A stretch of 64,000 bases of DNA from NCBI RefSeq assembly GCF_004135205.1, contig NZ_CP035490.1:2249501-2313500 (forward strand), read 5' to 3'. Positions 1-64,000 of this stretch are shown here, piece by piece. A program made the translations under genes and the position numbers. The notes beneath the pieces are model-generated. The model saw only the letters and a program-made list of their open reading frames with translations, searched no databases and was not told the origin of the DNA. Source of the stretch: Hahella sp. KA22 (GTDB lineage: Bacteria > Pseudomonadota > Gammaproteobacteria > Pseudomonadales > Oleiphilaceae). Within the stretch, counting starts at the first letter, position 1. Each line of letters begins with the position of its first letter.

Positions 1-546
1 GTCAACGATATAGCGCAGGGAAATTGGTTTGCTGAACTGAATAAAAGTATTGCGCCCGTGAATCATAATAGTGAGGAACTGGCGCAAACGGCCGGCGATG
101 GACCAGGTGTCCGCCAGCATCAGCTTGAACAGGGAACGCTCTTTCTCAGGCGTCCGGCCCCAGAACAGAGAGACCGGCACGATCTGCACGTCCAGTCCGG
201 GGTCTTTCTGTGCAGCGCTTACCAATTGCTTCAGACGCTCTGTGATTATTGGGGTATGGCGACGTCGAAACATCTGCCCGCGCTTCTCATATAAAAAGAA
301 GTGGCTGCGCGATAGGACCGCGTCCCGCAATGTCAGCGGCGCCTGGGAGGAGGGCAGGCCGGCGAGGCGGCACTCCTGCTCCAGCACCAGGCGACTGCTT
401 AGCGAACTGTGCTGCAGGACGTAGACCACGGGTTTCTCCGGGTCCAGCCCCAACTGCTTGGCGTCGTTGCCGATAACATCCGTCCTGACCCATAAAAATA
501 GAACTTTGCGGAGCAGGTTAAAGAAAAAAGAAGTGATTCCGAGCAT
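1..546 (-). CDS. plsB: Glycerol-3-phosphate acyltransferase PlsB, N-terminal part
   Basis: This minus-strand frame is open from the ATG at 546 to the window edge, giving the first 182 residues. The segment VPVSLFWGRTPEKERSLFKL near residue 135 is a strongly conserved PlsB block. PlsB acylates sn-glycerol-3-phosphate at position 1 on the inner membrane, the first step of phospholipid synthesis. The catalytic HX4D motif of the family lies further downstream, outside the window, so activity cannot be judged here. The start MLGITSFFFNLLRK is typical of an amphipathic membrane-associating N-terminus. It is transcribed divergently from the ABC exporter operon. Confidence 0.93.
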   Translation of the reverse strand, partial: MLGITSFFFNLLRKVLFLWVRTDVIGNDAKQLGLDPEKPVVYVLQHSSLSSRLVLEQECRLAGLPSSQAPLTLRDAVLSRSHFFLYEKRGQMFRRRHTPIITERLKQLVSAAQKDPGLDVQIVPVSLFWGRTPEKERSLFKLMLADTWSIAGRLRQFLTIMIHGRNTFIQFSKPISLRYIVD

Positions 547-907
547 GTAAAATACCGTTTAGCCCTGGCGAAGTGCCCGCTAGTTTAACGACTCCGCCAT
601 AGACTGGCAAAGCTCGGAAATGCTTGATTTTCAGTGGCTATATTCCGCGAGGATTGGGTTTGCGCAAACTTTCTGCAATGTAATGTAGAAGCGAAATGGG
701 AATCTTGCAAAGCGGGATGTGACTCCTTATTCTTCTTTCTCTTTGCGTCCTCCTGTTGCGGCTTAACTTTCAAACATTTCATTTAACTTCAATCTGTTGT
801 GAGGACTGGATTATTGGCGAATGGAATGTGGCAAGGTGTGTTTTAAACAACTTATGCGCCGCCTCTTTGGCGCTCGTTCCTTTATATAGCGAACGCGAGA
901 CCCTTCA
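547..907. other. Intergenic region between divergent plsB and ABC operon
   Basis: About 360 bases lie between two divergent starts, so promoters for both directions should be here. I see no hairpin terminator and no convincing gene. A 65-codon minus-strand reading frame at 585-782 is highly basic, lacks a clear ribosome binding site and resembles no family I know, so I do not call it. No operator palindrome stands out. Confidence 0.5.
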
Positions 908-1828
908 ATGATAAAAATTCAGAATCTGGAAAAGAAATACGGCGATATTCAGGCCGTATCCGGCATTTCTTTTGATATTGCTCCTGGCGAAGTTTTAGGT
1001 TTTTTAGGTCCAAACGGCGCGGGCAAAACCACCACCATGCGGATGATTACCGGTTATGTGCAACCCAGCGGCGGTTCCGTCAGCGTGATGGGCGTTGATG
1101 TGGCCCAGGCGCCGCAACAGGCCCAGCGAATTATGGGCTATCTGCCGGAAGGCGCGCCCTTGTACGGGGAAATGACCGTGGCGGCCTTCTTGAATTTTGT
1201 CGGTAAGGTGCGCGGTCTGCGCGGGGCGCAGCTGAAACAGCGCATAGAGCAGGTAGTCGTTCAGGTTTCCCTTCAGCACGTCATGCAACAACCGATTGAA
1301 ACCCTGTCCAAGGGCTTCAAGCGTCGCGTCGGACTGGCGCAGGCGCTGATTCATGATCCGCAGGTGCTGATTCTTGACGAGCCCACGGACGGACTGGACC
1401 CCAACCAGAAGCACGAAGTGCGCAAACTGATCCAGAATCTCTCCAAAGACAAGATTGTGGTGATCTCCACACACATATTGGAAGAGGTCGATGCGCTGTG
1501 CTCCCGCGTGGTGATCATTTCCAAGGGTCGTATCGTCGCCAATAGCACGCCGGCCGAACTGGCCACGCAGTCCCGTTTCCACAAGGCGATATTCCTGCGC
1601 TTCTCCCAGGCCTATGAGGCGCTGGCGTCGCTGGAGGCGTTGCCGGAAGTCGGCAGTGTTGAACAGGTGGACGATGCGAGCTATCTGCTTTTCGCAGCGC
1701 CGGATAAAGCGCCGCTGCACGCCGTCAATCAGCTTATCCACTCCCGCAACTGGGATGTGGAGGAGCTTCACGTAGAACGCGGCAGACTGGATGACGTATT
1801 CCGTCGCTTGACCATGGAGGCGGCATGA
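908..1828 (+). CDS. ABC transporter ATP-binding protein, GldA-like
   Basis: A 306-residue ABC ATPase. Walker A GPNGAGKTT is at about residues 34-42, the signature LSKGFKRR near 133, and Walker B LILDEPTDGLDP near 155, followed by the H-loop STHILEE. The C-terminal 80 residues are the extension seen in DrrA/GldA-type exporter ATPases. It should energise the permease encoded next, with which it overlaps by four bases (ATGA, 1825-1828). Homologues in Bacteroidetes are called GldA, but gammaproteobacteria without gliding also carry the set, so a gliding role must not be assumed. Substrate unknown. Confidence 0.93.
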   Translation: MIKIQNLEKKYGDIQAVSGISFDIAPGEVLGFLGPNGAGKTTTMRMITGYVQPSGGSVSVMGVDVAQAPQQAQRIMGYLPEGAPLYGEMTVAAFLNFVGKVRGLRGAQLKQRIEQVVVQVSLQHVMQQPIETLSKGFKRRVGLAQALIHDPQVLILDEPTDGLDPNQKHEVRKLIQNLSKDKIVVISTHILEEVDALCSRVVIISKGRIVANSTPAELATQSRFHKAIFLRFSQAYEALASLEALPEVGSVEQVDDASYLLFAAPDKAPLHAVNQLIHSRNWDVEELHVERGRLDDVFRRLTMEAA

Positions 1829-2559
1829 ACGGCGTAGGCATTGTTTTCAAACGTGAGCTGCTGAGTTACGTCTCGACCTCACTGGCGTATCTGTTTACGG
1901 TCATTTTTCTGGTGTTGAGCGGCATCTTCACCTTCTATCTGGGCCACTTTTTTGAGCGCGGACAGGCGGATCTGGAAGCCTTTTTCAACTACATCCCCTG
2001 GTTGTTCGTAGTGCTGGTGCCGGCTTTGACCATGCGCTTATGGGCGGAGGAGCGCAGCACGGGCTCGATTGAATTGCTGTTGACCTTACCCGTGCAGCCT
2101 TTCGTGTGGGTGCTGGGTAAGTTCATGGCGGCCTGGGTGTATTTGGCCGGCGCGCTGGCGCTGACCACGCCGTTCTGGTTTACCGTCAATTATCTGGGGG
2201 ACCCGGATAACGGAGCCATTCTGGCCGGCTATATCGGCAGCTGGTTTATGGCGGGCGGCTTTCTGGCGCTGGGCTCCATGTTTTCCGCCGCCACCAAGAA
2301 TCAGGTGATCGCCTTTATCCTTACGCTGGTGGTGTGCTTCCTGCTGGTGGCGTCCGGTTTCCCCATGGTGCAGGACTTCTTCTCCGCCTGGGCGCCGAAT
2401 AGCGTACTGGATCTGGTGGCGGACCTCAGTTTCTTCCGTCATTTCGAAGCCATTTCCCGAGGCGTCATCGATCTGCGCGATGTGCTTTATTTCGGCTCGA
2501 TTATTGTGCTGGGCGTCTGGGCCACGGCGCATCTGGTCAAGCGTACGGCATCAAACTAA
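1825..2559 (+). CDS. ABC-2 type permease, GldF-like
   Basis: A 244-residue membrane protein with about six hydrophobic helices, beginning with MNGVGIVFKRELLSYVSTSL, the usual ABC-2 exporter opening. The motif MRLWAEERSTGSIELLLTLP is the conserved cytoplasmic loop of GldF/NosY-like permeases. The start overlaps the stop of the ATPase gene, implying translational coupling, and the GldG-like gene begins 10 bases after its stop. Together the three genes make a complete ATPase-permease-accessory exporter of unknown substrate. Confidence 0.92.
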   Translation: MNGVGIVFKRELLSYVSTSLAYLFTVIFLVLSGIFTFYLGHFFERGQADLEAFFNYIPWLFVVLVPALTMRLWAEERSTGSIELLLTLPVQPFVWVLGKFMAAWVYLAGALALTTPFWFTVNYLGDPDNGAILAGYIGSWFMAGGFLALGSMFSAATKNQVIAFILTLVVCFLLVASGFPMVQDFFSAWAPNSVLDLVADLSFFRHFEAISRGVIDLRDVLYFGSIIVLGVWATAHLVKRTASN

Positions 2560-2568
2560 GGAGACGTC

Positions 2569-4515
2569 ATGAAGCGAGCGGGTTTTGTCGTAATCGTTGT
2601 GATCGCCGCCCTGGCGCTGTTTAATCTGGCGGTGCAGCGGGGCATGAGCGGGTTCCGCTGGGACCTCACTGAAAACAGTCTGTACACCCTGTCGGATGGC
2701 GCGCGCTCCATTCTGGGCGGGCTTTCCAAAGACATCGAATTGACGGTGTACTACTCCGAAGGCGCCTCCAAGGATCTGCCGGCGTTACGCGCCTACGCGC
2801 GTCGGGTGCAGGAGCTGCTGGAAGAATTTGAGCAACTCAGCGGTGGGAAAATCACCCTGAAGAAAGTCGATCCGGTTCCCTTCTCGGAAGAAGAGGACGA
2901 AGCCACCGCCGCAGGCCTGCAGGCGATTCCCGTCGGCGTGGCGGGGGATAATGTCTTTTTCGGACTGGTGGGCAAGGCCGGCGACAAAGAAGAAATCATT
3001 GCATTCTTCCAGCCTAATAAAGAGCAGTTTCTTGAGTATGAACTGAGCAAGCTGATCTACAACCTGGATCGCGCGCAGCCGCCGGTTGTCGGCGTCATTT
3101 CCAGCCTGCAGATCAACGGCGGCTTCGATATGTATCAGCAATCCCAGCAACCGGCCTGGATTGTCATGCAACAGATTGAAGACTTGTTCGACGTGCGCTG
3201 GCTGCCGGAGGATTTCGACGCGATTGATGAGGATGTGGACGTTCTCATGATCGTGCATCCCAAAGACTTGTCCCAGCAGGCGCAACTGGCTATCGATCAG
3301 TTTGTGTTGAAGGGGGGGCGCGCTCTGGTGTTCGTCGATCCTAATGCAGAGCAGGATCAACCTGGTATGCCAATGATGGCGGCGAATATGCCTCGGCGCA
3401 GCCAATTGGATTCATTGCTGAAAGCCTGGGGCGTCAGTCTGAAAGAGAACGCGGTGCTGGCGGACTTCAAAAACAGCATGGTGGTTGGCGTCGGTCAGGC
3501 GCGTACGCCGGTGCGGCACCTGGCGTTATTGGGGCTGGCGGAAGACAGTATGACTGAGAGCGACATTATGCTGGCGGGTCTGGAGAGTATTAACGTCTCC
3601 ACGCCAGGGATACTGGAGAAAGTCGAAGGCGCGAGCACAAGCTTCAAGCCTTTGCTGACTTCCAGCGACGAGTCCGCGCCGATTGAAGAAAGCGCGTTCG
3701 CCAATTTACAGAACCCTGAGTCGCTGTTCGAAAAGTTCAAAGCCACTGGTGAACAATACGCCATGGCCGCCCGAGTGGAAGGGCCGGCCAAGACGGCGTT
3801 TCCTGACGGTATCGACGTTACCGAAGAAGTAAAAGACGAAGCGGCGCAGGATGATCCGACGAAAAATGGCGCTGAGGGTGAAGAGGCCGCTCCTGCTGAG
3901 CCCAAAACCGTAACTCGGCACGTCGCCCCCGGCGTCACTCAAAGCGATAACATCAATGTTGTCGTTATCGCCGACACGGACATCCTGACGGATCGTCTCT
4001 GGGTGCAGGTGCAGGAGTTTTTTGGACAACGCATCGCCAGCCCCTGGGCGAACAATGGCGATCTGGTGGTGAATGCGCTGGACTATTTGGCTGGCAACCC
4101 CAGCTTAATCAATATCCGCTCGCGGGGACGTTTTACCCGTCCGTTTGAGAAAGTGGATGAGCTGCGTCGCACTGCCGAGGAGAAGTTCGCAGATCAACAG
4201 CGTGAACTGCAGGATCGTCTCTCGGAAACGGAGGAGCAACTGGCGGAGCTGCAACAGGCGCGACAGGGTGGCGACGAAGCCGGCGGCGGCGTATTGCTGA
4301 CGCCGGAACAGGAAAAGGCGCTGCAGGACTTCCAGCAGGAGAAACTGCGTATTCGCAAAGCGCTGCGGGATGTGCAACATAACCTGGATCGAGATATCGA
4401 TGATCTCGGACGGCAGTTGAAGCTGGTCAATATCCTGATGGCACCGCTGGCGTTAACGGTTCTCGCATTGATCGTGATGTTGTGGCGCAGACGCGGCGTC
4501 AAAAAAAGCGTTTAA
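2569..4515 (+). CDS. GldG-like ABC transporter auxiliary component
   Basis: A 648-residue protein with one N-terminal membrane anchor (about residues 5-24), a large extracytoplasmic domain of the GldG ABC-transport family (LTENSLYTLSDGARSILGGL near residue 32), a coiled coil around 540-610 rich in Glu, Gln and Leu, and a C-terminal membrane helix ending in WRRRG. An acidic linker around residues 420-445 is low in complexity. The family always sits with GldA/GldF-type subunits and probably forms the periplasmic part of the exporter. A ribosome binding site (AAGGAGACGTC) precedes the ATG. Confidence 0.88.
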   Translation: MKRAGFVVIVVIAALALFNLAVQRGMSGFRWDLTENSLYTLSDGARSILGGLSKDIELTVYYSEGASKDLPALRAYARRVQELLEEFEQLSGGKITLKKVDPVPFSEEEDEATAAGLQAIPVGVAGDNVFFGLVGKAGDKEEIIAFFQPNKEQFLEYELSKLIYNLDRAQPPVVGVISSLQINGGFDMYQQSQQPAWIVMQQIEDLFDVRWLPEDFDAIDEDVDVLMIVHPKDLSQQAQLAIDQFVLKGGRALVFVDPNAEQDQPGMPMMAANMPRRSQLDSLLKAWGVSLKENAVLADFKNSMVVGVGQARTPVRHLALLGLAEDSMTESDIMLAGLESINVSTPGILEKVEGASTSFKPLLTSSDESAPIEESAFANLQNPESLFEKFKATGEQYAMAARVEGPAKTAFPDGIDVTEEVKDEAAQDDPTKNGAEGEEAAPAEPKTVTRHVAPGVTQSDNINVVVIADTDILTDRLWVQVQEFFGQRIASPWANNGDLVVNALDYLAGNPSLINIRSRGRFTRPFEKVDELRRTAEEKFADQQRELQDRLSETEEQLAELQQARQGGDEAGGGVLLTPEQEKALQDFQQEKLRIRKALRDVQHNLDRDIDDLGRQLKLVNILMAPLALTVLALIVMLWRRRGVKKSV

Positions 4516-4545
4516 TAAAATATCGGAAGTTGAAGGAGACAGGCG

Positions 4546-5355
4546 GTGGCGGTTTCGTTTAGTTATCATCCTGCGCTGGTGAGCGGTCTGGAAAGCGGCG
4601 CCCGTCGCCATATTTATTTTCACGACGACAAGCTATTGCTGCCCGCGCCGGATGCTCAGCCCTGGGATGCGGAAGAAGTCGATAACCCGGAAGGCCCGGT
4701 GTTTCTGTTAGGAGAAGTCGACGGCGTCAGTTGCAGTGTCGGCAGTCTCAAGCAGACGCCGGCTGGATGGACAGAGGTGGGCTTGCGGGACTACCTGCTT
4801 GGCTGCGCGGACATTGAAGATTTTCGGGTGGTTAACGCCGCCTCTCAGTTGCTCTACTGGCTACGCACTCAAAACTTCTGCAGCCGCTGCGGGGAGCGTT
4901 TGAGCTTCAACGAAAAAGACCGTGGCCTGCGCTGCCATGGTTGCGGTTACATTTCCTATCCTAAGGTGGCTCCCTGTGTCATCGTGGTGGTGCACCGCGG
5001 TGACGAGATTCTGCTGGCGCGCTCTCATCGTTCCTTCAGCAAACTGCCTACGTTCAGCTGTCTGGCTGGATTCATTGAGGCGGGAGAGAGCGCGGAAGAA
5101 GCGGTGGTCAGAGAAGTGATGGAGGAGTCCGGGGTACTGGTGTCCGATATCGAGTATGTCACCTCCCAGGCCTGGCCATTCCCTCATCAGTTGATGCTGG
5201 GGTATCACGCCCGTTATGTGTCCGGCGACCTCAATATCGACACGACGGAGCTGAAAGAAGCGGCCTGGTTCAAAGTTGACCAGTTGCCTGCGGTCTCACC
5301 GATGAAAACCATCGCCGGTCGCCTGATCGACGCTTATGTGGCCAAGTTCCGGTGA
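4546..5355 (+). CDS. nudC: NAD(+) diphosphatase / NAD-cap RNA decapping enzyme NudC
   Basis: A 269-residue Nudix hydrolase that cleaves NAD(H) to NMN(H) and AMP and removes NAD caps from RNA. The zinc ribbon cysteines are C112, C115, C130 and C133. The Nudix box GFIEAGESAEEAVVREVMEE starts at residue 175. It is followed by SQAWPFPHQLMLGY, a close variant of the SQPWPFPxS motif that marks the NudC subfamily. The start is GTG at 4546, preceded by GAAGGAGA. It follows the GldG-like gene by 30 bases and murI by nine, so it is probably co-transcribed. Confidence 0.95.
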   Translation: MAVSFSYHPALVSGLESGARRHIYFHDDKLLLPAPDAQPWDAEEVDNPEGPVFLLGEVDGVSCSVGSLKQTPAGWTEVGLRDYLLGCADIEDFRVVNAASQLLYWLRTQNFCSRCGERLSFNEKDRGLRCHGCGYISYPKVAPCVIVVVHRGDEILLARSHRSFSKLPTFSCLAGFIEAGESAEEAVVREVMEESGVLVSDIEYVTSQAWPFPHQLMLGYHARYVSGDLNIDTTELKEAAWFKVDQLPAVSPMKTIAGRLIDAYVAKFR

Positions 5356-5364
5356 TCGCCTGAA

Positions 5365-6210
5365 ATGACGGCGAACGCGCATGATATGACAGGCTCCATC
5401 GCGCCGGCGTTGATTATCGACTCCGGCAGCGGGGGTCTTTCTATTTGGGGGCATATTCGTCGCCACACGCCCTGGCTACCCACCTTGTATCTCGCTGACT
5501 TCGGCTTTTATCCTTATGGCGATAAAAGCGAGCAGGAGATAGAAACCCGCGTGCGTCATATTGTGGAGCAGGTTAGCGAACGTTACCCCGCACAGTTGAT
5601 TGTCGTCGCCTGCAATACCGCCAGCACAGTTGTGCTGGATCATTTGCGCGCCCGCTTCGAGCAGCCAGTGGTTGGCGTGGTGCCGGCGATCAAGACGGCG
5701 GCGACGCACACCAAAAAGCAGGTCATAGGCTTGCTGGCGACCCAGGGAACCGTACGCCGGGCGTATACCGACGAACTGATTCGGGACTTCGCCAGCCATT
5801 GTCAGGTTATTAAAGTTGGCGCGCCGGATCTGGTGCAGTGGGGAGAGGACTGGGTTCGCGGACATAGTCCGGACATGGCGCGACTGCGCGCCATCATCCA
5901 GCCGTTTCTGGATGCGGAGGCGGATCAGGTGGTGCTTGGCTGCACGCACTTTCCTTTATTGAAACCGTTTCTTCGCCAACTGGCTCCGGATATCAACTGG
6001 GTAGACTCCGGCGAGGCCATTGCGCGTAGGGTGGCTTACCTTCTTCAGTCGCAACAGGGCGGCGATAGAGCAGGGGCGAGAGGAATAGAGTCAAGAGGCG
6101 TAGGGTCGACGAGCCATCGAGCGTTTTATTCTGGCGCTAACCAGGATAGAGAATGGGAGCGGGGCGCCGCGGCGTTAGGCTTTTCTTCCGCGGAACAGAT
6201 TGTATTGTAA
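5365..6210 (+). CDS. murI: Glutamate racemase MurI
   Basis: A 281-residue enzyme making D-glutamate for peptidoglycan. The two catalytic cysteines are in ACNTAS (C83) and GCTHFPLL (C193), and the N-terminal DSGSGGLS motif is intact. The racemase fold ends around residue 230; the remaining 50 residues (Arg-, Gly- and Ser-rich) look like a non-conserved tail. ATG at 5365 is used; a second Met at codon 8 is also possible because the upstream sequence gives no strong ribosome binding site. Last gene of the presumed ABC-nudC-murI unit and convergent with the next gene. Confidence 0.94.
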   Translation: MTANAHDMTGSIAPALIIDSGSGGLSIWGHIRRHTPWLPTLYLADFGFYPYGDKSEQEIETRVRHIVEQVSERYPAQLIVVACNTASTVVLDHLRARFEQPVVGVVPAIKTAATHTKKQVIGLLATQGTVRRAYTDELIRDFASHCQVIKVGAPDLVQWGEDWVRGHSPDMARLRAIIQPFLDAEADQVVLGCTHFPLLKPFLRQLAPDINWVDSGEAIARRVAYLLQSQQGGDRAGARGIESRGVGSTSHRAFYSGANQDREWERGAAALGFSSAEQIVL

Positions 6211-6268
6211 AAGGTGGCGGGAGAAGAACGACGCGATCCATGCGTCAACGAAGTGAAGTCGATCGGGC

Positions 6269-7276
6269 TTAAAATAGCCGGGTCAACTTGAATATACAAA
6301 AAAACTCCAACAGCGGCGTCGCCTTGTGGTGGCAGCAATACGTTTTCTCCACCTCGCCGCGGAAGCGGGTTTTAGTGAACTCCAAGCCTTTGAAGTTATA
6401 GAGAAAGTTGCCTTTGGCGTAGACAAGTCGCAGCATCTTCTTCAGCAACCTGGCTTCCTGAACCTCGTCATCCGCAGATAGCATCAACGGGATCAAGCCC
6501 AAATCCAGATAGGGAACGCCTTCCTGTTTAAACACGTCCATGGCGTGGGCCATGATGGTGTAAAAAAGCCCCTGTTTGAAATTGGCGCTGGCGCGGGAAA
6601 TGTTGGGCACGTAGCTGATGATCTCATTCTTGTAATAGATGGGATCGAAATAAATAAAGCCCACTGCTTCGCCATTTTGGTACGCGTAAAAATGGCGTTC
6701 ATTTTCTTTGTAGTTCATCTCCATCGGACGAATCAGAAAGCGGATTTCATTACTCTTGCACTTGCGGGTCTTGATCCAGGCTTCGGAAATCTCCCGAGTA
6801 TGATCGTCGCTGAAGCGCTCCTTCACGGTCACGCCCTGCTTGTCCGCCTGGTTCAGCGCCGTGCGCAGCACCTGTTTCTTCTTGCCGCTCAGGCTCCAGT
6901 CTTTCAACGCAATGCGCGACTCGGAGCCAAACTGGGTGCCATACATGCCGAAGCGACGATGCAGAATATCCACTACTGTCTTGGTCGCCTGAACGTGATT
7001 GGCGTGTGGAAAACGATTGTGGAAACGGGTCAGCATCAACTCGAAGTTGTGCGGCGCGCATACCGGATCGGACAACACGAATATCCGGCCCCACTTGCGC
7101 ATGTAGGCGATGTAGCCCACGCCGCGGATATCGAAATACTGCATATCCGGTTGCAGAGTGGAGAACGCCTGTGAATGGGAGCCGAACTCTTTGAGGTAAT
7201 TAACGCGTTCAGAGAAAGTAAAGTTGCCTGCGCCTAACTCGCCGAGCGAGTCCAGCGCGATCGCCTGGTTGCTCAT
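6269..7276 (-). CDS. DUF2156 / MprF C-terminal-like GNAT-fold protein
   Basis: A 335-residue soluble protein resembling the C-terminal catalytic domain of phosphatidylglycerol lysyltransferase MprF (DUF2156), built of two GNAT-like lobes. Seen directly: FDIRGVGYIAYMRKWGRIFV near residue 50, and YLDLGLIPL near 255, typical of the family's second lobe. The flippase/synthase membrane part of MprF is absent, so a lipid aminoacylation role is only a guess. Other stand-alone DUF2156 proteins transfer acyl or aminoacyl groups to unknown acceptors. It lies 66 bases downstream of a methyltransferase gene on the same strand and is probably co-transcribed with it. Confidence 0.75.
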   Translation of the reverse strand: MSNQAIALDSLGELGAGNFTFSERVNYLKEFGSHSQAFSTLQPDMQYFDIRGVGYIAYMRKWGRIFVLSDPVCAPHNFELMLTRFHNRFPHANHVQATKTVVDILHRRFGMYGTQFGSESRIALKDWSLSGKKKQVLRTALNQADKQGVTVKERFSDDHTREISEAWIKTRKCKSNEIRFLIRPMEMNYKENERHFYAYQNGEAVGFIYFDPIYYKNEIISYVPNISRASANFKQGLFYTIMAHAMDVFKQEGVPYLDLGLIPLMLSADDEVQEARLLKKMLRLVYAKGNFLYNFKGLEFTKTRFRGEVEKTYCCHHKATPLLEFFCIFKLTRLF

Positions 7277-7342
7277 TTCCTGACTCCTTCGTTGTTATTT
7301 TGTATGTTGCCGGCGTCGGGGGTTGTAACCCTTACAATCGGG

Positions 7343-8029
7343 TCAGGCTTGTTTGCGTCCGAGGACGGACCAGTAGCAATTCATGTTCAGGAGCTTGAAG
7401 AATTTTTTGCTGCGGATATCCAGTCCTTGTCTCTCCATATACTCGGGATAGTTGTAGATGTTGTGCATGGCGTTATTCGCCATCAGCCAGAACAGCGACA
7501 CTGCGACGTACCAGTAGGCCTGTTTGAACGCGCGGGAAACGATATTACCGGTAGGAAAGGCGAAGTCGCCGACCACAATCGCGGCGCCCGGTTTGGCCAG
7601 CGCAATCAAGTGACGCAACACTTCTTCCATCATGTTTTCGCTGAAGACGTTGAGGAAAAAGTTGGCGACCACCATGTCGTAGTGTTCCGCCTCGTTAAAC
7701 TTGAAAATGTCACTGTGAACCTGACGGATTTTCAGGTGCTGCTTGCCGGATGCAGTCAGGCCATCCTGAAACTTGTTGAGCATGGTGGCGGACAGGTCAA
7801 CGACGGTGACCTCCGCGCCGAGCTCGGCGGCGTGGATGGCGTCTTTGCCGTGTCCGACGCCGGCGAACAGGATCTTATCTCCGGGTTTGACGTTCTCCGG
7901 ATTGATCATGCCGATCTTGCACTGGTGTATGGATTTGCCGCTGTACAGCGCGCTGAGGAAGTCGTAGACCGGACCGATGAGACGATATTTATCCCTGGCG
8001 TTCTTTACGCCAACTGCGTTGGTGGACAT
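7343..8029 (-). CDS. Class I SAM-dependent methyltransferase
   Basis: A 228-residue methyltransferase. Motif I ILFAGVGHGKDAI (about residues 53-65) and the acidic end of strand 2 (VTVVDLS) form the SAM site. The N-terminal YRLIGPVYDFLSALYSGKSI resembles UbiE-like and phospholipid N-methyltransferase families. Around residue 175 there is a hydrophobic patch (AYWYVAVSLFWLMANN) that could contact a membrane or lipid substrate. Its partner downstream is a DUF2156 protein; the pair could act on one lipid or small metabolite, but no substrate can be read from the sequence. Confidence 0.82.
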   Translation of the reverse strand: MSTNAVGVKNARDKYRLIGPVYDFLSALYSGKSIHQCKIGMINPENVKPGDKILFAGVGHGKDAIHAAELGAEVTVVDLSATMLNKFQDGLTASGKQHLKIRQVHSDIFKFNEAEHYDMVVANFFLNVFSENMMEEVLRHLIALAKPGAAIVVGDFAFPTGNIVSRAFKQAYWYVAVSLFWLMANNAMHNIYNYPEYMERQGLDIRSKKFFKLLNMNCYWSVLGRKQA

Positions 8030-8521
8030 GTTGTGTTTCGCCCTTGTTAGTTATTGTTATGGGGGAATACTAAATTAACTTATCGTAACAAGACTGTGCG
8101 TCAGGCCTCACTTTTACCTTGCGTGAATTAACGAAATGAGGCTGAAAACCATAAAAATTCAAATGGTTAAATTGGATTGTAAGACAATGTTAGCGAGAGG
8201 TGTGCGCGAGTTCACATGCATCTAAGTGGGTGCGACTTTTGGCGTATTGCATTTAAGAGTAAGTGCTCTAATTAACTTATTTAATATTTACCGGCGAGGG
8301 CTTAACATAGCCACGCCCGTATTGGTTTGAAGGTGCTGATGAAGGTCAGCGGCTTGGAAGTCGAACCAGCGGTGCGAACAATCCTGTTTGCAGATGATTG
8401 AGTCAGGGAATGATGCAGTCTTTTGTTTCCGATGTCGTCGACTCGCGGAAGCGGTTTTCACTGACGACGGTCTCTGCGCATATGTCCGCCAACCGAACAG
8501 CCCAGACGGTAAGTTTTAAGC
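8030..8521. other. AT-rich divergent intergenic region
   Basis: About 490 bases separate the methyltransferase (minus) from the hydrolase (plus). The middle part (about 8150-8300) is AT-rich with runs such as TTAACTTATTTAATATTTA, likely promoter DNA. I see no terminator, no RNA gene and no credible coding sequence. A short plus-strand frame at 8398-8589 overlaps the hydrolase start and has no supporting features. Confidence 0.45.
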
Positions 8522-9406
8522 ATGGATATGCAGAACCTTCTCCCGATTGTGCAGCAGGAGCCGGTGCAATTCTCCTCCCAGGGAGATGAGCTGGTTGGTC
8601 GTTTATTCCTGCCCGCCAGGGAAGGGCGCTTTCCTGCGGCGATTATTTGTCATGGCGCCTTCGGCTACAAAGAACATTTTTATGAACTGGCGGAAGCGCT
8701 TGCGCATCGCGGCGTAGCGGCTTTGGCCCTGGATATGCGCGGTCATGGCGAGTCGGCGGGTCCCCGCTTTCATGTGAACATGCAAGCATGGCGGGCTGAT
8801 GTCGTGGCGGCGCTGGAATACCTGCAATCGCGCCGCGAAATAGAATCTCACCGAATTGGCGCTTTGGGCTTTTCTTCCGGCGGTACGGCTGTATTGGAAG
8901 CGGCGGCGCAGGGCGCGTCTCTGCGCGCTTTGGTGACATTGAGCGCCACCGTGCGCAACGTGCTGAATTGGTGGCAGTGGCCGTTTTTTAAAACCGCCAA
9001 TCTGGTCGGTTCATTCAAGCGTCGCCTGGGATTTGGCGATCTCAGGCTGCCGCTCGCCTTTGCGCTGAAGTCGGTTCCCGCTGCGGTGGACCCGCGCATC
9101 AATGACGCCGTCGTCGGCGACCCCTATTTGGTGCAGGCATACTCAGGTTTACCCGTTCCCGGCGCCATTGAATGCTTCATCGTTGACACATTTCGGCGCA
9201 CAAAGAATGTACAGTGCCCCGTTTGTGTGATTCATGGCGCGGAGGACCGCGTTGATCCGCCCGCCAGCGCCAAGCTTTTATATGACAGCCTGCGGGGAAC
9301 CAAAGCGCTGCATATTGTCGCTGACAGCGGTCATGTAGGACATATGGACAAGAAGAAAGCAGAGATTATCCGATTGGCTTGTGATTGGTTCGCCGATCGA
9401 TTGTAA
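8522..9406 (+). CDS. Alpha/beta hydrolase
   Basis: A 294-residue serine hydrolase of the dienelactone-hydrolase/acylpeptidase-like group. The nucleophile elbow is GFSSG (Ser118), the oxyanion region is CHGAFGYKEHF (about 43), and the other catalytic residues are probably Asp in GAEDRVDPP and His in DSGHVGHMD. No signal peptide is visible, so it is cytoplasmic. The gene sits upstream of the fatty acyl-CoA reductase in the same direction with 206 bases between, including a weak terminator and a CRP-like site, so the two may be transcribed separately. Substrate unknown; an ester or lipid is likely. Confidence 0.82.
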   Translation: MDMQNLLPIVQQEPVQFSSQGDELVGRLFLPAREGRFPAAIICHGAFGYKEHFYELAEALAHRGVAALALDMRGHGESAGPRFHVNMQAWRADVVAALEYLQSRREIESHRIGALGFSSGGTAVLEAAAQGASLRALVTLSATVRNVLNWWQWPFFKTANLVGSFKRRLGFGDLRLPLAFALKSVPAAVDPRINDAVVGDPYLVQAYSGLPVPGAIECFIVDTFRRTKNVQCPVCVIHGAEDRVDPPASAKLLYDSLRGTKALHIVADSGHVGHMDKKKAEIIRLACDWFADRL

Positions 9407-9415
9407 AACAATCAG

Positions 9416-9445
9416 TGACCAAGTTGTAAAGGTGGTCAGATTTTT
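9416..9445 (+). terminator. Weak intrinsic terminator after hydrolase
   Basis: TGACCA (9416-9421) pairs with TGGTCA (9433-9438) around an 11-base loop and is followed by GATTTTTG. The stem is short, so termination may be partial. Confidence 0.4.
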
Positions 9446-9447
9446 GC

Positions 9448-9463
9448 TGTGAGATATATCACG
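9448..9463. promoter_or_regulatory. CRP/Vfr-like binding site
   Basis: TGTGAGATATATCACG matches the CRP/Vfr consensus TGTGA-N6-TCACA at nine of ten conserved positions. It lies 150 bases upstream of the fatty acyl-CoA reductase start and just after the hydrolase terminator, so carbon-status control of fatty alcohol production is a reasonable inference. Confidence 0.55.
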
Positions 9464-9612
9464 GGGTACGCTGCGGGGCTCCTTCGTTAGGGAAATTGCG
9501 GAGACAGTCACACATACAGATGTAACCTAATGTAAATATCATTATCAAAAGACTCGCATAAGCTGGGACGCCAAGCGGCAATGTGTTTAAGGAGAGAGAG
9601 GTCTAAGCGAAT

Positions 9613-11130
9613 ATGAAGCAATCACTTACGTTAACTGCTTTTGCAAATAAGAATGTACTGATCACGGGGACAACGGGATTCGTCGGCAAGGTGGTACTGG
9701 AGAAGCTGCTGCGCAGCGTGCCGACAATTGGGAAGATTTATTTGCTGATACGGGGTAATTCAAAGAACCCGACAGCGCGAAAGCGGTTCCAGAATGAGAT
9801 CGCGACCTCATCTATTTTCGATACTCTCAAGGCATCGCAGGGAAGTCGTTTCGACGAGTTGTGCGAAACCCGCATCCACTGCGTTACCGGAGAGGTGACA
9901 GAACCTCTGTTTGGTTTGTCGGAGAAGGACTTTACCGATCTGGCGGCGGACATCGACATCATTATCAATTCAGCCGCCAGCGTTAACTTTCGTGAAGCGC
10001 TGGATCAGGCTCTCACCATCAATACCTTGTGCCTAAAAAATATCATTGAACTGTCGCGGCGCGCGGCGGACTGTCCGGTTGTGCAGGTATCCACCTGCTA
10101 CGTCAATGGCTTTAACAAGGGGGTGATGGAAGAGGAAATCGTCAACCCTGCGGGAGAGCGTATTGAGCGCTCAGAGCGCGGCTATTATGAAGTTGAGCCG
10201 CTGATTGCGCGTTTGCTGCAGGATGTAGAGCAGGTATCCGCTGCGGCGGCGGATGACCATAGCAGGGAAAAGGATCTGATCGACCTGGGCATCAAAGAAG
10301 CCAATAAATACGGTTGGAATGACACTTATACCTTCACTAAATGGATGGGCGAGCAGTTACTGATGAAGGAGCTGCATGGCAAAACCCTCACCATCCTGCG
10401 TCCTTCTATCGTTGAAAGTACGCTGCAGGGACCTGCGCCAGGCTGGATTGAGGGCGTGAAGGTGGCGGACGCTATTATTCTTGCTTACGCCAGAGAAAAA
10501 GTGTCTTTGTTTCCCGGTAAGAAGAATGCGGTTATCGATATCATTCCGGCGGACCTTGTGGCCAACAGCATCATATTAAGCGCCACGGAAGCGCTGCTGG
10601 ATTCCGGCGCGCACCGCATCTACCAGTGCTGCAGCAGTGAAGCTAACCCGATCAAGATTCGCGAGGTGATCGGTCATGTGCAGCAGGAGGCGGAACATAA
10701 TTATCAGGCTCACGACAAACTGTTTTACCGCAAGCCGAAGAAACCCTTTGTAATGATTCCAGGGGCTGTGTTTCATGCCTTGATGGCGATCAGCTTCCAC
10801 ATGCTGAAATGGAGTTCGCGTCTGCAAGGCTTGTTCGGTCGTAAAGCGTCCGGGCGCAAGCTGAGCAACATGGAAACCACCATGAAATTATCCAAGGTGT
10901 TTTCTTTCTATACCTCTCCCAACTATACCTTCAGCAACCGTCGCCTGCAGGAGCTGTCCACTCGTCTTGGCGAATACGACCAGAGTGAGTTCCCCGTGAA
11001 TGCCGGGATCTATGACTGGGCGCACTACCTGCGAGAAGTACATGTGGCGGGGCTGAACAAGTACGCGTTGCGGCCGAAGGTGGTGAAGATGAATCCGCCT
11101 GCGGCAAAACCTCGCAGCCGCGCTGCGTAA
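9613..11130 (+). CDS. Fatty acyl-CoA (acyl-ACP) reductase, alcohol-forming
   Basis: A 505-residue NADPH-dependent reductase of the male-sterility/FAR family, converting long-chain acyl-CoA to fatty alcohol for wax ester synthesis. The Rossmann motif TGTTGFVG is at residues 18-25. The SDR-type catalytic pair Tyr239 and Lys243 lies in YTFTK. The C-terminal FAR domain ends with LREVHVAGLNKYALRP. The length matches the single-domain bacterial FARs known from Marinobacter and Hahella rather than the longer two-domain form. A wax ester synthase is encoded at 56434-57810 in the same window. AAGGAGAG lies about 20 bases before the ATG. Confidence 0.9.
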   Translation: MKQSLTLTAFANKNVLITGTTGFVGKVVLEKLLRSVPTIGKIYLLIRGNSKNPTARKRFQNEIATSSIFDTLKASQGSRFDELCETRIHCVTGEVTEPLFGLSEKDFTDLAADIDIIINSAASVNFREALDQALTINTLCLKNIIELSRRAADCPVVQVSTCYVNGFNKGVMEEEIVNPAGERIERSERGYYEVEPLIARLLQDVEQVSAAAADDHSREKDLIDLGIKEANKYGWNDTYTFTKWMGEQLLMKELHGKTLTILRPSIVESTLQGPAPGWIEGVKVADAIILAYAREKVSLFPGKKNAVIDIIPADLVANSIILSATEALLDSGAHRIYQCCSSEANPIKIREVIGHVQQEAEHNYQAHDKLFYRKPKKPFVMIPGAVFHALMAISFHMLKWSSRLQGLFGRKASGRKLSNMETTMKLSKVFSFYTSPNYTFSNRRLQELSTRLGEYDQSEFPVNAGIYDWAHYLREVHVAGLNKYALRPKVVKMNPPAAKPRSRAA

Positions 11131-11143
11131 AGCGTCTTTGAAA

Positions 11144-11161
11144 GGGGGAGGCGACTCCCCC
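11144..11161 (+). terminator. Hairpin after fatty acyl-CoA reductase
   Basis: A perfect seven-pair stem GGGGGAG/CTCCCCC with a GCGA tetraloop starts 14 bases past the reductase stop. There is no good T-run after it, so it may stabilise the 3' end or terminate only partly. Confidence 0.5.
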
Positions 11162-11242
11162 GAGATTTGGCTGAAATATCGTTGAGTCAGACCGGCTATC
11201 TTCCGATCTTTTCCCGCCTGTTATCTTAAATTCTCTGCTTAA

Positions 11243-11255
11243 TACTTAGGTCGTA
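11243..11255 (+). promoter_or_regulatory. Degenerate acetate-switch box upstream of acs
   Basis: TACTTAGGTCGTA shares the AGGTC core with the inverted repeat at 11308-11321. It may be a second, weaker response-regulator site; the resemblance is only partial. Confidence 0.3.
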
Positions 11256-11307
11256 ACGGCATCAATCTATTGAATGCCTTTGCATTTGGCTGTTTATCGC
11301 AAGCCGA

Positions 11308-11321
11308 TATACCAAGGTCTA
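11308..11321. promoter_or_regulatory. Candidate CrbR operator upstream of acs
   Basis: TATACCAAGGTCTA is an imperfect inverted repeat (TATACC-AA-GGTCTA, half-site TA[T/G]ACC). The identical 14 bases occur at 17949-17962 upstream of the symporter operon. Both targets are classic members of the CrbS/CrbR acetate switch, and both genes of that system lie between them, so binding by CrbR is the simplest reading. Confidence 0.6.
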
Positions 11322-11415
11322 ATACAGAGGGATGATTCGCGGGAGTAGAAAAAAGAAGGCTTCAGGCCTCAACACATACTGGTTTAACAATAATAAAAGC
11401 AGAGAGTGCAAGATT

Positions 11416-13365
11416 ATGAGTGCGTCTACTATCTATCCGTCCAAAGCGGACGTCATCCAACATTCCTTTCTTGATGAACAGAAATACCAGGACCTTTATC
11501 GGCAATCGATTACGGAGCCGGAAAAGTTCTGGGCCGAGCATGCGCAACGCCTTGACTGGTTTAAACCTTTCAGCAAGGTCAAAGATACCTCCTTTCAAGC
11601 GCCGGACGTGCATATACGCTGGTTTGAGGACGGCTATCTGAATGTTTCCCATAACTGCCTTGACCGTCATCTGGAGCAGCGCGGCGACCAGACGGCGATT
11701 ATCTGGCAGGGAGACGATCCCAACGAGAGCAAGCATATCAGCTATCGCGAATTGCATGCGGCGGTGTGCCGGTTCGCTAATGTACTGAAAGCCCAGGGCG
11801 TCGCTAAAGGTGACGTGGTGACCCTATACATGCCTATGATCCCGGAAACCGCGGTGGCCATGCTGGCCTGCACCCGTATCGGTGCGGTGCATTCTGTGGT
11901 GTTCGGCGGCTTTTCTCCAGAAGCGTTGGCGAGTCGTATATTGAATGGCCGCTCTAAACTGGTGATCACGGCGGACGAGGGGTTGCGCGGCGGTAAAACT
12001 ATTCCGCTTAAAGCCAATGTGGACGCAGCGCTGGCGCGTCCAGATCTGGACATGGTGGAGAAGGTGATTGTGGTCAAACGCACTGGCGCAGACGTGGCGT
12101 GGCGGGAAGGTCGCGATCTGTGTTACCAGGAGGTCATGGCGCAAGCGTCCGACGATTGTCCGGCGGAAGTGATGAATGCGGAAGATCCTCTGTTTATTCT
12201 CTACACCTCTGGCTCCACCGGCGCGCCCAAAGGGGTGTTGCACACCACGGGCGGTTATCTGACCTATGTATCGCTGTCTCACCAATACGTCTTTAATTAC
12301 CGGGAAGGCGATGTTTTCTGGTGTACCGCCGATTTTGGCTGGATCACCGGCCATAGCTATGTGTTGTATGGACCGTTGAGCAACGGCGCCACCACATTGG
12401 TGTACGAGGGCGTGCCGAACTATCCGGACCTGTCCCGCTTCTGGCGAATTGTCGAGCAACATAAAGTGAACCTGTTCTACACCGCGCCGACGGCGATACG
12501 CGCCATCATGGCGGCGGGGGATGAGTTGGCGCAGGCGGCGGACCGCAGTTCTCTGCGGGTGATGGGCAGCTGCGGCGAACCGATCAATCCTGAAGCCTGG
12601 GAGTGGTTCTATCGGGTGGTGGGCGACACCCGTTGCCCGATCATGGATACCTGGTGGCAAACCGAAACCGGCGGCATCATGATCACGCCTATCGCCGGGG
12701 TGAACGATCTTAAGCCCGGCTCCGCGACACGACCGTTTTTTGGCGTGCAGCCGGCGCTGGTGGATAACGAAGGCAATGAGATCTCCGGAGCAGGCGAGGG
12801 CAATCTGATCATCAAAGATAGCTGGCCGGCGCAAATGCGCACCGTCTATGGCGATCACGACCGCTTTGTGAAGACCTATTTCTCTACTTTTAACGCGGCC
12901 TATTTCACCGGAGATGGTGCGCGCAGGGATGAAGACGGGTACTATTGGATAACCGGCAGAGTGGATGACGTCATCAACGTGTCCGGGCACCGGATGGGAA
13001 CCGCGGAAGTGGAGAGTGCGTTGGTTTCTCACCCCAAAGTGGCGGAGGCGGCCGTGGTCGGATATCCGCACGCCATCAAGGGGCAGGGCATATATGTATA
13101 CATAACGCTTAATGTAAGCGAAGCGCCGACTGACGCCCTGAAGGAAGAGTTGCGACAGTGGGTGAGAAAAGAAATCGGTCCTGTGGCGTCGCCTGACGTT
13201 ATACAGTGGGCGCCGGGATTACCGAAAACCCGATCTGGAAAGATAATGCGGCGCATTCTGCGCAAGATTGCCGCCGATGAGCATGACAACCTGGGCGACG
13301 TATCGACCCTGGCTGATCCGTCCGTCGTTGACGAGCTGATCGCCAATCGTGTCGGAGCGCCATAG
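11416..13365 (+). CDS. acs: Acetyl-CoA synthetase Acs
   Basis: A 649-residue AMP-forming acetyl-CoA synthetase that scavenges acetate. The ATP loop [14 protein letters not shown] is near residue 262, and the WWQTETGG acetyl-pocket motif and the A8/hinge region are intact. The regulatory catalytic lysine in PKTRSGK falls exactly at residue 609, as in the enterobacterial enzyme whose K609 is acetylated. The frame is open upstream to 11332, but ATG 11416 ([10 protein letters not shown]) gives the family length. Next to crbR and crbS, which control acs in Vibrio and Pseudomonas, and preceded by the candidate operator. Confidence 0.97.
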
Positions 13366-13476
13366 CGTCGTGTCTTCCGGATGATATCGGCGTTGACGTT
13401 ATCCCTGTTGCAGGACTATGAAAAGCACATAGATCAGAAATTCTTAACTGAGCAATGAAAGAGGGGGCTCATGTTA

Positions 13477-14142
13477 ATGTCGCAACAGATAATCATCGCC
13501 GATGATCATCCGCTGTTTCGCGCCGCGCTCAAGCAAGCGGTCACTCAGGCGGTGCGGTTTGTGGACGTGGTGGAGGTGGAATCCATCGCAACCCTGCAGG
13601 ATGCGGTGGTGGCCAATCCGGATGCGGATCTGGTTTTGCTTGATTTGAATATGCCGGGCGCACACGGTTTTTCCGGGTTGGTGTTCATGCGTGGACAATA
13701 TCCGGGCCTGCCTGTGGTGATCGTTTCCGGCAGCGAAGAGCTGCAAGTGATTCGCCGCGCTATCGATTACGGCGCCTCCGGCTTTATTCCCAAGTCGGCG
13801 CCGTTGGACGAGATTTCCCAGGCGATCCAGGCGGTGCTGAATGGCGAAGTCTGGCTGCCGGCGGATGTCGCCGCCAAGATCGATTCCGTCAAGGCGGAAC
13901 ACTCGGACTTCTCCGAACGTCTGGCCACACTGACGCCGCAGCAGTTCCGGGTGCTGGGAATGTTGACGGAAGGCATGCTGAACAAACAGATCGCCTACGA
14001 TTTGGATGTATCGGAAGCCACCGTCAAAGCGCACATCACCGCCTTATTCCGCAAACTGGGCGTACGTAACCGCACTCAAGCGGTCATCGCGGTGCAGCAG
14101 ATGGAAGTGGAGCAGCAGCAACAGGCCGCTCACTCCGGCTAA
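13477..14142 (+). CDS. crbR: LuxR-family response regulator CrbR (ErdR-like)
   Basis: A NarL/LuxR-type response regulator. The receiver domain has the acidic pair in IIADDHPLF, the phospho-acceptor Asp in LVLLDLNMPG (residue 56 from this start) and Lys in FIPKSAP. The C-terminal HTH is LTEGMLNKQIAYDLDVSEAT. ATG 13471 is in frame, but the GAGGGGG Shine-Dalgarno is only three bases from it and nine from ATG 13477, which I prefer. It sits after acs and tail-to-tail with crbS, the cognate kinase gene. CrbR activates acs in response to acetate; self-regulation cannot be judged here. Confidence 0.88.
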   Translation: MSQQIIIADDHPLFRAALKQAVTQAVRFVDVVEVESIATLQDAVVANPDADLVLLDLNMPGAHGFSGLVFMRGQYPGLPVVIVSGSEELQVIRRAIDYGASGFIPKSAPLDEISQAIQAVLNGEVWLPADVAAKIDSVKAEHSDFSERLATLTPQQFRVLGMLTEGMLNKQIAYDLDVSEATVKAHITALFRKLGVRNRTQAVIAVQQMEVEQQQQAAHSG

Positions 14143-14173
14143 TGCAATTGCCAGTGCGGGTTTGAGTCAAGTC

Positions 14174-17100
14174 TCAGGCCCGCGCCAGCATTTTGTTGAT
14201 CATCGCTCTTAACGCGGCCGGCTTCACCGGCTTGTGCAAAATCTGATAACCCCTGTCCTTCGCATCCTGCTTCACCTCATCGGTATTTAACGCCGTAATC
14301 AATACGCCTGGCCGCTGTGTCGGCATGGTTTCCTGCAGCATGTCCATGGTATCCAGCCCGTTCTCACCATCGTCCAATTGATAGTCCGCTAGAAGGATGT
14401 CCGGCGCTTGCTCTGCGCAAAGCGCTTTGGCGGCTTCGGGAGCCCGCGCGGTGCGCACCGTGCATCCCCAGCCCTCAAGTAGTGCGCGCATGCCGTCAAG
14501 AATCACCTGCTCGTTATCAATGCAGAGAATGTTGACGCCTTTCAGGCTCCCCAGCGCGCGAGTCGGCTTGGCGGCGTCAGCGGGCTTCTCGGCGGGTTTG
14601 ACGCCGAGCGGAATAGTCACGGCGAACTTACTGCCTTGTCCCACCCAGGATTGCACCTCCACCGGATAATTCAGCATGCGGCAGATCCGGTCGACGATCG
14701 CCAGACCCAGACCAAGGCCTTTCTTTTCCGTCTGTCCGTGATTGAGGCGCTTGAATTCCTCAAAGATAGACTCCAGCTGGTCTTTCGGAATGCCGGGGCC
14801 GGTATCCCAGACTTCAATCCGCACGTGATCCTTGAGGCGACGACAGCCCAGGACGATGCGTCCCTGGCGGGTGTAGCGAATCGCGTTGGTCAGGAAGTTC
14901 TGAATTACCCGGCGCAATAATTGGTGGTCGGAATAAACGTAACAGTTGCTGGGCAGTGTGCGCATAGTCAGGCCGTTCTCCGCCGCGATGACCGTAAACT
15001 CTGTGTTCAGATGGCGTAACAACTCGTTGATACTGAAGGTGGTGAAGTGCGGTTCCAGGGCTCCGGCGTCCAGTTTGCTGATGTCGAGCAAGGTGCTGAG
15101 AATCTCTTCCGCGGCGTTGAGAGAGCTGTCGATATGGCTCACCAGCTCGCTGTATTCCTCATTGTTTTTCACTTTGTTGGAGAGCGCGGAGGAGAACAGG
15201 CGCGCAGCGTTGAGCGGCTGCAACAGGTCATGACTCGCCGACGCCAGGAACCGGGTTTTACTCAGGTTGGCGTTTTCCGCTACGGACTTCGCTTTCACTA
15301 ACTGCTTGTTGAGCTTGGACAGTTCTTCGGTGCGTTCTTTGACGCGTTGCTCCAGATAGGTGTTGGTTTCTTTTAACGCCAACTCAGTGCGGCGCATGCC
15401 GGTGATGTCAGAAAAGGTGGTGACGAAGCCGCCGTCCGGCATGGGGCTGCCTTGGATCAGAATGACTGTGCCGTCCGGGCGCGTGCGCTCGTACTCATGG
15501 GGGCGCCCTTCCGCCATCATTTGCAGGCGTCGCTCAACAATTTTCTGCGCCCGTCGAGCGGGGACATGGTTCATCAGCAGGTTATAACGCAACAGGTCCG
15601 CCACGGGACGACCGACGCGCATAAAGCCTTTGGGGTAGTTAAAGATCTCTACATAGCGGCTGTTCCAGGCCACCAGATTGAGAGACTTATCCGCGACCGA
15701 CACCCCCAGGTTCATGTTCTCTATGGCGGCCTGCAATAATTCCCGGTTGAACTTGATGACCTGTGACGCTTCATCGACGATGCTCACTACGTCTTCAATC
15801 TGCATCTCCTGCCCTTTGAGGGCGGAGTTCAATACCACCCGTGCAGTCGAGGAGCCGATAGCGCTGGCCAGATGTTTTTCGATATGTTTGATCAGCTCCA
15901 CGCTGGCGGGCTTGGAGGGGTAAAGTTTGACCCGGTTACGGCGAGAAAAGTCGCGCAATGCTTCGCGCGTGCGTTCCTCGCCGAGAAAGCGCTCCGACAA
16001 GGCGCCGATATCTTCGATAGTGGCCTCGCTCAACCAGGTGGTGGGGCTGGCGCCGGCGTCCTGTGCGCTGTCGAAAAACGAAGCTACCTGGATTTTTTCA
16101 ATGACCCGTTGTGTGGTCGCCAGGGAGACGGTGATATAGAGAAACAGATTTATGCCTACGCTCCAAAGGGCCCCATGGGTAATGGTATCCATGCCTTCGA
16201 GGCCGAACAGGGCGGTGGGGCGAGTCCACTCCATACTGAACAGGCCAGTGCTGATCAAGGCGGAATCAATCTGGTTGACGCTGATCAATGAGGGAATCAA
16301 CAGGGTGTAGATCCAGGCGGCGAAGCCGAAAATCAGGCCCACAATGGCGCCCTGGCGGTTGCCGTGTCGCCAGACAATACCGCCAATTAATGCTGGGGCG
16401 AACTGCGCTACCGCAACGAAAGACAGCAATCCGATAGACGCAAGAGAGAAGTGGCTGCCCATCATGCGGTAGTAGCCGAAAGCCGCCAACAGCGTGACTA
16501 AAATTGTGGCGCGGCGAATGTTTAACAGCCAGAAATGCACGTTCTTTTTACGAGACAGGTCCAGCGCCTGTATTCGTAGCAACAACGGCACGATAATTTC
16601 GTTGCAAAACATAGTGCTGAGCGTGACGGTGGATACAATCACCATGCTGGTGGCGGCGGAGCCCCCGCCGATGAACGACAGTACCGCCAACCATTCATGA
16701 CCCGCCACCACGGGTAAGCTGAGCACAAAGATATCCGGGTCGACGGCGCCGTTGGGATAGGTCAGAATGCCCGCCGCAGCGATAGGTATGACAAACAGTA
16801 TCAGGAAAAACAGATACAGCGGCAGCGCCCAGCGCGCAGTGTAGATATCGCGAGGCTCATAGTTCTCCACCACCGTAACGTGAAATTGGCGCGGCAAACA
16901 GATGATGGCGAACGCCGCCAGTAATGTCTGCACCAGAAAGTTACTGGGTGAAATGGCGCCGAAGCTGAAGGCGCCATCCTGCTTTGACTGCTCCAGTCGC
17001 TGAACTAGATCGCCCAAACCATCGAACATCACAAAGCACACCAGAATGCCTACAGCGATAAAGGCGATAAATTTGATAATGGATTCAAAGGCGATTGCCT

Positions 17101-17683
17101 GAATCATGCCTCGGTGATGCTCGGTCGCATCGATATGACGGGTGCCGAACAAAATCGTGAACAGCCCCATCACCCCGGCTATATATAAAGCGGTGTCCTG
17201 AAACAGAGGCAGTGCTTCGCGGTTGGGCTGCAAAGCGCCTTCAGTGAGCACATTGTATCCCGTTGATACAGCCTTGAGTTGCAGGGCGATGTAGGGAAGG
17301 ATGCCAACGATAGCGATAATGCTGACCATGACGGCCAGAGTCTGCGACTTGCCGTAGCGCGTGGCGATAAAGTCGGCGATGGAAGTAGTGTTGTGGCGTT
17401 TACTGATGCGAATAATGCGTGATAACAGCGGCGCCCCGAAAATCAAAACCAGCATGGGGCCGATGTAGATGGGAAGATACCCAAGCCCCGTCGCCGCTGC
17501 TGATCCTACCGCGCCAAAAAATGTCCAGGAAGTGCAATAAACCGCTAATGAAAGGCTATACACCGCCACCCGGGTGCGCTCGTTCACATACATGCGCGGG
17601 CTCTGATCTCCCACGTAGGCGATGGCGAACAGTAAGCCGATATAAGCAATAGAAACCGTAAAAAGCAAAAAACCGTTAATCAT
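14174..17683 (-). CDS. crbS: Transporter-fused hybrid sensor kinase CrbS
   Basis: A 1169-residue protein. Residues 1 to about 530 form a sodium/solute symporter (SLC5) domain with about 13 helices. A STAC domain follows (around 550-640, LREALRDFSRRNR-type segment here as TREALRDFSRRNR), then a PAS domain (AIENMNLGVSVADKSLNLVA). The HisKA domain has phospho-acceptor His818 in ASASHDLLQPLN, the ATPase has GPGIP and GLGLGLAI, and a C-terminal receiver has its Asp near 1100 (LLADYQLDD). This is the CrbS architecture, which senses or transports acetate and phosphorylates CrbR. Transcribed divergently from the symporter operon and convergently with crbR. Confidence 0.93.
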   Translation of the reverse strand: MINGFLLFTVSIAYIGLLFAIAYVGDQSPRMYVNERTRVAVYSLSLAVYCTSWTFFGAVGSAAATGLGYLPIYIGPMLVLIFGAPLLSRIIRISKRHNTTSIADFIATRYGKSQTLAVMVSIIAIVGILPYIALQLKAVSTGYNVLTEGALQPNREALPLFQDTALYIAGVMGLFTILFGTRHIDATEHHRGMIQAIAFESIIKFIAFIAVGILVCFVMFDGLGDLVQRLEQSKQDGAFSFGAISPSNFLVQTLLAAFAIICLPRQFHVTVVENYEPRDIYTARWALPLYLFFLILFVIPIAAAGILTYPNGAVDPDIFVLSLPVVAGHEWLAVLSFIGGGSAATSMVIVSTVTLSTMFCNEIIVPLLLRIQALDLSRKKNVHFWLLNIRRATILVTLLAAFGYYRMMGSHFSLASIGLLSFVAVAQFAPALIGGIVWRHGNRQGAIVGLIFGFAAWIYTLLIPSLISVNQIDSALISTGLFSMEWTRPTALFGLEGMDTITHGALWSVGINLFLYITVSLATTQRVIEKIQVASFFDSAQDAGASPTTWLSEATIEDIGALSERFLGEERTREALRDFSRRNRVKLYPSKPASVELIKHIEKHLASAIGSSTARVVLNSALKGQEMQIEDVVSIVDEASQVIKFNRELLQAAIENMNLGVSVADKSLNLVAWNSRYVEIFNYPKGFMRVGRPVADLLRYNLLMNHVPARRAQKIVERRLQMMAEGRPHEYERTRPDGTVILIQGSPMPDGGFVTTFSDITGMRRTELALKETNTYLEQRVKERTEELSKLNKQLVKAKSVAENANLSKTRFLASASHDLLQPLNAARLFSSALSNKVKNNEEYSELVSHIDSSLNAAEEILSTLLDISKLDAGALEPHFTTFSINELLRHLNTEFTVIAAENGLTMRTLPSNCYVYSDHQLLRRVIQNFLTNAIRYTRQGRIVLGCRRLKDHVRIEVWDTGPGIPKDQLESIFEEFKRLNHGQTEKKGLGLGLAIVDRICRMLNYPVEVQSWVGQGSKFAVTIPLGVKPAEKPADAAKPTRALGSLKGVNILCIDNEQVILDGMRALLEGWGCTVRTARAPEAAKALCAEQAPDILLADYQLDDGENGLDTMDMLQETMPTQRPGVLITALNTDEVKQDAKDRGYQILHKPVKPAALRAMINKMLARA

Positions 17684-17861
17684 CAGCAGACTTATCTTGG
17701 TTGCGGGAAATTAGTAGCACGGGTTTCAATGATAAGCGGGCAAGGGGGATATTTCTAAGTTTTCCTTTCCCTTGTGCATTTATCTGTATATTGAAATTTA
17801 TTGCGCCGCTTCGTTACTTGTGTAGTTATTTTGACCCTGCGCAAGGGTATTTATTTCGGTT

Positions 17862-17875
17862 TATACCTATGTCTA
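17862..17875. promoter_or_regulatory. Second copy of the candidate CrbR box
   Basis: TATACCTATGTCTA matches the 14-base box at 17949-17962 at 12 of 14 positions. It lies 87 bases away in the same crbS/symporter divergent region, closer to crbS. The 347-base region otherwise shows AT-rich promoter DNA and no coding sequence. Confidence 0.45.
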
Positions 17876-17948
17876 ATTGTGTAGACTTTGGTCGGAAATG
17901 TCTTTGACCTTTATACGTAACATCCTGAAATTTATAGGCAAAAATACT

Positions 17949-17962
17949 TATACCAAGGTCTA
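17949..17962. promoter_or_regulatory. Candidate CrbR operator upstream of the symporter operon
   Basis: TATACCAAGGTCTA is identical to the site in front of acs (11308-11321). It ends about 24 bases before a possible -10 element (TTATCTT, 17986-17992), a position suited to a class of activator contacting RNA polymerase near -35 to -45. Confidence 0.6.
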
Positions 17963-18030
17963 GATTTTCTCGCGCAGCGGCGGTGTTATCTTGATTACAC
18001 CGATAAAAATAACAACGCGGAGGAGTCGGT

Positions 18031-18297
18031 ATGTCGAGTGAAAAAGCTTCGGCCAAGGCCGCTTATTGGCGCGCCAACCTGAAACTACTGTTTACACTAT
18101 TGACGATTTGGTTCGTCGTCTCCTATGGCTGCGGCATTCTCTTCGTGGATGCCCTGGACACCATCAAAATCGGTGGCTTCCCCTTAGGTTTCTGGTTCGC
18201 CCAACAGGGCTCCATCTACACCTTTGTTGTACTGATATTTGTGTATGTCTGGCGTATGAACAAGCTGGACCGCAAACATGACGTACACGAAGAATAA
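18031..18297 (+). CDS. DUF4212 small subunit of sodium/solute symporter
   Basis: An 88-residue membrane protein with two helices (about residues 18-40 and 55-72), matching the small-subunit family that always precedes VC_2705-type symporters. AYWRANLKLL at the N-terminus and YVWRMNKLDRKHDV at the C-terminus are characteristic. A strong ribosome binding site (GGAGGAG) precedes the ATG, and the large subunit begins 18 bases after the stop. It probably assembles with the large subunit for acetate or related monocarboxylate uptake. Confidence 0.9.
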   Translation: MSSEKASAKAAYWRANLKLLFTLLTIWFVVSYGCGILFVDALDTIKIGGFPLGFWFAQQGSIYTFVVLIFVYVWRMNKLDRKHDVHEE

Positions 18298-18315
18298 ACG
18301 TAGTAGGAGGCCTAA

Positions 18316-20091
18316 ATGGATACCCAGGTTTTAGTTTATATTGTCGTCGGCGCGACCTTTGCTCTCTATATCGGGATAGCAATCTGGTCCAGAGCCGGTT
18401 CTACCAGTGAATATTATGTCGCAAGCAAAGGTGTGCACCCGATTGCGAACGGCATGGCCACTGGCGCCGACTGGATGTCGGCGGCGTCGTTTATTTCTAT
18501 GGCGGGCATTATTTCGTTTGTTGGTCGCGACGGCTCGGTTTATCTGATGGGATGGACCGGTGGTTACGTGCTGCTGGCGATGTGTCTCGCGCCCTATTTG
18601 CGCAAGTTCGGCAAGTTCACCGTGCCTGAGTTCGTGGGAGAGCGTTACTACTCTCAAGCGGCGAGGATGGTGGCGGTCGTTTGCGTTATCTTTATCTCCT
18701 TTACTTATGTCGCAGGGCAGATGCGCGGCGTAGGCATTGTGTTCTCCCGTTATCTCGAAGTGGATATCAACCTTGGCGTCATGATCGGCATGGGCATTGT
18801 GTTTATTTATGCAGTGCTCGGCGGCATGAAAGGCATCACCTACACCCAGGTGGCGCAATACTGCGTCATGATTCTTGCGTATATGATCCCGGCCATCTTC
18901 ATTTCCATACTGGTGACTGGCAATCCCATTCCTCAGATTGGGTTCGGAGATACCGTGCAGGGAACGGACACCTATCTGCTGGACAAGCTGAACCAGATTT
19001 CGATTGATCTAGGGTTTGCGGAATACACCAGCGGGTCCAAATCCACTATCGATACGTTCGCAATCACTCTGGCTTTGATGGTGGGAACAGCGGGGCTGCC
19101 GCACGTTATCGTGCGTTTCTTCACTGTGCCTAAAGTCAGCGACGCGCGCTTGTCCGCAGGCTGGGCGTTGTTGTTCATCGCCATTCTGTACACCACTGCG
19201 CCTGCGGTGGCCTCATTCGCTCGATTGAATCTGGTGCAGACGGTTAACAATGCGGAATATAAGCAGCTGCCGGGGTGGTTCCAGAATTGGGAAAATGCGG
19301 GCTTGCTGGCGTGGCAGGATAAGAACGGCGACGGCAAGATTCAGTATTCCGCCGGCGCTCCGTTTGCGGGGAAACCGGAATTCGCAGCAGATCAACGCGG
19401 CGTCAACGGTGAGCGTTCACTCACTAATGCTCCGACGGAAAGCGCCAATGAGCTGTATGTCGACCGTGACATCATGGTGCTGGCTAACCCGGAAATTGCG
19501 CAATTGCCTGGTTGGGTGGTGGCGCTAATTGCGGCGGGCGGCTTGGCGGCGGCGTTGTCCACGGCGGCGGGTTTGTTGTTGGTTATCTCAACTTCAATCT
19601 CCCACGACTTGCTGAAGAGCAACCTGATGCCGAATATTTCGGAGAAGCAGGAGTTGTTGGCGGCGCGTATTGCGGCGGCGGCGGCCATTGCTGTAGCGGG
19701 CTATTTCGGCATTAATCCGCCGGGATTTGTCGCTCAGGTAGTGGCGTTCGCCTTCGGTCTGGCGGCGGCGTCCTTCTTCCCGGCGATCATTATGGGAATC
19801 TTCTACAAGCGCATGAACAAAGAGGGCGCGATTGCGGGTATGCTGACAGGTCTGATATTCACCTTCAGCTATATCGTTTACTTCAAGTTCGTGAATCCTG
19901 CGGCCAATACGCCGGAGCACTGGTGGTTCGGTATTTCACCGGAAGGCATCGGTACGCTGGGTATGGTCTTCAACTTCGTCGTCTCCACAGTGGTCGCGAA
20001 GATGACTGCGGAACCGCCCGCCCATATTCAGGATCTGGTGGAGGATATTCGCGTGCCCAGAGGCGCTGTGGCGCCAGTGGCTGGTCACTGA
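18316..20091 (+). CDS. VC_2705-family sodium/solute symporter (ActP-like)
   Basis: A 591-residue SLC5-family symporter with about 13 membrane segments; GADWMSAASFISMAG near residue 50 is the sodium-site region. Between helices there is a long hydrophilic insertion containing DKNGDGKIQYS at residues 335-345, a canonical EF-hand-type calcium loop. This insertion is known for the VC_2705 subfamily. With the DUF4212 subunit and next to acs, crbS and crbR, acetate is the likely substrate. Operon led by a candidate CrbR operator and ended by an intrinsic terminator. Confidence 0.9.
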   Translation: MDTQVLVYIVVGATFALYIGIAIWSRAGSTSEYYVASKGVHPIANGMATGADWMSAASFISMAGIISFVGRDGSVYLMGWTGGYVLLAMCLAPYLRKFGKFTVPEFVGERYYSQAARMVAVVCVIFISFTYVAGQMRGVGIVFSRYLEVDINLGVMIGMGIVFIYAVLGGMKGITYTQVAQYCVMILAYMIPAIFISILVTGNPIPQIGFGDTVQGTDTYLLDKLNQISIDLGFAEYTSGSKSTIDTFAITLALMVGTAGLPHVIVRFFTVPKVSDARLSAGWALLFIAILYTTAPAVASFARLNLVQTVNNAEYKQLPGWFQNWENAGLLAWQDKNGDGKIQYSAGAPFAGKPEFAADQRGVNGERSLTNAPTESANELYVDRDIMVLANPEIAQLPGWVVALIAAGGLAAALSTAAGLLLVISTSISHDLLKSNLMPNISEKQELLAARIAAAAAIAVAGYFGINPPGFVAQVVAFAFGLAAASFFPAIIMGIFYKRMNKEGAIAGMLTGLIFTFSYIVYFKFVNPAANTPEHWWFGISPEGIGTLGMVFNFVVSTVVAKMTAEPPAHIQDLVEDIRVPRGAVAPVAGH

Positions 20092-20110
20092 TTGGCAAGT
20101 TAATTAAGCA

Positions 20111-20142
20111 ATAAAAAAGCGCCTTCGGGCGCTTTTTTATTG
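20111..20142 (+). terminator. Intrinsic terminator of the symporter operon
   Basis: AAAAAAGCGCC-TTCG-GGCGCTTTTTT is a strong stem with a UUCG tetraloop and T-run. It is symmetrical enough to serve the convergent minus-strand gene too. Confidence 0.93.
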
Positions 20143-20171
20143 GGCAAAGTCTGCTGACTTAAAAGTACGGC

Positions 20172-20555
20172 TTAGCGTAGCTGAATCTTACCGCCGGCGG
20201 GCATGCCGCCCATGCCTTCCTGACCGGGAACAACGATGGAAGAGGCGGCTTGTCTGCGCATCTCTTTGAGTTCCTCGATAGTCTGGTGCATAGCCTTGTT
20301 CGCGGCTTCGGAGAACATGTTTACGGCTTGTTCCAGGGAGTCCGCTTCCAGCTCGAAGTTCAGAGGCAGGGCGCCGGCTGGAGTCATCATTTGGGTCTGT
20401 CCGTAGTACAGTACTTTGCGCGACTCATCCTTGGCGCCGTTGGCGTCGACTGGCGTCAGGCGTCTGATAGCGCCGATTTTCTGATCTGTGATCACTTCTT
20501 CCAGATACAGATTATTGACGTCCATAGTCATCTCGGGGGATTGAGATTCATTCAT
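20172..20555 (-). CDS. Conserved hypothetical cytoplasmic protein
   Basis: A 127-residue soluble protein. Visible features: an N-terminal half rich in beta propensity (YLEEVITDQKIGAIRRLTPV), a segment VLYYGQTQMMTPAGALPLNF, then an amphipathic helix (about residues 68-100) and a Gly/Met-rich tail ending GGKIQLR. I recall proteobacterial relatives annotated only as hypothetical or cytoplasmic proteins, with no function. It lies between the symporter terminator and ppnP and is probably monocistronic. Confidence 0.75.
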   Translation of the reverse strand: MNESQSPEMTMDVNNLYLEEVITDQKIGAIRRLTPVDANGAKDESRKVLYYGQTQMMTPAGALPLNFELEADSLEQAVNMFSEAANKAMHQTIEELKEMRRQAASSIVVPGQEGMGGMPAGGKIQLR

Positions 20556-20730
20556 TTTGTCTTGTCCCGAATTGGTTGGTTTTGAATATTAACTTTATTA
20601 GATGGCGGCCATATGGACGATTTCAACCCTAATGCATTTTTGCTATGTTGCCAGCTTGGCTAACGACTTGTTTCAAAATGAAAAAAAAGGGTGTCCTAGG
20701 GCGTATTGGGCGGCTACTGTATATACGCTT

Positions 20731-21012
20731 TTACCCGTAAGTGCACAGATAAGCGGTGTCAACTGCAACCTTCAGATTAAATGTGGCGTTTGCCGGTATC
20801 TCAAAACGGTCGCCCGCATTGAATCGCGTCCAGCTTTCGCTTCCGGGCAGCTTGACGCTCAAGGCTCCGCTTACAACGGTCATCGTCTCATGTTGACTGG
20901 TGGAAAATTCATAGTCTCCAGGAATCATGACGCCGACCGTCGCCGGCAGAGTCGCTGTTTGGAAAGCGATGGATTTTACTCTGCCGTTAAAATACTCATT
21001 TACCTTCAACAT
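20731..21012 (-). CDS. ppnP: Pyrimidine/purine nucleoside phosphorylase PpnP
   Basis: A 93-residue cupin of the DUF1255/PpnP family, which phosphorolyses several nucleosides. [18 protein letters not shown] at the N-terminus and [19 protein letters not shown] are diagnostic. The frame is open upstream to 21129, but ATG 21012 has a good ribosome binding site (TGGAGAAATAACC) and gives the family length, so the 39 upstream codons are rejected. Head-to-head with the small gene at 21184. Confidence 0.93.
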
Positions 21013-21183
21013 GGTTATTTCTCCAAAAATGGAGAGGCAGTATAACACAGGGTTGTAACGTTCTGTTGCGGCATGTTTTGTTTGGTAAAAGTGTGCGCTG
21101 ATGGGCAGGTTGCGGGGGAGAATGCTCACTCTTTGTCGATGGCCGAATGATTAAAGTAGAGCAATGATGAACAGGAGGTGGGA

Positions 21184-21672
21184 ATGTCTTCGGCGATGCC
21201 AAGCAAGTTATTGAAGTTGAAGGTTTTGGCGGATGTGCCTCGTACCGAGTACGTAGATCCGTCAAAACAAAGCAGATCGCTGGACAAAGGCTCGCGGCTT
21301 GATTTCGTGCGCATGCTGCGCAAGAGCGCCAAGGCGGAAGCGCCAACGCCAAAGCGGGCTCCCAAAGTAAAGAAAACATTTAACGCCGCCGTATGGTTGC
21401 GTTTTTTAACGCCCCCAGAGCAGCCCGTTTCTCTGTGGATCATGTATCGTGATGATCGTGGCGAGTTTGCAGTAATGGTCGACGAGGCGAAGTTGAGCAC
21501 TAGTACATCAACTATGCTTTCAGGCTGTGTGACGCTGGAAGTGCAGGGTGACATCACCTATATGAAAGCCTGCTGCGGTGGAACCCGGGACGGTGAAACC
21601 TTTGCGGTGGAAGAGCTCTACGTACAACGTCACGCCAGCGAGCAAGCGGCGACCAACCAACGCTCCGCCTGA
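21184..21672 (+). CDS. Hypothetical protein
   Basis: A 162-residue soluble protein of unknown function. The N-terminal third is basic (Lys/Arg-rich, with KRAPKVKKTF near residue 60), and the C-terminal part has beta-strand character (VSLWIMYRDDRGEFAVMV, then CVTLEVQGDITYMKACCGGT with a Cys-Cys pair). AGGAGG at 21173-21178 sets ATG 21184 as start; the in-frame GTG at 21178 overlaps it. I recognise no family. Surrounded by other small conserved genes. Confidence 0.7.
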   Translation: MSSAMPSKLLKLKVLADVPRTEYVDPSKQSRSLDKGSRLDFVRMLRKSAKAEAPTPKRAPKVKKTFNAAVWLRFLTPPEQPVSLWIMYRDDRGEFAVMVDEAKLSTSTSTMLSGCVTLEVQGDITYMKACCGGTRDGETFAVEELYVQRHASEQAATNQRSA

Positions 21673-21697
21673 TATTTCCTAAGACATTCCTGATTTG

Positions 21698-21901
21698 TTA
21701 CCCGGCTTTCATGGTATTCATGAGGCTGGGTTGCGCCCGATTGGGCTCCTCTTCACATTCCTGCTGCGCTGCTTCCGCAATATCATTTACCAGTGATTTG
21801 GGCATTCTGCCCCAGTCCAGGCCTGTAATACGGTTGAGCGCATTCAGCGCCGACGAGGGTCGGGTATTGCTGATGTGGATAACTTTTGTCGATTTAGCCA
21901 T
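21698..21901 (-). CDS. Small hypothetical protein
   Basis: A 67-residue polar protein starting MAKSTKVIHISNTRPSSALN. The second half is acidic and Gln/Glu-rich (AAQQECEEEPNRAQ). No membrane segment and no recognised domain. It is convergent with the preceding plus-strand gene, 25 bases apart. Coding status rests on a plausible start and normal base composition only. Confidence 0.5.
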   Translation of the reverse strand: MAKSTKVIHISNTRPSSALNALNRITGLDWGRMPKSLVNDIAEAAQQECEEEPNRAQPSLMNTMKAG

Positions 21902-22083
21902 CTAACGCGCTCCAGAAAAATCCTTGCCATCTAATAAGCTATTTACGTGCCAATTTTATTTTTTCAATAAAAACAAGATGTTATTAGGTTTGTTGTTAGG
22001 GGCGTTAGGTGCGAAGTGACATTTAACGTCAGTTTGTGACAGAAGTACGAGAATCGGCAAAGAAATAGAGGGTTACGAATTGA

Positions 22084-22359
22084 CTATAGGTCATTCAGAG
22101 CTTTCCAGGCGTCCTCGTAGTTTAATCGGACCCCTTTCCTTCGCTTCAGTTGGCGCAAGCGGCGTATAGCCCAGTATAGCTGGCCCCGATCCCGCAACTG
22201 GCGAACGTCATCCCAGTCGGTGTTTTTTAGAGGCTTGAGTTTTCCTCTTTTAATGGTCCCTTGTTCTAATATGAACAACAGTAAAAAGTAAGCTGAAAAA
22301 GCAGTTCCCAGCACCAATAGCAGTTGAACCCAGTGTGCTATGTCAGTGAAATCGAACAT
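22084..22359 (-). CDS. Small single-pass membrane protein
   Basis: A 91-residue protein with one clear membrane helix (about residues 10-32, WVQLLLVLGTAFSAYFLLLF) followed by a basic cytoplasmic tail (LRQLKRRKGVRLNYEDAWKA). Function unknown. The ATG at 22359 is preceded on its strand by AAAGAGGATGACCGC, giving a GAGG ribosome binding site. Confidence 0.65.
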   Translation of the reverse strand: MFDFTDIAHWVQLLLVLGTAFSAYFLLLFILEQGTIKRGKLKPLKNTDWDDVRQLRDRGQLYWAIRRLRQLKRRKGVRLNYEDAWKALNDL

Positions 22360-22506
22360 GCGGTCATCCTCTTTATCTTGTTGGGCTTTTTATCTATAGG
22401 ATCAATCTGAGTTTTGCACAGATAGATAAGGTATTCATCACAGAGTTCCCCTAGGGTAACTTTGCTGTTGCGTAGGGTGATTTCATGCCGTATCATGCCG
22501 CGCTCA

Positions 22507-22745
22507 GTTCCCAGTTAAGCGGCTTTCGCTGGGAACACGGCCACAGCCTGTTGTGTTCAAAATAGTTAGAAAGCCATCTAGAAACCAGAATTTAAGGAGG
22601 CATTTGAAAGTGTTGATCAGTCAGAGCAAAAAATCAGACTAGAAGCCTTTCAAGTGCGTTGGCTTGAAAGGCGAATAAATAGAGCCTTTCGAGCCGGGAC
22701 CTTCCATACGAAAACCCCGGTCGACTCACGTTGATCGGGGTTTTT
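22507..22745 (+). ncRNA. Structured leader or small RNA upstream of rtcB
   Basis: This stretch carries ordered RNA structure but no ordinary gene. GTTCCCAG/CTGGGAAC forms a stem (22507-22536). AAGGAGG at 22594 precedes a ten-codon frame (22610-22642, GTG to TAG). GCCTTTCAAG (22645-22654) pairs perfectly with CTTGAAAGGC (22663-22672), and the latter can instead pair with GCCTTTCGAG (22684-22693). An intrinsic terminator (CCCCGGTC/GATCGGGG plus TTTTT, 22715-22745) ends it. The rtcB start is 128 bases further on. It could be an attenuator for rtcB or an independent small RNA; no known family was recognised. Confidence 0.5.
22713..22745 (+). terminator. Intrinsic terminator upstream of rtcB
   Basis: AAAACCCCGGTC pairs with GATCGGGGTTTT (one G-U pair) around a ten-base loop and is followed by a T-run. 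No ordinary plus-strand gene ends nearby, so it terminates a non-coding transcript or attenuates rtcB. Confidence 0.8.
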
Positions 22746-22873
22746 GCGTTTTACCCCCTCTCGTTTTGGCTCATTTCCATGAAGAAGGCCTTCTTGTCGG
22801 CGCGTTGGCGTGGGCAAGTGAGGTCATATAAGGACGTCGACCCTTAGATTGTTAGTGTCGGCGCAGGAAATTT

Positions 22874-24082
22874 ATGCCTGTTTTTATTGAGTTAAATAAA
22901 TCTGGGGGCACAGGCTCCGCACCGGTGAAGATTTTCACTGCAGAGGTGGAGTATCAAGCAATGTCCCAATTGAAGAATCTGGCGCGTCTGCCAATCATTC
23001 ATTCTCACATTGCGGCGATGCCGGATGTGCATGTCGGCATTGGCGCCACCGTCGGCTCGGTGATTCCTACTCGTAGCGCGATTATTCCGTCCGCAGTGGG
23101 AGTGGATATCGGATGCGGCATGAATGCTGTCAGATTGTCGCTGAAAGCGTCGCAACTGCCGGACGATTTAAGTCGGATACGTTCTGCGATTGAGCGTGCA
23201 GTACCTGTCGGGCAGCGCGCGCATTCCTCTGTCTCGTCCCGGTTTGCTGCATGTAAAACTCTGGCTTCAGGGGCGGACAGGCTGCTGGAACGGCATCCGA
23301 AACTGAGCAAAATGCTGCCGCGGGCGCAACAAATCTGGGTGCGACAACTTGGAACCCTGGGAAGCGGCAATCACTTTATAGAAGTGTGCGTTGATCAAAG
23401 CCAGGATGTTTGGGTGATGCTGCACTCCGGCAGTCGCGGAATCGGTAATGTGATCGGGCGCTATTTTATCGAGCGCGCTCGTAAAGATATGTCTCGACAT
23501 ATCGCCAATCTGCCAGACCGGGACTTGGCCTACTTTGAGGAAGGCAGCCCTCACTTTGCGGCTTATCTGGAGGCTGTCGAATGGGCCCAGGAATACGCGA
23601 GAGTGAATCGGCAGGAAATGCTTGGTTTGACGTTAAGAGCCATGCAGCCGTTTTTGCCGTCGTTTACGACTACGTGTGAGGCGATTAACTGCCACCACAA
23701 TTATGTGCAAAAAGAGCGGCATTATGGCGCGGACGTATATGTCACCCGCAAGGGTGCGATCAGTGCGAGGGAGGGGCAGCTTGGCATCATTCCAGGAAGT
23801 ATGGGCGCCAGATCCTTCATTGTGAGAGGCAAGGGAAATCCGGAATCTTTTTGCTCTTGCGCCCATGGCGCAGGTCGTAAAATGAGTCGTATGCAAGCGC
23901 GTCAACGCTTCACTCGCGAAGATCTTGAGCGACAAACTGCTGGCGTCGAATGCAGAAAGGATAAGGGGGTATTAGATGAAATCCCCTCGGCATATAAGGA
24001 CATTGATGAAGTTATGAAGAATCAGTCGGACTTGGTCGAAGTGGTTCATGAACTTAAACAGCTTATCTGCATCAAAGGATAA
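22874..24082 (+). CDS. rtcB: RNA-splicing ligase RtcB
   Basis: A 402-residue GTP-dependent RNA ligase joining 2',3'-cyclic phosphate or 3'-phosphate ends to 5'-OH ends. The manganese-binding DIGCGMNAV (Asp and Cys near residues 78-80), LGSGNHF, HSGSRG and the guanylylated histidine in CAHGAGRKMSR (His331) are all present, so it should be active. No rtcA, rtcR or prfH lies next to it; instead a 52-residue basic protein follows 44 bases downstream. The upstream leader is highly structured. Confidence 0.95.
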   Translation: MPVFIELNKSGGTGSAPVKIFTAEVEYQAMSQLKNLARLPIIHSHIAAMPDVHVGIGATVGSVIPTRSAIIPSAVGVDIGCGMNAVRLSLKASQLPDDLSRIRSAIERAVPVGQRAHSSVSSRFAACKTLASGADRLLERHPKLSKMLPRAQQIWVRQLGTLGSGNHFIEVCVDQSQDVWVMLHSGSRGIGNVIGRYFIERARKDMSRHIANLPDRDLAYFEEGSPHFAAYLEAVEWAQEYARVNRQEMLGLTLRAMQPFLPSFTTTCEAINCHHNYVQKERHYGADVYVTRKGAISAREGQLGIIPGSMGARSFIVRGKGNPESFCSCAHGAGRKMSRMQARQRFTREDLERQTAGVECRKDKGVLDEIPSAYKDIDEVMKNQSDLVEVVHELKQLICIKG

Positions 24083-24126
24083 GCGAAAACTGTAAACCCA
24101 ATTTGGGTTATTTGGAGAATGTAATC

Positions 24127-24285
24127 ATGAGTAAAAAAACTGGCCGCAAGGCTATTGTGAAAGCAAGAAATCCCCATGCTATTAATCCCTTGATGCGTAA
24201 AGGAGGTATTCACGAGAAAAGCGCTGGCGCTAAACGCGCTGCGCAAAAACGCCACACCCGGCAGCTTGCCGGGGAGTGGCGTTAA
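24127..24285 (+). CDS. Small basic protein downstream of rtcB
   Basis: A 52-residue, strongly basic protein (MSKKTGRKAIVKARNPHAIN... ending in RQLAGEWR). The core ARNPHAINPLMRKGGIHEKS looks conserved in character, and I recall similar unnamed small proteins in other gammaproteobacteria. It resembles ribosomal or RNA-binding small proteins in composition only. TTGGAGAATG gives a ribosome binding site before ATG 24127. Being 44 bases behind rtcB it is probably co-transcribed and may act on RNA, which is inference. Its last codons form a strong RNA hairpin. Confidence 0.7.
   Translation: MSKKTGRKAIVKARNPHAINPLMRKGGIHEKSAGAKRAAQKRHTRQLAGEWR
24248..24283 (+). terminator. Hairpin over the 3' end of the small basic gene
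   Basis: AACGCCAC pairs with GTGGCGTT and, inside, CCGGCA pairs with TGCCGG. The stem includes the last ten codons and the stop. No T-run follows, so it may protect the mRNA 3' end or regulate translation termination rather than act as a classic terminator. Confidence 0.5.
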
Positions 24286-24560
24286 CTCATTCCGCCGTTT
24301 TCTCAACTCCCTCGGTACGACTCATCCCTACTCGACTACTTCTTATCCGCCTCATCCCTCCCCCTTCTTTCCCCGTTACTATATTTTCCAGTTTTAATTC
24401 TTATACCCAGTTTCTATTTCCCCGCGTTTGGCCTGTAAGCCGTCACTGTTAACTATTCCCAATGACATGTCCGGACCGTAGGAGTGGATATTGCTCCATG
24501 CATTTCTGATAATGTCCGCCAGCCTGACATTCTGAAAGTTAACTGATTAGAGAATGATTG

Positions 24561-24890
24561 ATGACAGAGATTAATAACGCTGGCGAACCCTTGTCTCCCG
24601 CTGATGAACTACGTGCGAAGCTGGTGTCTGATACAGCGAGAATTAATTGGCGCGAGTTGGAGCGTTTTTATGCGAAGGGGCAGGTCGTACTGGTGTCTAC
24701 AGAGCTTGATCTGATAGAAACGGCTGCAGCGGTGGCCCAGGACGACAAACAAAAGGTGGAAGCCTGGATCAAATCCGGCGAGCTGGGCGGCGTGACGGCG
24801 GAGACTGCGCAGCGTTGGCATGACGAAAGCTATGAACTATGGGCGGTTGTTGTAGCGCCTTGGGTGCTGGTGCAGGATAAGCCCGCCTGA
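24561..24890 (+). CDS. DUF2288 domain-containing protein
   Basis: A 109-residue protein matching DUF2288: LRAKLVSDTARINWRELERF, then VSTELDLIETAAAVAQDD and a final WHDESYELWAVVVAPWVLVQ. Soluble and acidic; function of the family is unknown. An upstream in-frame TTG (24558) is ignored in favour of ATG 24561. The gene runs 71 bases ahead of the AlaX gene in the same direction. Confidence 0.85.
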   Translation: MTEINNAGEPLSPADELRAKLVSDTARINWRELERFYAKGQVVLVSTELDLIETAAAVAQDDKQKVEAWIKSGELGGVTAETAQRWHDESYELWAVVVAPWVLVQDKPA

Positions 24891-24961
24891 GTGTTATAGA
24901 GAAAAACGCAGGCATTGGTAACGGAAAAGCAGGAAAAACATATACGTAGCGCAGGGTGATA

Positions 24962-25672
24962 ATGATGACGCAGGAGCTGTTCAGAGAGGACGCATACGCA
25001 AAAGAGTGTGTCGCCAGGGTGGTAGCGATCAAGGAAAACGCAGTATTACTGAATAAGACAATATTCTATCCTCTGGGTGGTGGGCAGCCCGGCGATACGG
25101 GAGAGTTGGAAAGCCAGGATGCTCGGATCTGGAAAGTGACAGACTCCCGCAAAGACCCGGACGGCGAAGGAATCTTGCACATTCTGGACAGCTCAGAGGG
25201 CTTGAAGGAAGACATGGAACTGACGCTTCGCATCGATTGGGAGCGCCGCTATGCGCACATGCGGATGCACACTTGCCTGCACTTATTGTGTTCCCTGATA
25301 GACGCGCCTGTAACCGGAGGCAATATATCTGCGGACAAAGGTCGTCTGGACTTCTATCTGGATTACTCTCCCGACAAGGAAGACTTGGAGCGCCGAATTA
25401 ACGCATTGGTCTCTGCGGCTTATCCTGTCAGTTATCGTTGGATTACCGATGAAGAACTGGACGCTCAGCCAGAGCTGGTCCGAACACTGTCCGTGCAGCC
25501 GCCAAGGGGGGCGGGCCAGGTGAGGCTGGTGAACGTAGACGGCGTTGATTTACAGCCCTGCGGCGGCACTCATGTGAAGAACACCGCTGAAATTGGCCCT
25601 GTTGTGATAGGGAAAATCGAAAATAAAGGCAAGGGTAATCGTCGGATAAATCTGGTATTGGCGAGCGTGTGA
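24962..25672 (+). CDS. Alanyl-tRNA editing protein AlaX
   Basis: A 236-residue trans-editing hydrolase that deacylates mischarged Ser- or Gly-tRNA(Ala). The zinc ligands of the editing domain are in HTCLH and CGGTHVKNT. The glycine-rich YPLGGGQPGDTG near residue 35 belongs to the AlaX N-terminal domain, placing it with AlaX-M forms rather than the shortest ones. Start chosen at the first of two consecutive ATGs; GTG at 24956 is in frame but less likely. The WG-repeat gene starts three bases after its stop. Confidence 0.92.
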   Translation: MMTQELFREDAYAKECVARVVAIKENAVLLNKTIFYPLGGGQPGDTGELESQDARIWKVTDSRKDPDGEGILHILDSSEGLKEDMELTLRIDWERRYAHMRMHTCLHLLCSLIDAPVTGGNISADKGRLDFYLDYSPDKEDLERRINALVSAAYPVSYRWITDEELDAQPELVRTLSVQPPRGAGQVRLVNVDGVDLQPCGGTHVKNTAEIGPVVIGKIENKGKGNRRINLVLASV

Positions 25673-25674
25673 TC

Positions 25675-26643
25675 ATGTTGAAGAGGGTCTTGTCCTATAT
25701 CGGCCTGGCCGCCTTGTTGGCGACTAGCGTATGTTCTCAGGCATGGGCTGCGCCCTCTGTGGTGGATGTTTCCACGCTGCAATGCGAAGTCAAAGACGGC
25801 GCGCCTCGTTGTGACGACAAAATTCAGTTCGATATGAGGTATGAGCAAGAACTGCGTGAAGGTCGCTGCAGATATCGTTCCCTGGAGGGGCTGCCAGTTG
25901 GCGACCGTTGGTTTGATCGCTGCGTTGACGGTTTTATTGGCGCTTATGCGCAGGTATGTCTAGTAGGGCAAATGGGGCGCTTGGGGTGTGGTGCGATTAA
26001 CCATAGCGGCGAGATTGTTATTCCGCTGGTGTATGACCACATAGAAATTACTCCTCATAGTGCAATCGTCGCCGTCAACTACAACGGTAAATGGGGATTT
26101 TTTAACCTGGATGAAGATCGCCTGCTGCTGGCGCCTCAGTTCTCACGCATCACCAGTTTTAGCGAAGGCCTGGCCTATGTGGAGACGGAGAGCGAGGATA
26201 TCACTGAGCCTGGTTGGATCATTAATGAGCAAGGCTTACGTGTGGCTTCCGTACCGCGCAAGATTCAGGTTGCGGGTCGCTTTTCTGATGGGTTGGCTCC
26301 CGCTCGCTCGGATACATTGTGGGGGTATATCAACAATAAAGGCGAATGGGCCATATCACCTCAGTTTTATTATGCTGGAGAGTTTTCCTCTGGTTATGCC
26401 ACCGTCTTGGCGATAGACAAACCGCAGCAGTGGGCGATTATCGACGTATCTGGCGCTGGCGCCCTCTTTTTCGAAGGCGGCCAACATCGAGTTGGAGAGG
26501 TTGTCGGCGCTGCTGTGGCGGTGACCTTTGGTTGCGAGAGCGAGCCGGCGGTGGCGACCAGCGTCAGGTGCAAACGTATGTGTCTGGAGCTGAACAACCC
26601 TGAGCCGAAAGCCGCCTGTACAAAAGTCATTGAAACCCGCTGA
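25675..26643 (+). CDS. Exported WG-repeat protein
   Basis: A 322-residue secreted or periplasmic protein. A signal peptide (MLKRVLSYIGLAALLATSVC, probable cleavage after SQAWA) is clear. Two or more WG (KWG) beta repeats follow: KWGFFNLDEDRLLLAPQFSR and LWGYINNKGEWAISPQFYYA, with related segments before and after. It has several cysteines in the last third (CESEPAVATSVRCKRMC), suggesting disulfides. WG repeats are structural; function unknown. Nearly abuts alaX, so probably in the same transcript, which then ends before the small-RNA array. Confidence 0.85.
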   Translation: MLKRVLSYIGLAALLATSVCSQAWAAPSVVDVSTLQCEVKDGAPRCDDKIQFDMRYEQELREGRCRYRSLEGLPVGDRWFDRCVDGFIGAYAQVCLVGQMGRLGCGAINHSGEIVIPLVYDHIEITPHSAIVAVNYNGKWGFFNLDEDRLLLAPQFSRITSFSEGLAYVETESEDITEPGWIINEQGLRVASVPRKIQVAGRFSDGLAPARSDTLWGYINNKGEWAISPQFYYAGEFSSGYATVLAIDKPQQWAIIDVSGAGALFFEGGQHRVGEVVGAAVAVTFGCESEPAVATSVRCKRMCLELNNPEPKAACTKVIETR

Positions 26644-26660
26644 AGGGGTCTTTCTAGGCT

Positions 26661-26678
26661 TGTGAGATATTTCCTACA
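26661..26678. promoter_or_regulatory. GacA box (UAS) of small RNA copy 1
   Basis: TGTGAGATATTTCCTACA matches the GacA upstream activating sequence TGTAAG-N6-CTTACA at 10 of 12 conserved positions. It is centred about 65 bases before the predicted transcription start, as in rsmY/rsmZ promoters. A -10 box TAATAT lies at 26722-26727. Confidence 0.7.
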
Positions 26679-26733
26679 CGCAGAGCAGACATATAGTATT
26701 TTTTTCGCTTCTCAAGATTACTAATATTTAACC

Positions 26734-26865
26734 CGCAAGATGCACAGACGGACGTAAGGATGCGAGGAAAGGAAGCGACAAGGACGATGAACAGCCATAG
26801 GAATCGGCAAGGGAAGCGTTCAAATCTCAAGGCGCAGCAAGGAATGCTGCGCCTTCTTGCGTTTT
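26734..26865 (+). ncRNA. CsrB/RsmZ-type CsrA-sequestering small RNA, copy 1
   Basis: A predicted RNA of about 132 bases with eight GGA motifs, among them AAGGATG, AAGGAAG, CAAGGACG and AGGGAAG. It ends in an intrinsic terminator, GGCGCAGC/GCTGCGCC with the GGA-containing loop AAGGAAT, followed by TTCTTGCGTTTT. Dense GGA motifs, no coding potential and a GacA box are the hallmarks of CsrB/RsmY/RsmZ RNAs, which bind and titrate the translational regulator CsrA/RsmA. Ends are inferred from the -10 box and terminator. Diverged from copies 2 and 3 in sequence but alike in design. Confidence 0.75.
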
Positions 26866-26904
26866 AAGGACGCAATTGAGAAAAACGGCGTCGTCTTATG
26901 ATAC

Positions 26905-26922
26905 ATGGGCGAATATCTCACA
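26905..26922. promoter_or_regulatory. GacA-box-like element of small RNA copy 2
   Basis: ATGGGC-GAATAT-CTCACA keeps the right half-site (CTCACA is the exact complement of the left half of the copy-1 box) but not the left. It ends exactly 43 bases before the -10 box TAATAT (26966-26971), the same spacing as copy 1. Confidence 0.5.
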
Positions 26923-26977
26923 AGGCAAGCAGAGAAAGCTTATTTTGTGGCGCCTCATGAATCCGTAATATGTGAAT

Positions 26978-27113
26978 CGTAAGGAGACGAAAGCGAACAC
27001 CCAAGGATTGGGAAGCAAGGATGCAACAAGGATGATGTCTTCACCGCAGGAAGCGGTCAGGGAAAATAGGGAAATTCGAAAGGCGCGGCTGGGAGGCTGC
27101 GCCTTTTGTTTTT
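26978..27113 (+). ncRNA. CsrB/RsmZ-type small RNA, copy 2
   Basis: A predicted RNA of about 136 bases with nine GGA motifs, several displayed in loops of short hairpins: CCCA-AGGAT-TGGG (27000-27012), GCA-AGGA-TGC (27015-27024) and ACCGC-AGGAA-GCGGT (27043-27057). The terminator GGCGCGGC/GCTGCGCC has loop TGGGAG and a TTTTGTTTTT tail. This hairpin-displayed GGA arrangement is what CsrA binds with high affinity. About 95% identical to copy 3 over roughly 205 bases including the promoter, period 235 bases. Confidence 0.85.
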
Positions 27114-27139
27114 GGGGCGGAGATGTTTTTCCTTCGATC

Positions 27140-27157
27140 TTGGGCGAATATCTCACA
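27140..27157. promoter_or_regulatory. GacA-box-like element of small RNA copy 3
   Basis: TTGGGC-GAATAT-CTCACA, ending exactly 43 bases before the -10 box TATTAT (27201-27206). Same degenerate left half as in copy 2. Confidence 0.5.
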
Positions 27158-27212
27158 AGCCAAGCAGAGAAAGCTTATTTTGTGGCCCATCGAGAATCCG
27201 TATTATGTGAAT

Positions 27213-27348
27213 CGTAAGGAGACGAAAGCGAACACCCAAGGATTGGGAAGCAAGGATGCAACAAGGATGATGTCTTCACCGCAGGAAGCGGTCAGGGATT
27301 ATAGGGATATACGAAAGGCGCGGCTGGGAGGCTGCGCCTTTTGTCTTT
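27213..27348 (+). ncRNA. CsrB/RsmZ-type small RNA, copy 3
   Basis: The tandem duplicate of copy 2, with the same nine GGA motifs, the same loop-displayed hairpins and the same GGA-looped terminator (27317-27338, then TTTTGTCTTT). Differences from copy 2 fall outside the GGA motifs, for example in the A/T bases beside AGGGA and in the promoter spacer, which suggests selection on CsrA-binding sites. It ends 26 bases before the convergent membrane-protein gene. Confidence 0.85.
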
Positions 27349-27374
27349 CTGCGTTTTAATTGCGGCTATTGTCT

Positions 27375-27788
27375 TTAGGCTCCAACACTCCCTACTGCCT
27401 CGTTCTTACCAATTGCGGTCTGCTCCAGCAGCGCAAGTATCGTCACCGCTAGCGCGATCGCGACAATCAGAAACAAGCCAAGCCCCGAGAAGCTGCTGCT
27501 GAATACCGCAACCAACAGCACGCTGGCCAGCACCCAGGCCCAATCGAGATAAACAATCCACTTTGAAAACTTATCCTGCCAGGCGGGAGAGCGCGCAACG
27601 AGAAAAACATCCACCGCCCATATCGCCAGCCCTATACCTAATCCTATGTAAACCTCTGTCGCCAGTCCTCCTACCTTGGCCGCGAACCAGGATGGGAACA
27701 GTATCAGATCGATCGCCAGAAGCAGTGAAAGGGCTGCATTGACGTAAAGTGTTTTAGCCAGCAATTGGCGATTTTTTACTTGGGTCAT
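27375..27788 (-). CDS. Small four-helix membrane protein
   Basis: A 137-residue integral membrane protein with four hydrophobic segments (about 12-30, 42-60, 74-92 and 95-120). ATG 27788 is chosen because AGGAGAAGAGTT precedes it; the upstream in-frame extension to 27851 lacks support. Resembles unnamed DUF-type four-helix proteins; function unknown. It is divergent from the XRE regulator, which may control it, an inference from position only. Confidence 0.75.
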   Translation of the reverse strand: MTQVKNRQLLAKTLYVNAALSLLLAIDLILFPSWFAAKVGGLATEVYIGLGIGLAIWAVDVFLVARSPAWQDKFSKWIVYLDWAWVLASVLLVAVFSSSFSGLGLFLIVAIALAVTILALLEQTAIGKNEAVGSVGA

Positions 27789-27956
27789 AACTCTTCTCCT
27801 GATTGAAGTGTCTGCGGGTCTATTTTTGAAGCAGGGACTAACGCCAAACAATTACCTCTGAGGTAATGGCGGGTAGTTGCTTCTGGCGGGCATATTGGCC
27901 AAATTGAGGCGGGTGAAAGGGTGGCCTTAGAGAAATCAGTGTCGGGAGTCATAGTT

Positions 27957-28754
27957 ATGAGCGCATTTGGTGTGAAGTTACGGGAGCTGAGAGAAGCGCG
28001 ACGGCTCAGTCAGCTTGAGCTTTCTTTGGAAGCAGAGGTGTCTTCGCGACATATCAGTTTTATGGAGACGGGTCGCTCCAAGCCCAGTCGAGAGATGGTG
28101 TTGCATATGGCGCGAATATTGGGAGTGGACATGACGACGACCAATAGTTTGCTGACGCTGGCTGGATACAGCCAGGTGTTTGGTGAGCGGCGTCTGGATG
28201 CGGCATCCATGGCCCCAGTGCGCAAGGCTTTGGCGCAGCTGATGCAGTCGCACATGCCGTATCCCGCTGTGGTGTTGGATCGACATTACAACCTGATTCA
28301 GGCGAACGCTGCCCAGCAATTTATGATGCAACGACTTATGGCTGCCGGCATGGCGATCAGCGAGACGCCGAATTTCATGAAGGTCTTTCTGGCTCAGGAT
28401 GGGCTGAGGCCTTTTGTTGATGATTGGGAGTTGCTGGCCTGTCATATGCTCCAGCGTATTTGGCGAGAGCATACGTTGGAGGCGGGTGCTGCGGAGGATG
28501 AAGCGTTTATTTACGAATTGTTGAGCATCGAAGGCATTCCTTCTGACTGGAAAAAGCGCAACCTTGAGAGTCTGGATACTCCTGTCATCAACTTCAATAT
28601 CAATCTGGACGGCGTGAAGCTGAGAATGTTCAGCTCAATCTCCAGCTTTGGCGCGCCCTTGGATATCACGGTCAGAGACATTCGCATCGAACATTTCTTT
28701 CCTCTTGATGACGCCACTGAAGCCTATTGGCGCAGCCATTGCGAAGGGCTTTAG
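27957..28754 (+). CDS. XRE-family regulator with MmyB-like ligand domain
   Basis: A 265-residue regulator. The N-terminal HTH (LRELREARRLSQLELSLEAE then VSSRHISFMETGRSKPSREM) is the classic XRE/MmyB DNA-binding domain. Residues about 100-260 match the MmyB-like PAS-fold ligand domain (YPAVVLDRHYNLIQANAAQQ, as in regulators that bind fatty-acid-like ligands). ATG 27957 with GGGAG upstream is used; the frame extends to 27921. Divergent from the four-helix membrane protein 168 bases away, a likely target. Confidence 0.88.
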   Translation: MSAFGVKLRELREARRLSQLELSLEAEVSSRHISFMETGRSKPSREMVLHMARILGVDMTTTNSLLTLAGYSQVFGERRLDAASMAPVRKALAQLMQSHMPYPAVVLDRHYNLIQANAAQQFMMQRLMAAGMAISETPNFMKVFLAQDGLRPFVDDWELLACHMLQRIWREHTLEAGAAEDEAFIYELLSIEGIPSDWKKRNLESLDTPVINFNINLDGVKLRMFSSISSFGAPLDITVRDIRIEHFFPLDDATEAYWRSHCEGL

Positions 28755-28928
28755 GTCGGTTTCATTGCGCTTCACCGCCTTCTATTGACGGAAACGGGCT
28801 TTCTGTCTAGAGTAAAAGCTCTAACTCGTTTGTTACGTTATGGCTTGCCTAGAAAATGCAGTCTCGTCCGGTTTAAGCCATACGCGTAGTCAAGCAGCGG
28901 TATAACAACAACTCAGGGTGGGTGGAGC

Positions 28929-29477
28929 GTGAGAATTCAGCAACTCAAGAGTCAGGCGATCAGCCGCGCCAAACGGCTGTATGTGGCGACCATGATGCAG
29001 GTGGTTGGCCGTGCGTTGCAGGCGATTTCCCAGGAAGATAATGAAATCCAGCGGGAATTGTCGGCTTTTCCGGAAAACTTCACCTTCGCCATGAAGGTAT
29101 TGCCGTCAGGGCCGGGGCTGATGTTGCGCAAAGCGGCGGATGGCTCATTCAACTTCTTGTCCGACTCCGAAGGCGAAGCGGACTTAACCATCTATATCAA
29201 ACACATAGAGCACGCCTTCCGCATGCTCTCATTTCAGGAAAGCACAGCGACCGCGTTCGCCAATGACCGTATGGTGGTGGATGGCGATATTTCCAGCGCG
29301 GTGCGAATGGTGCGAGCCTTGAATCGTCTGGAGGCCTTTATCTTGCCGAAACTGCTGGCGGAGATGGCGATCAAAGAGTATCCGTCTATTACACTCCCGG
29401 AGAAACTCATTCAGGGCGCGCGGATATATCTGCGTGTGGCGACCAACTTTTTGTCTGAGCAGAGGAAAGCAGCATGA
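28929..29477 (+). CDS. SCP2-like sterol/lipid-carrier protein
   Basis: A 182-residue protein; the middle part (FTFAMKVLPSGPGLMLRKAA through SEGEADLTIYIKHIEHAFRM and FANDRMVVDGDISSAVRMVR) has the SCP2 lipid-transfer fold, which carries hydrophobic ligands such as acyl chains. GTG start at 28929 behind GGTGGAG. It overlaps the alcohol dehydrogenase start by four bases (ATGA at 29474), implying coupled translation and a shared pathway, possibly supply of a long-chain alcohol. Confidence 0.7.
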   Translation: MRIQQLKSQAISRAKRLYVATMMQVVGRALQAISQEDNEIQRELSAFPENFTFAMKVLPSGPGLMLRKAADGSFNFLSDSEGEADLTIYIKHIEHAFRMLSFQESTATAFANDRMVVDGDISSAVRMVRALNRLEAFILPKLLAEMAIKEYPSITLPEKLIQGARIYLRVATNFLSEQRKAA

Positions 29478-30673
29478 GCAAAGGGTATTACGAATTTTTT
29501 TGCCCGGTCAAAGTGATCGCGGGCGAGGCTGCGCTGGAGCATATTCCTTTTGAACTCAGTGCATTGGGCGTATCGAATCCATTAATGATTACTGACAAAG
29601 GCGTGCGTGGCGCGGGACTGTCGGATTATGTGATTACCGCCTGCAGCGAAGGCGGTGTGGAGATGGCGTCTATCTTTGACGATGTGCCGCCAGACTCGTC
29701 AACTGAGGTGGTGCGCAGTATCGCCGCGGTGTACCGGGAGCAGGGGGCGGATTCCATCATCGCCGTGGGCGGCGGATCGGTAATCGATACTGCAAAAGCC
29801 GTTAACATTCTGGTTTCCGAAGGGGGCGACAATTTGGCCAAGTACTCCGGCGCCGGTGTGCTGAAGCGTCCGCTCAAGCCCTTCTTCGTCATCCCCACGA
29901 CGGCGGGCACCGGGTCGGAAGTCACTTCTGTCGCGGTGATCGCCGATCGGAAAAAGGGCGTTAAGCTGCCTTTCGGCTCACCCTTTCTACTGCCTAATGC
30001 AGCGATTATCGACCCGCGCATGACGTTGACATTGCCCGCGCACATCACTGCCGCCACGGCGATGGATGCGCTCACTCATGCGGTGGAAGCGTACACCTGC
30101 ATGGCCAAGAATCCGCTCAGCGACGCTTATGCTGTTTCCGCCGTTAAAAAAATCAGTGAGCACTTGCTGGAAGTGATGGACAACCCGAAAGACCCGCAGG
30201 GGCGTTTGGAGTTGGCGCAAGCTTCAACTATGGCTGGCATCGCTTTCTCCAATTCCATGGTCGGATTGGTGCATGCGCTGGGGCATGCGCTGGGAGTTAT
30301 TTGTCATCTGCCTCATGGAATGTGCATGAGTTTGTTTCTGCCTTATGTGCTGGAATACAACCTGCGTAAAGGCAAAATTCGCGAGCCGTTGGCGGAGTTG
30401 TTGCTGCCGTTGGCGGGAGCGCGGGTATACGCGAATACGCCGCCGGAACAACGTGCGAGACGGGCGGTTGCTGCGATCAGAGAGTTGCGCGATGAGCTGT
30501 TCGAGCGCTGTAAGCTGCCGCGAACATTGAAGGAAACAGGCAAAGTGAGTCTGGATCTGCTGCCGAAAATCGCGGATGTGGCGATGGACGATGGGTCTAT
30601 TATCTTCAATCCGGCGGAAGCGGACTTTGAGGAAGTTCTGGAAGTGCTGAAAAGTGCTTGGGACGATATGTAA
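29474..30673 (+). CDS. Iron-containing alcohol dehydrogenase
   Basis: A 399-residue group III (Fe-dependent) alcohol dehydrogenase. The NAD-binding VGGGSVIDTAKA is near residue 97 and PTTAGTGSEVTSVAVI near 140. Metal ligands are in AMDALTHAVEAY and in GLVHALGHALGVICHLPHG. It interconverts primary alcohols and aldehydes in the cytoplasm. Coupled to an SCP2-like lipid carrier and in a genome with fatty alcohol production, long-chain alcohols are a plausible substrate, but this is inference. Confidence 0.92.
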   Translation: MSKGYYEFFCPVKVIAGEAALEHIPFELSALGVSNPLMITDKGVRGAGLSDYVITACSEGGVEMASIFDDVPPDSSTEVVRSIAAVYREQGADSIIAVGGGSVIDTAKAVNILVSEGGDNLAKYSGAGVLKRPLKPFFVIPTTAGTGSEVTSVAVIADRKKGVKLPFGSPFLLPNAAIIDPRMTLTLPAHITAATAMDALTHAVEAYTCMAKNPLSDAYAVSAVKKISEHLLEVMDNPKDPQGRLELAQASTMAGIAFSNSMVGLVHALGHALGVICHLPHGMCMSLFLPYVLEYNLRKGKIREPLAELLLPLAGARVYANTPPEQRARRAVAAIRELRDELFERCKLPRTLKETGKVSLDLLPKIADVAMDDGSIIFNPAEADFEEVLEVLKSAWDDM

Positions 30674-30682
30674 ACAGTAAGA

Positions 30683-30713
30683 ACCCGGCTGCGGAGCGAT
30701 CCGACAGCCGGGT
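30683..30713. terminator. Terminator between alcohol dehydrogenase and rapA
   Basis: A perfect nine-pair stem ACCCGGCTG/CAGCCGGGT. On the minus strand it is followed by TCTTACTGTTTA, so it best serves rapA, but it can also block readthrough from the convergent dehydrogenase. Confidence 0.7.
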
Positions 30714-30735
30714 GTGCATTCCTGCGATTGCCGCC

Positions 30736-33639
30736 TTAGGTGGCGATCACCACACGTACGGCGTCCAGCGTCAGCTGCGCGCCCTTCAGGTACTTCTCCA
30801 GTGTTTCCGTTTGCTGGACGAGGAAATCAATCTCATCCTGACGGATATTCGGATTCACCTCCGCCAGCGCTTTCAAACGCTCAATTTCCGTTTGCTGGGA
30901 TTGCAGCATAACGGCTATAGAGCGCTCTACCAGCTCGCTTTTCTGCGCTGCGGCGGTTTTTTCCGCTTGGGTGATCAATGGTTCTATTTGCGGGCGGGCA
31001 TGACGCACCAGATCCTGAGCGGTGCGCTTGGGCACATTTTCCCCCAGCTGCTGCAAGTGAGCGGCAGTCAGGATTTTGCCCAGCTCTTTGCCGCTGCTGT
31101 CGATCAGCAGGCGCACCGGTTCTTTAGGCAGGAAGCGATAAAGCTGCAATGCCTTCGGCGCCGGGCAGTTGAGGCGGAAAATGGTCTCCACCATCAGAGC
31201 TCCTGGTTGCAACGGCGGCAGCTTGATGGTGCATAGCCCGGTGTTGCCGAACTCGCCGCACAGAATCATATCCATGGCGCCAGTCACAATGGGATGCTCC
31301 CAGGTCAGGAACTGCATGTCGTCGCGGCTTAACGCCAGATCGCGATGGAAAGTGGCGGTGACGCCGTCTTCCGGCAATCCGGGGAAGTGGCTGCACTGCA
31401 TATGATCCCCAGGGCGGAAGATAGACGCGCGTTCGCTGTGCTGCTCCTGGTCCACGCCATATTGGCTGAATACACGTTCGATGTAGTCTTCCAGCTCTTT
31501 GCGGCGCTCGTCTTCTGCAATCTGCTCAACCAGGTCGTTCGCTTTTAGCGGATCACAGGAGTTGAGTTCCAGCAGTGGATCGCGGCCTTGTTGCAGCGCC
31601 TGCAGCGTTTCTTCCGTGAACTGGTGGGTGTCGGCGATTAATTGATTGAATTCATCCCGATCATCCGTTTGCTCCAGTTCGCTTTCCAGGCGCTCGGCAA
31701 AGCGCTGGTAAATCGCCGCTCCGGCGGGGCAAGGGCGACTGAAGGCGTTGATGCCTTCGTTATGCCAGCGTAGCAGGCGTTCCTGAGCGGAATTTTCGAA
31801 GAACGGAACGTGGATATTCACGTCGTGGCGCTGTCCGATACGATCCAGTCGGCCAATGCGTTGTTCCAACAAGTCTGGATTTTGCGGCAAGTCGAACAAC
31901 ACCACATGCCTGGCGAACTGGAAGTTACGGCCTTCGCTGCCAATTTCTGAACAGATCAGCGCCTGGGCGCCGTATTCATCGTCCGCGAAATAAGCGCCGG
32001 CGCGATCACGCTCCAACAAAGACAAACCTTCATGGAATACCGCTGTGCGGTAGCCGCCGCGTAAACGCAGGAAGTCTTCCAGATCTAGGGCGGTTTCCGC
32101 ATGAGCGCAGATCACCAATACCTTTTCCAGACGATTTTGTTTCAGCCACTGCGCCAGCCACTCCACGCGGGAATCGGTTTTAACCCATTCCGCGCCCAGC
32201 AGGCGCTCTGGATGCAGCCGTTGCTCCAGGTTTGCGGAGGCGGCCAGGGCAGCGAGCTCTTCCGGCTGGGGCAGAGGATGTAAATGCAAGACGCGCTGTG
32301 GGAAGCCTTTGATTGCGGAGCGGGTATTGCGGAACAGCACCCGGCCTACGCCGTGTTGATCCAACAGTTTGCGTACAGCGCGCTCGACCCGGTGCAGGGC
32401 TTCTTCCCGGCTGTCCTCATCGGCGTCGACCTCGAATTGCTGTAGCTCCGTCAGTAGCGTGTCCACCGCATCCTGTCCCAGGTAGCCGGCCAGTTTCTCC
32501 TGCAGATCCTTGGAGTCCAACAGACGCTTCGGACCGCTTTCACCCAACAACTCTTTGACCAGGTCGTTGACTGGTTGATACTGGCTTTCCTCTTCCCGGA
32601 ACCGCTCCAGGTCATGATAGCGGGCGGGGTCCAGCAAGCGCAGACGCGCGAAGTGGCTTTCCAGTCCCAGCTGCTCCGGTGTTGCGGTCAGCAGCAACAG
32701 GCCGGGCGCTTTCTGCGCCAGTGCTTCGATATGGCTGTAGGCGGGACTCTGTTGTTCCGGGGACCACTTCAGATGGTGCGCCTCATCCACAACCAGCATA
32801 TCCCACTGGGCGTTCAGTGCGTGTTCGCGCCACTGATCGTTGTCAGTGATGAAGTTCAGGCTGCAGAGCACCAACTGAGAACATTCAAACGGATTTTCCT
32901 CGCCGGACTCGGTCAGCGCTTCGCAACGCTCGTTGTCGAGGATGGAGAACTGAAGATTAAAGCGACGCAGCATTTCCACCAGCCACTGGTGCAGCAGACT
33001 CTCCGGCACAACGATCAGCACGCGCTGGGCGCGTCCGCTCAACAGCTGGTGATGCAGGATCAGGCCCGCCTCAATGGTTTTACCCAGGCCGACTTCGTCC
33101 GCCAGCAAGACCCTGGGGGCATGACGGTGCGCCACTTCGTTGGCGATGTACATCTGGTGGGGGAGAAGTTGCACTCGCGCGCCCATCAGGCCGTAGCCCT
33201 GGGTCGCCTGCTGGCGAGTCTGGTAGCCGAGGGTTTCCTGGCGCAGGAGATAACTGCTGAGTTTGTCGACTTGGCCGGAGAAAAGGCGATCTTTCGGGCT
33301 GACGAAGTGGACGAAGCTGCTTAATTCCAGCTCCGGCAGTTCGACTTTGCGGCCTTTTTCGTCAAGCGCCTCATAGATCAGATAGCCTTGTTGCTCAATC
33401 ACCCCGGCTACGGTGTATTTCTTTTCGTCGTTATCGCTGACGTTATCGCCTACCTGATACTGCACGCGGCTCAAGGGCGCGTTGGCGGCGGAATAGGTGC
33501 GCTGCTCGGTGGCGGCGGGAAAGCTGATGGTGATTCTGCGATTATCGTTTTCGGTGATGATGCCGAGGCCTAGTTCAGGCTCAGTGTTACTGATCCAGCG
33601 CTGGCCGATCACAAAATTCGTGGTACTCAATTTACTCAT
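30736..33639 (-). CDS. rapA: RNA polymerase-associated ATPase RapA
   Basis: A 967-residue SWI2/SNF2 ATPase, the same size as E. coli RapA (968), which recycles RNA polymerase after transcription. N-terminal Tudor-like domains (QRWISNTEPELGLG), Walker A in LADEVGLGKTIEAGL, DEAH box VVDEAHHLKW, and helicase motif VI IGRLDRIGQ are present. Nested stem-loops upstream (33664-33711) separate it from dnaQ. No sign of damage. Confidence 0.97.
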   Translation of the reverse strand: MSKLSTTNFVIGQRWISNTEPELGLGIITENDNRRITISFPAATEQRTYSAANAPLSRVQYQVGDNVSDNDEKKYTVAGVIEQQGYLIYEALDEKGRKVELPELELSSFVHFVSPKDRLFSGQVDKLSSYLLRQETLGYQTRQQATQGYGLMGARVQLLPHQMYIANEVAHRHAPRVLLADEVGLGKTIEAGLILHHQLLSGRAQRVLIVVPESLLHQWLVEMLRRFNLQFSILDNERCEALTESGEENPFECSQLVLCSLNFITDNDQWREHALNAQWDMLVVDEAHHLKWSPEQQSPAYSHIEALAQKAPGLLLLTATPEQLGLESHFARLRLLDPARYHDLERFREEESQYQPVNDLVKELLGESGPKRLLDSKDLQEKLAGYLGQDAVDTLLTELQQFEVDADEDSREEALHRVERAVRKLLDQHGVGRVLFRNTRSAIKGFPQRVLHLHPLPQPEELAALAASANLEQRLHPERLLGAEWVKTDSRVEWLAQWLKQNRLEKVLVICAHAETALDLEDFLRLRGGYRTAVFHEGLSLLERDRAGAYFADDEYGAQALICSEIGSEGRNFQFARHVVLFDLPQNPDLLEQRIGRLDRIGQRHDVNIHVPFFENSAQERLLRWHNEGINAFSRPCPAGAAIYQRFAERLESELEQTDDRDEFNQLIADTHQFTEETLQALQQGRDPLLELNSCDPLKANDLVEQIAEDERRKELEDYIERVFSQYGVDQEQHSERASIFRPGDHMQCSHFPGLPEDGVTATFHRDLALSRDDMQFLTWEHPIVTGAMDMILCGEFGNTGLCTIKLPPLQPGALMVETIFRLNCPAPKALQLYRFLPKEPVRLLIDSSGKELGKILTAAHLQQLGENVPKRTAQDLVRHARPQIEPLITQAEKTAAAQKSELVERSIAVMLQSQQTEIERLKALAEVNPNIRQDEIDFLVQQTETLEKYLKGAQLTLDAVRVVIAT

Positions 33640-33663
33640 TCTCGCTGTATTTAACGGTGTGCG

Positions 33664-33711
33664 TCCGTTGTGGCGGGAGAGGGCGCGTAGGCTCTCCCAT
33701 GACGCAACGGA
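33664..33711 (-). terminator. Nested stem-loop between dnaQ-like gene and rapA
   Basis: An outer stem TCCGTTG/CAACGGA encloses an inner stem GGGAGAG/CTCTCCC. It lies in the rapA 5' region, about 100 bases past the exonuclease stop. No T-run is seen, so it may be a leader structure or a processing site rather than a terminator. Confidence 0.4.
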
Positions 33712-33808
33712 TACTGATTGCGGGCGGCGCGCGGTGACGAACAGGCGCAGTCCGGCGCAAGGGCGTTATGGTATCACTGCTGGGGATCTGTTTCCTGTTC
33801 GCTTTTTG

Positions 33809-34501
33809 TCAATGAGCGCGCATTTTTTCCAGTTTGATCCGCGCAGCGACTTTATCCTGCAGTCCTTTCCAGGTTGTCACGCCCTGGCTGCGGGCTTTTT
33901 GCAGGCAGATTAACGCCAATTCAGCGGCGGCCATGGCGTCGCAGGCGGCATGATGGCGTTGATCGTTATAGAGGCCGAAATAGTGGGACCAGTCATCCAG
34001 GCTGCGCAGATGGGAAGGCGCCTCCGGACAGAGCGCTTTCAGCCATTCCGCCACGTCGTAGAATGGCAGCCGGCAACTGACGCCCATATGCGCGCGGGCT
34101 TCTTTTTCCAGCATGGCCTTGTCGAAGGGCGCATGAAAGGCGAGCAGGACGGCGCCGTGCGCATAGCTAAGAAAGGAGTGAATCGCTTCTTTGGGCTGTA
34201 CGCCCTGGCTGAGAGTTTGCTGAGACAGGCCGTGGATCAGAATATTGTCGCGTTCCAGGCGCGCGTCAGCATTGATCACCAGTTCGAATGTCTGTTCCAG
34301 GCAAATGCTCAGACCATCGATTTCCACCGCGCCGATAGCGATTACCACATCTTTTTTGGTGTTAAGGCCGGTTGTCTCTACATCCGCCGTCACCCAGCGT
34401 ATGTCTTCAAGCGCCTGCCCCGGCGGAGGCGGGGACCAGCGAGAGAGAGCTTTGACGTTGGCGTCCATGGAAAAAAAGTCCGTTAATTGATCCAGGGTCA
34501 T
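33809..34501 (-). CDS. DnaQ-like DEDDh 3'-5' exonuclease
   Basis: A 230-residue exonuclease of the DNA polymerase III epsilon superfamily. Exo I is D40-x-E42 in VTADVETTGLN, Exo II has D127 in AFHAPFDKAML, and Exo III has the catalytic His at 183 or 184 with D188 in QRHHAACDAM. The frame is open upstream to 35002, but ATG 34501 overlaps the stop of the DUF294 gene (ATGA) and gives the family length. Coupled with a DUF294 protein, a pairing I know from other proteobacteria near symporter/acs genes; probably a nuclease of RNA or nucleotides rather than the replicative proofreader. Confidence 0.88.
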   Translation of the reverse strand: MTLDQLTDFFSMDANVKALSRWSPPPPGQALEDIRWVTADVETTGLNTKKDVVIAIGAVEIDGLSICLEQTFELVINADARLERDNILIHGLSQQTLSQGVQPKEAIHSFLSYAHGAVLLAFHAPFDKAMLEKEARAHMGVSCRLPFYDVAEWLKALCPEAPSHLRSLDDWSHYFGLYNDQRHHAACDAMAAAELALICLQKARSQGVTTWKGLQDKVAARIKLEKMRAH

Positions 34502-36468
34502 AATTGATAACTCCAGGCGAGCTTCCTTTGTAGTCGTTGGGCCTGGCGGCACGCTTCTTTCAGAATGCGCTGATCGAGATCGTTGAGCGCGTCGGGGGCC
34601 ACCAGGTTGGTCAGTTCCTTGCCTTCCCGCTTGCATTGCAGGTGATGTCGCAGGCGCAGCAGTTGAATGAAGTCGAACGCTTCTTCCCAGGCGCGTGCAT
34701 CCCGGGTTTCCAGAACATTGGCTTCGCTGAGCTGGCGCAGCCGATAAATGGTGTTGGAGGCTTCCACTCCGTGCGCGAGGGACAGAACCCGGGCGGCGTC
34801 GACGAAGGGCGTCAGCCCCTGCTTTTTCAGATCCACGCCTTCCTGGCCATGTTCTTTGCGGGTGACGAAACCTTTGAATAAGCCCAGTGGCGGCCGATGT
34901 TCCAGCGCCGCTGTCGCCAGCATGCGTTGGAACAGCGTGTGTTGTTGAATGCGGCGGCGGATAGGGGCGAACATGCGGCTCGCCAGCGTCGCATCGCCCC
35001 ACTGCGTTCTCAGGTCGAAGAAGATGCAGGAGTTGAGTACGTTCTGCGGCGTCGCGGCTTCAATAAAGCCATTGAAGCGCTGGTCCCACTCCTGCGCGCT
35101 CAGGCACAGCTTGGGATTGCCCGCCATGATGTTGCCCTTGCAGAGGGTAAAACCGCACTGATCCAGAGCTGCGTTGATGCGGGAGGCCAGGGGCAGCAAA
35201 CGCTGACGGGCCGACTCCCACAGGCGTGAATCCTCCAGCTCGAAGATGATGCCGTTATCCTGGTCCGTCAGCAGGGTCTGCTCGCGTCTGCCGGCGCTGC
35301 CGAATGTGATCCAGCTAAACGCTACGCCAGGGTCGCCTTGCTCTTTGATGATCAGCCGGATGACCTGACGGGTGCTGTAATCGTTCAGCAGGGTCACAAT
35401 ATGGTTGAGCTGCTCGGCGCTGGCGCCGTGGGCGATCATGGTTTCCGCCAGACGCGCCACATCGCTTTGCAACGCCGCCAAAGCATCTACCGAGGGCGCG
35501 TTGGCCAGCGTGCGTGCGATATGCACCAAGTTGACCCGTTGCAGGGAAAACAGATCGCGTTCGGAGACAACGCCCACCAGTTTGCCATTCTCTGCTATCA
35601 GAACATGGGCGAAATGATGTTTCGCCATGATCAACGCCGCTTCAAAAGCGGTAGCGTCCGGCGACAAGGAAATCGGGTCTGCGTTCATGCGACTGGAAAT
35701 GGGGGCATCCAGGTCCGCGCCGGGACCGGCGATAAATCGACGCAAGTCTCTTAACGTAAATATGCCGATGGGCTTGCGGTTGGCGTCCGTCACCACCATG
35801 GAGCCGACGCCTCGTTCATCCATAATCCTGACCGCTTTGCGAATGCTTAGCGTCGGCTCGCAATGTACGGCCTGACGTTCAATAAACTGGCTCAGCGGCG
35901 TATTGAGAGAATAGTCTTCGCCCAGGGTGGACTGCGCTTGCGCCTGTATCTGCCGGTTGACCTGGTCCAACAGACTGCTGACCCCGCGCAGACAGAAGTC
36001 GCGGAATACCGGGCAGATCGCCAGCATGCGGGAAAAGTGCTCTTTGCTACAGGTAATGCAAAAAGTGTCTTCCTGGGCTTTGTGCAGCGTGCGGGTAGGG
36101 CGTTCGCCAAGTAGCGCCGCTACCGGGAAACAGGCGCCGGGGCCGATGTCGAAGGTAGGGAGTTCGTTGGCGTGGCGGTAGCTGTCGCGTTCGCCGACGA
36201 TATACCCCTGCTTCACGATATAGAACTTCTCTGGCGCGCCATCGTCCGGTCCGATGATCTGCGCGTCGGCGGGGAAAAACTCAATGCTGGATTTTTCCAG
36301 CAGCGTCGCCAGCGGGCCGTCGTCCATCTGTTTGAAAGGCGCGAATGCGCGCAGAAAATTCATCAGGGAACGGATGTTCTGAGGGAGGGCGTTGTCTGAG
36401 CCAGAGGCTTCCGCCAGCGACGTCCGGGAAAGTCCGTTGGGCGTGTTGTCAGGGGATGAATCGGACAT
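34498..36468 (-). CDS. cNMP-CBS-DUF294 nucleotidyltransferase-like protein
   Basis: A 656-residue signalling protein with a cyclic-nucleotide-binding domain (about 35-150), paired CBS domains (about 180-310), then a GlnD-like nucleotidyltransferase domain (FGSAGRREQTLLTDQDNG near residue 390, with the GS and DxD motif intact) and a DUF294 C-terminal substrate-binding domain. It could sense adenylates or cNMP and modify a partner. Translationally coupled to the exonuclease. In related genera this pair is linked to the acetate symporter; here it is 14 kb away, but an acetate-switch-like box lies upstream. Confidence 0.9.
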   Translation of the reverse strand: MSDSSPDNTPNGLSRTSLAEASGSDNALPQNIRSLMNFLRAFAPFKQMDDGPLATLLEKSSIEFFPADAQIIGPDDGAPEKFYIVKQGYIVGERDSYRHANELPTFDIGPGACFPVAALLGERPTRTLHKAQEDTFCITCSKEHFSRMLAICPVFRDFCLRGVSSLLDQVNRQIQAQAQSTLGEDYSLNTPLSQFIERQAVHCEPTLSIRKAVRIMDERGVGSMVVTDANRKPIGIFTLRDLRRFIAGPGADLDAPISSRMNADPISLSPDATAFEAALIMAKHHFAHVLIAENGKLVGVVSERDLFSLQRVNLVHIARTLANAPSVDALAALQSDVARLAETMIAHGASAEQLNHIVTLLNDYSTRQVIRLIIKEQGDPGVAFSWITFGSAGRREQTLLTDQDNGIIFELEDSRLWESARQRLLPLASRINAALDQCGFTLCKGNIMAGNPKLCLSAQEWDQRFNGFIEAATPQNVLNSCIFFDLRTQWGDATLASRMFAPIRRRIQQHTLFQRMLATAALEHRPPLGLFKGFVTRKEHGQEGVDLKKQGLTPFVDAARVLSLAHGVEASNTIYRLRQLSEANVLETRDARAWEEAFDFIQLLRLRHHLQCKREGKELTNLVAPDALNDLDQRILKEACRQAQRLQRKLAWSYQL

Positions 36469-36633
36469 AGGGCGACCTTTTTTTAAACTTATTTATAAAT
36501 AGGCGCGTGTTCCTAAACTATACGTCTTTAGTTGTACTGCGTCCCGCCGCCAGGCTTGGCGCAGATCAATTTGCATGAGAAAAACGGTAATGGCGCAACG
36601 CGACCGGATCGAAATATTGGGCCGGCCAAGGTT

Positions 36634-36647
36634 TAGACTAAGGTCGG
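36634..36647. promoter_or_regulatory. Acetate-switch-like box upstream of the DUF294 operon
   Basis: TAGACTAAGGTCGG matches the 14-base box of the acs and symporter regions at 10 positions and keeps the TA-AC-n-AAGGTC core. It overlaps a further half-box, CCAAGGTTTA (36626-36635). It is 166 bases upstream of the DUF294 start and about 25 bases upstream of a plus-strand -10 candidate. The 36469-37010 gap otherwise has no gene. Confidence 0.35.
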
Positions 36648-36682
36648 GGTTTTACGGTATGGGGCCTTTGCTACTATAACGA

Positions 36683-36744
36683 CGGGACTAGCTGGGCTAT
36701 TCCCGCGAGCATAGGGAGGGCCTTGAGTGATCAAGGTTCTTTTT
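36683..36744 (+). ncRNA. Candidate small RNA with intrinsic terminator
   Basis: A -10-like TATAAC (36675-36680) is followed by a CGGGA/TCCCG hairpin (36683-36705) and then a compact terminator, CCTTGA-GTGA-TCAAGG plus TTCTTTTT (36721-36744). No plus-strand gene precedes this terminator for several kilobases, so a short independent transcript of about 60 bases is likely. No known family recognised. Confidence 0.45.
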
Positions 36745-37010
36745 GTGCCCCGGTCGTATAGACACTACCGGGAACGACCTTCAATGGTGTGTGAACGCTG
36801 AGTGATGGACGTTATTGTCCATGTTAAACCGGGACAGGCAGGTGGAGTCTCCGCTGGCCGCCCGGTATTTTTTTCGGTATGCTTCCCTTCCGTTGTTCTA
36901 TTATCCCCCTGTCATTACTGGAATCAGCGCGGGTTCAACCCTGGATGTGCGTCGGTGTTGTATTATCACACTGACGTCTCGAATTTTTGTAAGTGAAGGA
37001 GCCTCATTGT

Positions 37011-37400
37011 ATGAGCAAAAAATTTCATCTGGCCATTTCCGTCATCGATATCGAACAATCGGTGGAGGAGTACAACGAAAGGCTGGGGCGTCCCGCTGAT
37101 GTTGTAGTACCGGGTGAATATGCGCTATGGCGCACCAAGGAGCTGAACTTCTCAATTCGTAAAACTGCGCCAGGCGAAGGCGGACGTTTACGTCACCTGG
37201 GCTGGGAAGACTCTGAGGCCAAATTTTTCACTTGCGATAAAGACTGCAACGGCATTTTGTGGGAGGAGTTCTCCGCCTCCCAGCAAGCGGCGGAAATTAA
37301 GTCCGCATGGCCGGAGACGGATTACAAGCCGGGCAAGAATAAAGACAAGAAGAGCAAAAAGAACAAACTGGACGAACCGCCTGAAGAGCCCGCCTCGTAA
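37011..37400 (+). CDS. VOC-superfamily (glyoxalase-like) protein
   Basis: A 129-residue protein with a single VOC fold: KFHLAISVIDIEQSVEEYNE at the start and RLRHLGWED near the middle resemble metal-site strands of glyoxalase/ArsI-like proteins. The C-terminal 30 residues are lysine-rich and then acidic (GKNKDKKSKKNKLDEPPEEP), an unstructured tail. ATG 37011 with GAAGGAGCC upstream is chosen over the in-frame ATG at 36993. Substrate unknown. Confidence 0.75.
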   Translation: MSKKFHLAISVIDIEQSVEEYNERLGRPADVVVPGEYALWRTKELNFSIRKTAPGEGGRLRHLGWEDSEAKFFTCDKDCNGILWEEFSASQQAAEIKSAWPETDYKPGKNKDKKSKKNKLDEPPEEPAS

Positions 37401-37416
37401 CTGAGAGGCTGCAAAA

Positions 37417-37689
37417 TCAGTCTTTCGGAATGAATCGCAATCCTACCCCTTCATTCTCAATTCTCACTACTTCGCTTTCCACCGATTGACCGGGTTCTCC
37501 GGGCAGATCCAGTACGCGAATCTGCACTTTCATGTGCAGCTCCGGCGTGGTTTCTTCGGCGATGATGACGAAGGCTCCGCTATCTGAAACATCACGGGTC
37601 CGGGTTTCAATGATGCCCAATTGCGGACTGGAAAGCTCAACGCGGAAGTTAGCTTTGATGCGGGGGGAGGAACGCTTTTCTCTACTCAT
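37417..37689 (-). CDS. PilZ-domain c-di-GMP-binding protein
   Basis: A 90-residue single PilZ domain. The c-di-GMP motifs are present: arginines in KRSSPRIKANF at the start and D-x-S-x-x-G as DVSDSGAF near residue 33. It should be a small diffusible effector, for example on motility or polysaccharide. A GGDEF/EAL protein is encoded at 59503. Convergent with the VOC gene 16 bases away. Confidence 0.88.
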   Translation of the reverse strand: MSREKRSSPRIKANFRVELSSPQLGIIETRTRDVSDSGAFVIIAEETTPELHMKVQIRVLDLPGEPGQSVESEVVRIENEGVGLRFIPKD

Positions 37690-37860
37690 AAAAACCTTGG
37701 GCTCGCTGCGGATGAATGTCGGGCCTACGCGGACTTCTTATCAGTGTAGACCACAAAATGAGCGAGAGGGAGAGAAGAGGCGCGCCGGGACTGCGTGCGC
37801 CTCGTTAGATCGACTGGTTTCCACTAGTAGGCTAATCCGCCGTTACTCCTCTCTTTTCTT

Positions 37861-38646
37861 TCACCTGCCAGGAAAAACGGCGGGACGCTTTTCAACAAAC
37901 GCCTGCACGCCTTCCTGCTTGTCAGCGCTTTCGAAAGTGCGCCGAAAGGCGTTTTTCTCGACTTCCAGCGCTTCAGCAGTGGTGCGCCCGTAGCTGGCGT
38001 TGATGGTGTGTTTGCACAGAGAAATAGCCACAGGTGACTGACTTTTACATTGCAGCAGGATATCCCGGGCGGCGGCCAGCATGGCGTCGGCGTCAGAGAA
38101 CACGCGGTTGACCAGACCTATTCGCAATGCTTCGCCAGCGTCGATGCGACGGCCGGTGTAGATCAGTTCGCGGGCGCGTCCGACGCCGACGAAACGGCTC
38201 AGACGCACGCAGCCGCCAAAGCATGGCGTCAGGCCTAAGGAGACTTCCGGCTGTCCAAACTGGGCGCGCTCGGTGCAATAGATGAAATCGCAGGCCATGG
38301 CCAGCTCACAGCCGCCGCCAAGGGCGTAGCCGTTCACGCAGGCGATAACCGGGATAGGGAGCGCCTCCAGTAATGCGGTGATTTCCTGTCCCTGGGCGGC
38401 GAATCGTTCGCCTTCTTCAGGAGACATTTGCTGCATGGCGGCGATATCCGCGCCAGCGATGAACGCTTTTTCGCCGGAGCCCGTCAGAATCACGCCGCGA
38501 ACAGGAAAACCCGGCTCCTGCAGGCGCAGCAAAATTGTTTTCAGCTCGACAAAAAGCGCCGGCGATAAGGCGTTCAGTTTATCCGGGCGGTTGATCGTCA
38601 AGGTCGTGACGCCGTTGACGCTGGTTTGTTGTATTAGTGCAGTCAT
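37861..38646 (-). CDS. Enoyl-CoA hydratase/isomerase
   Basis: A 261-residue crotonase. The oxyanion-hole segments AFIAGADIAAM (about 65) and YALGGGCELAMACD (about 108) are intact. The second acidic position is in FGQPEVSLGLTPCFGG, where the usual PG-GGTQ is changed to PC-GGCV. ATG 38646 with GAGGAG upstream is used. It lies 11 bases after the membrane flavoprotein gene and is the last gene of a three-gene operon with an adenylation enzyme, so its substrate may be the CoA or enoyl product of that pathway rather than general beta-oxidation. Confidence 0.9.
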   Translation of the reverse strand: MTALIQQTSVNGVTTLTINRPDKLNALSPALFVELKTILLRLQEPGFPVRGVILTGSGEKAFIAGADIAAMQQMSPEEGERFAAQGQEITALLEALPIPVIACVNGYALGGGCELAMACDFIYCTERAQFGQPEVSLGLTPCFGGCVRLSRFVGVGRARELIYTGRRIDAGEALRIGLVNRVFSDADAMLAAARDILLQCKSQSPVAISLCKHTINASYGRTTAEALEVEKNAFRRTFESADKQEGVQAFVEKRPAVFPGR

Positions 38647-38657
38647 AATCAATCTCC

Positions 38658-40037
38658 TCAAGAATCCCAGATGGCGCCGAAGGCGGGAATGCCGCGGCTT
38701 TCCAGTTCATAGACAACGTTCCAGGTGACCTTTTTGTTTGAGATGCAGATAACCGCTTCAGCGCCGGTATCGCGATAAGCCAGATAGGCCAGTCTGGCGA
38801 GGTCAGGTTTACCATGAGTGTCGGTGTCCCAGATCAAGGCGTCTGGGTGAGCCGCTTTGATGTCGTCAACCAACTCATCGCCGTAGGTTTTGCGCGGATT
38901 GCGCGTCGCCCACACCAGCTTCGCCGGCACGCCTTGCGCAACCAGGTGCGGCAGACAGGGGCCGATGCCGCTGCCCGTGGCGATCCATACCACCTTTTTG
39001 AACAGGGTTTCGATATTGCCGACCCCTGCGGTTGGAATACCCTTGACCCACACTTTGCGGGGCTGGTTATCGATAAACGCCCCCGTCCAGTCGCCAGCAC
39101 GGGATATAGCCAACTGAAAACCTTCCCGACCCGGCAGTGGAATATTGGCGAACGCATGCCACTCAAACAGCGGATTCAAACTGAGATCCGTCGATGAGCC
39201 GGCGAAGGGCGTCACGCCATAGTTGAAGTCGGCGATGACGGCGTGGTTCGAAGGCTTGTGGATGGTCACTTCCACTTTGCGCAGGCGCAGCCAGGGCGCC
39301 AGGATGCTGAGGGTCACCGCCGTCAACGCCCACACCTGAGGTGAGGTCGCCAGCGCAGACGGCAGCTCGCTGACAGGGTGCGCCGCCGCGCTCAGAATAA
39401 GCGTCTGCGCCCAAAACAGCAGGACAGACGCCCAACTGCCGAAGCGAGCGGAGAACTCGAATTGATCGTGATATTTGGCGCGAAGGGCGGGCAACGCCAG
39501 AATGATCATCAGAGTCAGTATGCTCAGATGAACAGACGCCAATATGGGAACCGACGAGGGCAGAGCGGTATAGCTCCCAAGCAGGCTGAAAACTGTGAAT
39601 GCGGCGTACCACAACGTACCGCAAAAGAACCCTCCAACATGGATTCCGCCAAAGTGATACACCTTGCCCATGGCCCAGCGCCATTTCAGCGGCCAGTGGG
39701 GAGGTATGCTGGTGGCGATGGCGAACAGCGCATTAACGACATACTGCTGTCGAATCAGAATGGCGATGGTGAAATTGACAAGGGCGCCGTTCAGCACGGT
39801 TTCCATCGGCAGCTGGTCTATGCGCCAGCCGCCATTTGTCAGCCAGTACAGTGCGCCGATATTGAAGGCGGTCATCAGTATGGCGAGACGGTTATAAGGC
39901 ATCACCTTCGGATGACGGGCCCACTTGTGCCAGGGGTGTTGTGGCGGCATCTTGATGCGGGACAGGTCAATGTGCTTTTTCTGCGGCGGCGCCTTGGGCG
40001 CATATTGCAACGCCGTCTTGGATAAAGAGGCTGTCAT
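38658..40037 (-). CDS. TmpA-type membrane flavoprotein reductase
   Basis: A 459-residue protein with about six membrane helices in residues 50-250 and a C-terminal ferredoxin-reductase-like part with a nucleotide-binding loop VWIATGSGIGPCLPHL near 345. A His-rich segment (GKVYHFGGIHVGG) between helices could bind haem or metal. The layout matches the TmpA family known from Aspergillus nidulans, where a TmpA-like oxidoreductase works with an adenylate-forming enzyme in signalling. Here the adenylation gene overlaps it by four bases (ATGA, 40034-40037). Confidence 0.7.
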   Translation of the reverse strand: MTASLSKTALQYAPKAPPQKKHIDLSRIKMPPQHPWHKWARHPKVMPYNRLAILMTAFNIGALYWLTNGGWRIDQLPMETVLNGALVNFTIAILIRQQYVVNALFAIATSIPPHWPLKWRWAMGKVYHFGGIHVGGFFCGTLWYAAFTVFSLLGSYTALPSSVPILASVHLSILTLMIILALPALRAKYHDQFEFSARFGSWASVLLFWAQTLILSAAAHPVSELPSALATSPQVWALTAVTLSILAPWLRLRKVEVTIHKPSNHAVIADFNYGVTPFAGSSTDLSLNPLFEWHAFANIPLPGREGFQLAISRAGDWTGAFIDNQPRKVWVKGIPTAGVGNIETLFKKVVWIATGSGIGPCLPHLVAQGVPAKLVWATRNPRKTYGDELVDDIKAAHPDALIWDTDTHGKPDLARLAYLAYRDTGAEAVICISNKKVTWNVVYELESRGIPAFGAIWDS

Positions 40038-41653
40038 GCCGGAACCTCCTGCGAGGCGGGGATATTCGCCAGCATTTCCTCCAGGCGCTTCTTATCGACC
40101 TTGCCTCGCGGCGTCATGGGGAACTCGTCCAGAGCAATGACTTTATCGGGGATACAGTAGTAAGGGAGCTTCGCTGCGACGGCCTGTTTTACCTGCACAG
40201 GATTGACGCTGGCGGGTTTGACGAATGCGGCGAGATCGCGGCTGGTGTGTTTGATCACCACCGCCTGCTGACATCCTGGCAAGGCCTCTATGGCGCAGGA
40301 AACCGAGTTCAGCTCAACCCGGAAACCCCGCACTTTGACCTGATCGTCAGTGCGGCCCAAATGCTCCAGTTCGCCATTTTCCAGCCAGCGCCCCAGGTCG
40401 CGGGTGCGGAACATTTTGCCGCCGTTATCCAGAAAGGGATCGTGGCGATAGCGGTCTTCATTAAGCACGTCGTTGTTGATGTAGCCAGCGGTGACGCAAG
40501 CGCCGCCGGCCCACATTTCGCCCACTTCGCCGATGGCGCAGGGTTTTAGTGAATCGTTTAAGATGTAGACCGTATTGTTCGGCGTGGGCGCTCCGATACT
40601 CAGCTGACCCTGGTCCGGCAGGTAGCGTCCCATGGTGTTCACAATGGTGACTTCAGTGGGGCCGCAGCAGTTATAGAACTCACAATGGGTCGCCCATTTT
40701 CTCGCCAGCGGCTCCGGGCAGGCTTCCCCGGCGACTGCGACCGCCCGCAGGTCGGGGCATGCCGCGGGATCGAGCTTACTCAAAATGCTGGGGGTCGCGA
40801 TCACCACATTGGCGCGGCTGACCGTTTCCTGAAAACCGCAGCCGCGGATAATTAATTCTCCACCGTGGGCGAGGGTTGTCAGAATCTCCCAGGCGGCCAT
40901 GTCGAAGGCGATATTCAAAATCTGCGCGACTTTTTCCCCGGGTTGAATGCCCAGGTTGCCTGGCGCGGTCAAAAGCAGGTTGCAGACATTGCCATGAGTA
41001 ACTTTGACGCCGTTGGGCGCTCCAGTGGTGCCGGAGGTGAACAGCACGAAGCAGGCGTCATCTTCCTCTACAGTCGGAAAAGACGGAGGAACAGGGGCGC
41101 TATCGGCGAGTGTCCGGCGACTTAGGATTTCATCGATACACAGGCGCTCGCAGTCTGGAGGAATCGGCACGCTGTCATGGTATTCAGAAAGGGTCAGCAT
41201 CACCCTGGCGGCGGAGGATTGCGCGACGAGTTTTAATTGCTCTTTTGGACAGATTTTTACGTCCTGCGGCACGTAAGCCGCACCGACCTTGAGCGTCGCC
41301 AGAACGCCAACGACCATGGGGATGGAGCGACGTACAAACAGAGCGACATGGTCTCCTTTTTTCACGCCTGCGGATATCAATACACCGGCAAGAAAATCCA
41401 CTTGTTTTTGCAGCTCGCCGTAACTGATCTTGTCGCCCATGTGCTCGACGGCGGTTTTATCTGCATAGGTTTTCATGCTTTGTTCTATGGCTAAATATAT
41501 ATTGCTAAAGGGCGGTTTCTTATATTCGCCCTGGCCATATTGAATAAATTTTATTTGATCTTTTGGAGATAAACCTTGCAGAGGTTCTAAACGAAACTTC
41601 TGTATAGATTGGGAAAGTTCTGATTTTTGAATGACGGAAGCGGTGAAGTTCAT
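40034..41653 (-). CDS. Free-standing NRPS-type adenylation enzyme
   Basis: A 539-residue AMP-forming enzyme of the NRPS adenylation group. Core motifs: LFTSGTTGAPNGVKVTHGN (A3), FDMAAWEI (A4), NCCGPTE (A5), GRTDDQVKVRGFRVEL (A8) and PRGKVDKKRL (A10 with catalytic Lys). No carrier-protein domain with its GxDS motif follows, so the activated acid must go to CoA, a separate carrier or directly to the reductase. First gene of the operon with the TmpA-like protein and enoyl-CoA hydratase. The substrate pocket cannot be decoded with confidence by eye. Confidence 0.85.
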   Translation of the reverse strand: MNFTASVIQKSELSQSIQKFRLEPLQGLSPKDQIKFIQYGQGEYKKPPFSNIYLAIEQSMKTYADKTAVEHMGDKISYGELQKQVDFLAGVLISAGVKKGDHVALFVRRSIPMVVGVLATLKVGAAYVPQDVKICPKEQLKLVAQSSAARVMLTLSEYHDSVPIPPDCERLCIDEILSRRTLADSAPVPPSFPTVEEDDACFVLFTSGTTGAPNGVKVTHGNVCNLLLTAPGNLGIQPGEKVAQILNIAFDMAAWEILTTLAHGGELIIRGCGFQETVSRANVVIATPSILSKLDPAACPDLRAVAVAGEACPEPLARKWATHCEFYNCCGPTEVTIVNTMGRYLPDQGQLSIGAPTPNNTVYILNDSLKPCAIGEVGEMWAGGACVTAGYINNDVLNEDRYRHDPFLDNGGKMFRTRDLGRWLENGELEHLGRTDDQVKVRGFRVELNSVSCAIEALPGCQQAVVIKHTSRDLAAFVKPASVNPVQVKQAVAAKLPYYCIPDKVIALDEFPMTPRGKVDKKRLEEMLANIPASQEVPA

Positions 41654-42198
41654 AAGTCTCTCCTTCTATTTATCTTTTGACAAGGCGAAAGCAACCCTTC
41701 AAGCCTCGGTTCGCCTGATGTCAATGGACTATGATCGTTGTAAAACAAATGGATTAGGTGAAGCGGCGAATATTCTCCGTTTCTTTATATATTTAACTTT
41801 TTGTTTAACTTTTATCTTTGAGATTAGTTCCCGTCGAAATGGGGAATTAATACTTTGGTTACGACTTTTATAGTTGGGAAAAGTTCAGAATTAATTTATG
41901 AAAATGTATAAATAATTGAAATTTAATTTAAGGTTATATCCAAGGGCTGATAATTTAATTTAAAAATACAAGTAAACTTATTTGTAAGCGCACGGGGTTA
42001 GTCTGGGGTTGGGAGGGCGTTGGTTGAAGCAGCGATCGGGGTTGCTCTATCTATGGCGCTGCGCTAAGGAATCTGATTAACGGCTTGAATCAAAAAAATT
42101 TTTTACCTTTGTACTACACTTGCTACGAGGTCGTTGTTTTTGCCTCAGGCGGAGGCGTGCGCGGCCGATTGTAAAACTAATAACCAAGTGTGGTACGA
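41654..42198. other. AT-rich divergent intergenic region
   Basis: About 545 bases between the adenylation gene and the chemoreceptor. The part 41750-41990 is visibly AT-rich compared with the rest of the window, with TTTATATATTTAACTTTTTG and similar runs, and the AAAAAAATTTTTT tract near 42100 is a possible curved element. No terminator, no RNA gene and no convincing coding sequence; the 80-codon frame at 41631-41873 overlaps the adenylation start and looks spurious. Low G+C here could reflect acquired DNA or H-NS/MvaT-like silencing. Confidence 0.4.
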
Positions 42199-43674
42199 AT
42201 GTCCTGGCTCACAAATGTCGGTCTTAGATATAAATTTTGGCTGGTCAATGCGGTTTCGTTCGGCATCATGCTGGCGTTGGTGCTGGCCTCCATGCGTTTG
42301 TCTCATAACGGTGGTATTGAGCTGCTTGCGTCCGAGTTGAAGGTGGCGGTGCGCGCTCCGGCGGGGCAGGTAGCTGGTCCATTGCGCGTGTATGAATTAG
42401 ATAAAGTGCCGCCTAATACACTACAGCGGGACGTCTTGCGCACGATTTCCAGCGACGCGGCGGCGCAACCGCGAACGCTGACTCAGTCGGCGGAGGCCTT
42501 TCTGTCGGAGGAACCTGACAAGGTAGTGGCCTACCTGCGTGATGGCGGTAAGGTAAAAGTGGCTCTGGGCGCTGCGCCCAGTTTATGGAAAGTATTCAAG
42601 GATCAGGCGCCCGCGTTCGCCGGGATTGTCTTTGTTTTGATGTGCCTGCTGCTGGTGGCGTCGCAATTACTGATCGCTTTCGTGGAGCGTCACGTCAACC
42701 GACTCAAGTCCATCATGCTGCAGGCGCAGAGTCAGAGCGACCTGACGCTACGTGTGCCGATCGAATGTGAGGATGAAGTGGGGCAAATGGCCTCGGCCTT
42801 CAATCAGATGCAGCAAACCTATCAGGAAGCAGTGTTGCAGATTCATAACGCTGTCGCTACGCTGCAGCAGGAAGTGGGATTGCTGGCGCAGTATTCCACA
42901 AAAACCCGCGATCAGATGTCCCGTCAGGCCAACCAGACCGAAAGCGTGGCGGACTCCATGCAGCAGATGCTGGACGCGGCGCAGCAGGTGGCGCAGTACG
43001 CGGATGAAACGCGGGAGATGTCAGGCAACGCCGACGCGAAAACCGAATCCGGCCTGAAAGAGGCGCAGGATTCCAAAGTCGCCATCGCTAAACTGGCCAA
43101 GTCAGTGGACTCGCTGGTCGACCTGACCAATCAGCTCAACGAGGATACGCAGAAAATCCAGTCCTCCACCGGGGAGATCACCAGTATTTCCGAACAAACC
43201 AACCTGTTGGCGCTGAACGCCGCTATTGAAGCGGCCAGAGCGGGTGAGCAGGGAAGAGGTTTCGCTGTGGTGGCGGACGAAGTGAGAACCCTCGCTACCC
43301 GCGCCTACACCGCCAGCGAGGGCATCGACTCCATCGTCAACGCCATTCAGGATCTGGAGAAGAAAGTAGAGAAGGGCATTCTGGAGGGGCGGGAAGATGC
43401 GGAACGCTGCCTTGCCGGCGCGCAAAATACAGTCGGATTGCTGACCGGCGTGAAAGAACTGGTGCGGGATATTCTGGAGAAGAACACCCTGATCGCCACC
43501 GCCGTCGAACAGCAGGGCGCGACAGTCGGCGCCATGAATGACAACCTGCAGGAAATGCGCAATCTCACTCGCGACACCTCACAGATCGCCGGAGAAGTCG
43601 CGGCCAGCAGCAAATCCATTCACACTCAGGCCAATACGCTGGATCGTCTGGTGAAGGCGATGAAGGTGAAATAG
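42199..43674 (+). CDS. Methyl-accepting chemotaxis protein
   Basis: A 491-residue transmembrane chemoreceptor. TM1 is about residues 10-28 and TM2 about 138-160, enclosing a short periplasmic domain of about 110 residues. HAMP follows ([33 protein letters not shown]). The signalling hairpin tip is [20 protein letters not shown] then [15 protein letters not shown], identical in type to other MCPs. In-frame GTG 42190 is an alternative start; neither has a strong ribosome binding site. No pentapeptide for CheR is seen at the C-terminus. Ligand unknown. Confidence 0.93.
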
Positions 43675-43718
43675 AGGCTGGAGTGACGAAAATCGATCTT
43701 CGCTGAAGAGCAGGTGCG

Positions 43719-44456
43719 TCAGGGTAAAACCCGCTGCTCCCAAAGGCGGATTTCTTTGCGCAGACTGCGCCAATCCGGCAATAACTGTTCCTGTAGCGCA
43801 TAGAAACGAGGACTGTGGTTCATTTCCCGCAGGTGACACAACTCATGGGTCACCACATAATCCACCAATGACAGTGGGATCTTCACCAGATTCACATTCA
43901 ACGTGATCATCCCCTTGCGATTACAGCTTCCCCAATAACGCCGCATGAAGCGCAGGCGCAGGGTGGGCTGAACCACATTCCAGGCGGCGATACGCTCATT
44001 CCATATAGCCAGGCGCTCTTCCAACAGCGTCTGCGCCTGATTGCGATACCAGACATTCAGGTATTTCTCCGCCTGGACCGGGTTTTCCTGATAGCGACTG
44101 GGCAGACAAATGCGTCCGTCCTCCGTCAACGCCAGGGTGCGTAAATCAGACTGGTACGCCAGCCTGAACTCCGCGCCCATGAAATAATGGCGACTGTCTG
44201 CGGCGTAACCTGGGGCTTGTTGAGGCTGCGGCAGCAGCGCCTGTTTGTGCTGCTGCATGCGAATCCAGCGAATTTTTTCGCCGAGCAGGCGATGAATGTC
44301 CCGTTGGCTGACGCGCAGTGGCGCGCGAACTTTGACGCTCTGGTCCCGGTGCACTTCGATCACTACGGATTTACGGCGCGAGGAACGCAGCAGTTGGTAC
44401 TGCAACTCCAGCGCCGGGTGCATGCACAGGTTGGGGTTGGAAGCATGTTCTGTCAT
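43719..44456 (-). CDS. YgjP-type zinc metallopeptidase
   Basis: A 245-residue member of the YgjP/DUF45 (WLM-like) family. The zinc motif HELCHLREMNHSPRFY (HExxH plus a third His) lies near residue 205, preceded by the conserved RRYWGSCNRKGMITLNVNLV. The N-terminal RRKSVVIEVHRDQSVKVRAP is the usual YgjP opening. Cytoplasmic; the family's substrate is poorly defined. Convergent with the chemoreceptor gene. Confidence 0.9.
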   Translation of the reverse strand: MTEHASNPNLCMHPALELQYQLLRSSRRKSVVIEVHRDQSVKVRAPLRVSQRDIHRLLGEKIRWIRMQQHKQALLPQPQQAPGYAADSRHYFMGAEFRLAYQSDLRTLALTEDGRICLPSRYQENPVQAEKYLNVWYRNQAQTLLEERLAIWNERIAAWNVVQPTLRLRFMRRYWGSCNRKGMITLNVNLVKIPLSLVDYVVTHELCHLREMNHSPRFYALQEQLLPDWRSLRKEIRLWEQRVLP

Positions 44457-44639
44457 CGGGAACGGGGTCTCTCAAATCTGCTGCCGGCATTGTAACCGCT
44501 AACGGCGCTGGACGGGATTACAATGCGTTTGGCGGTCTCGTCGTCAGGTATGTAAAAATACGGTGGTCCGGTTGATATATGGGCTTCCGACCCCATTAAC
44601 CAGTCTCATTAACATGGAAATCCACTTTACAGCGGAAAT

Positions 44640-45038
44640 ATGACGCATATGCAAAATGACACGCATTCCAAAGCCATGGGATATATCCTGTGGATTTTCG
44701 GGTTTACCGGTTCTCACCGTTTTTATTACGGCAAACCCGTTACCGGCACTATCTGGTTTTTCACTCTCGGCCTGTTGGGCATTGGCTGGATTATTGACCT
44801 TTTCCTGATCCCCTCTATGGACCGCGAAGCGGATCGTCGCTTTAAAGACGGCTCCACCAGCTACACGGCAAGCTGGATTCTTTTGACCTTTTTGGGCTTT
44901 TTCGGCGTACACCGCTTTTACATGGGCAAATGGTTGACTGGTCTGCTGTATCTGCTGACCGGCGGTTTGCTCGGTTTGGGCATCCTTTATGATTTCTGGA
45001 CCCTGAATGACCAGATTTCTGAAGTAAACGGTTCCTGA
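44640..45038 (+). CDS. Double TM2-domain membrane protein
   Basis: A 132-residue protein built from two TM2 units: GYILWIFGFTGSHRFYYGKP and SWILLTFLGFFGVHRFYMGK, each with the G-x-HRFY-x-GK signature and a pair of helices with GxxG turns. The second unit looks like an internal duplication of the first. ATG 44640 is used; ATG 44649 is also possible. Function of bacterial TM2 proteins is unknown. Confidence 0.88.
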   Translation: MTHMQNDTHSKAMGYILWIFGFTGSHRFYYGKPVTGTIWFFTLGLLGIGWIIDLFLIPSMDREADRRFKDGSTSYTASWILLTFLGFFGVHRFYMGKWLTGLLYLLTGGLLGLGILYDFWTLNDQISEVNGS

Positions 45039-45205
45039 ACCGCTAACGCATCGCCGTTTCTTTGTCCGTGGGCGGCCTGGAGTCGCCCTGCTGAGGGCTA
45101 CGTATTGTGGACGGCTTGCGCTGGCGCGCGCGAAGATGTTAGAACGAAACAAGATGGCGCTGAAGGGATGCGGGCGCAGGCTTAACAGTAGAAGAGGGTA
45201 GTACC

Positions 45206-45787
45206 ATGCAAGAAGATAAAGATGATCTTTTTGCCGAAGAGATGTCAGGGGTCAAGCCGTTGCCCCGCCATAATCAGGCGGACGTCAAGAAAGCCAAGGA
45301 AGCTACGCCCGGACAGGAAGCTCGCCGCAAAGCCGCCGTCAGGCACAAGCTGCTGGATCTTAATTTTCTCAGCTCCGACGATCATGTCGAGATACTGAAA
45401 AGCAACGATCTGCTGGAATACAAAAAAGATGGCGTACAGCATGGGGTGTATAAAAAGCTCCGGCTCGGCCAGTACCAGATCGAAGCGCGTCTGGATCTGC
45501 ATCGCAAGACGGTGGAGGAAGCGCGGGTAGAGGTGTTCCAGTTTGTGCGCGACTGTCTGCGTTACGACTTACGCACGGTGATCATCCTGCATGGCAAGGG
45601 CGACCGTAATCAGAATCAGGAAGCGGTTATTAAGAGTTATGTAAATCGCTGGTTGCGGGAATTCGATGAAGTGCTGGCGTTTCACAGCGCGCAAAAACAG
45701 CATGGCGGTTCCGGCGCGGTTTATGTGCTGCTGCGCAAAAGCGACCGTGAAAAGCAAAATAATCGGGAACGTTTCGGCTCCCGCTAA
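45206..45787 (+). CDS. smrA: Smr-domain endonuclease (SmrA/YdaL-like)
   Basis: A 193-residue stand-alone Smr protein. The LDLH motif (EARLDLHRKTVEEA, about residue 97), the HGKGDRN loop (about 130) and GGSGAVYVLLRK near the end are the Smr catalytic features; E. coli SmrA/SmrB are nicking DNA endonucleases or ribosome-collision RNA nucleases. The N-terminal 60 residues are charged and probably flexible. Monocistronic, with AGAAGAGGG before the ATG and a terminator after the stop. Confidence 0.88.
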   Translation: MQEDKDDLFAEEMSGVKPLPRHNQADVKKAKEATPGQEARRKAAVRHKLLDLNFLSSDDHVEILKSNDLLEYKKDGVQHGVYKKLRLGQYQIEARLDLHRKTVEEARVEVFQFVRDCLRYDLRTVIILHGKGDRNQNQEAVIKSYVNRWLREFDEVLAFHSAQKQHGGSGAVYVLLRKSDREKQNNRERFGSR

Positions 45788-45792
45788 TCTTT

Positions 45793-45832
45793 GAGAAAAC
45801 GCAGCCGGCCAGGAGCCGGCGTTGTGTTTTCA
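45793..45832 (+). terminator. Intrinsic terminator after smrA
   Basis: GCCGGC-CAGGA-GCCGGC core with flanking AAAAC and GTTTT arms, ending in GTGTTTT. It also serves the convergent DUF2804 gene. Confidence 0.75.
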
Positions 45833-45860
45833 GTCTATCTCGCGCCGACCCCGCTTCTTC

Positions 45861-46886
45861 TCACCATTTCGCATAGTGATCTTCAGCAAATCCGGGCTGA
45901 TCGATAATATCGATAGCTTCGCCCTGGGCGGTGATGATGCGGCCGTTGTAGCTGCCGAACATTTGCCGGAAATTAGAGGCCAGCAACCACAGATTGATTT
46001 TGTCGCGGCGGCATCCTCGCGGGGTGAACGTGAGGTCGATTTTTTTGCTCTCAGAGTAAACTCGCCAGGGTTGGAAAGGCTCTCGGCGGTTGAAGCGGAA
46101 ACGCACCGGCTCCAGTGGATGCATCATGCCGTTCAACCACATGGCGTTCTCCGTCATGCCGGTTTCGTTGACGCCATTGGCCAGATTCAGACCCAGACGA
46201 CGGCCGGTGGAGTCCACGCCGCTCACGCAGGCCCACTTCCATACGGTTTCTCTGCGCATGAAACCGCAGGACCAGTCGGAAGAGCCCATCATGCCCATAT
46301 GCTCCAGCAGGTACTTGTGGCCTTTCCAGATCAGGTGGCCGCTGACTGGCAGCCCGGCGCTTTTCTGGGTGTAGACCCAGCCGTTGTATCCGGCGGGACA
46401 GCACAGACGCAGTGGGTCCTGGCGCACGCCGAAATCCAGATAGGCGGAGAGTTGCAGTCCGCTTTGCAGTACGACATCGAGTTTGTGTCCGGAAGGAAAG
46501 TTATTGAAGTAGAACTCGCTTTTGCCGTTGCCGAAACTCACGTCGCCGTTGTCCGGGGTGACGCTAAACTGAGTCTTACGAGCAAGCGGCTGCAGGAAGC
46601 TGAATTCCTCATATTCGCCGGTGGCGCCGTTAAAGCAGTAGAGAAAGGCGTTGGAGACCCATTTCAGGTCAACGATGGCGACGCCGATAATCAAATCCTG
46701 ACTGAGCAGGCCGAAGAATTGAAACTGGTTGAACCTCTTTTCCTTGAAGAAAGGGCCGACGGCCTGGTCCATGGGGGTGCGCAGATCATAATCCCAATAG
46801 TTGATCTGCCCGACTGGCTGGGAAAAACGGCCCCATGCAGGTTGGCCGTCCTCGCCAATAAGAATGGGGGTGTGGAAGCTGGTCAT
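45861..46886 (-). CDS. DUF2804 domain-containing protein
   Basis: A 341-residue soluble protein of the DUF2804 family: N-terminal GRFSQPVGQINYWDYDLRTP, then FFGLLSQDLIIGVAIVDLKW, and later GMTENAMWLNG, all typical. The family has a lipocalin-like beta fold and no known activity. Single gene, divergent from the sphingomyelinase gene with 192 bases between. Confidence 0.85.
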   Translation of the reverse strand: MTSFHTPILIGEDGQPAWGRFSQPVGQINYWDYDLRTPMDQAVGPFFKEKRFNQFQFFGLLSQDLIIGVAIVDLKWVSNAFLYCFNGATGEYEEFSFLQPLARKTQFSVTPDNGDVSFGNGKSEFYFNNFPSGHKLDVVLQSGLQLSAYLDFGVRQDPLRLCCPAGYNGWVYTQKSAGLPVSGHLIWKGHKYLLEHMGMMGSSDWSCGFMRRETVWKWACVSGVDSTGRRLGLNLANGVNETGMTENAMWLNGMMHPLEPVRFRFNRREPFQPWRVYSESKKIDLTFTPRGCRRDKINLWLLASNFRQMFGSYNGRIITAQGEAIDIIDQPGFAEDHYAKW

Positions 46887-47078
46887 ATTGTCTCACATGG
46901 TTTTTTTTATGTTTTCAGGTGTTGTACGCCATGACAGAGGCTATTCCGTTTTCATTTTAATGTTAATTTAACGGGGTTAAATCTGTGATTCAGGTCCGAT
47001 TATGTTAATGACGTTCTGTTACATTCCGCTCACTGACTTCTTAGAGACGATAAAAATAACAATCTTGGGAGGACGGAG

Positions 47079-48416
47079 ATGCGGCGATTATATAAATGGC
47101 TGGCGGGAGCGGCGATGTTGTTACTGCTGACGCGATGGTCCTGGGCGGAGACTTATATCTACCTGACCAACAGCACGATGGAGACAGTCACTCTGAGCAC
47201 CGCGCAAAGCGGTTACGACAACATCCGGGAGGGTGTGGAATGGGACCGGCTGGAGACGGAGATTCCGCCCCTGGCCACGGTAAAAATTCTGCGCTTCAAC
47301 CGTGACCAGGGCATCAAGTGGGGTAAAACCTACTTCTTCGACACCACTGTAATGGGGCGCAATAGCACGGCGCTGCTGCGGCAGAAACTCGAAGGAACCT
47401 GGAATTTCAGCAAAATGTGGATTGCGGCGGACGACGACCCCTGGCGTTATGACCGCGACATTCACGCCATCCCAAGAGAGTTTGACGGGGTGGACAGCCA
47501 CTTGGCGTATCGCTCGCAATACGCCAGACCCGGCGGAGACGACGTTTACTACGTCATCAACAATGACTGGACCCTCAGCGAGCGCGTTCCGCAAAGCAAT
47601 CACCTCAAAGTGCTTACCTATAATGCCTGGGCGCTGTTGCCGGGGCTGATGTCAAAGAATACCTCCAACCGACTCGCCACCATGGCGGAAGCCGTGAAAG
47701 GCTATGACGCCGTGGTGTTTCAGGAGGTGTTCGACCCCATTCTTACCGCGCGCTTTCGCAGTGACCTGCAAGCCGAGTATCCGTACCTGACGGAGATACC
47801 CTTCAAACTCGGGCGCATTTTGACGGGAGGCAGTTTTATCGCCAGCCGCTGGCCGATCCTGGAGCAGGACACGATGGTCTACGAAGGCTGTCGCAATGAC
47901 GGATGCTTCGCCTCGAAAGGGGCCAATTACGCCAAAATCGATAAGGGCGGACAGATTTACCATCTGTTCGGCACGCACACCCACGCCTATACCGGAGAAG
48001 AGGATGTCGCTCTGCGGCGCTGGCATTTGCAGCAGTACAAAGCCTTTGTCGACAGCAAAGGGGCGGCGGCGGATGAGCCGGTCATCATCGCAGGCGATCT
48101 CAATGTGGATAAGCTCAACTTTCCGGTGGAGCATCAGGATATGCTGGCGATTCTGGACGTTGCTGATCCGCCGTCACAGAGCCAGTATCCGCATACCTAC
48201 GATGGCGGCGTGAATACCTTCGCAGACTCCAAGTACACGGAATATCTGGACTACGTGTTGACCTCGAACGCGCATGTCGCGCCGGTATACTCCCACAATC
48301 GAGTGCGCATTCCCCGTTTCATCGAATGGGAGCACTGGACGACCTGGGATCTATCGGATCACTTCCCGGTGGAAGGCGAATTCGTATTTCCGTTGCCCAC
48401 AAATCCGGTGGAATAG
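47079..48416 (+). CDS. Secreted sphingomyelinase C-type phosphodiesterase
   Basis: A 445-residue exported enzyme. A signal peptide ends around residue 23 (MLLLLTRWSWA). About 150 residues form an N-terminal beta domain, then the endonuclease/exonuclease/phosphatase catalytic domain: LTYNAWALLP, the metal Glu in AVVFQEVFD, IIAGDLNVDK and the final DLSDHFPVEGEF with the catalytic Asp-His. This arrangement fits Gram-negative hemolytic sphingomyelinases that hydrolyse sphingomyelin to ceramide and phosphocholine. GGGAGGACGGAG is a strong ribosome binding site. It is followed convergently by another exported protein. Confidence 0.85.
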   Translation: MRRLYKWLAGAAMLLLLTRWSWAETYIYLTNSTMETVTLSTAQSGYDNIREGVEWDRLETEIPPLATVKILRFNRDQGIKWGKTYFFDTTVMGRNSTALLRQKLEGTWNFSKMWIAADDDPWRYDRDIHAIPREFDGVDSHLAYRSQYARPGGDDVYYVINNDWTLSERVPQSNHLKVLTYNAWALLPGLMSKNTSNRLATMAEAVKGYDAVVFQEVFDPILTARFRSDLQAEYPYLTEIPFKLGRILTGGSFIASRWPILEQDTMVYEGCRNDGCFASKGANYAKIDKGGQIYHLFGTHTHAYTGEEDVALRRWHLQQYKAFVDSKGAAADEPVIIAGDLNVDKLNFPVEHQDMLAILDVADPPSQSQYPHTYDGGVNTFADSKYTEYLDYVLTSNAHVAPVYSHNRVRIPRFIEWEHWTTWDLSDHFPVEGEFVFPLPTNPVE

Positions 48417-48429
48417 CGTCCGGCGCAAG

Positions 48430-49560
48430 TCATGGCGCCGGTAGATCTTCGGTGAAGCGGCGCATGAAGGCCGTTTTGACATGGTCGGGCAGCTTGCCGT
48501 AACCGCTGTCCCGCCAGTCCTGCAGCAGCTGGAGGTATTCTTGATCGTCTTCGCGTCGGTATCCCGCCGCCATGGCGATGGACTTGGGCTTCAGGGCGGG
48601 CGCGGTGCTGTAGTCAGCGCCGGAGGGCGCATCGCGGTTCCATAACATGTGAGATTCGCCCAGCTCGCCTTTGAATTGATAGAAGGCGTCGTCCGGCGGC
48701 AGCGCTGTCAGTGTGTATTCGATCTCTATCTGGCCGTGCGTCACATCCATGCCGCCAAGAAAGGGGCGATCTGCGCCATAGATCAGATATTCCGCGTCAT
48801 CCGGCGTCAACGCAGTGGCTGCGCGGCGTCTCTCTTCGGAGGGCGAGTGGGGATACAGTTCGTTGGAATACTTGGCGATGTCCAGCCTGATACGGCCATC
48901 CTCCGGCAGCTCAAGATCCTGGTTCAGAATGTACGTGGTCAGGTAATCATGCTGCTGCAAGGTGATGGCGATAGGGCGTTGTTGGTCGTTCAGCGCGATG
49001 GTGGCGGAGACATATTGGTCCGGGCTGCGCCAGTGACGGGTATCCCCCAGCAGGTTCAGCATGATGGACTTCCAGCCCGGCATGCCTACCGGCAGTCCGG
49101 AATAAGCGAAAGTCAGGTTGTAGGTGAGAAAGGTCCAGGTCTTGGCGTCTTCAAGCCCGACATTGTCGTAGTCGACCCGGCCGTAGGCGACCTGTCGACT
49201 CGTGTCGCCATCGCCGTCATAAAAAAAACAGACGTCTGGATTGTAGGTGAATTTGTTGAGGGTTTCCGGGCTGACGTCCTCGCTGATCAGCGCGCCGTGT
49301 TTGTCATACAGACGGCCGTTGGCGATGTAGTCGCGATAAAAATCGATGAATAACGTCTGTCCTTCCGCTGCAAAAAAACGGGGTTTATAGCGCTCCAGCA
49401 GCTCTCTTTCCGATGCGGAAGGCAGCGTGGTGCGTGGGGGATTGACGGAGAAATAGTCCAGAAAATCCGGCGTCATGGACAGGCGCTCGGCGAAGGCGAG
49501 TCCTGGGGATAATGTGATACAGACAAAGACAAACCGCTTGATTGCCAACGTCGGCTTCAT
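48430..49560 (-). CDS. Exported protein of unknown function
   Basis: A 376-residue protein with an N-terminal signal peptide (KRFVFVCITLSPGLAFA, cleavage before ERLSM). The mature part is acidic, rich in Tyr and Asp, with an Asp-rich loop YDGDGDTSRQ and many short beta-like segments, and only one cysteine (in NPDVCFFYDG). I recognise no domain. Probably periplasmic or surface-exposed. Convergent with the sphingomyelinase gene, 13 bases apart. Confidence 0.75.
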   Translation of the reverse strand: MKPTLAIKRFVFVCITLSPGLAFAERLSMTPDFLDYFSVNPPRTTLPSASERELLERYKPRFFAAEGQTLFIDFYRDYIANGRLYDKHGALISEDVSPETLNKFTYNPDVCFFYDGDGDTSRQVAYGRVDYDNVGLEDAKTWTFLTYNLTFAYSGLPVGMPGWKSIMLNLLGDTRHWRSPDQYVSATIALNDQQRPIAITLQQHDYLTTYILNQDLELPEDGRIRLDIAKYSNELYPHSPSEERRRAATALTPDDAEYLIYGADRPFLGGMDVTHGQIEIEYTLTALPPDDAFYQFKGELGESHMLWNRDAPSGADYSTAPALKPKSIAMAAGYRREDDQEYLQLLQDWRDSGYGKLPDHVKTAFMRRFTEDLPAP

Positions 49561-49722
49561 GCTCAGCGAACTCCCTTAGCGCAAAGGTCTACCTGACAAA
49601 ACATTATGTTTTAACTACGCGAACTATAAGGAAAAGTTTTGTGTGGCGCCACGGTTATAAGCGCGCAGAGCGAAAGTAAGCGCCTACATGTGAACTCCAG
49701 CGCTTTCGGTTACTACATAGAC

Positions 49723-49741
49723 AAATGACCGTGGGTCATTT
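49723..49741. promoter_or_regulatory. Perfect palindrome upstream of iorA, TetR-type operator candidate
   Basis: AAATGACC-GTG-GGTCATTT is an exact eight-base inverted repeat with a three-base spacer, 45 bases before the iorA start. Form and sequence are typical of TetR/AcrR-family operators. No TetR gene is in the window, so the regulator would act in trans. Confidence 0.5.
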
Positions 49742-49786
49742 AGTCTTTCGGGCATCATAACAACAAAATACGAGCAGGGCGTCTTT

Positions 49787-50260
49787 ATGAAATTAACCGT
49801 GAACGGCGAACCAAGAGAAGTGGATGTGACGCCGGATACTCCATTGCTTTGGGTGATCCGGGATGAGTTGCAACTGACGGGAACCAAATTCGGCTGTGGC
49901 ATGGGGTTGTGCGGCGCCTGCACCGTGCACCTGGATGGAGAGCCCATTCGCTCCTGCATTACTCCGGCGATTGTGGCCCAGGAGCGTAAGATCACTACGA
50001 TCGAAGGCATTGGCGATCCCGAACAGCCTCACCCGTTGCAGCGCGCCTGGGTGGAGCTGAATACCCCCCAGTGCGGATATTGCCAATCCGGGCAGCTCAT
50101 GTCCGCCTGCGCCCTTTTGGCGAAAAATCCCCAGCCGTCGGATGCGGACATCGACAACGCCATGTCCGGCAACATTTGCCGCTGCGGAACCTACCCCCGC
50201 ATTCGCGCCGCCATCCATCAAGCGGCGGCGCAAATCAATCAGAACTCAAACCAGAAATAG
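49787..50260 (+). CDS. iorA: Isoquinoline 1-oxidoreductase-type small subunit ([2Fe-2S])
   Basis: A 157-residue iron-sulfur subunit of a xanthine-oxidase-family hydroxylase. The N-terminal plant-type cluster has [15 protein letters not shown] plus a fourth Cys (residues about 44-66). The second cluster has CGYCQSGQ and [10 protein letters not shown] (about 100-137). It passes electrons from the molybdenum subunit encoded next (14 bases on). Substrates of the family are N-heterocycles and aldehydes. Confidence 0.92.
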
Positions 50261-50274
50261 AGGGGGAAGGGGTT

Positions 50275-52473
50275 ATGGAGACCATTGCATTATCCCGTAG
50301 AGACTTGCTTCGGGCTTCCCTCAGTGCTGGCGGCGGACTGATGGTAGCTTTGCAGTTGCCTGGTTGCGCGTCCTTGCCGCAAGGGATGGAGACGAATTCG
50401 CTGCGACCCAACGCTTGGCTGGAGGTCACGCCGGACAATCGCGTTATTCTGACCCTGGACCGGGTGGAAATGGGGCAGGGAACCTACACGGGCATGTGTA
50501 CGCTGCTGGCGGAAGAGCTGGATGTCGATCCTGCCTCCATAGAGGTAGTGTTTGCGCCGGTGGACTCCGCCTACGAACAACCTGACTTCGGTCTGCAAAT
50601 CACTGGCGGCAGCACCAGTTTGAGTAGCAACTGGGTGCGATTGCGGGAGGCGGGAGCTATGGGGCGGGCCATGCTGGTCGCCGCCGCGGCCCAGGTCTGG
50701 AGTGTCCCGGTATCGTCGGTTCTCGCTGAGAATGGCGTCTGCCGGCTGCACGAAGACGGCCCATCGCTGAGTTATGGCGAGCTGGCGGAACTGGCGGCGA
50801 AGCAGCCCGCGCCAGCTAACATCACGCTAAAGTCGCCGGAAGCGTACCGCTACATTGGCAAGTACAACCAGCGTCTGGACGCTTCTTTGAAAAGCTTCGG
50901 CCGCGCAGACTTTGGCATCGATGTGCAATTGCCGGGTATGTTGTATGCGGTGATGGCGCGCGCTCCGGCGGCGGGAGGAACTGTGCGTGCACTGGATGAT
51001 GTGGAAGCGCGGAGTATGCCCGGGGTGGTGGCGGTCATACAGGTTCCCCGGGGCGTCGCCGTTGTGGCGGATAAATACTGGCGCGCCCGTCAGGCCCGGG
51101 ACAAGCTGAAGATTGAATGGAATACCGGCGAGCTGGGGGCGTTGGATACGGAGTCTGTATTCGATCTTTACCGGCGAACGCTGGCGACGCAAAGCGGAGA
51201 TACGGTTCGCAGCGAAGGCGATGTCGAGAGCGCATTGGCGTCAACCTCCCAAAGAGTGACGGCGGAGTACCGCGCTCCGTTTCTCGCCCACGCCACTATG
51301 GAGCCGCAAAATTGTACGGCCTGGTTTCGGAACGGGCGTTGCGACGTATGGGCGCCCACCCAGGGGCCCGATGTGGCGCGGGCGGTGGCGCGCAGAGAAT
51401 GCGGCCTATCCGCCGCCGACATTCATATTCACACCACCTTTATCGGCGGTGGGTTCGGGCGTCGCCTGAGCCAGGATTTCGTCGGCGAAGCGGTCTCCAT
51501 TGCGCAACATTTTGATCGTCCGGTGAAATTAATCTGGTCGCGAGAGGAAGATATTCAGCATGATTTATTTCGTCCCGCTTCGCTGCACCGGCTGACGGCG
51601 GCGTTGTCGCCAGAGGGAGAGGCTCTCGCCTGGACTCATGACATCGCCGCGCCGCGGGTTATCGATCATTATGCGAAGGAAGCCGCAGGGGCGGTCGCTC
51701 CGACATGGGCGCCGCAAGCCATGGTGCGCATGGCCGCAGGCGTGGCGAAAATGGTCACGCCGGACCAGAGCGCCTACGAAGGCGCGGAGGATGTCCCTTA
51801 CGCGATTCCCCACATCCGCGTGCGCCATATGAAGGCGGACTCTGGAGTACCTATCAGTTATTGGCGCTCGGTCGGCCACTCTTTCAATGCTTTCGTGGTG
51901 GAAAGCTTTGTGGATGAGTTGGCCTATCACGCGGGGCAAGATCCTGTCTCCTATCGAGAACTACTGCTGCGTGACCATCCACGCCACCTGCGAGTGCTAC
52001 GAGCGGCGGCGCAGAAGGCGGACTGGAATAGTCCGCCGGCGCCGGGCAGAGCGCGGGGCGTGGCCTGCCATAAAAGCTTTGGAACCTATGTCGCGCAGGT
52101 GGCGGAAGTGTCCGTGGAAAACGACGCCATCCGTGTGCATCGGGTTGTATGCGCCGTTGACTGCGGACTGGCGGTGAATCCTGATACGGTGATCGCACAA
52201 ATGCAAGGCGGCGTCATTTTCGGCTTGACAGCAGCTCTGTATGGGGAGATAACCCATACTCAGGGTGCGGTGAGACAGTCAAACTTTCACGATTATCCGG
52301 TATTGCGCATGAATGAAACCCCGGAAATTGATGTGGTTCTGGTTGGTGGTGACGCCGCTCCCACCGGAGTAGGAGAGCCGGGAACGCCGCCCATAGCGCC
52401 GGCGGTGGCCAACGCCGTATTCAGGCTGACCGGACGACGCTTGCGCGACCTGCCGTTGCGGCTGAAAACATGA
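50275..52473 (+). CDS. iorB: Isoquinoline 1-oxidoreductase-type large molybdenum subunit
   Basis: A 732-residue molybdopterin subunit of the IorB/AldH type. It starts with a twin-arginine signal, SRRDLLRASLSAGGGLMV, so the enzyme is exported folded; an LPGC lipobox-like sequence follows, which might anchor it, though Pro at -3 is unusual. Cofactor regions include DRVEMGQGTYTG, TFIGGGFGRRLSQDF and the final GVGEPGTPPIAPAVANAV with the catalytic Glu. The frame is open upstream to 50071 over iorA, but AGGGGGAAGGGG sets ATG 50275. Operon with iorA and mocA. Confidence 0.92.
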   Translation: METIALSRRDLLRASLSAGGGLMVALQLPGCASLPQGMETNSLRPNAWLEVTPDNRVILTLDRVEMGQGTYTGMCTLLAEELDVDPASIEVVFAPVDSAYEQPDFGLQITGGSTSLSSNWVRLREAGAMGRAMLVAAAAQVWSVPVSSVLAENGVCRLHEDGPSLSYGELAELAAKQPAPANITLKSPEAYRYIGKYNQRLDASLKSFGRADFGIDVQLPGMLYAVMARAPAAGGTVRALDDVEARSMPGVVAVIQVPRGVAVVADKYWRARQARDKLKIEWNTGELGALDTESVFDLYRRTLATQSGDTVRSEGDVESALASTSQRVTAEYRAPFLAHATMEPQNCTAWFRNGRCDVWAPTQGPDVARAVARRECGLSAADIHIHTTFIGGGFGRRLSQDFVGEAVSIAQHFDRPVKLIWSREEDIQHDLFRPASLHRLTAALSPEGEALAWTHDIAAPRVIDHYAKEAAGAVAPTWAPQAMVRMAAGVAKMVTPDQSAYEGAEDVPYAIPHIRVRHMKADSGVPISYWRSVGHSFNAFVVESFVDELAYHAGQDPVSYRELLLRDHPRHLRVLRAAAQKADWNSPPAPGRARGVACHKSFGTYVAQVAEVSVENDAIRVHRVVCAVDCGLAVNPDTVIAQMQGGVIFGLTAALYGEITHTQGAVRQSNFHDYPVLRMNETPEIDVVLVGGDAAPTGVGEPGTPPIAPAVANAVFRLTGRRLRDLPLRLKT

Positions 52474-52498
52474 ATATAGCCGGGAGATTATAATAATT

Positions 52499-53089
52499 AT
52501 GGGATGGTTGGTGCTGGCCGCAGGACAGAGCCGCCGCTTCGGCGCGGACAAACTGACGGCTAAAATGAGAGACGGACGTGCGCTGCTGGCGCACACTCTG
52601 GCGGCGTTGACGGCGACGGAGCAGCCGGTGCTGGTGGTGGTCAGACCCGGACACAACGCCGTCACTGCATTGTTAGATCGCCTTGACGTTCCCTATACGG
52701 TTTGTCCCCACGCGGAGGCGGGTATGGGCGCTTCATTGGCATGGGGGGTGTCGCAAGTACGGGACTGGATGTTTTGCGGCGTGGCGTTGGCGGATATGCC
52801 TTACATTCGCGCAAGCACGCTGGCTGCGCTGCATGAGCGTGGAGAGGAAGAGCGCATCGTCGCGCCTTTCTATCACGAGCGGCAGGGACATCCGGTGATT
52901 TTCGGACGCCGCTTTTACCCGCAATTGATGGCTCTGGGCGGCGACGCCGGAGCGAAGTCGGTGTTGCAGCGATACAGTGATGCGTTATTGCGTTTGGACG
53001 TGGAGGATCGCGGGGTGCTGTGCGATGTGGATACCCCGGATGATATCCATGAAGCGCGGCAGGAAGGAGTCGCTTACTCTTTGCCCTGA
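52499..53089 (+). CDS. MocA-like molybdenum cofactor cytidylyltransferase
   Basis: A 196-residue nucleotidyltransferase of the MobA/MocA group; the NTP motif LAAGQSRRFGADKL is at the N-terminus and ALADMPYI near residue 98 is the metal-binding strand. HPVIFGRRFYPQL is the conserved substrate loop. It converts molybdopterin to its cytosine dinucleotide form, the cofactor xanthine-oxidase-family enzymes such as IorB need, which explains its place 25 bases after iorB. No XdhC-like sulfurase chaperone is seen nearby. Confidence 0.88.
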   Translation: MGWLVLAAGQSRRFGADKLTAKMRDGRALLAHTLAALTATEQPVLVVVRPGHNAVTALLDRLDVPYTVCPHAEAGMGASLAWGVSQVRDWMFCGVALADMPYIRASTLAALHERGEEERIVAPFYHERQGHPVIFGRRFYPQLMALGGDAGAKSVLQRYSDALLRLDVEDRGVLCDVDTPDDIHEARQEGVAYSLP

Positions 53090-53106
53090 ACCCGCTCGCT
53101 GTCTGA

Positions 53107-53162
53107 GCCCTGTCTTGCGCATCCTGCGGGACAGGGCAAGCTCATCGGGCGATGCTCGCCCG
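53107..53162. terminator. Two hairpins between convergent mocA and SDR genes
   Basis: GCCCTGTC/GACAGGGC (53107-53137) and CGGGCGA-TGC-TCGCCCG (53146-53162). Neither has a long T-run, but together they can block readthrough from both sides. Confidence 0.6.
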
Positions 53163-53182
53163 GCCTTATGCTTTTGTCCGGC

Positions 53183-53845
53183 TTACCAGGGCAACAATTC
53201 CCCATTCGCATGCCAGAACTTCCCTGAGTTCTCCAACGTCAGCTCGTCTATGCACGCGGCCAGCCCCTTCGCCGATACGTCGGGAGTGATATCGCCGGAA
53301 TGTCCGGTCATGTCCGTAATAACATAGCCAGGGTGCAGCAACGCCACCGCCACGCCGCGGCTTTTCATGTCCAGCGCCAGAGATTTGCCTATGGCGTTAA
53401 GACCCGCTTTAGACATACGGTAACCGTAATAAGCGCCGGAGCTGTTGTCTTCCACTGACCCCATACGACTGGTGATCAGTCCGACTTTGGCTCCCTTATG
53501 CAGGTTCTCCAGCAGCGCGCTGGTGACGCGCAGCGGGCCCAGGGTATTGATTTCGAATTGCGCGCGCATGGTGTCCCAGTTGGGGCTGGGCAGTGTTTCA
53601 TGGTGCAGCAGGCCGGCGTTATTGATGAGAATATCGACGGTTTGTCCCGTCAGCGCCTGGCGAATCTGTTCCACGCATGCGTCCTGGCTGATGTCGATAT
53701 CGGTCAAAACGGTCACGTTCAGTTTTTGTAACTCGTCGGAAGCGCGTCGGCAGATAGCGGTGACTTTATCGCCCCGTTGACTGAAAAGACGCGCCAGTTC
53801 CAAGCCGATGCCGCGATTGGCGCCGGTAATGACGACGTGAGCCAT
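53183..53845 (-). CDS. Short-chain dehydrogenase/reductase
   Basis: A 220-residue classical SDR. The cofactor motif TGANRGIG is at residues 7-14, NNAG at about 75, and the catalytic Tyr-Lys in YYGYRMSKAG with the Ser in ITSRMGS. It resembles the CsgA/sniffer-like branch of SDRs acting on carbonyl compounds. AAGGAGCACATC precedes the ATG. Single gene; substrate unknown. Confidence 0.9.
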   Translation of the reverse strand: MAHVVITGANRGIGLELARLFSQRGDKVTAICRRASDELQKLNVTVLTDIDISQDACVEQIRQALTGQTVDILINNAGLLHHETLPSPNWDTMRAQFEINTLGPLRVTSALLENLHKGAKVGLITSRMGSVEDNSSGAYYGYRMSKAGLNAIGKSLALDMKSRGVAVALLHPGYVITDMTGHSGDITPDVSAKGLAACIDELTLENSGKFWHANGELLPW

Positions 53846-53928
53846 GATGTGCTCCTTGTATCCTTAATGAATGGAGGGTTCACCAGGGAGATGGGGACGC
53901 CCCGCAAAGGATACAAGGCGCGATGCGG

Positions 53929-54498
53929 TTATTTGGCGGCGAAGCGGACCAGGCGTTCGCTGAGGCGTTGCACCCGTGAGGCGGCGGCTTCATCCGTGAT
54001 GGCGCCTTCCGCGTTGATCACTTTGTTGGCCTGTCCAAGCGCCACTTGCTCGGGCATCATCACGCAGCCGATGCCGGACAATATGGTTCTGACCATCGGC
54101 AGAGCGCGAATGCCGCCCAGAGCGCCGGGAGAGGCCGCCAGTAGCGCCACCCATTTGTCTTTGAACGCCGCCATGGAAGGCTCGCCTTCCAGCGGGCGCG
54201 ACACCCAGTCGATAGTGTTCTTTAAAACGCCGCTGATGCCGCCATTGTATTCGGGGGAAGACAGGATGAATCCATCATGGGCCGCGAGAATCTGCTTAAG
54301 CTTGAGCGCGTTCTCCGGTAGGCCGGATGCGCTTTCTATATCGCCGTCATAAATGGGCAGGGGATAATCCGCCAGATCCAGATAGGTTACCTCGGCCCCC
54401 GCCGCTTCCGCATAACGACCGGCGGCGCGCGCCAGCTTTTTATTCAGGGACTCTTTGCGCAGACTGCCGGCGAAGACGAGAATTTTGGGTTTACTCAC
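53929..54498 (-). CDS. NAD(P)H-dependent FMN reductase
   Basis: A flavodoxin-like reductase of the chromate/azo-reductase group (189 residues from this start). The phosphate loop GSLRKESLNKKL and SSPEYNGGISGVLKNTIDW are diagnostic. The upstream ATG (54510) is in frame, but the bases it covers, GGAGG then TCGAT, form an ideal Shine-Dalgarno for GTG 54498, which I prefer. The start region is tandemly duplicated (see findings). Cytoplasmic; reduces quinones, metals or free flavin. Confidence 0.85.
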   Translation of the reverse strand: MSKPKILVFAGSLRKESLNKKLARAAGRYAEAAGAEVTYLDLADYPLPIYDGDIESASGLPENALKLKQILAAHDGFILSSPEYNGGISGVLKNTIDWVSRPLEGEPSMAAFKDKWVALLAASPGALGGIRALPMVRTILSGIGCVMMPEQVALGQANKVINAEGAITDEAAASRVQRLSERLVRFAAK

Positions 54499-54526
54499 AT
54501 CGACCTCCATTACTCACATTGACCTC
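54492..54526 (-). repeat. Tandem duplication of a ribosome binding site and start
   Basis: Two 16-base copies (54492-54507 and 54511-54526, one mismatch, period 19). On the minus strand each reads GAGGTC-A/G-ATGTGAGTA, i.e. ribosome binding site plus GTG AGT start. The first copy would start a peptide of eight codons; the second starts the reductase. Confidence 0.75.
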
Positions 54527-54660
54527 AATAGTTGAGTAGCTTCTTCGAAGCATACCGACGCTGACAGCGTTGCTCCACCTCTAAATTTCGCGGCCTGGCG
54601 TCTGAGAGACTGATCGTATTACGACAGAGTTGATTTATTTTCGATCTGAAAATGCAGTTC

Positions 54661-54687
54661 AGATATCCACACATCCTGTGGATATCT
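54661..54687. promoter_or_regulatory. Perfect inverted repeat upstream of DUF938 gene
   Basis: AGATATCCACA-CATCC-TGTGGATATCT: 11-base arms with a five-base spacer, in the 366-base divergent region between the FMN reductase and the methyltransferase. No T-run follows. It looks like an operator for a dimeric regulator or a hairpin in a leader; the rest of the gap shows no gene. Confidence 0.5.
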
Positions 54688-54864
54688 CTTTGGAAAACGA
54701 TGGGAGCCCTTTGTTTTGTAGGGATTGCGGAGATTTTGGTAATTTATGATCAGTGTGTTTTTTATACTGACTGCTTGTCGCTTTTCTATCCAACGGCATT
54801 GGTTGCAATATCCGGTGGATTTGGAAATGATTCAACCCGGATAAAACATTAAGGAGACCCAGTT

Positions 54865-55461
54865 GTGAAACCTGTCGCTGAAGCCTGCTTGCGGAATCAG
54901 GCCCCGATCGCCGAAGCGGTGCGAGAGCCGTTCGCCTATGTAAAAACGGTATTGGAAATCGGCGCCGGCACCGGGCAGCACGCGGTGTATATCGCTGAGC
55001 GTATGCCCCATCTGCAATGGCTGCCGACGGATCTGGCGGAGGCCTTGCCGGGGATCTGCGCCTGGGTGGAGGAGTCGGGCCTGGATAATCTCTTACCGCC
55101 AAAAGCGCTGGATGTGACGACTGGGGATTGGGAGTTGTCTGAAACCTTTGATGCGGCTTATACGTCAAACACCTTGCATTTTGTCGGGTGGACGCCTGTG
55201 GAAGCGTTGTTTGCGGGCGTCGCCAAGCGCTTGCGCGCGGGTTCTCCCTTTTGCGTTTATGGTCCGTTTAATGAAAACGGAGTCTTCACCAGTCCAGGCA
55301 ATCAGGGTTTGGATGAATGGGTGAAAACCCGTGATCCAGACGCAGGACTGAAAGATCTGGCGGACATTGAAGCGCTGGCGTTGCGCTATGGTTTCAAGCT
55401 GAAGACTCTCAAGCGGCTGCCAGCGAACAATCTGTTGCTGGTATTTTGCTTCGAAGGGTGA
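54865..55461 (+). CDS. DUF938 SAM-dependent methyltransferase-like protein
   Basis: A 198-residue class I methyltransferase of the DUF938 family. Motif I is VLEIGAGTGQHAVYIAERM (about residue 30), and the family hallmarks LQWLPTD and NTLHFVGW, and FCVYGPFNENGVFTSPGNQ follow. GTG start at 54865 behind AAGGAGA. Family members are of unknown substrate. The gene ends in a GAAGGGT repeat that includes its stop codon. Confidence 0.88.
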   Translation: MKPVAEACLRNQAPIAEAVREPFAYVKTVLEIGAGTGQHAVYIAERMPHLQWLPTDLAEALPGICAWVEESGLDNLLPPKALDVTTGDWELSETFDAAYTSNTLHFVGWTPVEALFAGVAKRLRAGSPFCVYGPFNENGVFTSPGNQGLDEWVKTRDPDAGLKDLADIEALALRYGFKLKTLKRLPANNLLLVFCFEG

Positions 55462-55480
55462 AGGGTGAAGGGTGAAGGGG
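55453..55480 (+). repeat. GAAGGGT microsatellite at the DUF938 stop codon
   Basis: Four heptamer copies (the last GAAGGGG). The first copy supplies the last Glu-Gly codons and the TGA stop. Length change would alter only the 3' untranslated part. Confidence 0.85.
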
Positions 55481-55512
55481 GCGCTTGCGGCGTGACTGCC
55501 GGCAAGCGTGGG

Positions 55513-56166
55513 TCAGTCTGGCGAGTCCAGACGCAAACGGGCGCTGACTTCGGCGTCAGAGGGAATAAACACCTGTTCCTGTGGCGTCATCAGCTCCGCA
55601 TAGCGTTCCGGGGCGGCGTGAGCGCGTTGCTCGGCGATGAACTCTCTGAAGTCGATGACTTCCAGAATTTCCTCTTTGCCGTAGCGGGCGAGCATATCTC
55701 CACGTAGTCCCAACTGAATGGCGCGTCGCTCGCATTTAGCGCCGTCCGGCGCATGGTCCGGGTCCCATTGCAGGCGCACGTTGGAATTTTGCACGGCTTC
55801 CTTCCAGGCTTCCTGAGTTGGGAACTCCTCGGGATTGTAGGAAGAGGGAACCGCCTGACTCAGGGTATCTTCGAAGAACTGTCTGCGTATTCTCAGCCCC
55901 AGCACCACCTCCTGGCCTTCCTTTAAACCCCAGCCGCAACGATACATCATCCACAGGAAGTTGGGTTTTATCCAACTCATGCGGGAGTAACTGTACGCGC
56001 CGCCGAAACGACCATTCTTGATGGCGTATTCGCCGATTTCCGGTCGATAAGCCTGATAAACGATGAGTGTATCTTGATCCTGATGCGCCAGAATATGTCT
56101 GCCGCTGGCGGGCCAGAGAGAGGTCTGTTCGAGGTAGGGTGTGGTTTTAATATCTTTGATTTTCAT
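55513..56166 (-). CDS. DUF4291 family protein
   Basis: A 217-residue protein of the DUF4291 family; the signature FGGAYSYSRMSWIKPNFLWM then MYRCGWG near residue 52 is clear, and DTLIVYQAYRPEIGEYA precedes it. The family is found in bacteria and fungi with no known activity. ATG 56166 with AAGGAAGTG upstream. A 14-base inverted repeat lies just upstream of its ribosome binding site. Confidence 0.88.
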   Translation of the reverse strand: MKIKDIKTTPYLEQTSLWPASGRHILAHQDQDTLIVYQAYRPEIGEYAIKNGRFGGAYSYSRMSWIKPNFLWMMYRCGWGLKEGQEVVLGLRIRRQFFEDTLSQAVPSSYNPEEFPTQEAWKEAVQNSNVRLQWDPDHAPDGAKCERRAIQLGLRGDMLARYGKEEILEVIDFREFIAEQRAHAAPERYAELMTPQEQVFIPSDAEVSARLRLDSPD

Positions 56167-56186
56167 TATTCACTTCCTTAGTGATG

Positions 56187-56328
56187 TAGTGATTAACATG
56201 GCAATGATATTGGCATGTTAATCACTAGGCGCATGGACGCGCCTGCGCGGCGACAAGCCGCGGGAGACAGGGCCTGACCTGTGCAGGCCCTGTCGTTGCA
56301 GACAAATAGAAGGAAGCTATTTGTCTGC
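56187..56328. repeat. Array of four perfect hairpins between DUF4291 and wax synthase
   Basis: TAGTGATTAACATG/CATGTTAATCACTA (14-base arms, 56187-56227), CGCGGC/GCCGCG (56246-56262), ACAGGGCCTG/CAGGCCCTGT (56267-56293) and GCAGACAAATAG/CTATTTGTCTGC (12-base arms, 56298-56328) follow each other without overlap. A fifth, GAAGGCG/CGCCTTC, lies near 56395. The last two or three may terminate wax synthase transcription; the first sits in the DUF4291 leader or is an operator. Confidence 0.7.
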
Positions 56329-56433
56329 CGGATTAATATTTCTCCTACTGCCGAATTTAACCGGCGATGAGAGCGCATAGGTTAACCGAAGCGAAGGCGC
56401 GCGCCAACTGCGTCGCCTTCACTTAATCGCGGC

Positions 56434-57810
56434 TCAGACTCCCGCTGCTTTCTCCAGCTCGGCGATGCCTTGCTCGATATAGTCCAGTAACCGCTGCATG
56501 GACGGCAGGGTTCTGCGGCAGGCGGTGAAGCCGAACTCCAGTTGGTCGCGGTAGCTTACCAGCGTGATGTTCAATGCGGCGTAATCCACTGGGATCGACA
56601 CCGGGTACATGCCTTCCAGACGCGCGCCATTCCAGTACAGCGGCTTGTCCGGGCCTGGCACATTGGAAATCACCACGTTGAAGGCCTGCCATTTGGGGGC
56701 CAGCCCCGTCAGCAGGTTCAAGCCGGAGGGCGCCAGAGTAAGCGCGGTGTAATTGACTGCCTCTTCCGGCGTCATCTGGCGAAAGCGTTCTTTGGACTCT
56801 CGCGCGGACGCCTGTGTTAATTCCAGACGCCGCACCGGATCAGCGATGTGGGTGCCGAGGTTGGCCAGAATCATGGCGATTTGATTCCCGCTGTCGCTGT
56901 CATCCTGGCGGATAGACATGGGCGCCATGGCGATCAAGGGCTGATCGGGCAACGCCTGACGGCTAAGTAAATAATTACGCAACGCGCTGCCGCATACCGC
57001 CAGAACGACATCGTTGACCGTGGCCTGGAACGCCTTGCCGATCGCCTTAAACCGTTCCAGCGCGTAGGACTGGGCGGCGAATCGGCGTGAGCCGGTAATG
57101 CGTTGATTGAGAATGCTTTGCGGTGCGCGGAAGATCAGGCCGGCGTCGCTGTCATCACGGGCTTTCAACAGGTTCTTGCCCAGCTCTCTGACCAGCGTGG
57201 GGACTGTGGCGATTTGCTTACTGGCCCCTTCCACCAGTTGCGACAGGCTGTGAACCAAGTCGCCAGTGGTGGGGGCGTGAGCGTCACGCGCCGGTCTGGC
57301 GTCTTTTGATATCGCCCAGATCGGCGGCATCTCTGTCGCGGAGGGATCGAAAGAATACGATTTCACGCACATCCGCATGGCGGCGACGCCGTCCAGCATA
57401 CAATGATGCGCTTTGTAGTACACCGCAAAGCGGCGTCCGCGAATACCTTCAATCAGGTGGCATTCCCACATGGGGCGTTCACGGTCCATCAGGTTGCTGT
57501 GTTCTGCGGAAACATGCGCCAGCAGCTCCCGGATACGGCCGGGCTTGGGCAACGCCTCGTGGCGGAAGTGGTGCTCTAGATCAAACTGGGCGTCAGTATC
57601 CCAATAGTAACGCCCCCAACGTTGTCGCAGGCGGCGGTTGAACGGCGGCTGCGGCGTAGCGTAATCGCGCATTTGCTGCGCCAGCTCTGTCATGTATTTG
57701 GCGTCGGCGTCGTCAGGGAAACTGAAAATATGAAGGCCGCCGACATGCATAGGCTGTTGGCGCTTTTCCAGCCAGAGGAATATCTGGTCGACTGGACTGA
57801 GTGGGGTCAT
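56434..57810 (-). CDS. Wax ester synthase / diacylglycerol acyltransferase
   Basis: A 458-residue WS/DGAT that esterifies fatty acyl-CoA with fatty alcohol (wax ester) or diacylglycerol. The catalytic HHxxxDG is KAHHCMLDGVA near residue 133, the N-terminal PLSPVDQIFLWLE is typical, and the NVVISNVPGPDKPLYWNGA block near 390 is conserved in the family. A Lys/Arg-rich surface segment is present as usual. With the acyl-CoA reductase at 9613 the window encodes both steps of wax ester storage. It is monocistronic between hairpin-rich regions. Confidence 0.95.
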   Translation of the reverse strand: MTPLSPVDQIFLWLEKRQQPMHVGGLHIFSFPDDADAKYMTELAQQMRDYATPQPPFNRRLRQRWGRYYWDTDAQFDLEHHFRHEALPKPGRIRELLAHVSAEHSNLMDRERPMWECHLIEGIRGRRFAVYYKAHHCMLDGVAAMRMCVKSYSFDPSATEMPPIWAISKDARPARDAHAPTTGDLVHSLSQLVEGASKQIATVPTLVRELGKNLLKARDDSDAGLIFRAPQSILNQRITGSRRFAAQSYALERFKAIGKAFQATVNDVVLAVCGSALRNYLLSRQALPDQPLIAMAPMSIRQDDSDSGNQIAMILANLGTHIADPVRRLELTQASARESKERFRQMTPEEAVNYTALTLAPSGLNLLTGLAPKWQAFNVVISNVPGPDKPLYWNGARLEGMYPVSIPVDYAALNITLVSYRDQLEFGFTACRRTLPSMQRLLDYIEQGIAELEKAAGV

Positions 57811-57948
57811 AACGTCTACTTCCTGGTGTGATGTGCTTTTTAGTTGTTATGCAAATTCAAAGCCCGTAGCTAACCCTGGAGTTAAAGCTAAGTCTTTGAG
57901 GCGGTTCAGTTTGGCGGAAGCCGGAACGGCTGACAACTGCTATCGCAG

Positions 57949-57977
57949 CCCGCAAGCGGCTGTATCTCGCTTGCGGG
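57949..57977 (-). terminator. Hairpin downstream of pilU
   Basis: CCCGCAAGCG/CGCTTGCGGG, a perfect ten-base stem 23 bases past the pilU stop on the minus strand. No T-run, but position and strength suit a transcript end. Confidence 0.6.
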
Positions 57978-57999
57978 AAAACGGGAGAGTGGCTGAGGG

Positions 58000-59214
58000 T
58001 CAACTTTTAGGTTTGAAGGGGTCGTTGTCCTCCTCGTCGTCCTCTTCAATTTCCTGCAGGCTGAGAGAAAAACCGCTGCTGGGCTTCTTGGCCGCCAGTT
58101 CTTCGGGGCCGGCGTCCTCAACTTTTTCATCGCCCAGGCTGGTGGGAACTTCCACCCCGGCGTGCAGTTTGATGCGCAGACGCAGGTTGTTGGCGGAGTC
58201 GGCGTTTTTCAGGGCTTCCTCCACGCTGATTTTTTCCTGCTGCACCAGCTTGAACAGCGCTGCGTCAAAGGTCTGCATGCCGATGTTTTCCGACTTCTGC
58301 ATGATCTCTTTGATGCCGTCGATGTCGCCGCGCAGAATCAATTCGCTGACCGTGGGCGTACCCAGCAGGATCTCGATGGCGGCGGTGCGCTTACCGTCAA
58401 TCGTCGGCACCAAACGTTGTGAGACGAAGGCTCGCAGGTTCAACGACAAATCCATCAGCAACTGGTTGCGGCGTTCTTCCGGGAAAAAGTTAATGATGCG
58501 GTCCAGCGCCTGGTTAGAGTTGTTGGCGTGCAGCGTGGAGATACACAGGTGCCCGGTTTCTGCGAAAGCCAGCGCGTGCTCCATGGTTTCCCTGTCGCGA
58601 ATCTCGCCGATCAAAATGACGTCCGGCGCCTGCCGCAGGGTGTTTTTCAGCGCGTTATGGTAACTGCGCGTATCGACGCCCACTTCCCGCTGGTTGATGA
58701 TGCTTTTCTTGTGCTTGTGAATGAACTCCACCGGGTCTTCGATAGTAATGATATGACCGCCGCTATTACTGTTGCGGTGATCGATCAGCGCCGCCAGAGA
58801 GGTGGACTTGCCGGAGCCGGTAGCGCCGACGAATAGAATCAAGCCCCGTTTCGACATCAATACTTCTTTCAGGATAGGGGGCAGCCCCAGGCTGTCAGCG
58901 TTGGGAATATCGGTCACGATATTACGGGCGACGATGGAGACTTCATTGCGCTGTTTGAAGATGTTGACCCGGAAACGGCCAACCTGAGGGATGCTGTACG
59001 CCAGATTCATTTCCAGCTCATGGGCGAACTGCTCGCGCTGTTCTTCATCCATGATGGAGTTGGCGATTTCCATAATTCTGCCCGGCGGAATGGGGGTCTT
59101 ATCGATGGGCTTCAATTTACCGTGAAACTTGGCGCAGGGCGGCGCGCCGGTGCTCAGGTAGAGGTCGGACCCGTCATTCTTGGCCAGAACGGTCAGATAC
59201 TGGTTGAATTCCAT
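58000..59214 (-). CDS. pilU: Type IV pilus retraction ATPase PilU
   Basis: A 404-residue PilT-family ATPase. Walker A GATGSGKST is near residue 130, the Asp box IITIEDPVE, Walker B VILIGEIRDRETM and the His box GHLCISTLHANNS follow. The 404-residue length and the acidic C-terminal tail (EEDDEEDNDPF) fit PilU better than PilT (about 345 residues). PilU assists PilT in pilus retraction for twitching. No pilT lies beside it in this window; upstream is an unrelated divergent GGDEF-EAL gene. Confidence 0.85.
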   Translation of the reverse strand: MEFNQYLTVLAKNDGSDLYLSTGAPPCAKFHGKLKPIDKTPIPPGRIMEIANSIMDEEQREQFAHELEMNLAYSIPQVGRFRVNIFKQRNEVSIVARNIVTDIPNADSLGLPPILKEVLMSKRGLILFVGATGSGKSTSLAALIDHRNSNSGGHIITIEDPVEFIHKHKKSIINQREVGVDTRSYHNALKNTLRQAPDVILIGEIRDRETMEHALAFAETGHLCISTLHANNSNQALDRIINFFPEERRNQLLMDLSLNLRAFVSQRLVPTIDGKRTAAIEILLGTPTVSELILRGDIDGIKEIMQKSENIGMQTFDAALFKLVQQEKISVEEALKNADSANNLRLRIKLHAGVEVPTSLGDEKVEDAGPEELAAKKPSSGFSLSLQEIEEDDEEDNDPFKPKS

Positions 59215-59502
59215 GCAGAAGTCTCCCGAAGTGATGTCCGGTTGGTTTGGAGCATTGTCGTCTTTTTGATTTTTTTCAAAGGGCGCGTCTTTAACAGATA
59301 GACGAAAATTATCCTTCCCGCCACCACAAAATGGCCTATTGAGCAGCGCTTGCCGCTATGTAAATCTACGGCCTGTTGCGGCTGAGCTTGCAATGATTTT
59401 TCGCAGACTGCAGAAACAGGGAGCGTAAAGTTAGAAAAGTTGGCTTTATGACATATAGTTTTTATAACGCATGATTTTCCCGGGGAAAGAAATCAACGGC
59501 TC

Positions 59503-62049
59503 ATGCAGCTAATTCGCTACTCCATCAACTTTGTCCTGTTGCTTGCGCTGTATTACCTGGGGGGACGCCTGGGGTTACTGCTGGATGTGTACTACGGCGG
59601 CGTGACGCCTTTATGGCCGCCTTCAGGGCTGGCGCTGGCGATGATCTGGTTCAGCGGCTGGCGCTGGGCGCCGGTCATCATCGTAGGCGAATTGCTGTCG
59701 GCGATGACTTTGCATCAGTCGATTCTCAACGGCGTTATCGGCGGCATTGGCCAGCTCAGCGAAGTCGCCTGCGCGATGCTGATGATCCGTTACTTTGGCA
59801 TTACCCCCTATCTCAGCAGCGTCGGCGACAGCCTGCGCTTCATTGGTCTGGCCGCCTTGCTGGCGCCGCTGTTCGGCGCGGGATTAGGCGTGGCGGGACA
59901 ACTCTCCAGTGGGCTGATCACTCCCGGACAGGCCGGCGCGACCTGGATGACCTGGTGGCTGGGCGACTCCATCGGCATCATGATTGTCACCCCGCTGATT
60001 CGCTTCTGGTGGATTGAGCCGCCGTCCGGCTATCGTCTGGTATTGCGCTGGCTGACTCAGACTTCCTGGGTGGCCATGTTCTTCACCGCGGCCTTCGTGA
60101 TTATTCCCGACAAGGCCTGGACATTGTTTTTTCTGTTGCTCCCCTATGTCGTCTACACCTCCATCACCCTGGGTAAGCAGGGCGCAAGCCTGAGTCTGGT
60201 TGCGCTGGCGGCGCTGGTGTTGGGCGAGGGCGCGCAAGGCGTCTCCAGCGACTTTATGATCAGCGTGAAAATGGCGTTCGTTGGAACCTGCACTTTGCTG
60301 GCCTATGTGGTGACCGCCAATTTTGAAACCAACCGCACCATCCGCAGTATGCTGGCCACGGAGCGTAATCGGCTGCGGACTACTCTAATGTCCATCAGCG
60401 ACGGTGTCATTAAAGTCGATGAGCGCGCCCATGTAGTGTTCATGAATCCCATGGCGGAGCAGCTGACCGGATGGAGTGAGCGCGCGGCCATGGAGAAGCC
60501 ATTCGTGGTGATCTGTCCTCTCAAAACTTTGAAAGAGCCCAGACATCCCGCAAATCCGGTGGAGTTTTTCCTGGCGCAGACGCAGCGCGATGCGCAGATA
60601 GAGAGTTATGCTTTCGAGTCCGCCGATGATGGCGCCCGCACATTGGAAATTCGCATTCGCCGCGTCGTTGGCGGCGGAGGGCGGGGCGATAGGCTCAGCA
60701 ACGGCGCAGTAATTGTATTGCGGGATATCAGCGATGAAGTGCGGTTGCGCCGGCAATTGGAGCATCAGGCGCTGCATGATCCGCTGACTGACTTACCCAA
60801 TCGCCGCGCTCTGGACAATTATCTGCACCGGCTGTTGTGCGAGAACACCAAACATTTGGTATCGGGTCTGCTGTACATCGATCTGGACCAATTTAAGCTG
60901 ATTAATGACACTTGCGGCCATGAGGTGGGCGATCTCTTGCTGAAGAAGTTGTCGTCCCTGCTGCGCAAGAATACGCCGGAGCGCGGCATGCTGGCGCGCA
61001 TCAGCGGAGATGAGTTCGCGCTGGTGATTGAGGGCGTCACGGAGGCGCAAACGCTGGCGGTGGCGGAGCAGGTGCGACAGACCATTTCACACTGTCAGTT
61101 GGCCTACGAAGACTTAGTGTTTTCCGTGGGCGCCAGCATTGGCGTCACCTTTATCACAGATCAGGACAACAGCCGTCAGGCCGTGCTGTCCCGCGCCGAT
61201 ATCGCCTGTTATCAGGCCAAGGAAAGCGGGCGCGACAGAGTCAGGGTTTACCATGCCGGCGATACCGTTATGCTGCGTTATCACGGCGAACTGGAGTGGT
61301 TGTCGCAGTTAAAAAACGCTATCCAGATGGGACAGTTTGAGCTTTACCAGCAAGGCATCTTCTGTGTGGATGAAAACGGCGATGCGGTGGACATGCCGGG
61401 GTGTGAAGTGTTGATTCGCCTGCGTCGACAGGATGAGATGGTCAGTCCTGGCAGCTTCATTCCGGTGGCGGAGCGTTTTGGATTTATGCCCATCATCGAC
61501 CGCTGGGTGACGGAAACCTTGTTCCGGCGTATGTCCAACAGCGTGGGGCTGGAGTTTATCTATAACGTAAATCTGAGTGGCGCTACATTTAACGACCATG
61601 GCTTCTTCAAAGAGGTGGAAGGCTGGGCGGAGAAATATCGCATTGATCGTTCCCGTGTCTGCTTTGAAGTGACTGAAAGCGTAGCGCTGGCCGATATCGC
61701 CCAGACGCGGGAGATTATCCGCAGCATGGCGCAGAAGGGGTACCGCTTTGCGTTAGATGATTTCGGCAGCGGTTCCGCCAGCTATGGTTATTTGAGCGAA
61801 TTGCCGGTGAATTACGTCAAGCTGGATGGCGGTTTTGTGCGTCGGGTGCTGGAAGACCCTTCTGCGGAAATCGTGATTGAGTCTCTGGTTAAAATCGCCC
61901 GCTTACGCAATATGCATTGTATTGCCGAGTGTGTGGAAAGCCGGGATATCGCCTGTCGCATGGTGAAGCTGGGGATTCCAGTCTTGCAGGGCTTTTTCTA
62001 TGACCGACCTCAACCCATGGGGCCGGTTACAAAAAGCGAGGGGAGTTGA
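59503..62049 (+). CDS. MASE1-PAS-GGDEF-EAL c-di-GMP enzyme
   Basis: An 848-residue protein. Residues 1-290 form the MASE1 membrane sensor (about eight helices; GGVTPLWPPSGLALAMIW is diagnostic). PAS is about 295-410. The GGDEF domain has an active-type RISGDEFALV near 510 and no RxxD inhibitory site just upstream. The EAL domain reads EVLIRL in place of EALLR but keeps the Glu, NLSG, EVTES, DDFGSGSAS, KLDG and QGFFY residues. Both activities look possible. Divergent from pilU, and could influence pili and the PilZ protein at 37417. Confidence 0.92.
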   Translation: MQLIRYSINFVLLLALYYLGGRLGLLLDVYYGGVTPLWPPSGLALAMIWFSGWRWAPVIIVGELLSAMTLHQSILNGVIGGIGQLSEVACAMLMIRYFGITPYLSSVGDSLRFIGLAALLAPLFGAGLGVAGQLSSGLITPGQAGATWMTWWLGDSIGIMIVTPLIRFWWIEPPSGYRLVLRWLTQTSWVAMFFTAAFVIIPDKAWTLFFLLLPYVVYTSITLGKQGASLSLVALAALVLGEGAQGVSSDFMISVKMAFVGTCTLLAYVVTANFETNRTIRSMLATERNRLRTTLMSISDGVIKVDERAHVVFMNPMAEQLTGWSERAAMEKPFVVICPLKTLKEPRHPANPVEFFLAQTQRDAQIESYAFESADDGARTLEIRIRRVVGGGGRGDRLSNGAVIVLRDISDEVRLRRQLEHQALHDPLTDLPNRRALDNYLHRLLCENTKHLVSGLLYIDLDQFKLINDTCGHEVGDLLLKKLSSLLRKNTPERGMLARISGDEFALVIEGVTEAQTLAVAEQVRQTISHCQLAYEDLVFSVGASIGVTFITDQDNSRQAVLSRADIACYQAKESGRDRVRVYHAGDTVMLRYHGELEWLSQLKNAIQMGQFELYQQGIFCVDENGDAVDMPGCEVLIRLRRQDEMVSPGSFIPVAERFGFMPIIDRWVTETLFRRMSNSVGLEFIYNVNLSGATFNDHGFFKEVEGWAEKYRIDRSRVCFEVTESVALADIAQTREIIRSMAQKGYRFALDDFGSGSASYGYLSELPVNYVKLDGGFVRRVLEDPSAEIVIESLVKIARLRNMHCIAECVESRDIACRMVKLGIPVLQGFFYDRPQPMGPVTKSEGS

Positions 62050-62102
62050 AAGGTGTGGATTTTGGCGGCCAATGATGACCGCCAGTTTCCGTCAATCAGC
62101 CC

Positions 62103-62927
62103 TTAGAATGTTTCGCTGACTTCCGCAGAGTTATGCTCCATGATCTGGGGCGCGCCGTACACCGCCACCTGATCGTTCAGGTAAATCAACTCGACGCGAC
62201 GGTTCTTCTCATGATGAGAGGAGGTCAGCAACGGCTCGCGGCTTCCCCAGCCGAAAACTTCCACCTGCTCGGGACGGGCGCCGTTGTTCAAAAGGTAATC
62301 CGCTACACGCTGCGCACGCTCTTCAGACAGCCGCTCGTTGTAGGTGGCCTGGCCGGATGCGTCAGTATGTCCGTGTATTTGGATTTGATAGTTAGGATGC
62401 ACGCTAAGAAAATCCGCATGCTGTTTCAGCGCCGACATATCTTCCTGGTTCAGATTGGATTTTTCCAATGGGTAGAAGATAACGCGGGGTTGAGGTGGTT
62501 CGACGCCAGCGAACTGGTTCGCGCCGCCATACTCTTTTTCCAGGGCTGCGGCTGTTGCGTCGTCAAGTACTAGAACAGTCATATCATTTCCCTCCGTGGT
62601 CGAGGCGCTTGTTACTTCGGTTGTTGTGCTGTCAGTGGTTGTTCCTGCAGCGTTTATTGTTTCAGCGGCGTTCGATGTCGTTATTTCTGGGTTGTCATCG
62701 GCCTGGGATAAACCGTAGCTATACAGCTCATCGGCTTCCGAAGTTGACACATCCCTATTATTGTCGGCGACTTCCACGTTATGGGCCGCTGACTTTACAG
62801 CAAAGTCTTCGGAAGGTGAAGACTCAGGCGTTAGATTTTGCGAGCTGCAGGCTGCGATCATGGCCACGGAAAACAGAGTGGCGCTGATGCGGGTGAATTT
62901 ATTCGGGTTCAGTACGGGGTGTTTCAT
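62103..62927 (-). CDS. OmpA-family lipoprotein
   Basis: A 274-residue lipoprotein: signal peptide with lipobox IAAC (Cys near residue 27), a Ser/Thr/Asn/Asp-rich low-complexity linker to about residue 130, then an OmpA C-terminal peptidoglycan-binding domain (YQIQIHGHTDASGQATYNER, then SEERAQRVADYLL and VEVFGWGSREPL). The peptidoglycan-binding Asp in TDASG and Arg in SEERAQRV are present. It likely tethers the outer membrane to the wall. Convergent with the GGDEF-EAL gene. Confidence 0.92.
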   Translation of the reverse strand: MKHPVLNPNKFTRISATLFSVAMIAACSSQNLTPESSPSEDFAVKSAAHNVEVADNNRDVSTSEADELYSYGLSQADDNPEITTSNAAETINAAGTTTDSTTTEVTSASTTEGNDMTVLVLDDATAAALEKEYGGANQFAGVEPPQPRVIFYPLEKSNLNQEDMSALKQHADFLSVHPNYQIQIHGHTDASGQATYNERLSEERAQRVADYLLNNGARPEQVEVFGWGSREPLLTSSHHEKNRRVELIYLNDQVAVYGAPQIMEHNSAEVSETF

Positions 62928-63069
62928 GTCTCTGTCCTGTTCTGTTGTTGCCTTGTGATTGTCATTACAACAACGAAATCAGGCGCGGCTATGGGCCCTC
63001 CAGGGCAATGCGCTGACGAATCATGGCCAAATATGGCGGGTGTCCTGTTTAGGCTGTCTATAGGCTGAC

Positions 63070-63888
63070 TCAAGTACGGAGTCGCGTGGGCTCCACCGGC
63101 GCACATAAAGGTGTGAGCCAATTGAGCAATTGCAGCCGCAACCAGTGCGGGTCTTCCACCGGCAGATCGTGCCCGGCTGTAGGATGCGTGACGCAACGGG
63201 TTTGCCAGGCCTGCGCCATGGCGATAGAGCATTCCGGGTCCACCAGTTTGTCGCCAAGACTGCACACAATCAGGCAGGGCCGGTTCGGCGCGAAATCAAA
63301 TGGGCAACTGAAACGCGCCGCCGCCGCCAGCTGACGCAGAGCATTGATTGTGCGCACTGGGCGCTTACGGCTCCAGCCGGTCCAGACACGCAAGCGCTCA
63401 CGAGTACGCAGTAAAGGAGATAGCGTGAGCTGCATAATCAGTTTCTCCCTGCGGGCAGTGGTGACGCCGACGCCTTTCAGCACCTTGGGCCATACCCGCA
63501 GCCGCAGACGGCTCCACGGCGCGCCATAGGGACGCATGCTGGCGTTGATCAGCGCCAGTCCCGCGACATCTTCAGGATGATTATAGGTCCATTGCGTGGC
63601 TAACATACCGCCCATGGATAATCCCACCAGCACCAGAGGGCGCTTTGTTTCCCAGTGTTCTCGCAGGTCGGAGATCATACTGGCGATGGTGGCGGGGGTG
63701 GTCTCCTGGTTGCGAACGCCGTTGCCGGGAATATCCAGGGTGTGCACGCGAACGTCCAGACCCTTTGCGTCCAGGGCGTCCTGCAACAAGGCGTCAAAGC
63801 CTTCCCAATGACGTCCGTCGCGCATCCATCCCCGCAGCAGGATCAAGTCATATTGATTTCGCGCCGGAAACTCATGGGCCTGGTTCAT
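63070..63888 (-). CDS. Alpha/beta hydrolase
   Basis: A 272-residue alpha/beta hydrolase resembling the BioH/MenH branch. The nucleophile elbow is GLSMGG near residue 95, the catalytic Asp is probably in SLGDKLVDPE and the His in TAGHDLPVEDPHW. N-terminal LILLRGWMRDGRHW is the oxyanion strand. The ATG at 63888 follows the stop of the upstream gene by only two bases, implying coupling. A BioH role is possible but no bio genes are in view. Confidence 0.85.
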   Translation of the reverse strand: MNQAHEFPARNQYDLILLRGWMRDGRHWEGFDALLQDALDAKGLDVRVHTLDIPGNGVRNQETTPATIASMISDLREHWETKRPLVLVGLSMGGMLATQWTYNHPEDVAGLALINASMRPYGAPWSRLRLRVWPKVLKGVGVTTARREKLIMQLTLSPLLRTRERLRVWTGWSRKRPVRTINALRQLAAAARFSCPFDFAPNRPCLIVCSLGDKLVDPECSIAMAQAWQTRCVTHPTAGHDLPVEDPHWLRLQLLNWLTPLCAPVEPTRLRT

Positions 63889-63890
63889 CG

Positions 63891-64000
63891 TCAGGACTCA
63901 TACCACAGGGATAACGCCGCCAGTTCATAGTGTTTGCGCTGGTGTTTGTCCGGCAGCCAATTGCCGTAAGAGCGCACGGCGTTTTTCAGAAAGTCGATGA
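63891..64000 (-). CDS. C-terminal end of an unidentified protein
   Basis: Only the last 35 or so codons are in the window, ending KHYELAALSLWYES. The composition (aromatic and basic residues, LPDKHQRKH) suggests a soluble protein, but I cannot assign a family. It is translationally coupled to the hydrolase downstream. Confidence 0.7.
   Translation of the reverse strand, partial: IDFLKNAVRSYGNWLPDKHQRKHYELAALSLWYES

Follow-up and report, generated by a model that had tools for sequence, protein, structure and literature searches.

The DNA analyzed here, a 64,000-nt stretch of the genome of Hahella sp. KA22 referred to as the window, contains an intergenic stretch (26644-27374) between a gene for a WG-repeat protein and an ORF of 158 amino acids, and this stretch holds a tandem array of three units, U1, U2 and U3, all on the + strand (Table 1). 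A first-pass annotation of the sequence had described three consecutive small RNA genes of the CsrB/RsmZ type, each with a -10 box, 8 to 9 GGA motifs and a terminator carrying GGA in its own loop. Our analysis confirmed the three units and their -10 boxes, returned GGA counts of 8, 9 and 9, and found the terminator loop GGA in U1, U2 and U3; the U1 box begins exactly at 26661, the start given by that annotation. The inner stem-loops that it had named, CCCAAGGATTGGG and ACCGCAGGAAGCGGT, presented GGA in their loops in the folds of U2 and U3 and not in the fold of U1. U2 and U3, promoters included, shared 95% identity across 208 nt (spacing 235), and U1 had diverged.

Table 1. Features of the tandem array and its paralogs. 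Positions are those of the 64-kb window, except for U4 to U8, which are given in coordinates of the Hahella sp. KA22 genome; R1 and R2 are the covariance models described in the text.
Feature	Position	Strand	Remarks
WG-repeat protein gene (upstream flank)	25669-26643	+	PF14903
U1 GacA/VarA-like box TGTGAGATATTTCCTACA	26661-26678	+	zero-mismatch match in box search
U1 -10 box TAATAT	26722-26727	+	promoter pattern match, 43 nt after box half-site
U1 predicted sponge RNA	26734-26863	+	about 130 nt, 8 GGA; start approximate
U1 terminator hairpin	26829-26855	+	GGA in loop; U-tract interrupted
U2 GacA/VarA-like box TGGGCGAATATCTCACA	26906-26922	+	17 bp, spacer one base shorter
U2 -10 box TAATAT	26966-26971	+	promoter pattern match
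U2 predicted sponge RNA	26978-27113	+	about 136 nt, 9 GGA; start approximate
U2 terminator hairpin	27077-27108	+	GGA in loop
U3 GacA/VarA-like box	27141-27157	+	17-bp form
U3 -10 box TATTAT	27201-27206	+	promoter pattern match
U3 predicted sponge RNA	27213-27348	+	about 136 nt, 9 GGA, including terminator; start approximate
158-aa ORF (downstream flank)	27375-27851	-	no family match
U4	670211-670339 (genome)		R1 match
U5	673459-673587 (genome)		R1 match; 3.2 kb from U4
U6	3248198-3248329 (genome)		R1 match; tandem pair with U7
U7	3247882-3248013 (genome)		R1 match; tandem pair with U6
U8, longer eighth candidate	1269099 (genome)		R2 match (20.2 bits); 221 nt as delimited, 15 GGA

GGA density was higher than in base-composition shuffles for each unit (P = 0.030, 0.015 and 0.010 for U1, U2 and U3, respectively), and the array was richer in GGA than any other 616-nt stretch on the + strand of the window; TCC did not occur in the three units. 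Other 130-nt stretches of the window also reached at least 8 GGA, and density alone is modest evidence. The folds of U1, U2 and U3 were more stable than those of shuffled sequences (z = -2.4, -3.2 and -4.3). Across the three units and the paralogs U4 to U7, GGA triplets were mostly unpaired (mean 0.72 versus 0.44 for other bases); exposure in the same RNAs was comparable for GAA (0.77), AAG (0.69) and AGG (0.68) and stood at 0.51 for GAG. GGA density and loop exposure are only modestly above what the purine-rich composition gives. The inner hairpins with GGA loops that fold in U2 and U3 were weak across the paralogs in a 41-row alignment; the terminator loop carried GGA in 39 of these 41 rows, the exceptions being the c copies of two other Hahella genomes, G004 and G006. 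The evidential weight lies in the comparison, that is, in conserved paralogs, boxes and covariation.

Paralogs were searched with a covariance model (R1) built on 15 RNA bodies of U1-U4 from four genomes, and with a wider model of 41 rows (R2). The R1 search of 151 genomes of the family gave a match at E ≤ 0.001 in 16. Within the genus, seven matches each were found in the KA22 genome (G000, a single contig of 6.96 Mb), G001 and G005, six in G002, four in G006 and three in G004; R1 found no match in G003, and R2 found two there. R2 recovered the seven KA22 copies at 90.2-115.8 bits, with the next best match at 20.9, and over 293 genomes of the order it gave a match at E ≤ 0.01 in 53, none above 36.5 bits except the seven of KA22. 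Two weak R2 matches in the KA22 genome, at 5565028 and 897972, were rejected on reading, with 1 and 3 GGA. From 83 matches we kept 56, to which U4 of G005 was added for a total of 57 copies; we dropped two that covered the terminator alone (G102, G145) and 25 that scored no more than 21.9 bits, many of them antisense. The alignment (A4) comprises 41 of the 57 copies, 16 near-duplicate, weak or incomplete rows having been left out, and the tree comprises 50, with 7 left out.

The eighth candidate, U8, follows a GacA/VarA-like box and belongs to a GGA run of greater length. Its 15 GGA stood at identical places in all four genomes compared; none of the 45 GGA bases was variable, and 8 of the 221 columns were. 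This gives a total of 74 GGA for U1-U8 (59 in U1-U7 and 15 in U8), and no other cluster among the eight candidates is as large as the triple; the set is larger than the first-pass annotation saw. In more distant genomes of the genus, longer GGA-rich RNAs behind a similar box were also seen in G004 (L134, G004:C1:437010) and G006 (L073, G006:C64:7038-7173), and two in G003 (L129, G003:C151), one of them with a similar box. In G024, an RNA of the family (L088:1489-1611) lacks its 5' half, and the preceding sequence, judged by eye, resembles the end of another ORF, perhaps through an insertion. Between U4 and U5 lie two genes, one of the VIT/vWA type and one for a sortase (L059:2429-5316, G000:C1). 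The U6/U7 pair adjoins the gene for a HisKA_3 sensor kinase with a PilJ-type N-terminus (L060:2904-4766, G000:C1) and lies about 32 kb from gacA.

Conservation was examined among the orthologs of U1-U7 from four genomes, or from three in the case of U3. One of 177 GGA bases was variable, compared with 33 of 747 other RNA bases (P = 0.012), and these in turn varied less than the upstream bases (103 of 700; P = 1e-11), the sites in both comparisons not being independent; the GGA motifs are thus conserved, as in a sponge RNA of the CsrB/RsmZ type. In the 41 aligned rows the terminator helix was paired in 96.2% of cells and showed changes on both sides at 9 of its 11 pairs, and the two inner helices were paired in 54.5% and 62.0% of cells. 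Taken together, the three helices contained 99 double-change cells, where shuffles gave 32.6 and sliding the helices gave 8 to 25; in the same covariation test, further pair types did not exceed shuffles (357 of 500).

The boxes, which lie outside the RNA covariance model, were scored against the published VarA site, an 18-bp palindrome, with 1000 dinucleotide shuffles. U1, U4 and U7 matched 15 positions and U6 matched 14 (each P ≤ 0.002); the U8 box matched 17 of 18 in G000, 16 in G005, 16 in G002 and 15 in G001. A search confined to the 18-bp form missed the boxes of U2, U3 and U5. When the spacer was shortened by one base, U2 matched 15 of 17 (P = 0.002; 10 of 18 and P = 0.57 without the deletion), U3 15 of 17 (P = 0.001; 11 of 18 and P = 0.19 without it) and U5 14 of 17 (without it the best match, 13 of 18, lay at another place). 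All seven copies U1-U7 therefore reach P ≤ 0.002 if the 17-bp form is allowed, a deletion that was permitted only after inspecting these boxes. The box of the GacA/UvrY/VarA regulon is accordingly present at 18 bp in U1, U4, U6, U7 and U8 and only as 17-bp forms in U2, U3 and U5. The 17-bp boxes were kept, at 14 or 15 of 17, in all seven U2/U3 copies of four genomes. When an 18-bp consensus was used in place of the VarA site, 30 of the 46 copies listed, out of 57, had a box at P ≤ 0.010 and 16 did not. A zero-mismatch box at 1253276 of the KA22 genome was rejected, there being no GGA run at that place. A further GacA/VarA-like palindrome, TGTGAGAGATGTCTCACA, lies at G000:C1:131195-131212 (L162:1501-1518), likewise without a GGA run; some 98 nt downstream begins a gene for a DUF6316 protein of 62 aa, a possible direct protein-gene target of GacA.

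The -10 box follows the TNTCNYACA half-site by 43 nt in U1, U2 and U3 alike. The pattern TNTCNYACA-N43-TANTAT had six matches in the KA22 genome, all before U1, U2, U3, U4, U6 and U7, and none in a backward control; in the seven genomes of the genus it had 32, with 3 in the backward control. GGA-rich RNAs followed 31 of these 32 (30 R1/R2 matches and, by reading, G004:C1:437010), the remaining match being G003:C113:8332; as the pattern was derived from these promoters, only its exclusiveness counts. In a simple sigma-70 scan, promoters carrying both hexamers numbered 0, against an expectation of 0.7.

The KA22 genome carries one csrA gene, downstream of an aspartate kinase gene, and the count was likewise one in each of the seven Hahella genomes; residues 1-58 of the protein are nearly identical to a solved CsrA homolog. 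GacA, encoded next to uvrC at 3215382-3216023, scored above the NCBIfam cut-off of NF007018, and a BarA-like kinase at 5518407 scored 862.7 bits, just below the curated cut-off of 890.

Three units were present at the array locus in G000, G001 and G005 and two in G002, the second of which carries a U2-type body. G004 and G006 have a single unit at the syntenic place, where the WG-repeat gene and the 158-aa ORF both have homologs as its neighbors, and no unit was found at the locus in G003. Local amplification, which the first-pass annotation had proposed, is thus supported by two or three units in four of seven genomes. The 3' parts specific to U2 and to U3 are common to several species, and the duplication that gave rise to U2 and U3 therefore probably predates those species. 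In the tree the order within U2/U3 was not settled, with a caution for long branches; this is what partial gene conversion would leave.

Rfam returned no match at the locus at the gathering score. The covariance check suggested in the first-pass annotation succeeded only below threshold: in a relaxed search RF00166 (PrrB_RsmZ) matched U2 at 27.6 bits and U3 at 26.9 bits (gathering score 44), with E of 3e-4 to 5e-4 over 1 kb. The relaxed searches gave no Csr/Rsm family match for U1 and no RF00166 match for U4-U8, and their other Csr/Rsm match was to CsrB, in G003 at 20.1 bits. Because the RF00166 threshold was missed, the RNAs are filed by function as CsrB/RsmZ-type and not as members of that family. 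U2 and U3 share with RsmZ/PrrB of Pseudomonas their size, the terminator and, in the predicted folds, GGA in stem-loops; the terminator loop GGA of the Hahella units is absent from the RF00166 consensus. The statement that no Csr RNA was described in this lineage fits our literature search, which met no Hahella paper on such RNAs by title; subscription journals lay mostly outside this search, and an earlier prediction is possible.

The first-pass annotation had also called tandem arrays unusual. In the covered parts of the papers cited here a tandem pair is on record and a triple array is not. The pair, rsmX-1/rsmX-2, occurs in Pseudomonas brassicacearum, P. fluorescens F113 and P. stutzeri, its copies being 75% identical (81% in P. 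stutzeri) with 6 GGA each in P. brassicacearum, and the UAS of both are compared in Figure 1 of that paper (PMC7911923). It resembles the Hahella array as a tandem duplication of a GacA-controlled sponge RNA, that control being predicted in Hahella, and differs in having two copies, whereas Hahella has three, two of them 95% identical, with 8-9 GGA and a second tandem pair elsewhere. A large paralogous set is likewise known from P. syringae DC3000, with seven Rsm RNAs (rsmX1-5, rsmY, rsmZ) for five RsmA proteins (PMC6715622); Hahella has one more candidate RNA and a single CsrA. In Vibrio tasmaniensis the csrB-type gene is duplicated (csrB1-4) with VarA sites upstream, as it is with VarA-like sites in Hahella, but its copies lie in different synteny groups, duplication having been followed by relocation, whereas Hahella copies are in tandem (PMC6262261). 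The Csr RNAs Pf1-Pf3 of Pseudoalteromonas fuliginea, another gammaproteobacterium, were similarly found via GGA (25, 21 and 9), promoter and terminator, with Pf2 and Pf3 between different gene pairs (PMC11882849).

At the sequence level this locus presents intergenic units rich in GGA motifs and closed by terminators, in a genome with CsrA, and GGA arrays, boxes, terminators, CsrA, GacA and the BarA-like kinase support the CsrB/RsmZ-type interpretation of the first-pass annotation in silico. The three units are very probably GacA-activated, untranslated sponge RNAs of about 130-136 nt, tandemly amplified within Hahella. Phosphorylated GacA, signaled by a BarA/GacS-like kinase, would bind the box that lies some 55 nt upstream of each RNA. 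Each RNA would end at a terminator of its own, and with its 8-9 GGA motifs it would bind dimers of CsrA, freeing the mRNAs that CsrA represses. Tandem duplication in the Hahella lineage would have raised the sponge dosage obtained from one place, and the triple, the four other paralogs and the longer eighth candidate would serve a single CsrA. For these predicted sponges we infer transcription, GacA control, CsrA binding and the dosage effect.

Translation of the repeats, which the first-pass annotation had named as refuting its proposal, is scarcely credible. ORFs of 81, 78 or 86 amino acids are present in the window, and one of 90 amino acids with similar letters occurs in G005; on the + strand, however, lengths run from 81 and 78 (G000) to 90 (G005) and 56 (G001), with none of at least 40 in G002, the start positions also differ between genomes, and the terminators lie inside the reading frames. 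Nor is the ORF that spans U2 conserved, its GTG start at 26972 being kept in G005 but reading GGG in G001 and G002. It is only slightly less improbable that GGA clusters arose by chance in a functionless purine-rich repeat: the density P values of 0.01-0.03 and the equally dense stretches elsewhere would allow it, but GGA conservation, the covariation of the terminators, the boxes and the existence of further paralogs in the genome argue against it. The upstream palindrome might also be a CRP-type site, with the core TGTGA-N6-TCACA, so that the RNAs answer to carbon status and not to GacA. U4 matches that core at 9 of 10 positions at its box and U1 and U6 at 8, but U2 and U3 match at 6 and U7 at 7, U5 has its best match elsewhere, and the half-sites of U8 are 8 apart; matches to the VarA site cover 14-17 of 18 positions in U1, U4, U6, U7 and U8 and 14-15 of 17 in U2, U3 and U5. 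This makes control by CRP very unlikely for the set, although CRP may have a part at U4.

The alternative with the greatest claim, possible though still unlikely, is that only U1 is fully GacA-controlled and that U2 and U3, with their 17-bp boxes, follow another input or read-through of the U1 terminator, giving a long three-part sponge together with single RNAs; this variant is compatible with sponge function. It would account for the 10-11 of 18 matches of the U2/U3 boxes without the deletion and for the interrupted U-tract of U1, and sibling csrB genes can be controlled differently, csrB1 of V. tasmaniensis being VarA-independent (PMC6262261). Each unit nevertheless has its own -10 box in the same 43-nt phase, and the persistence of the 17-bp boxes across genomes likewise favors separate GacA control of all three units. 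More doubtful again is an extended form of the sponge reading, in which repeated tandem duplication built a set of eight genes and 74 GGA for one CsrA, larger than any found in print, and in which each terminator hairpin is also a CsrA site, where CsrA could bind as the terminator emerges and thereby adjust read-through from one unit of the triple to the next.

The kind of RNA is already known from GacA-controlled sponges, the tandem rsmX pair and the set of seven in one Pseudomonas; new to us are an array of three units, a single CsrA with eight candidate RNAs, and a family that falls short of the Rfam threshold, and a set of this size for one CsrA looks unusual. These predictions would extend the Gac/Csr sponge system to Hahella through an RNA family that is missed at Rfam gathering thresholds. 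A correlation between sponge number and CsrA protein number has been published (Moll et al., as told in PMC7911923), and in Hahella many candidate sponges accompany one CsrA. With a locus that holds one unit, two or three, and with totals from two candidates found in G003 to eight in KA22, the genus offers a natural series that allows one to ask whether sponge copy number sets CsrA titration.
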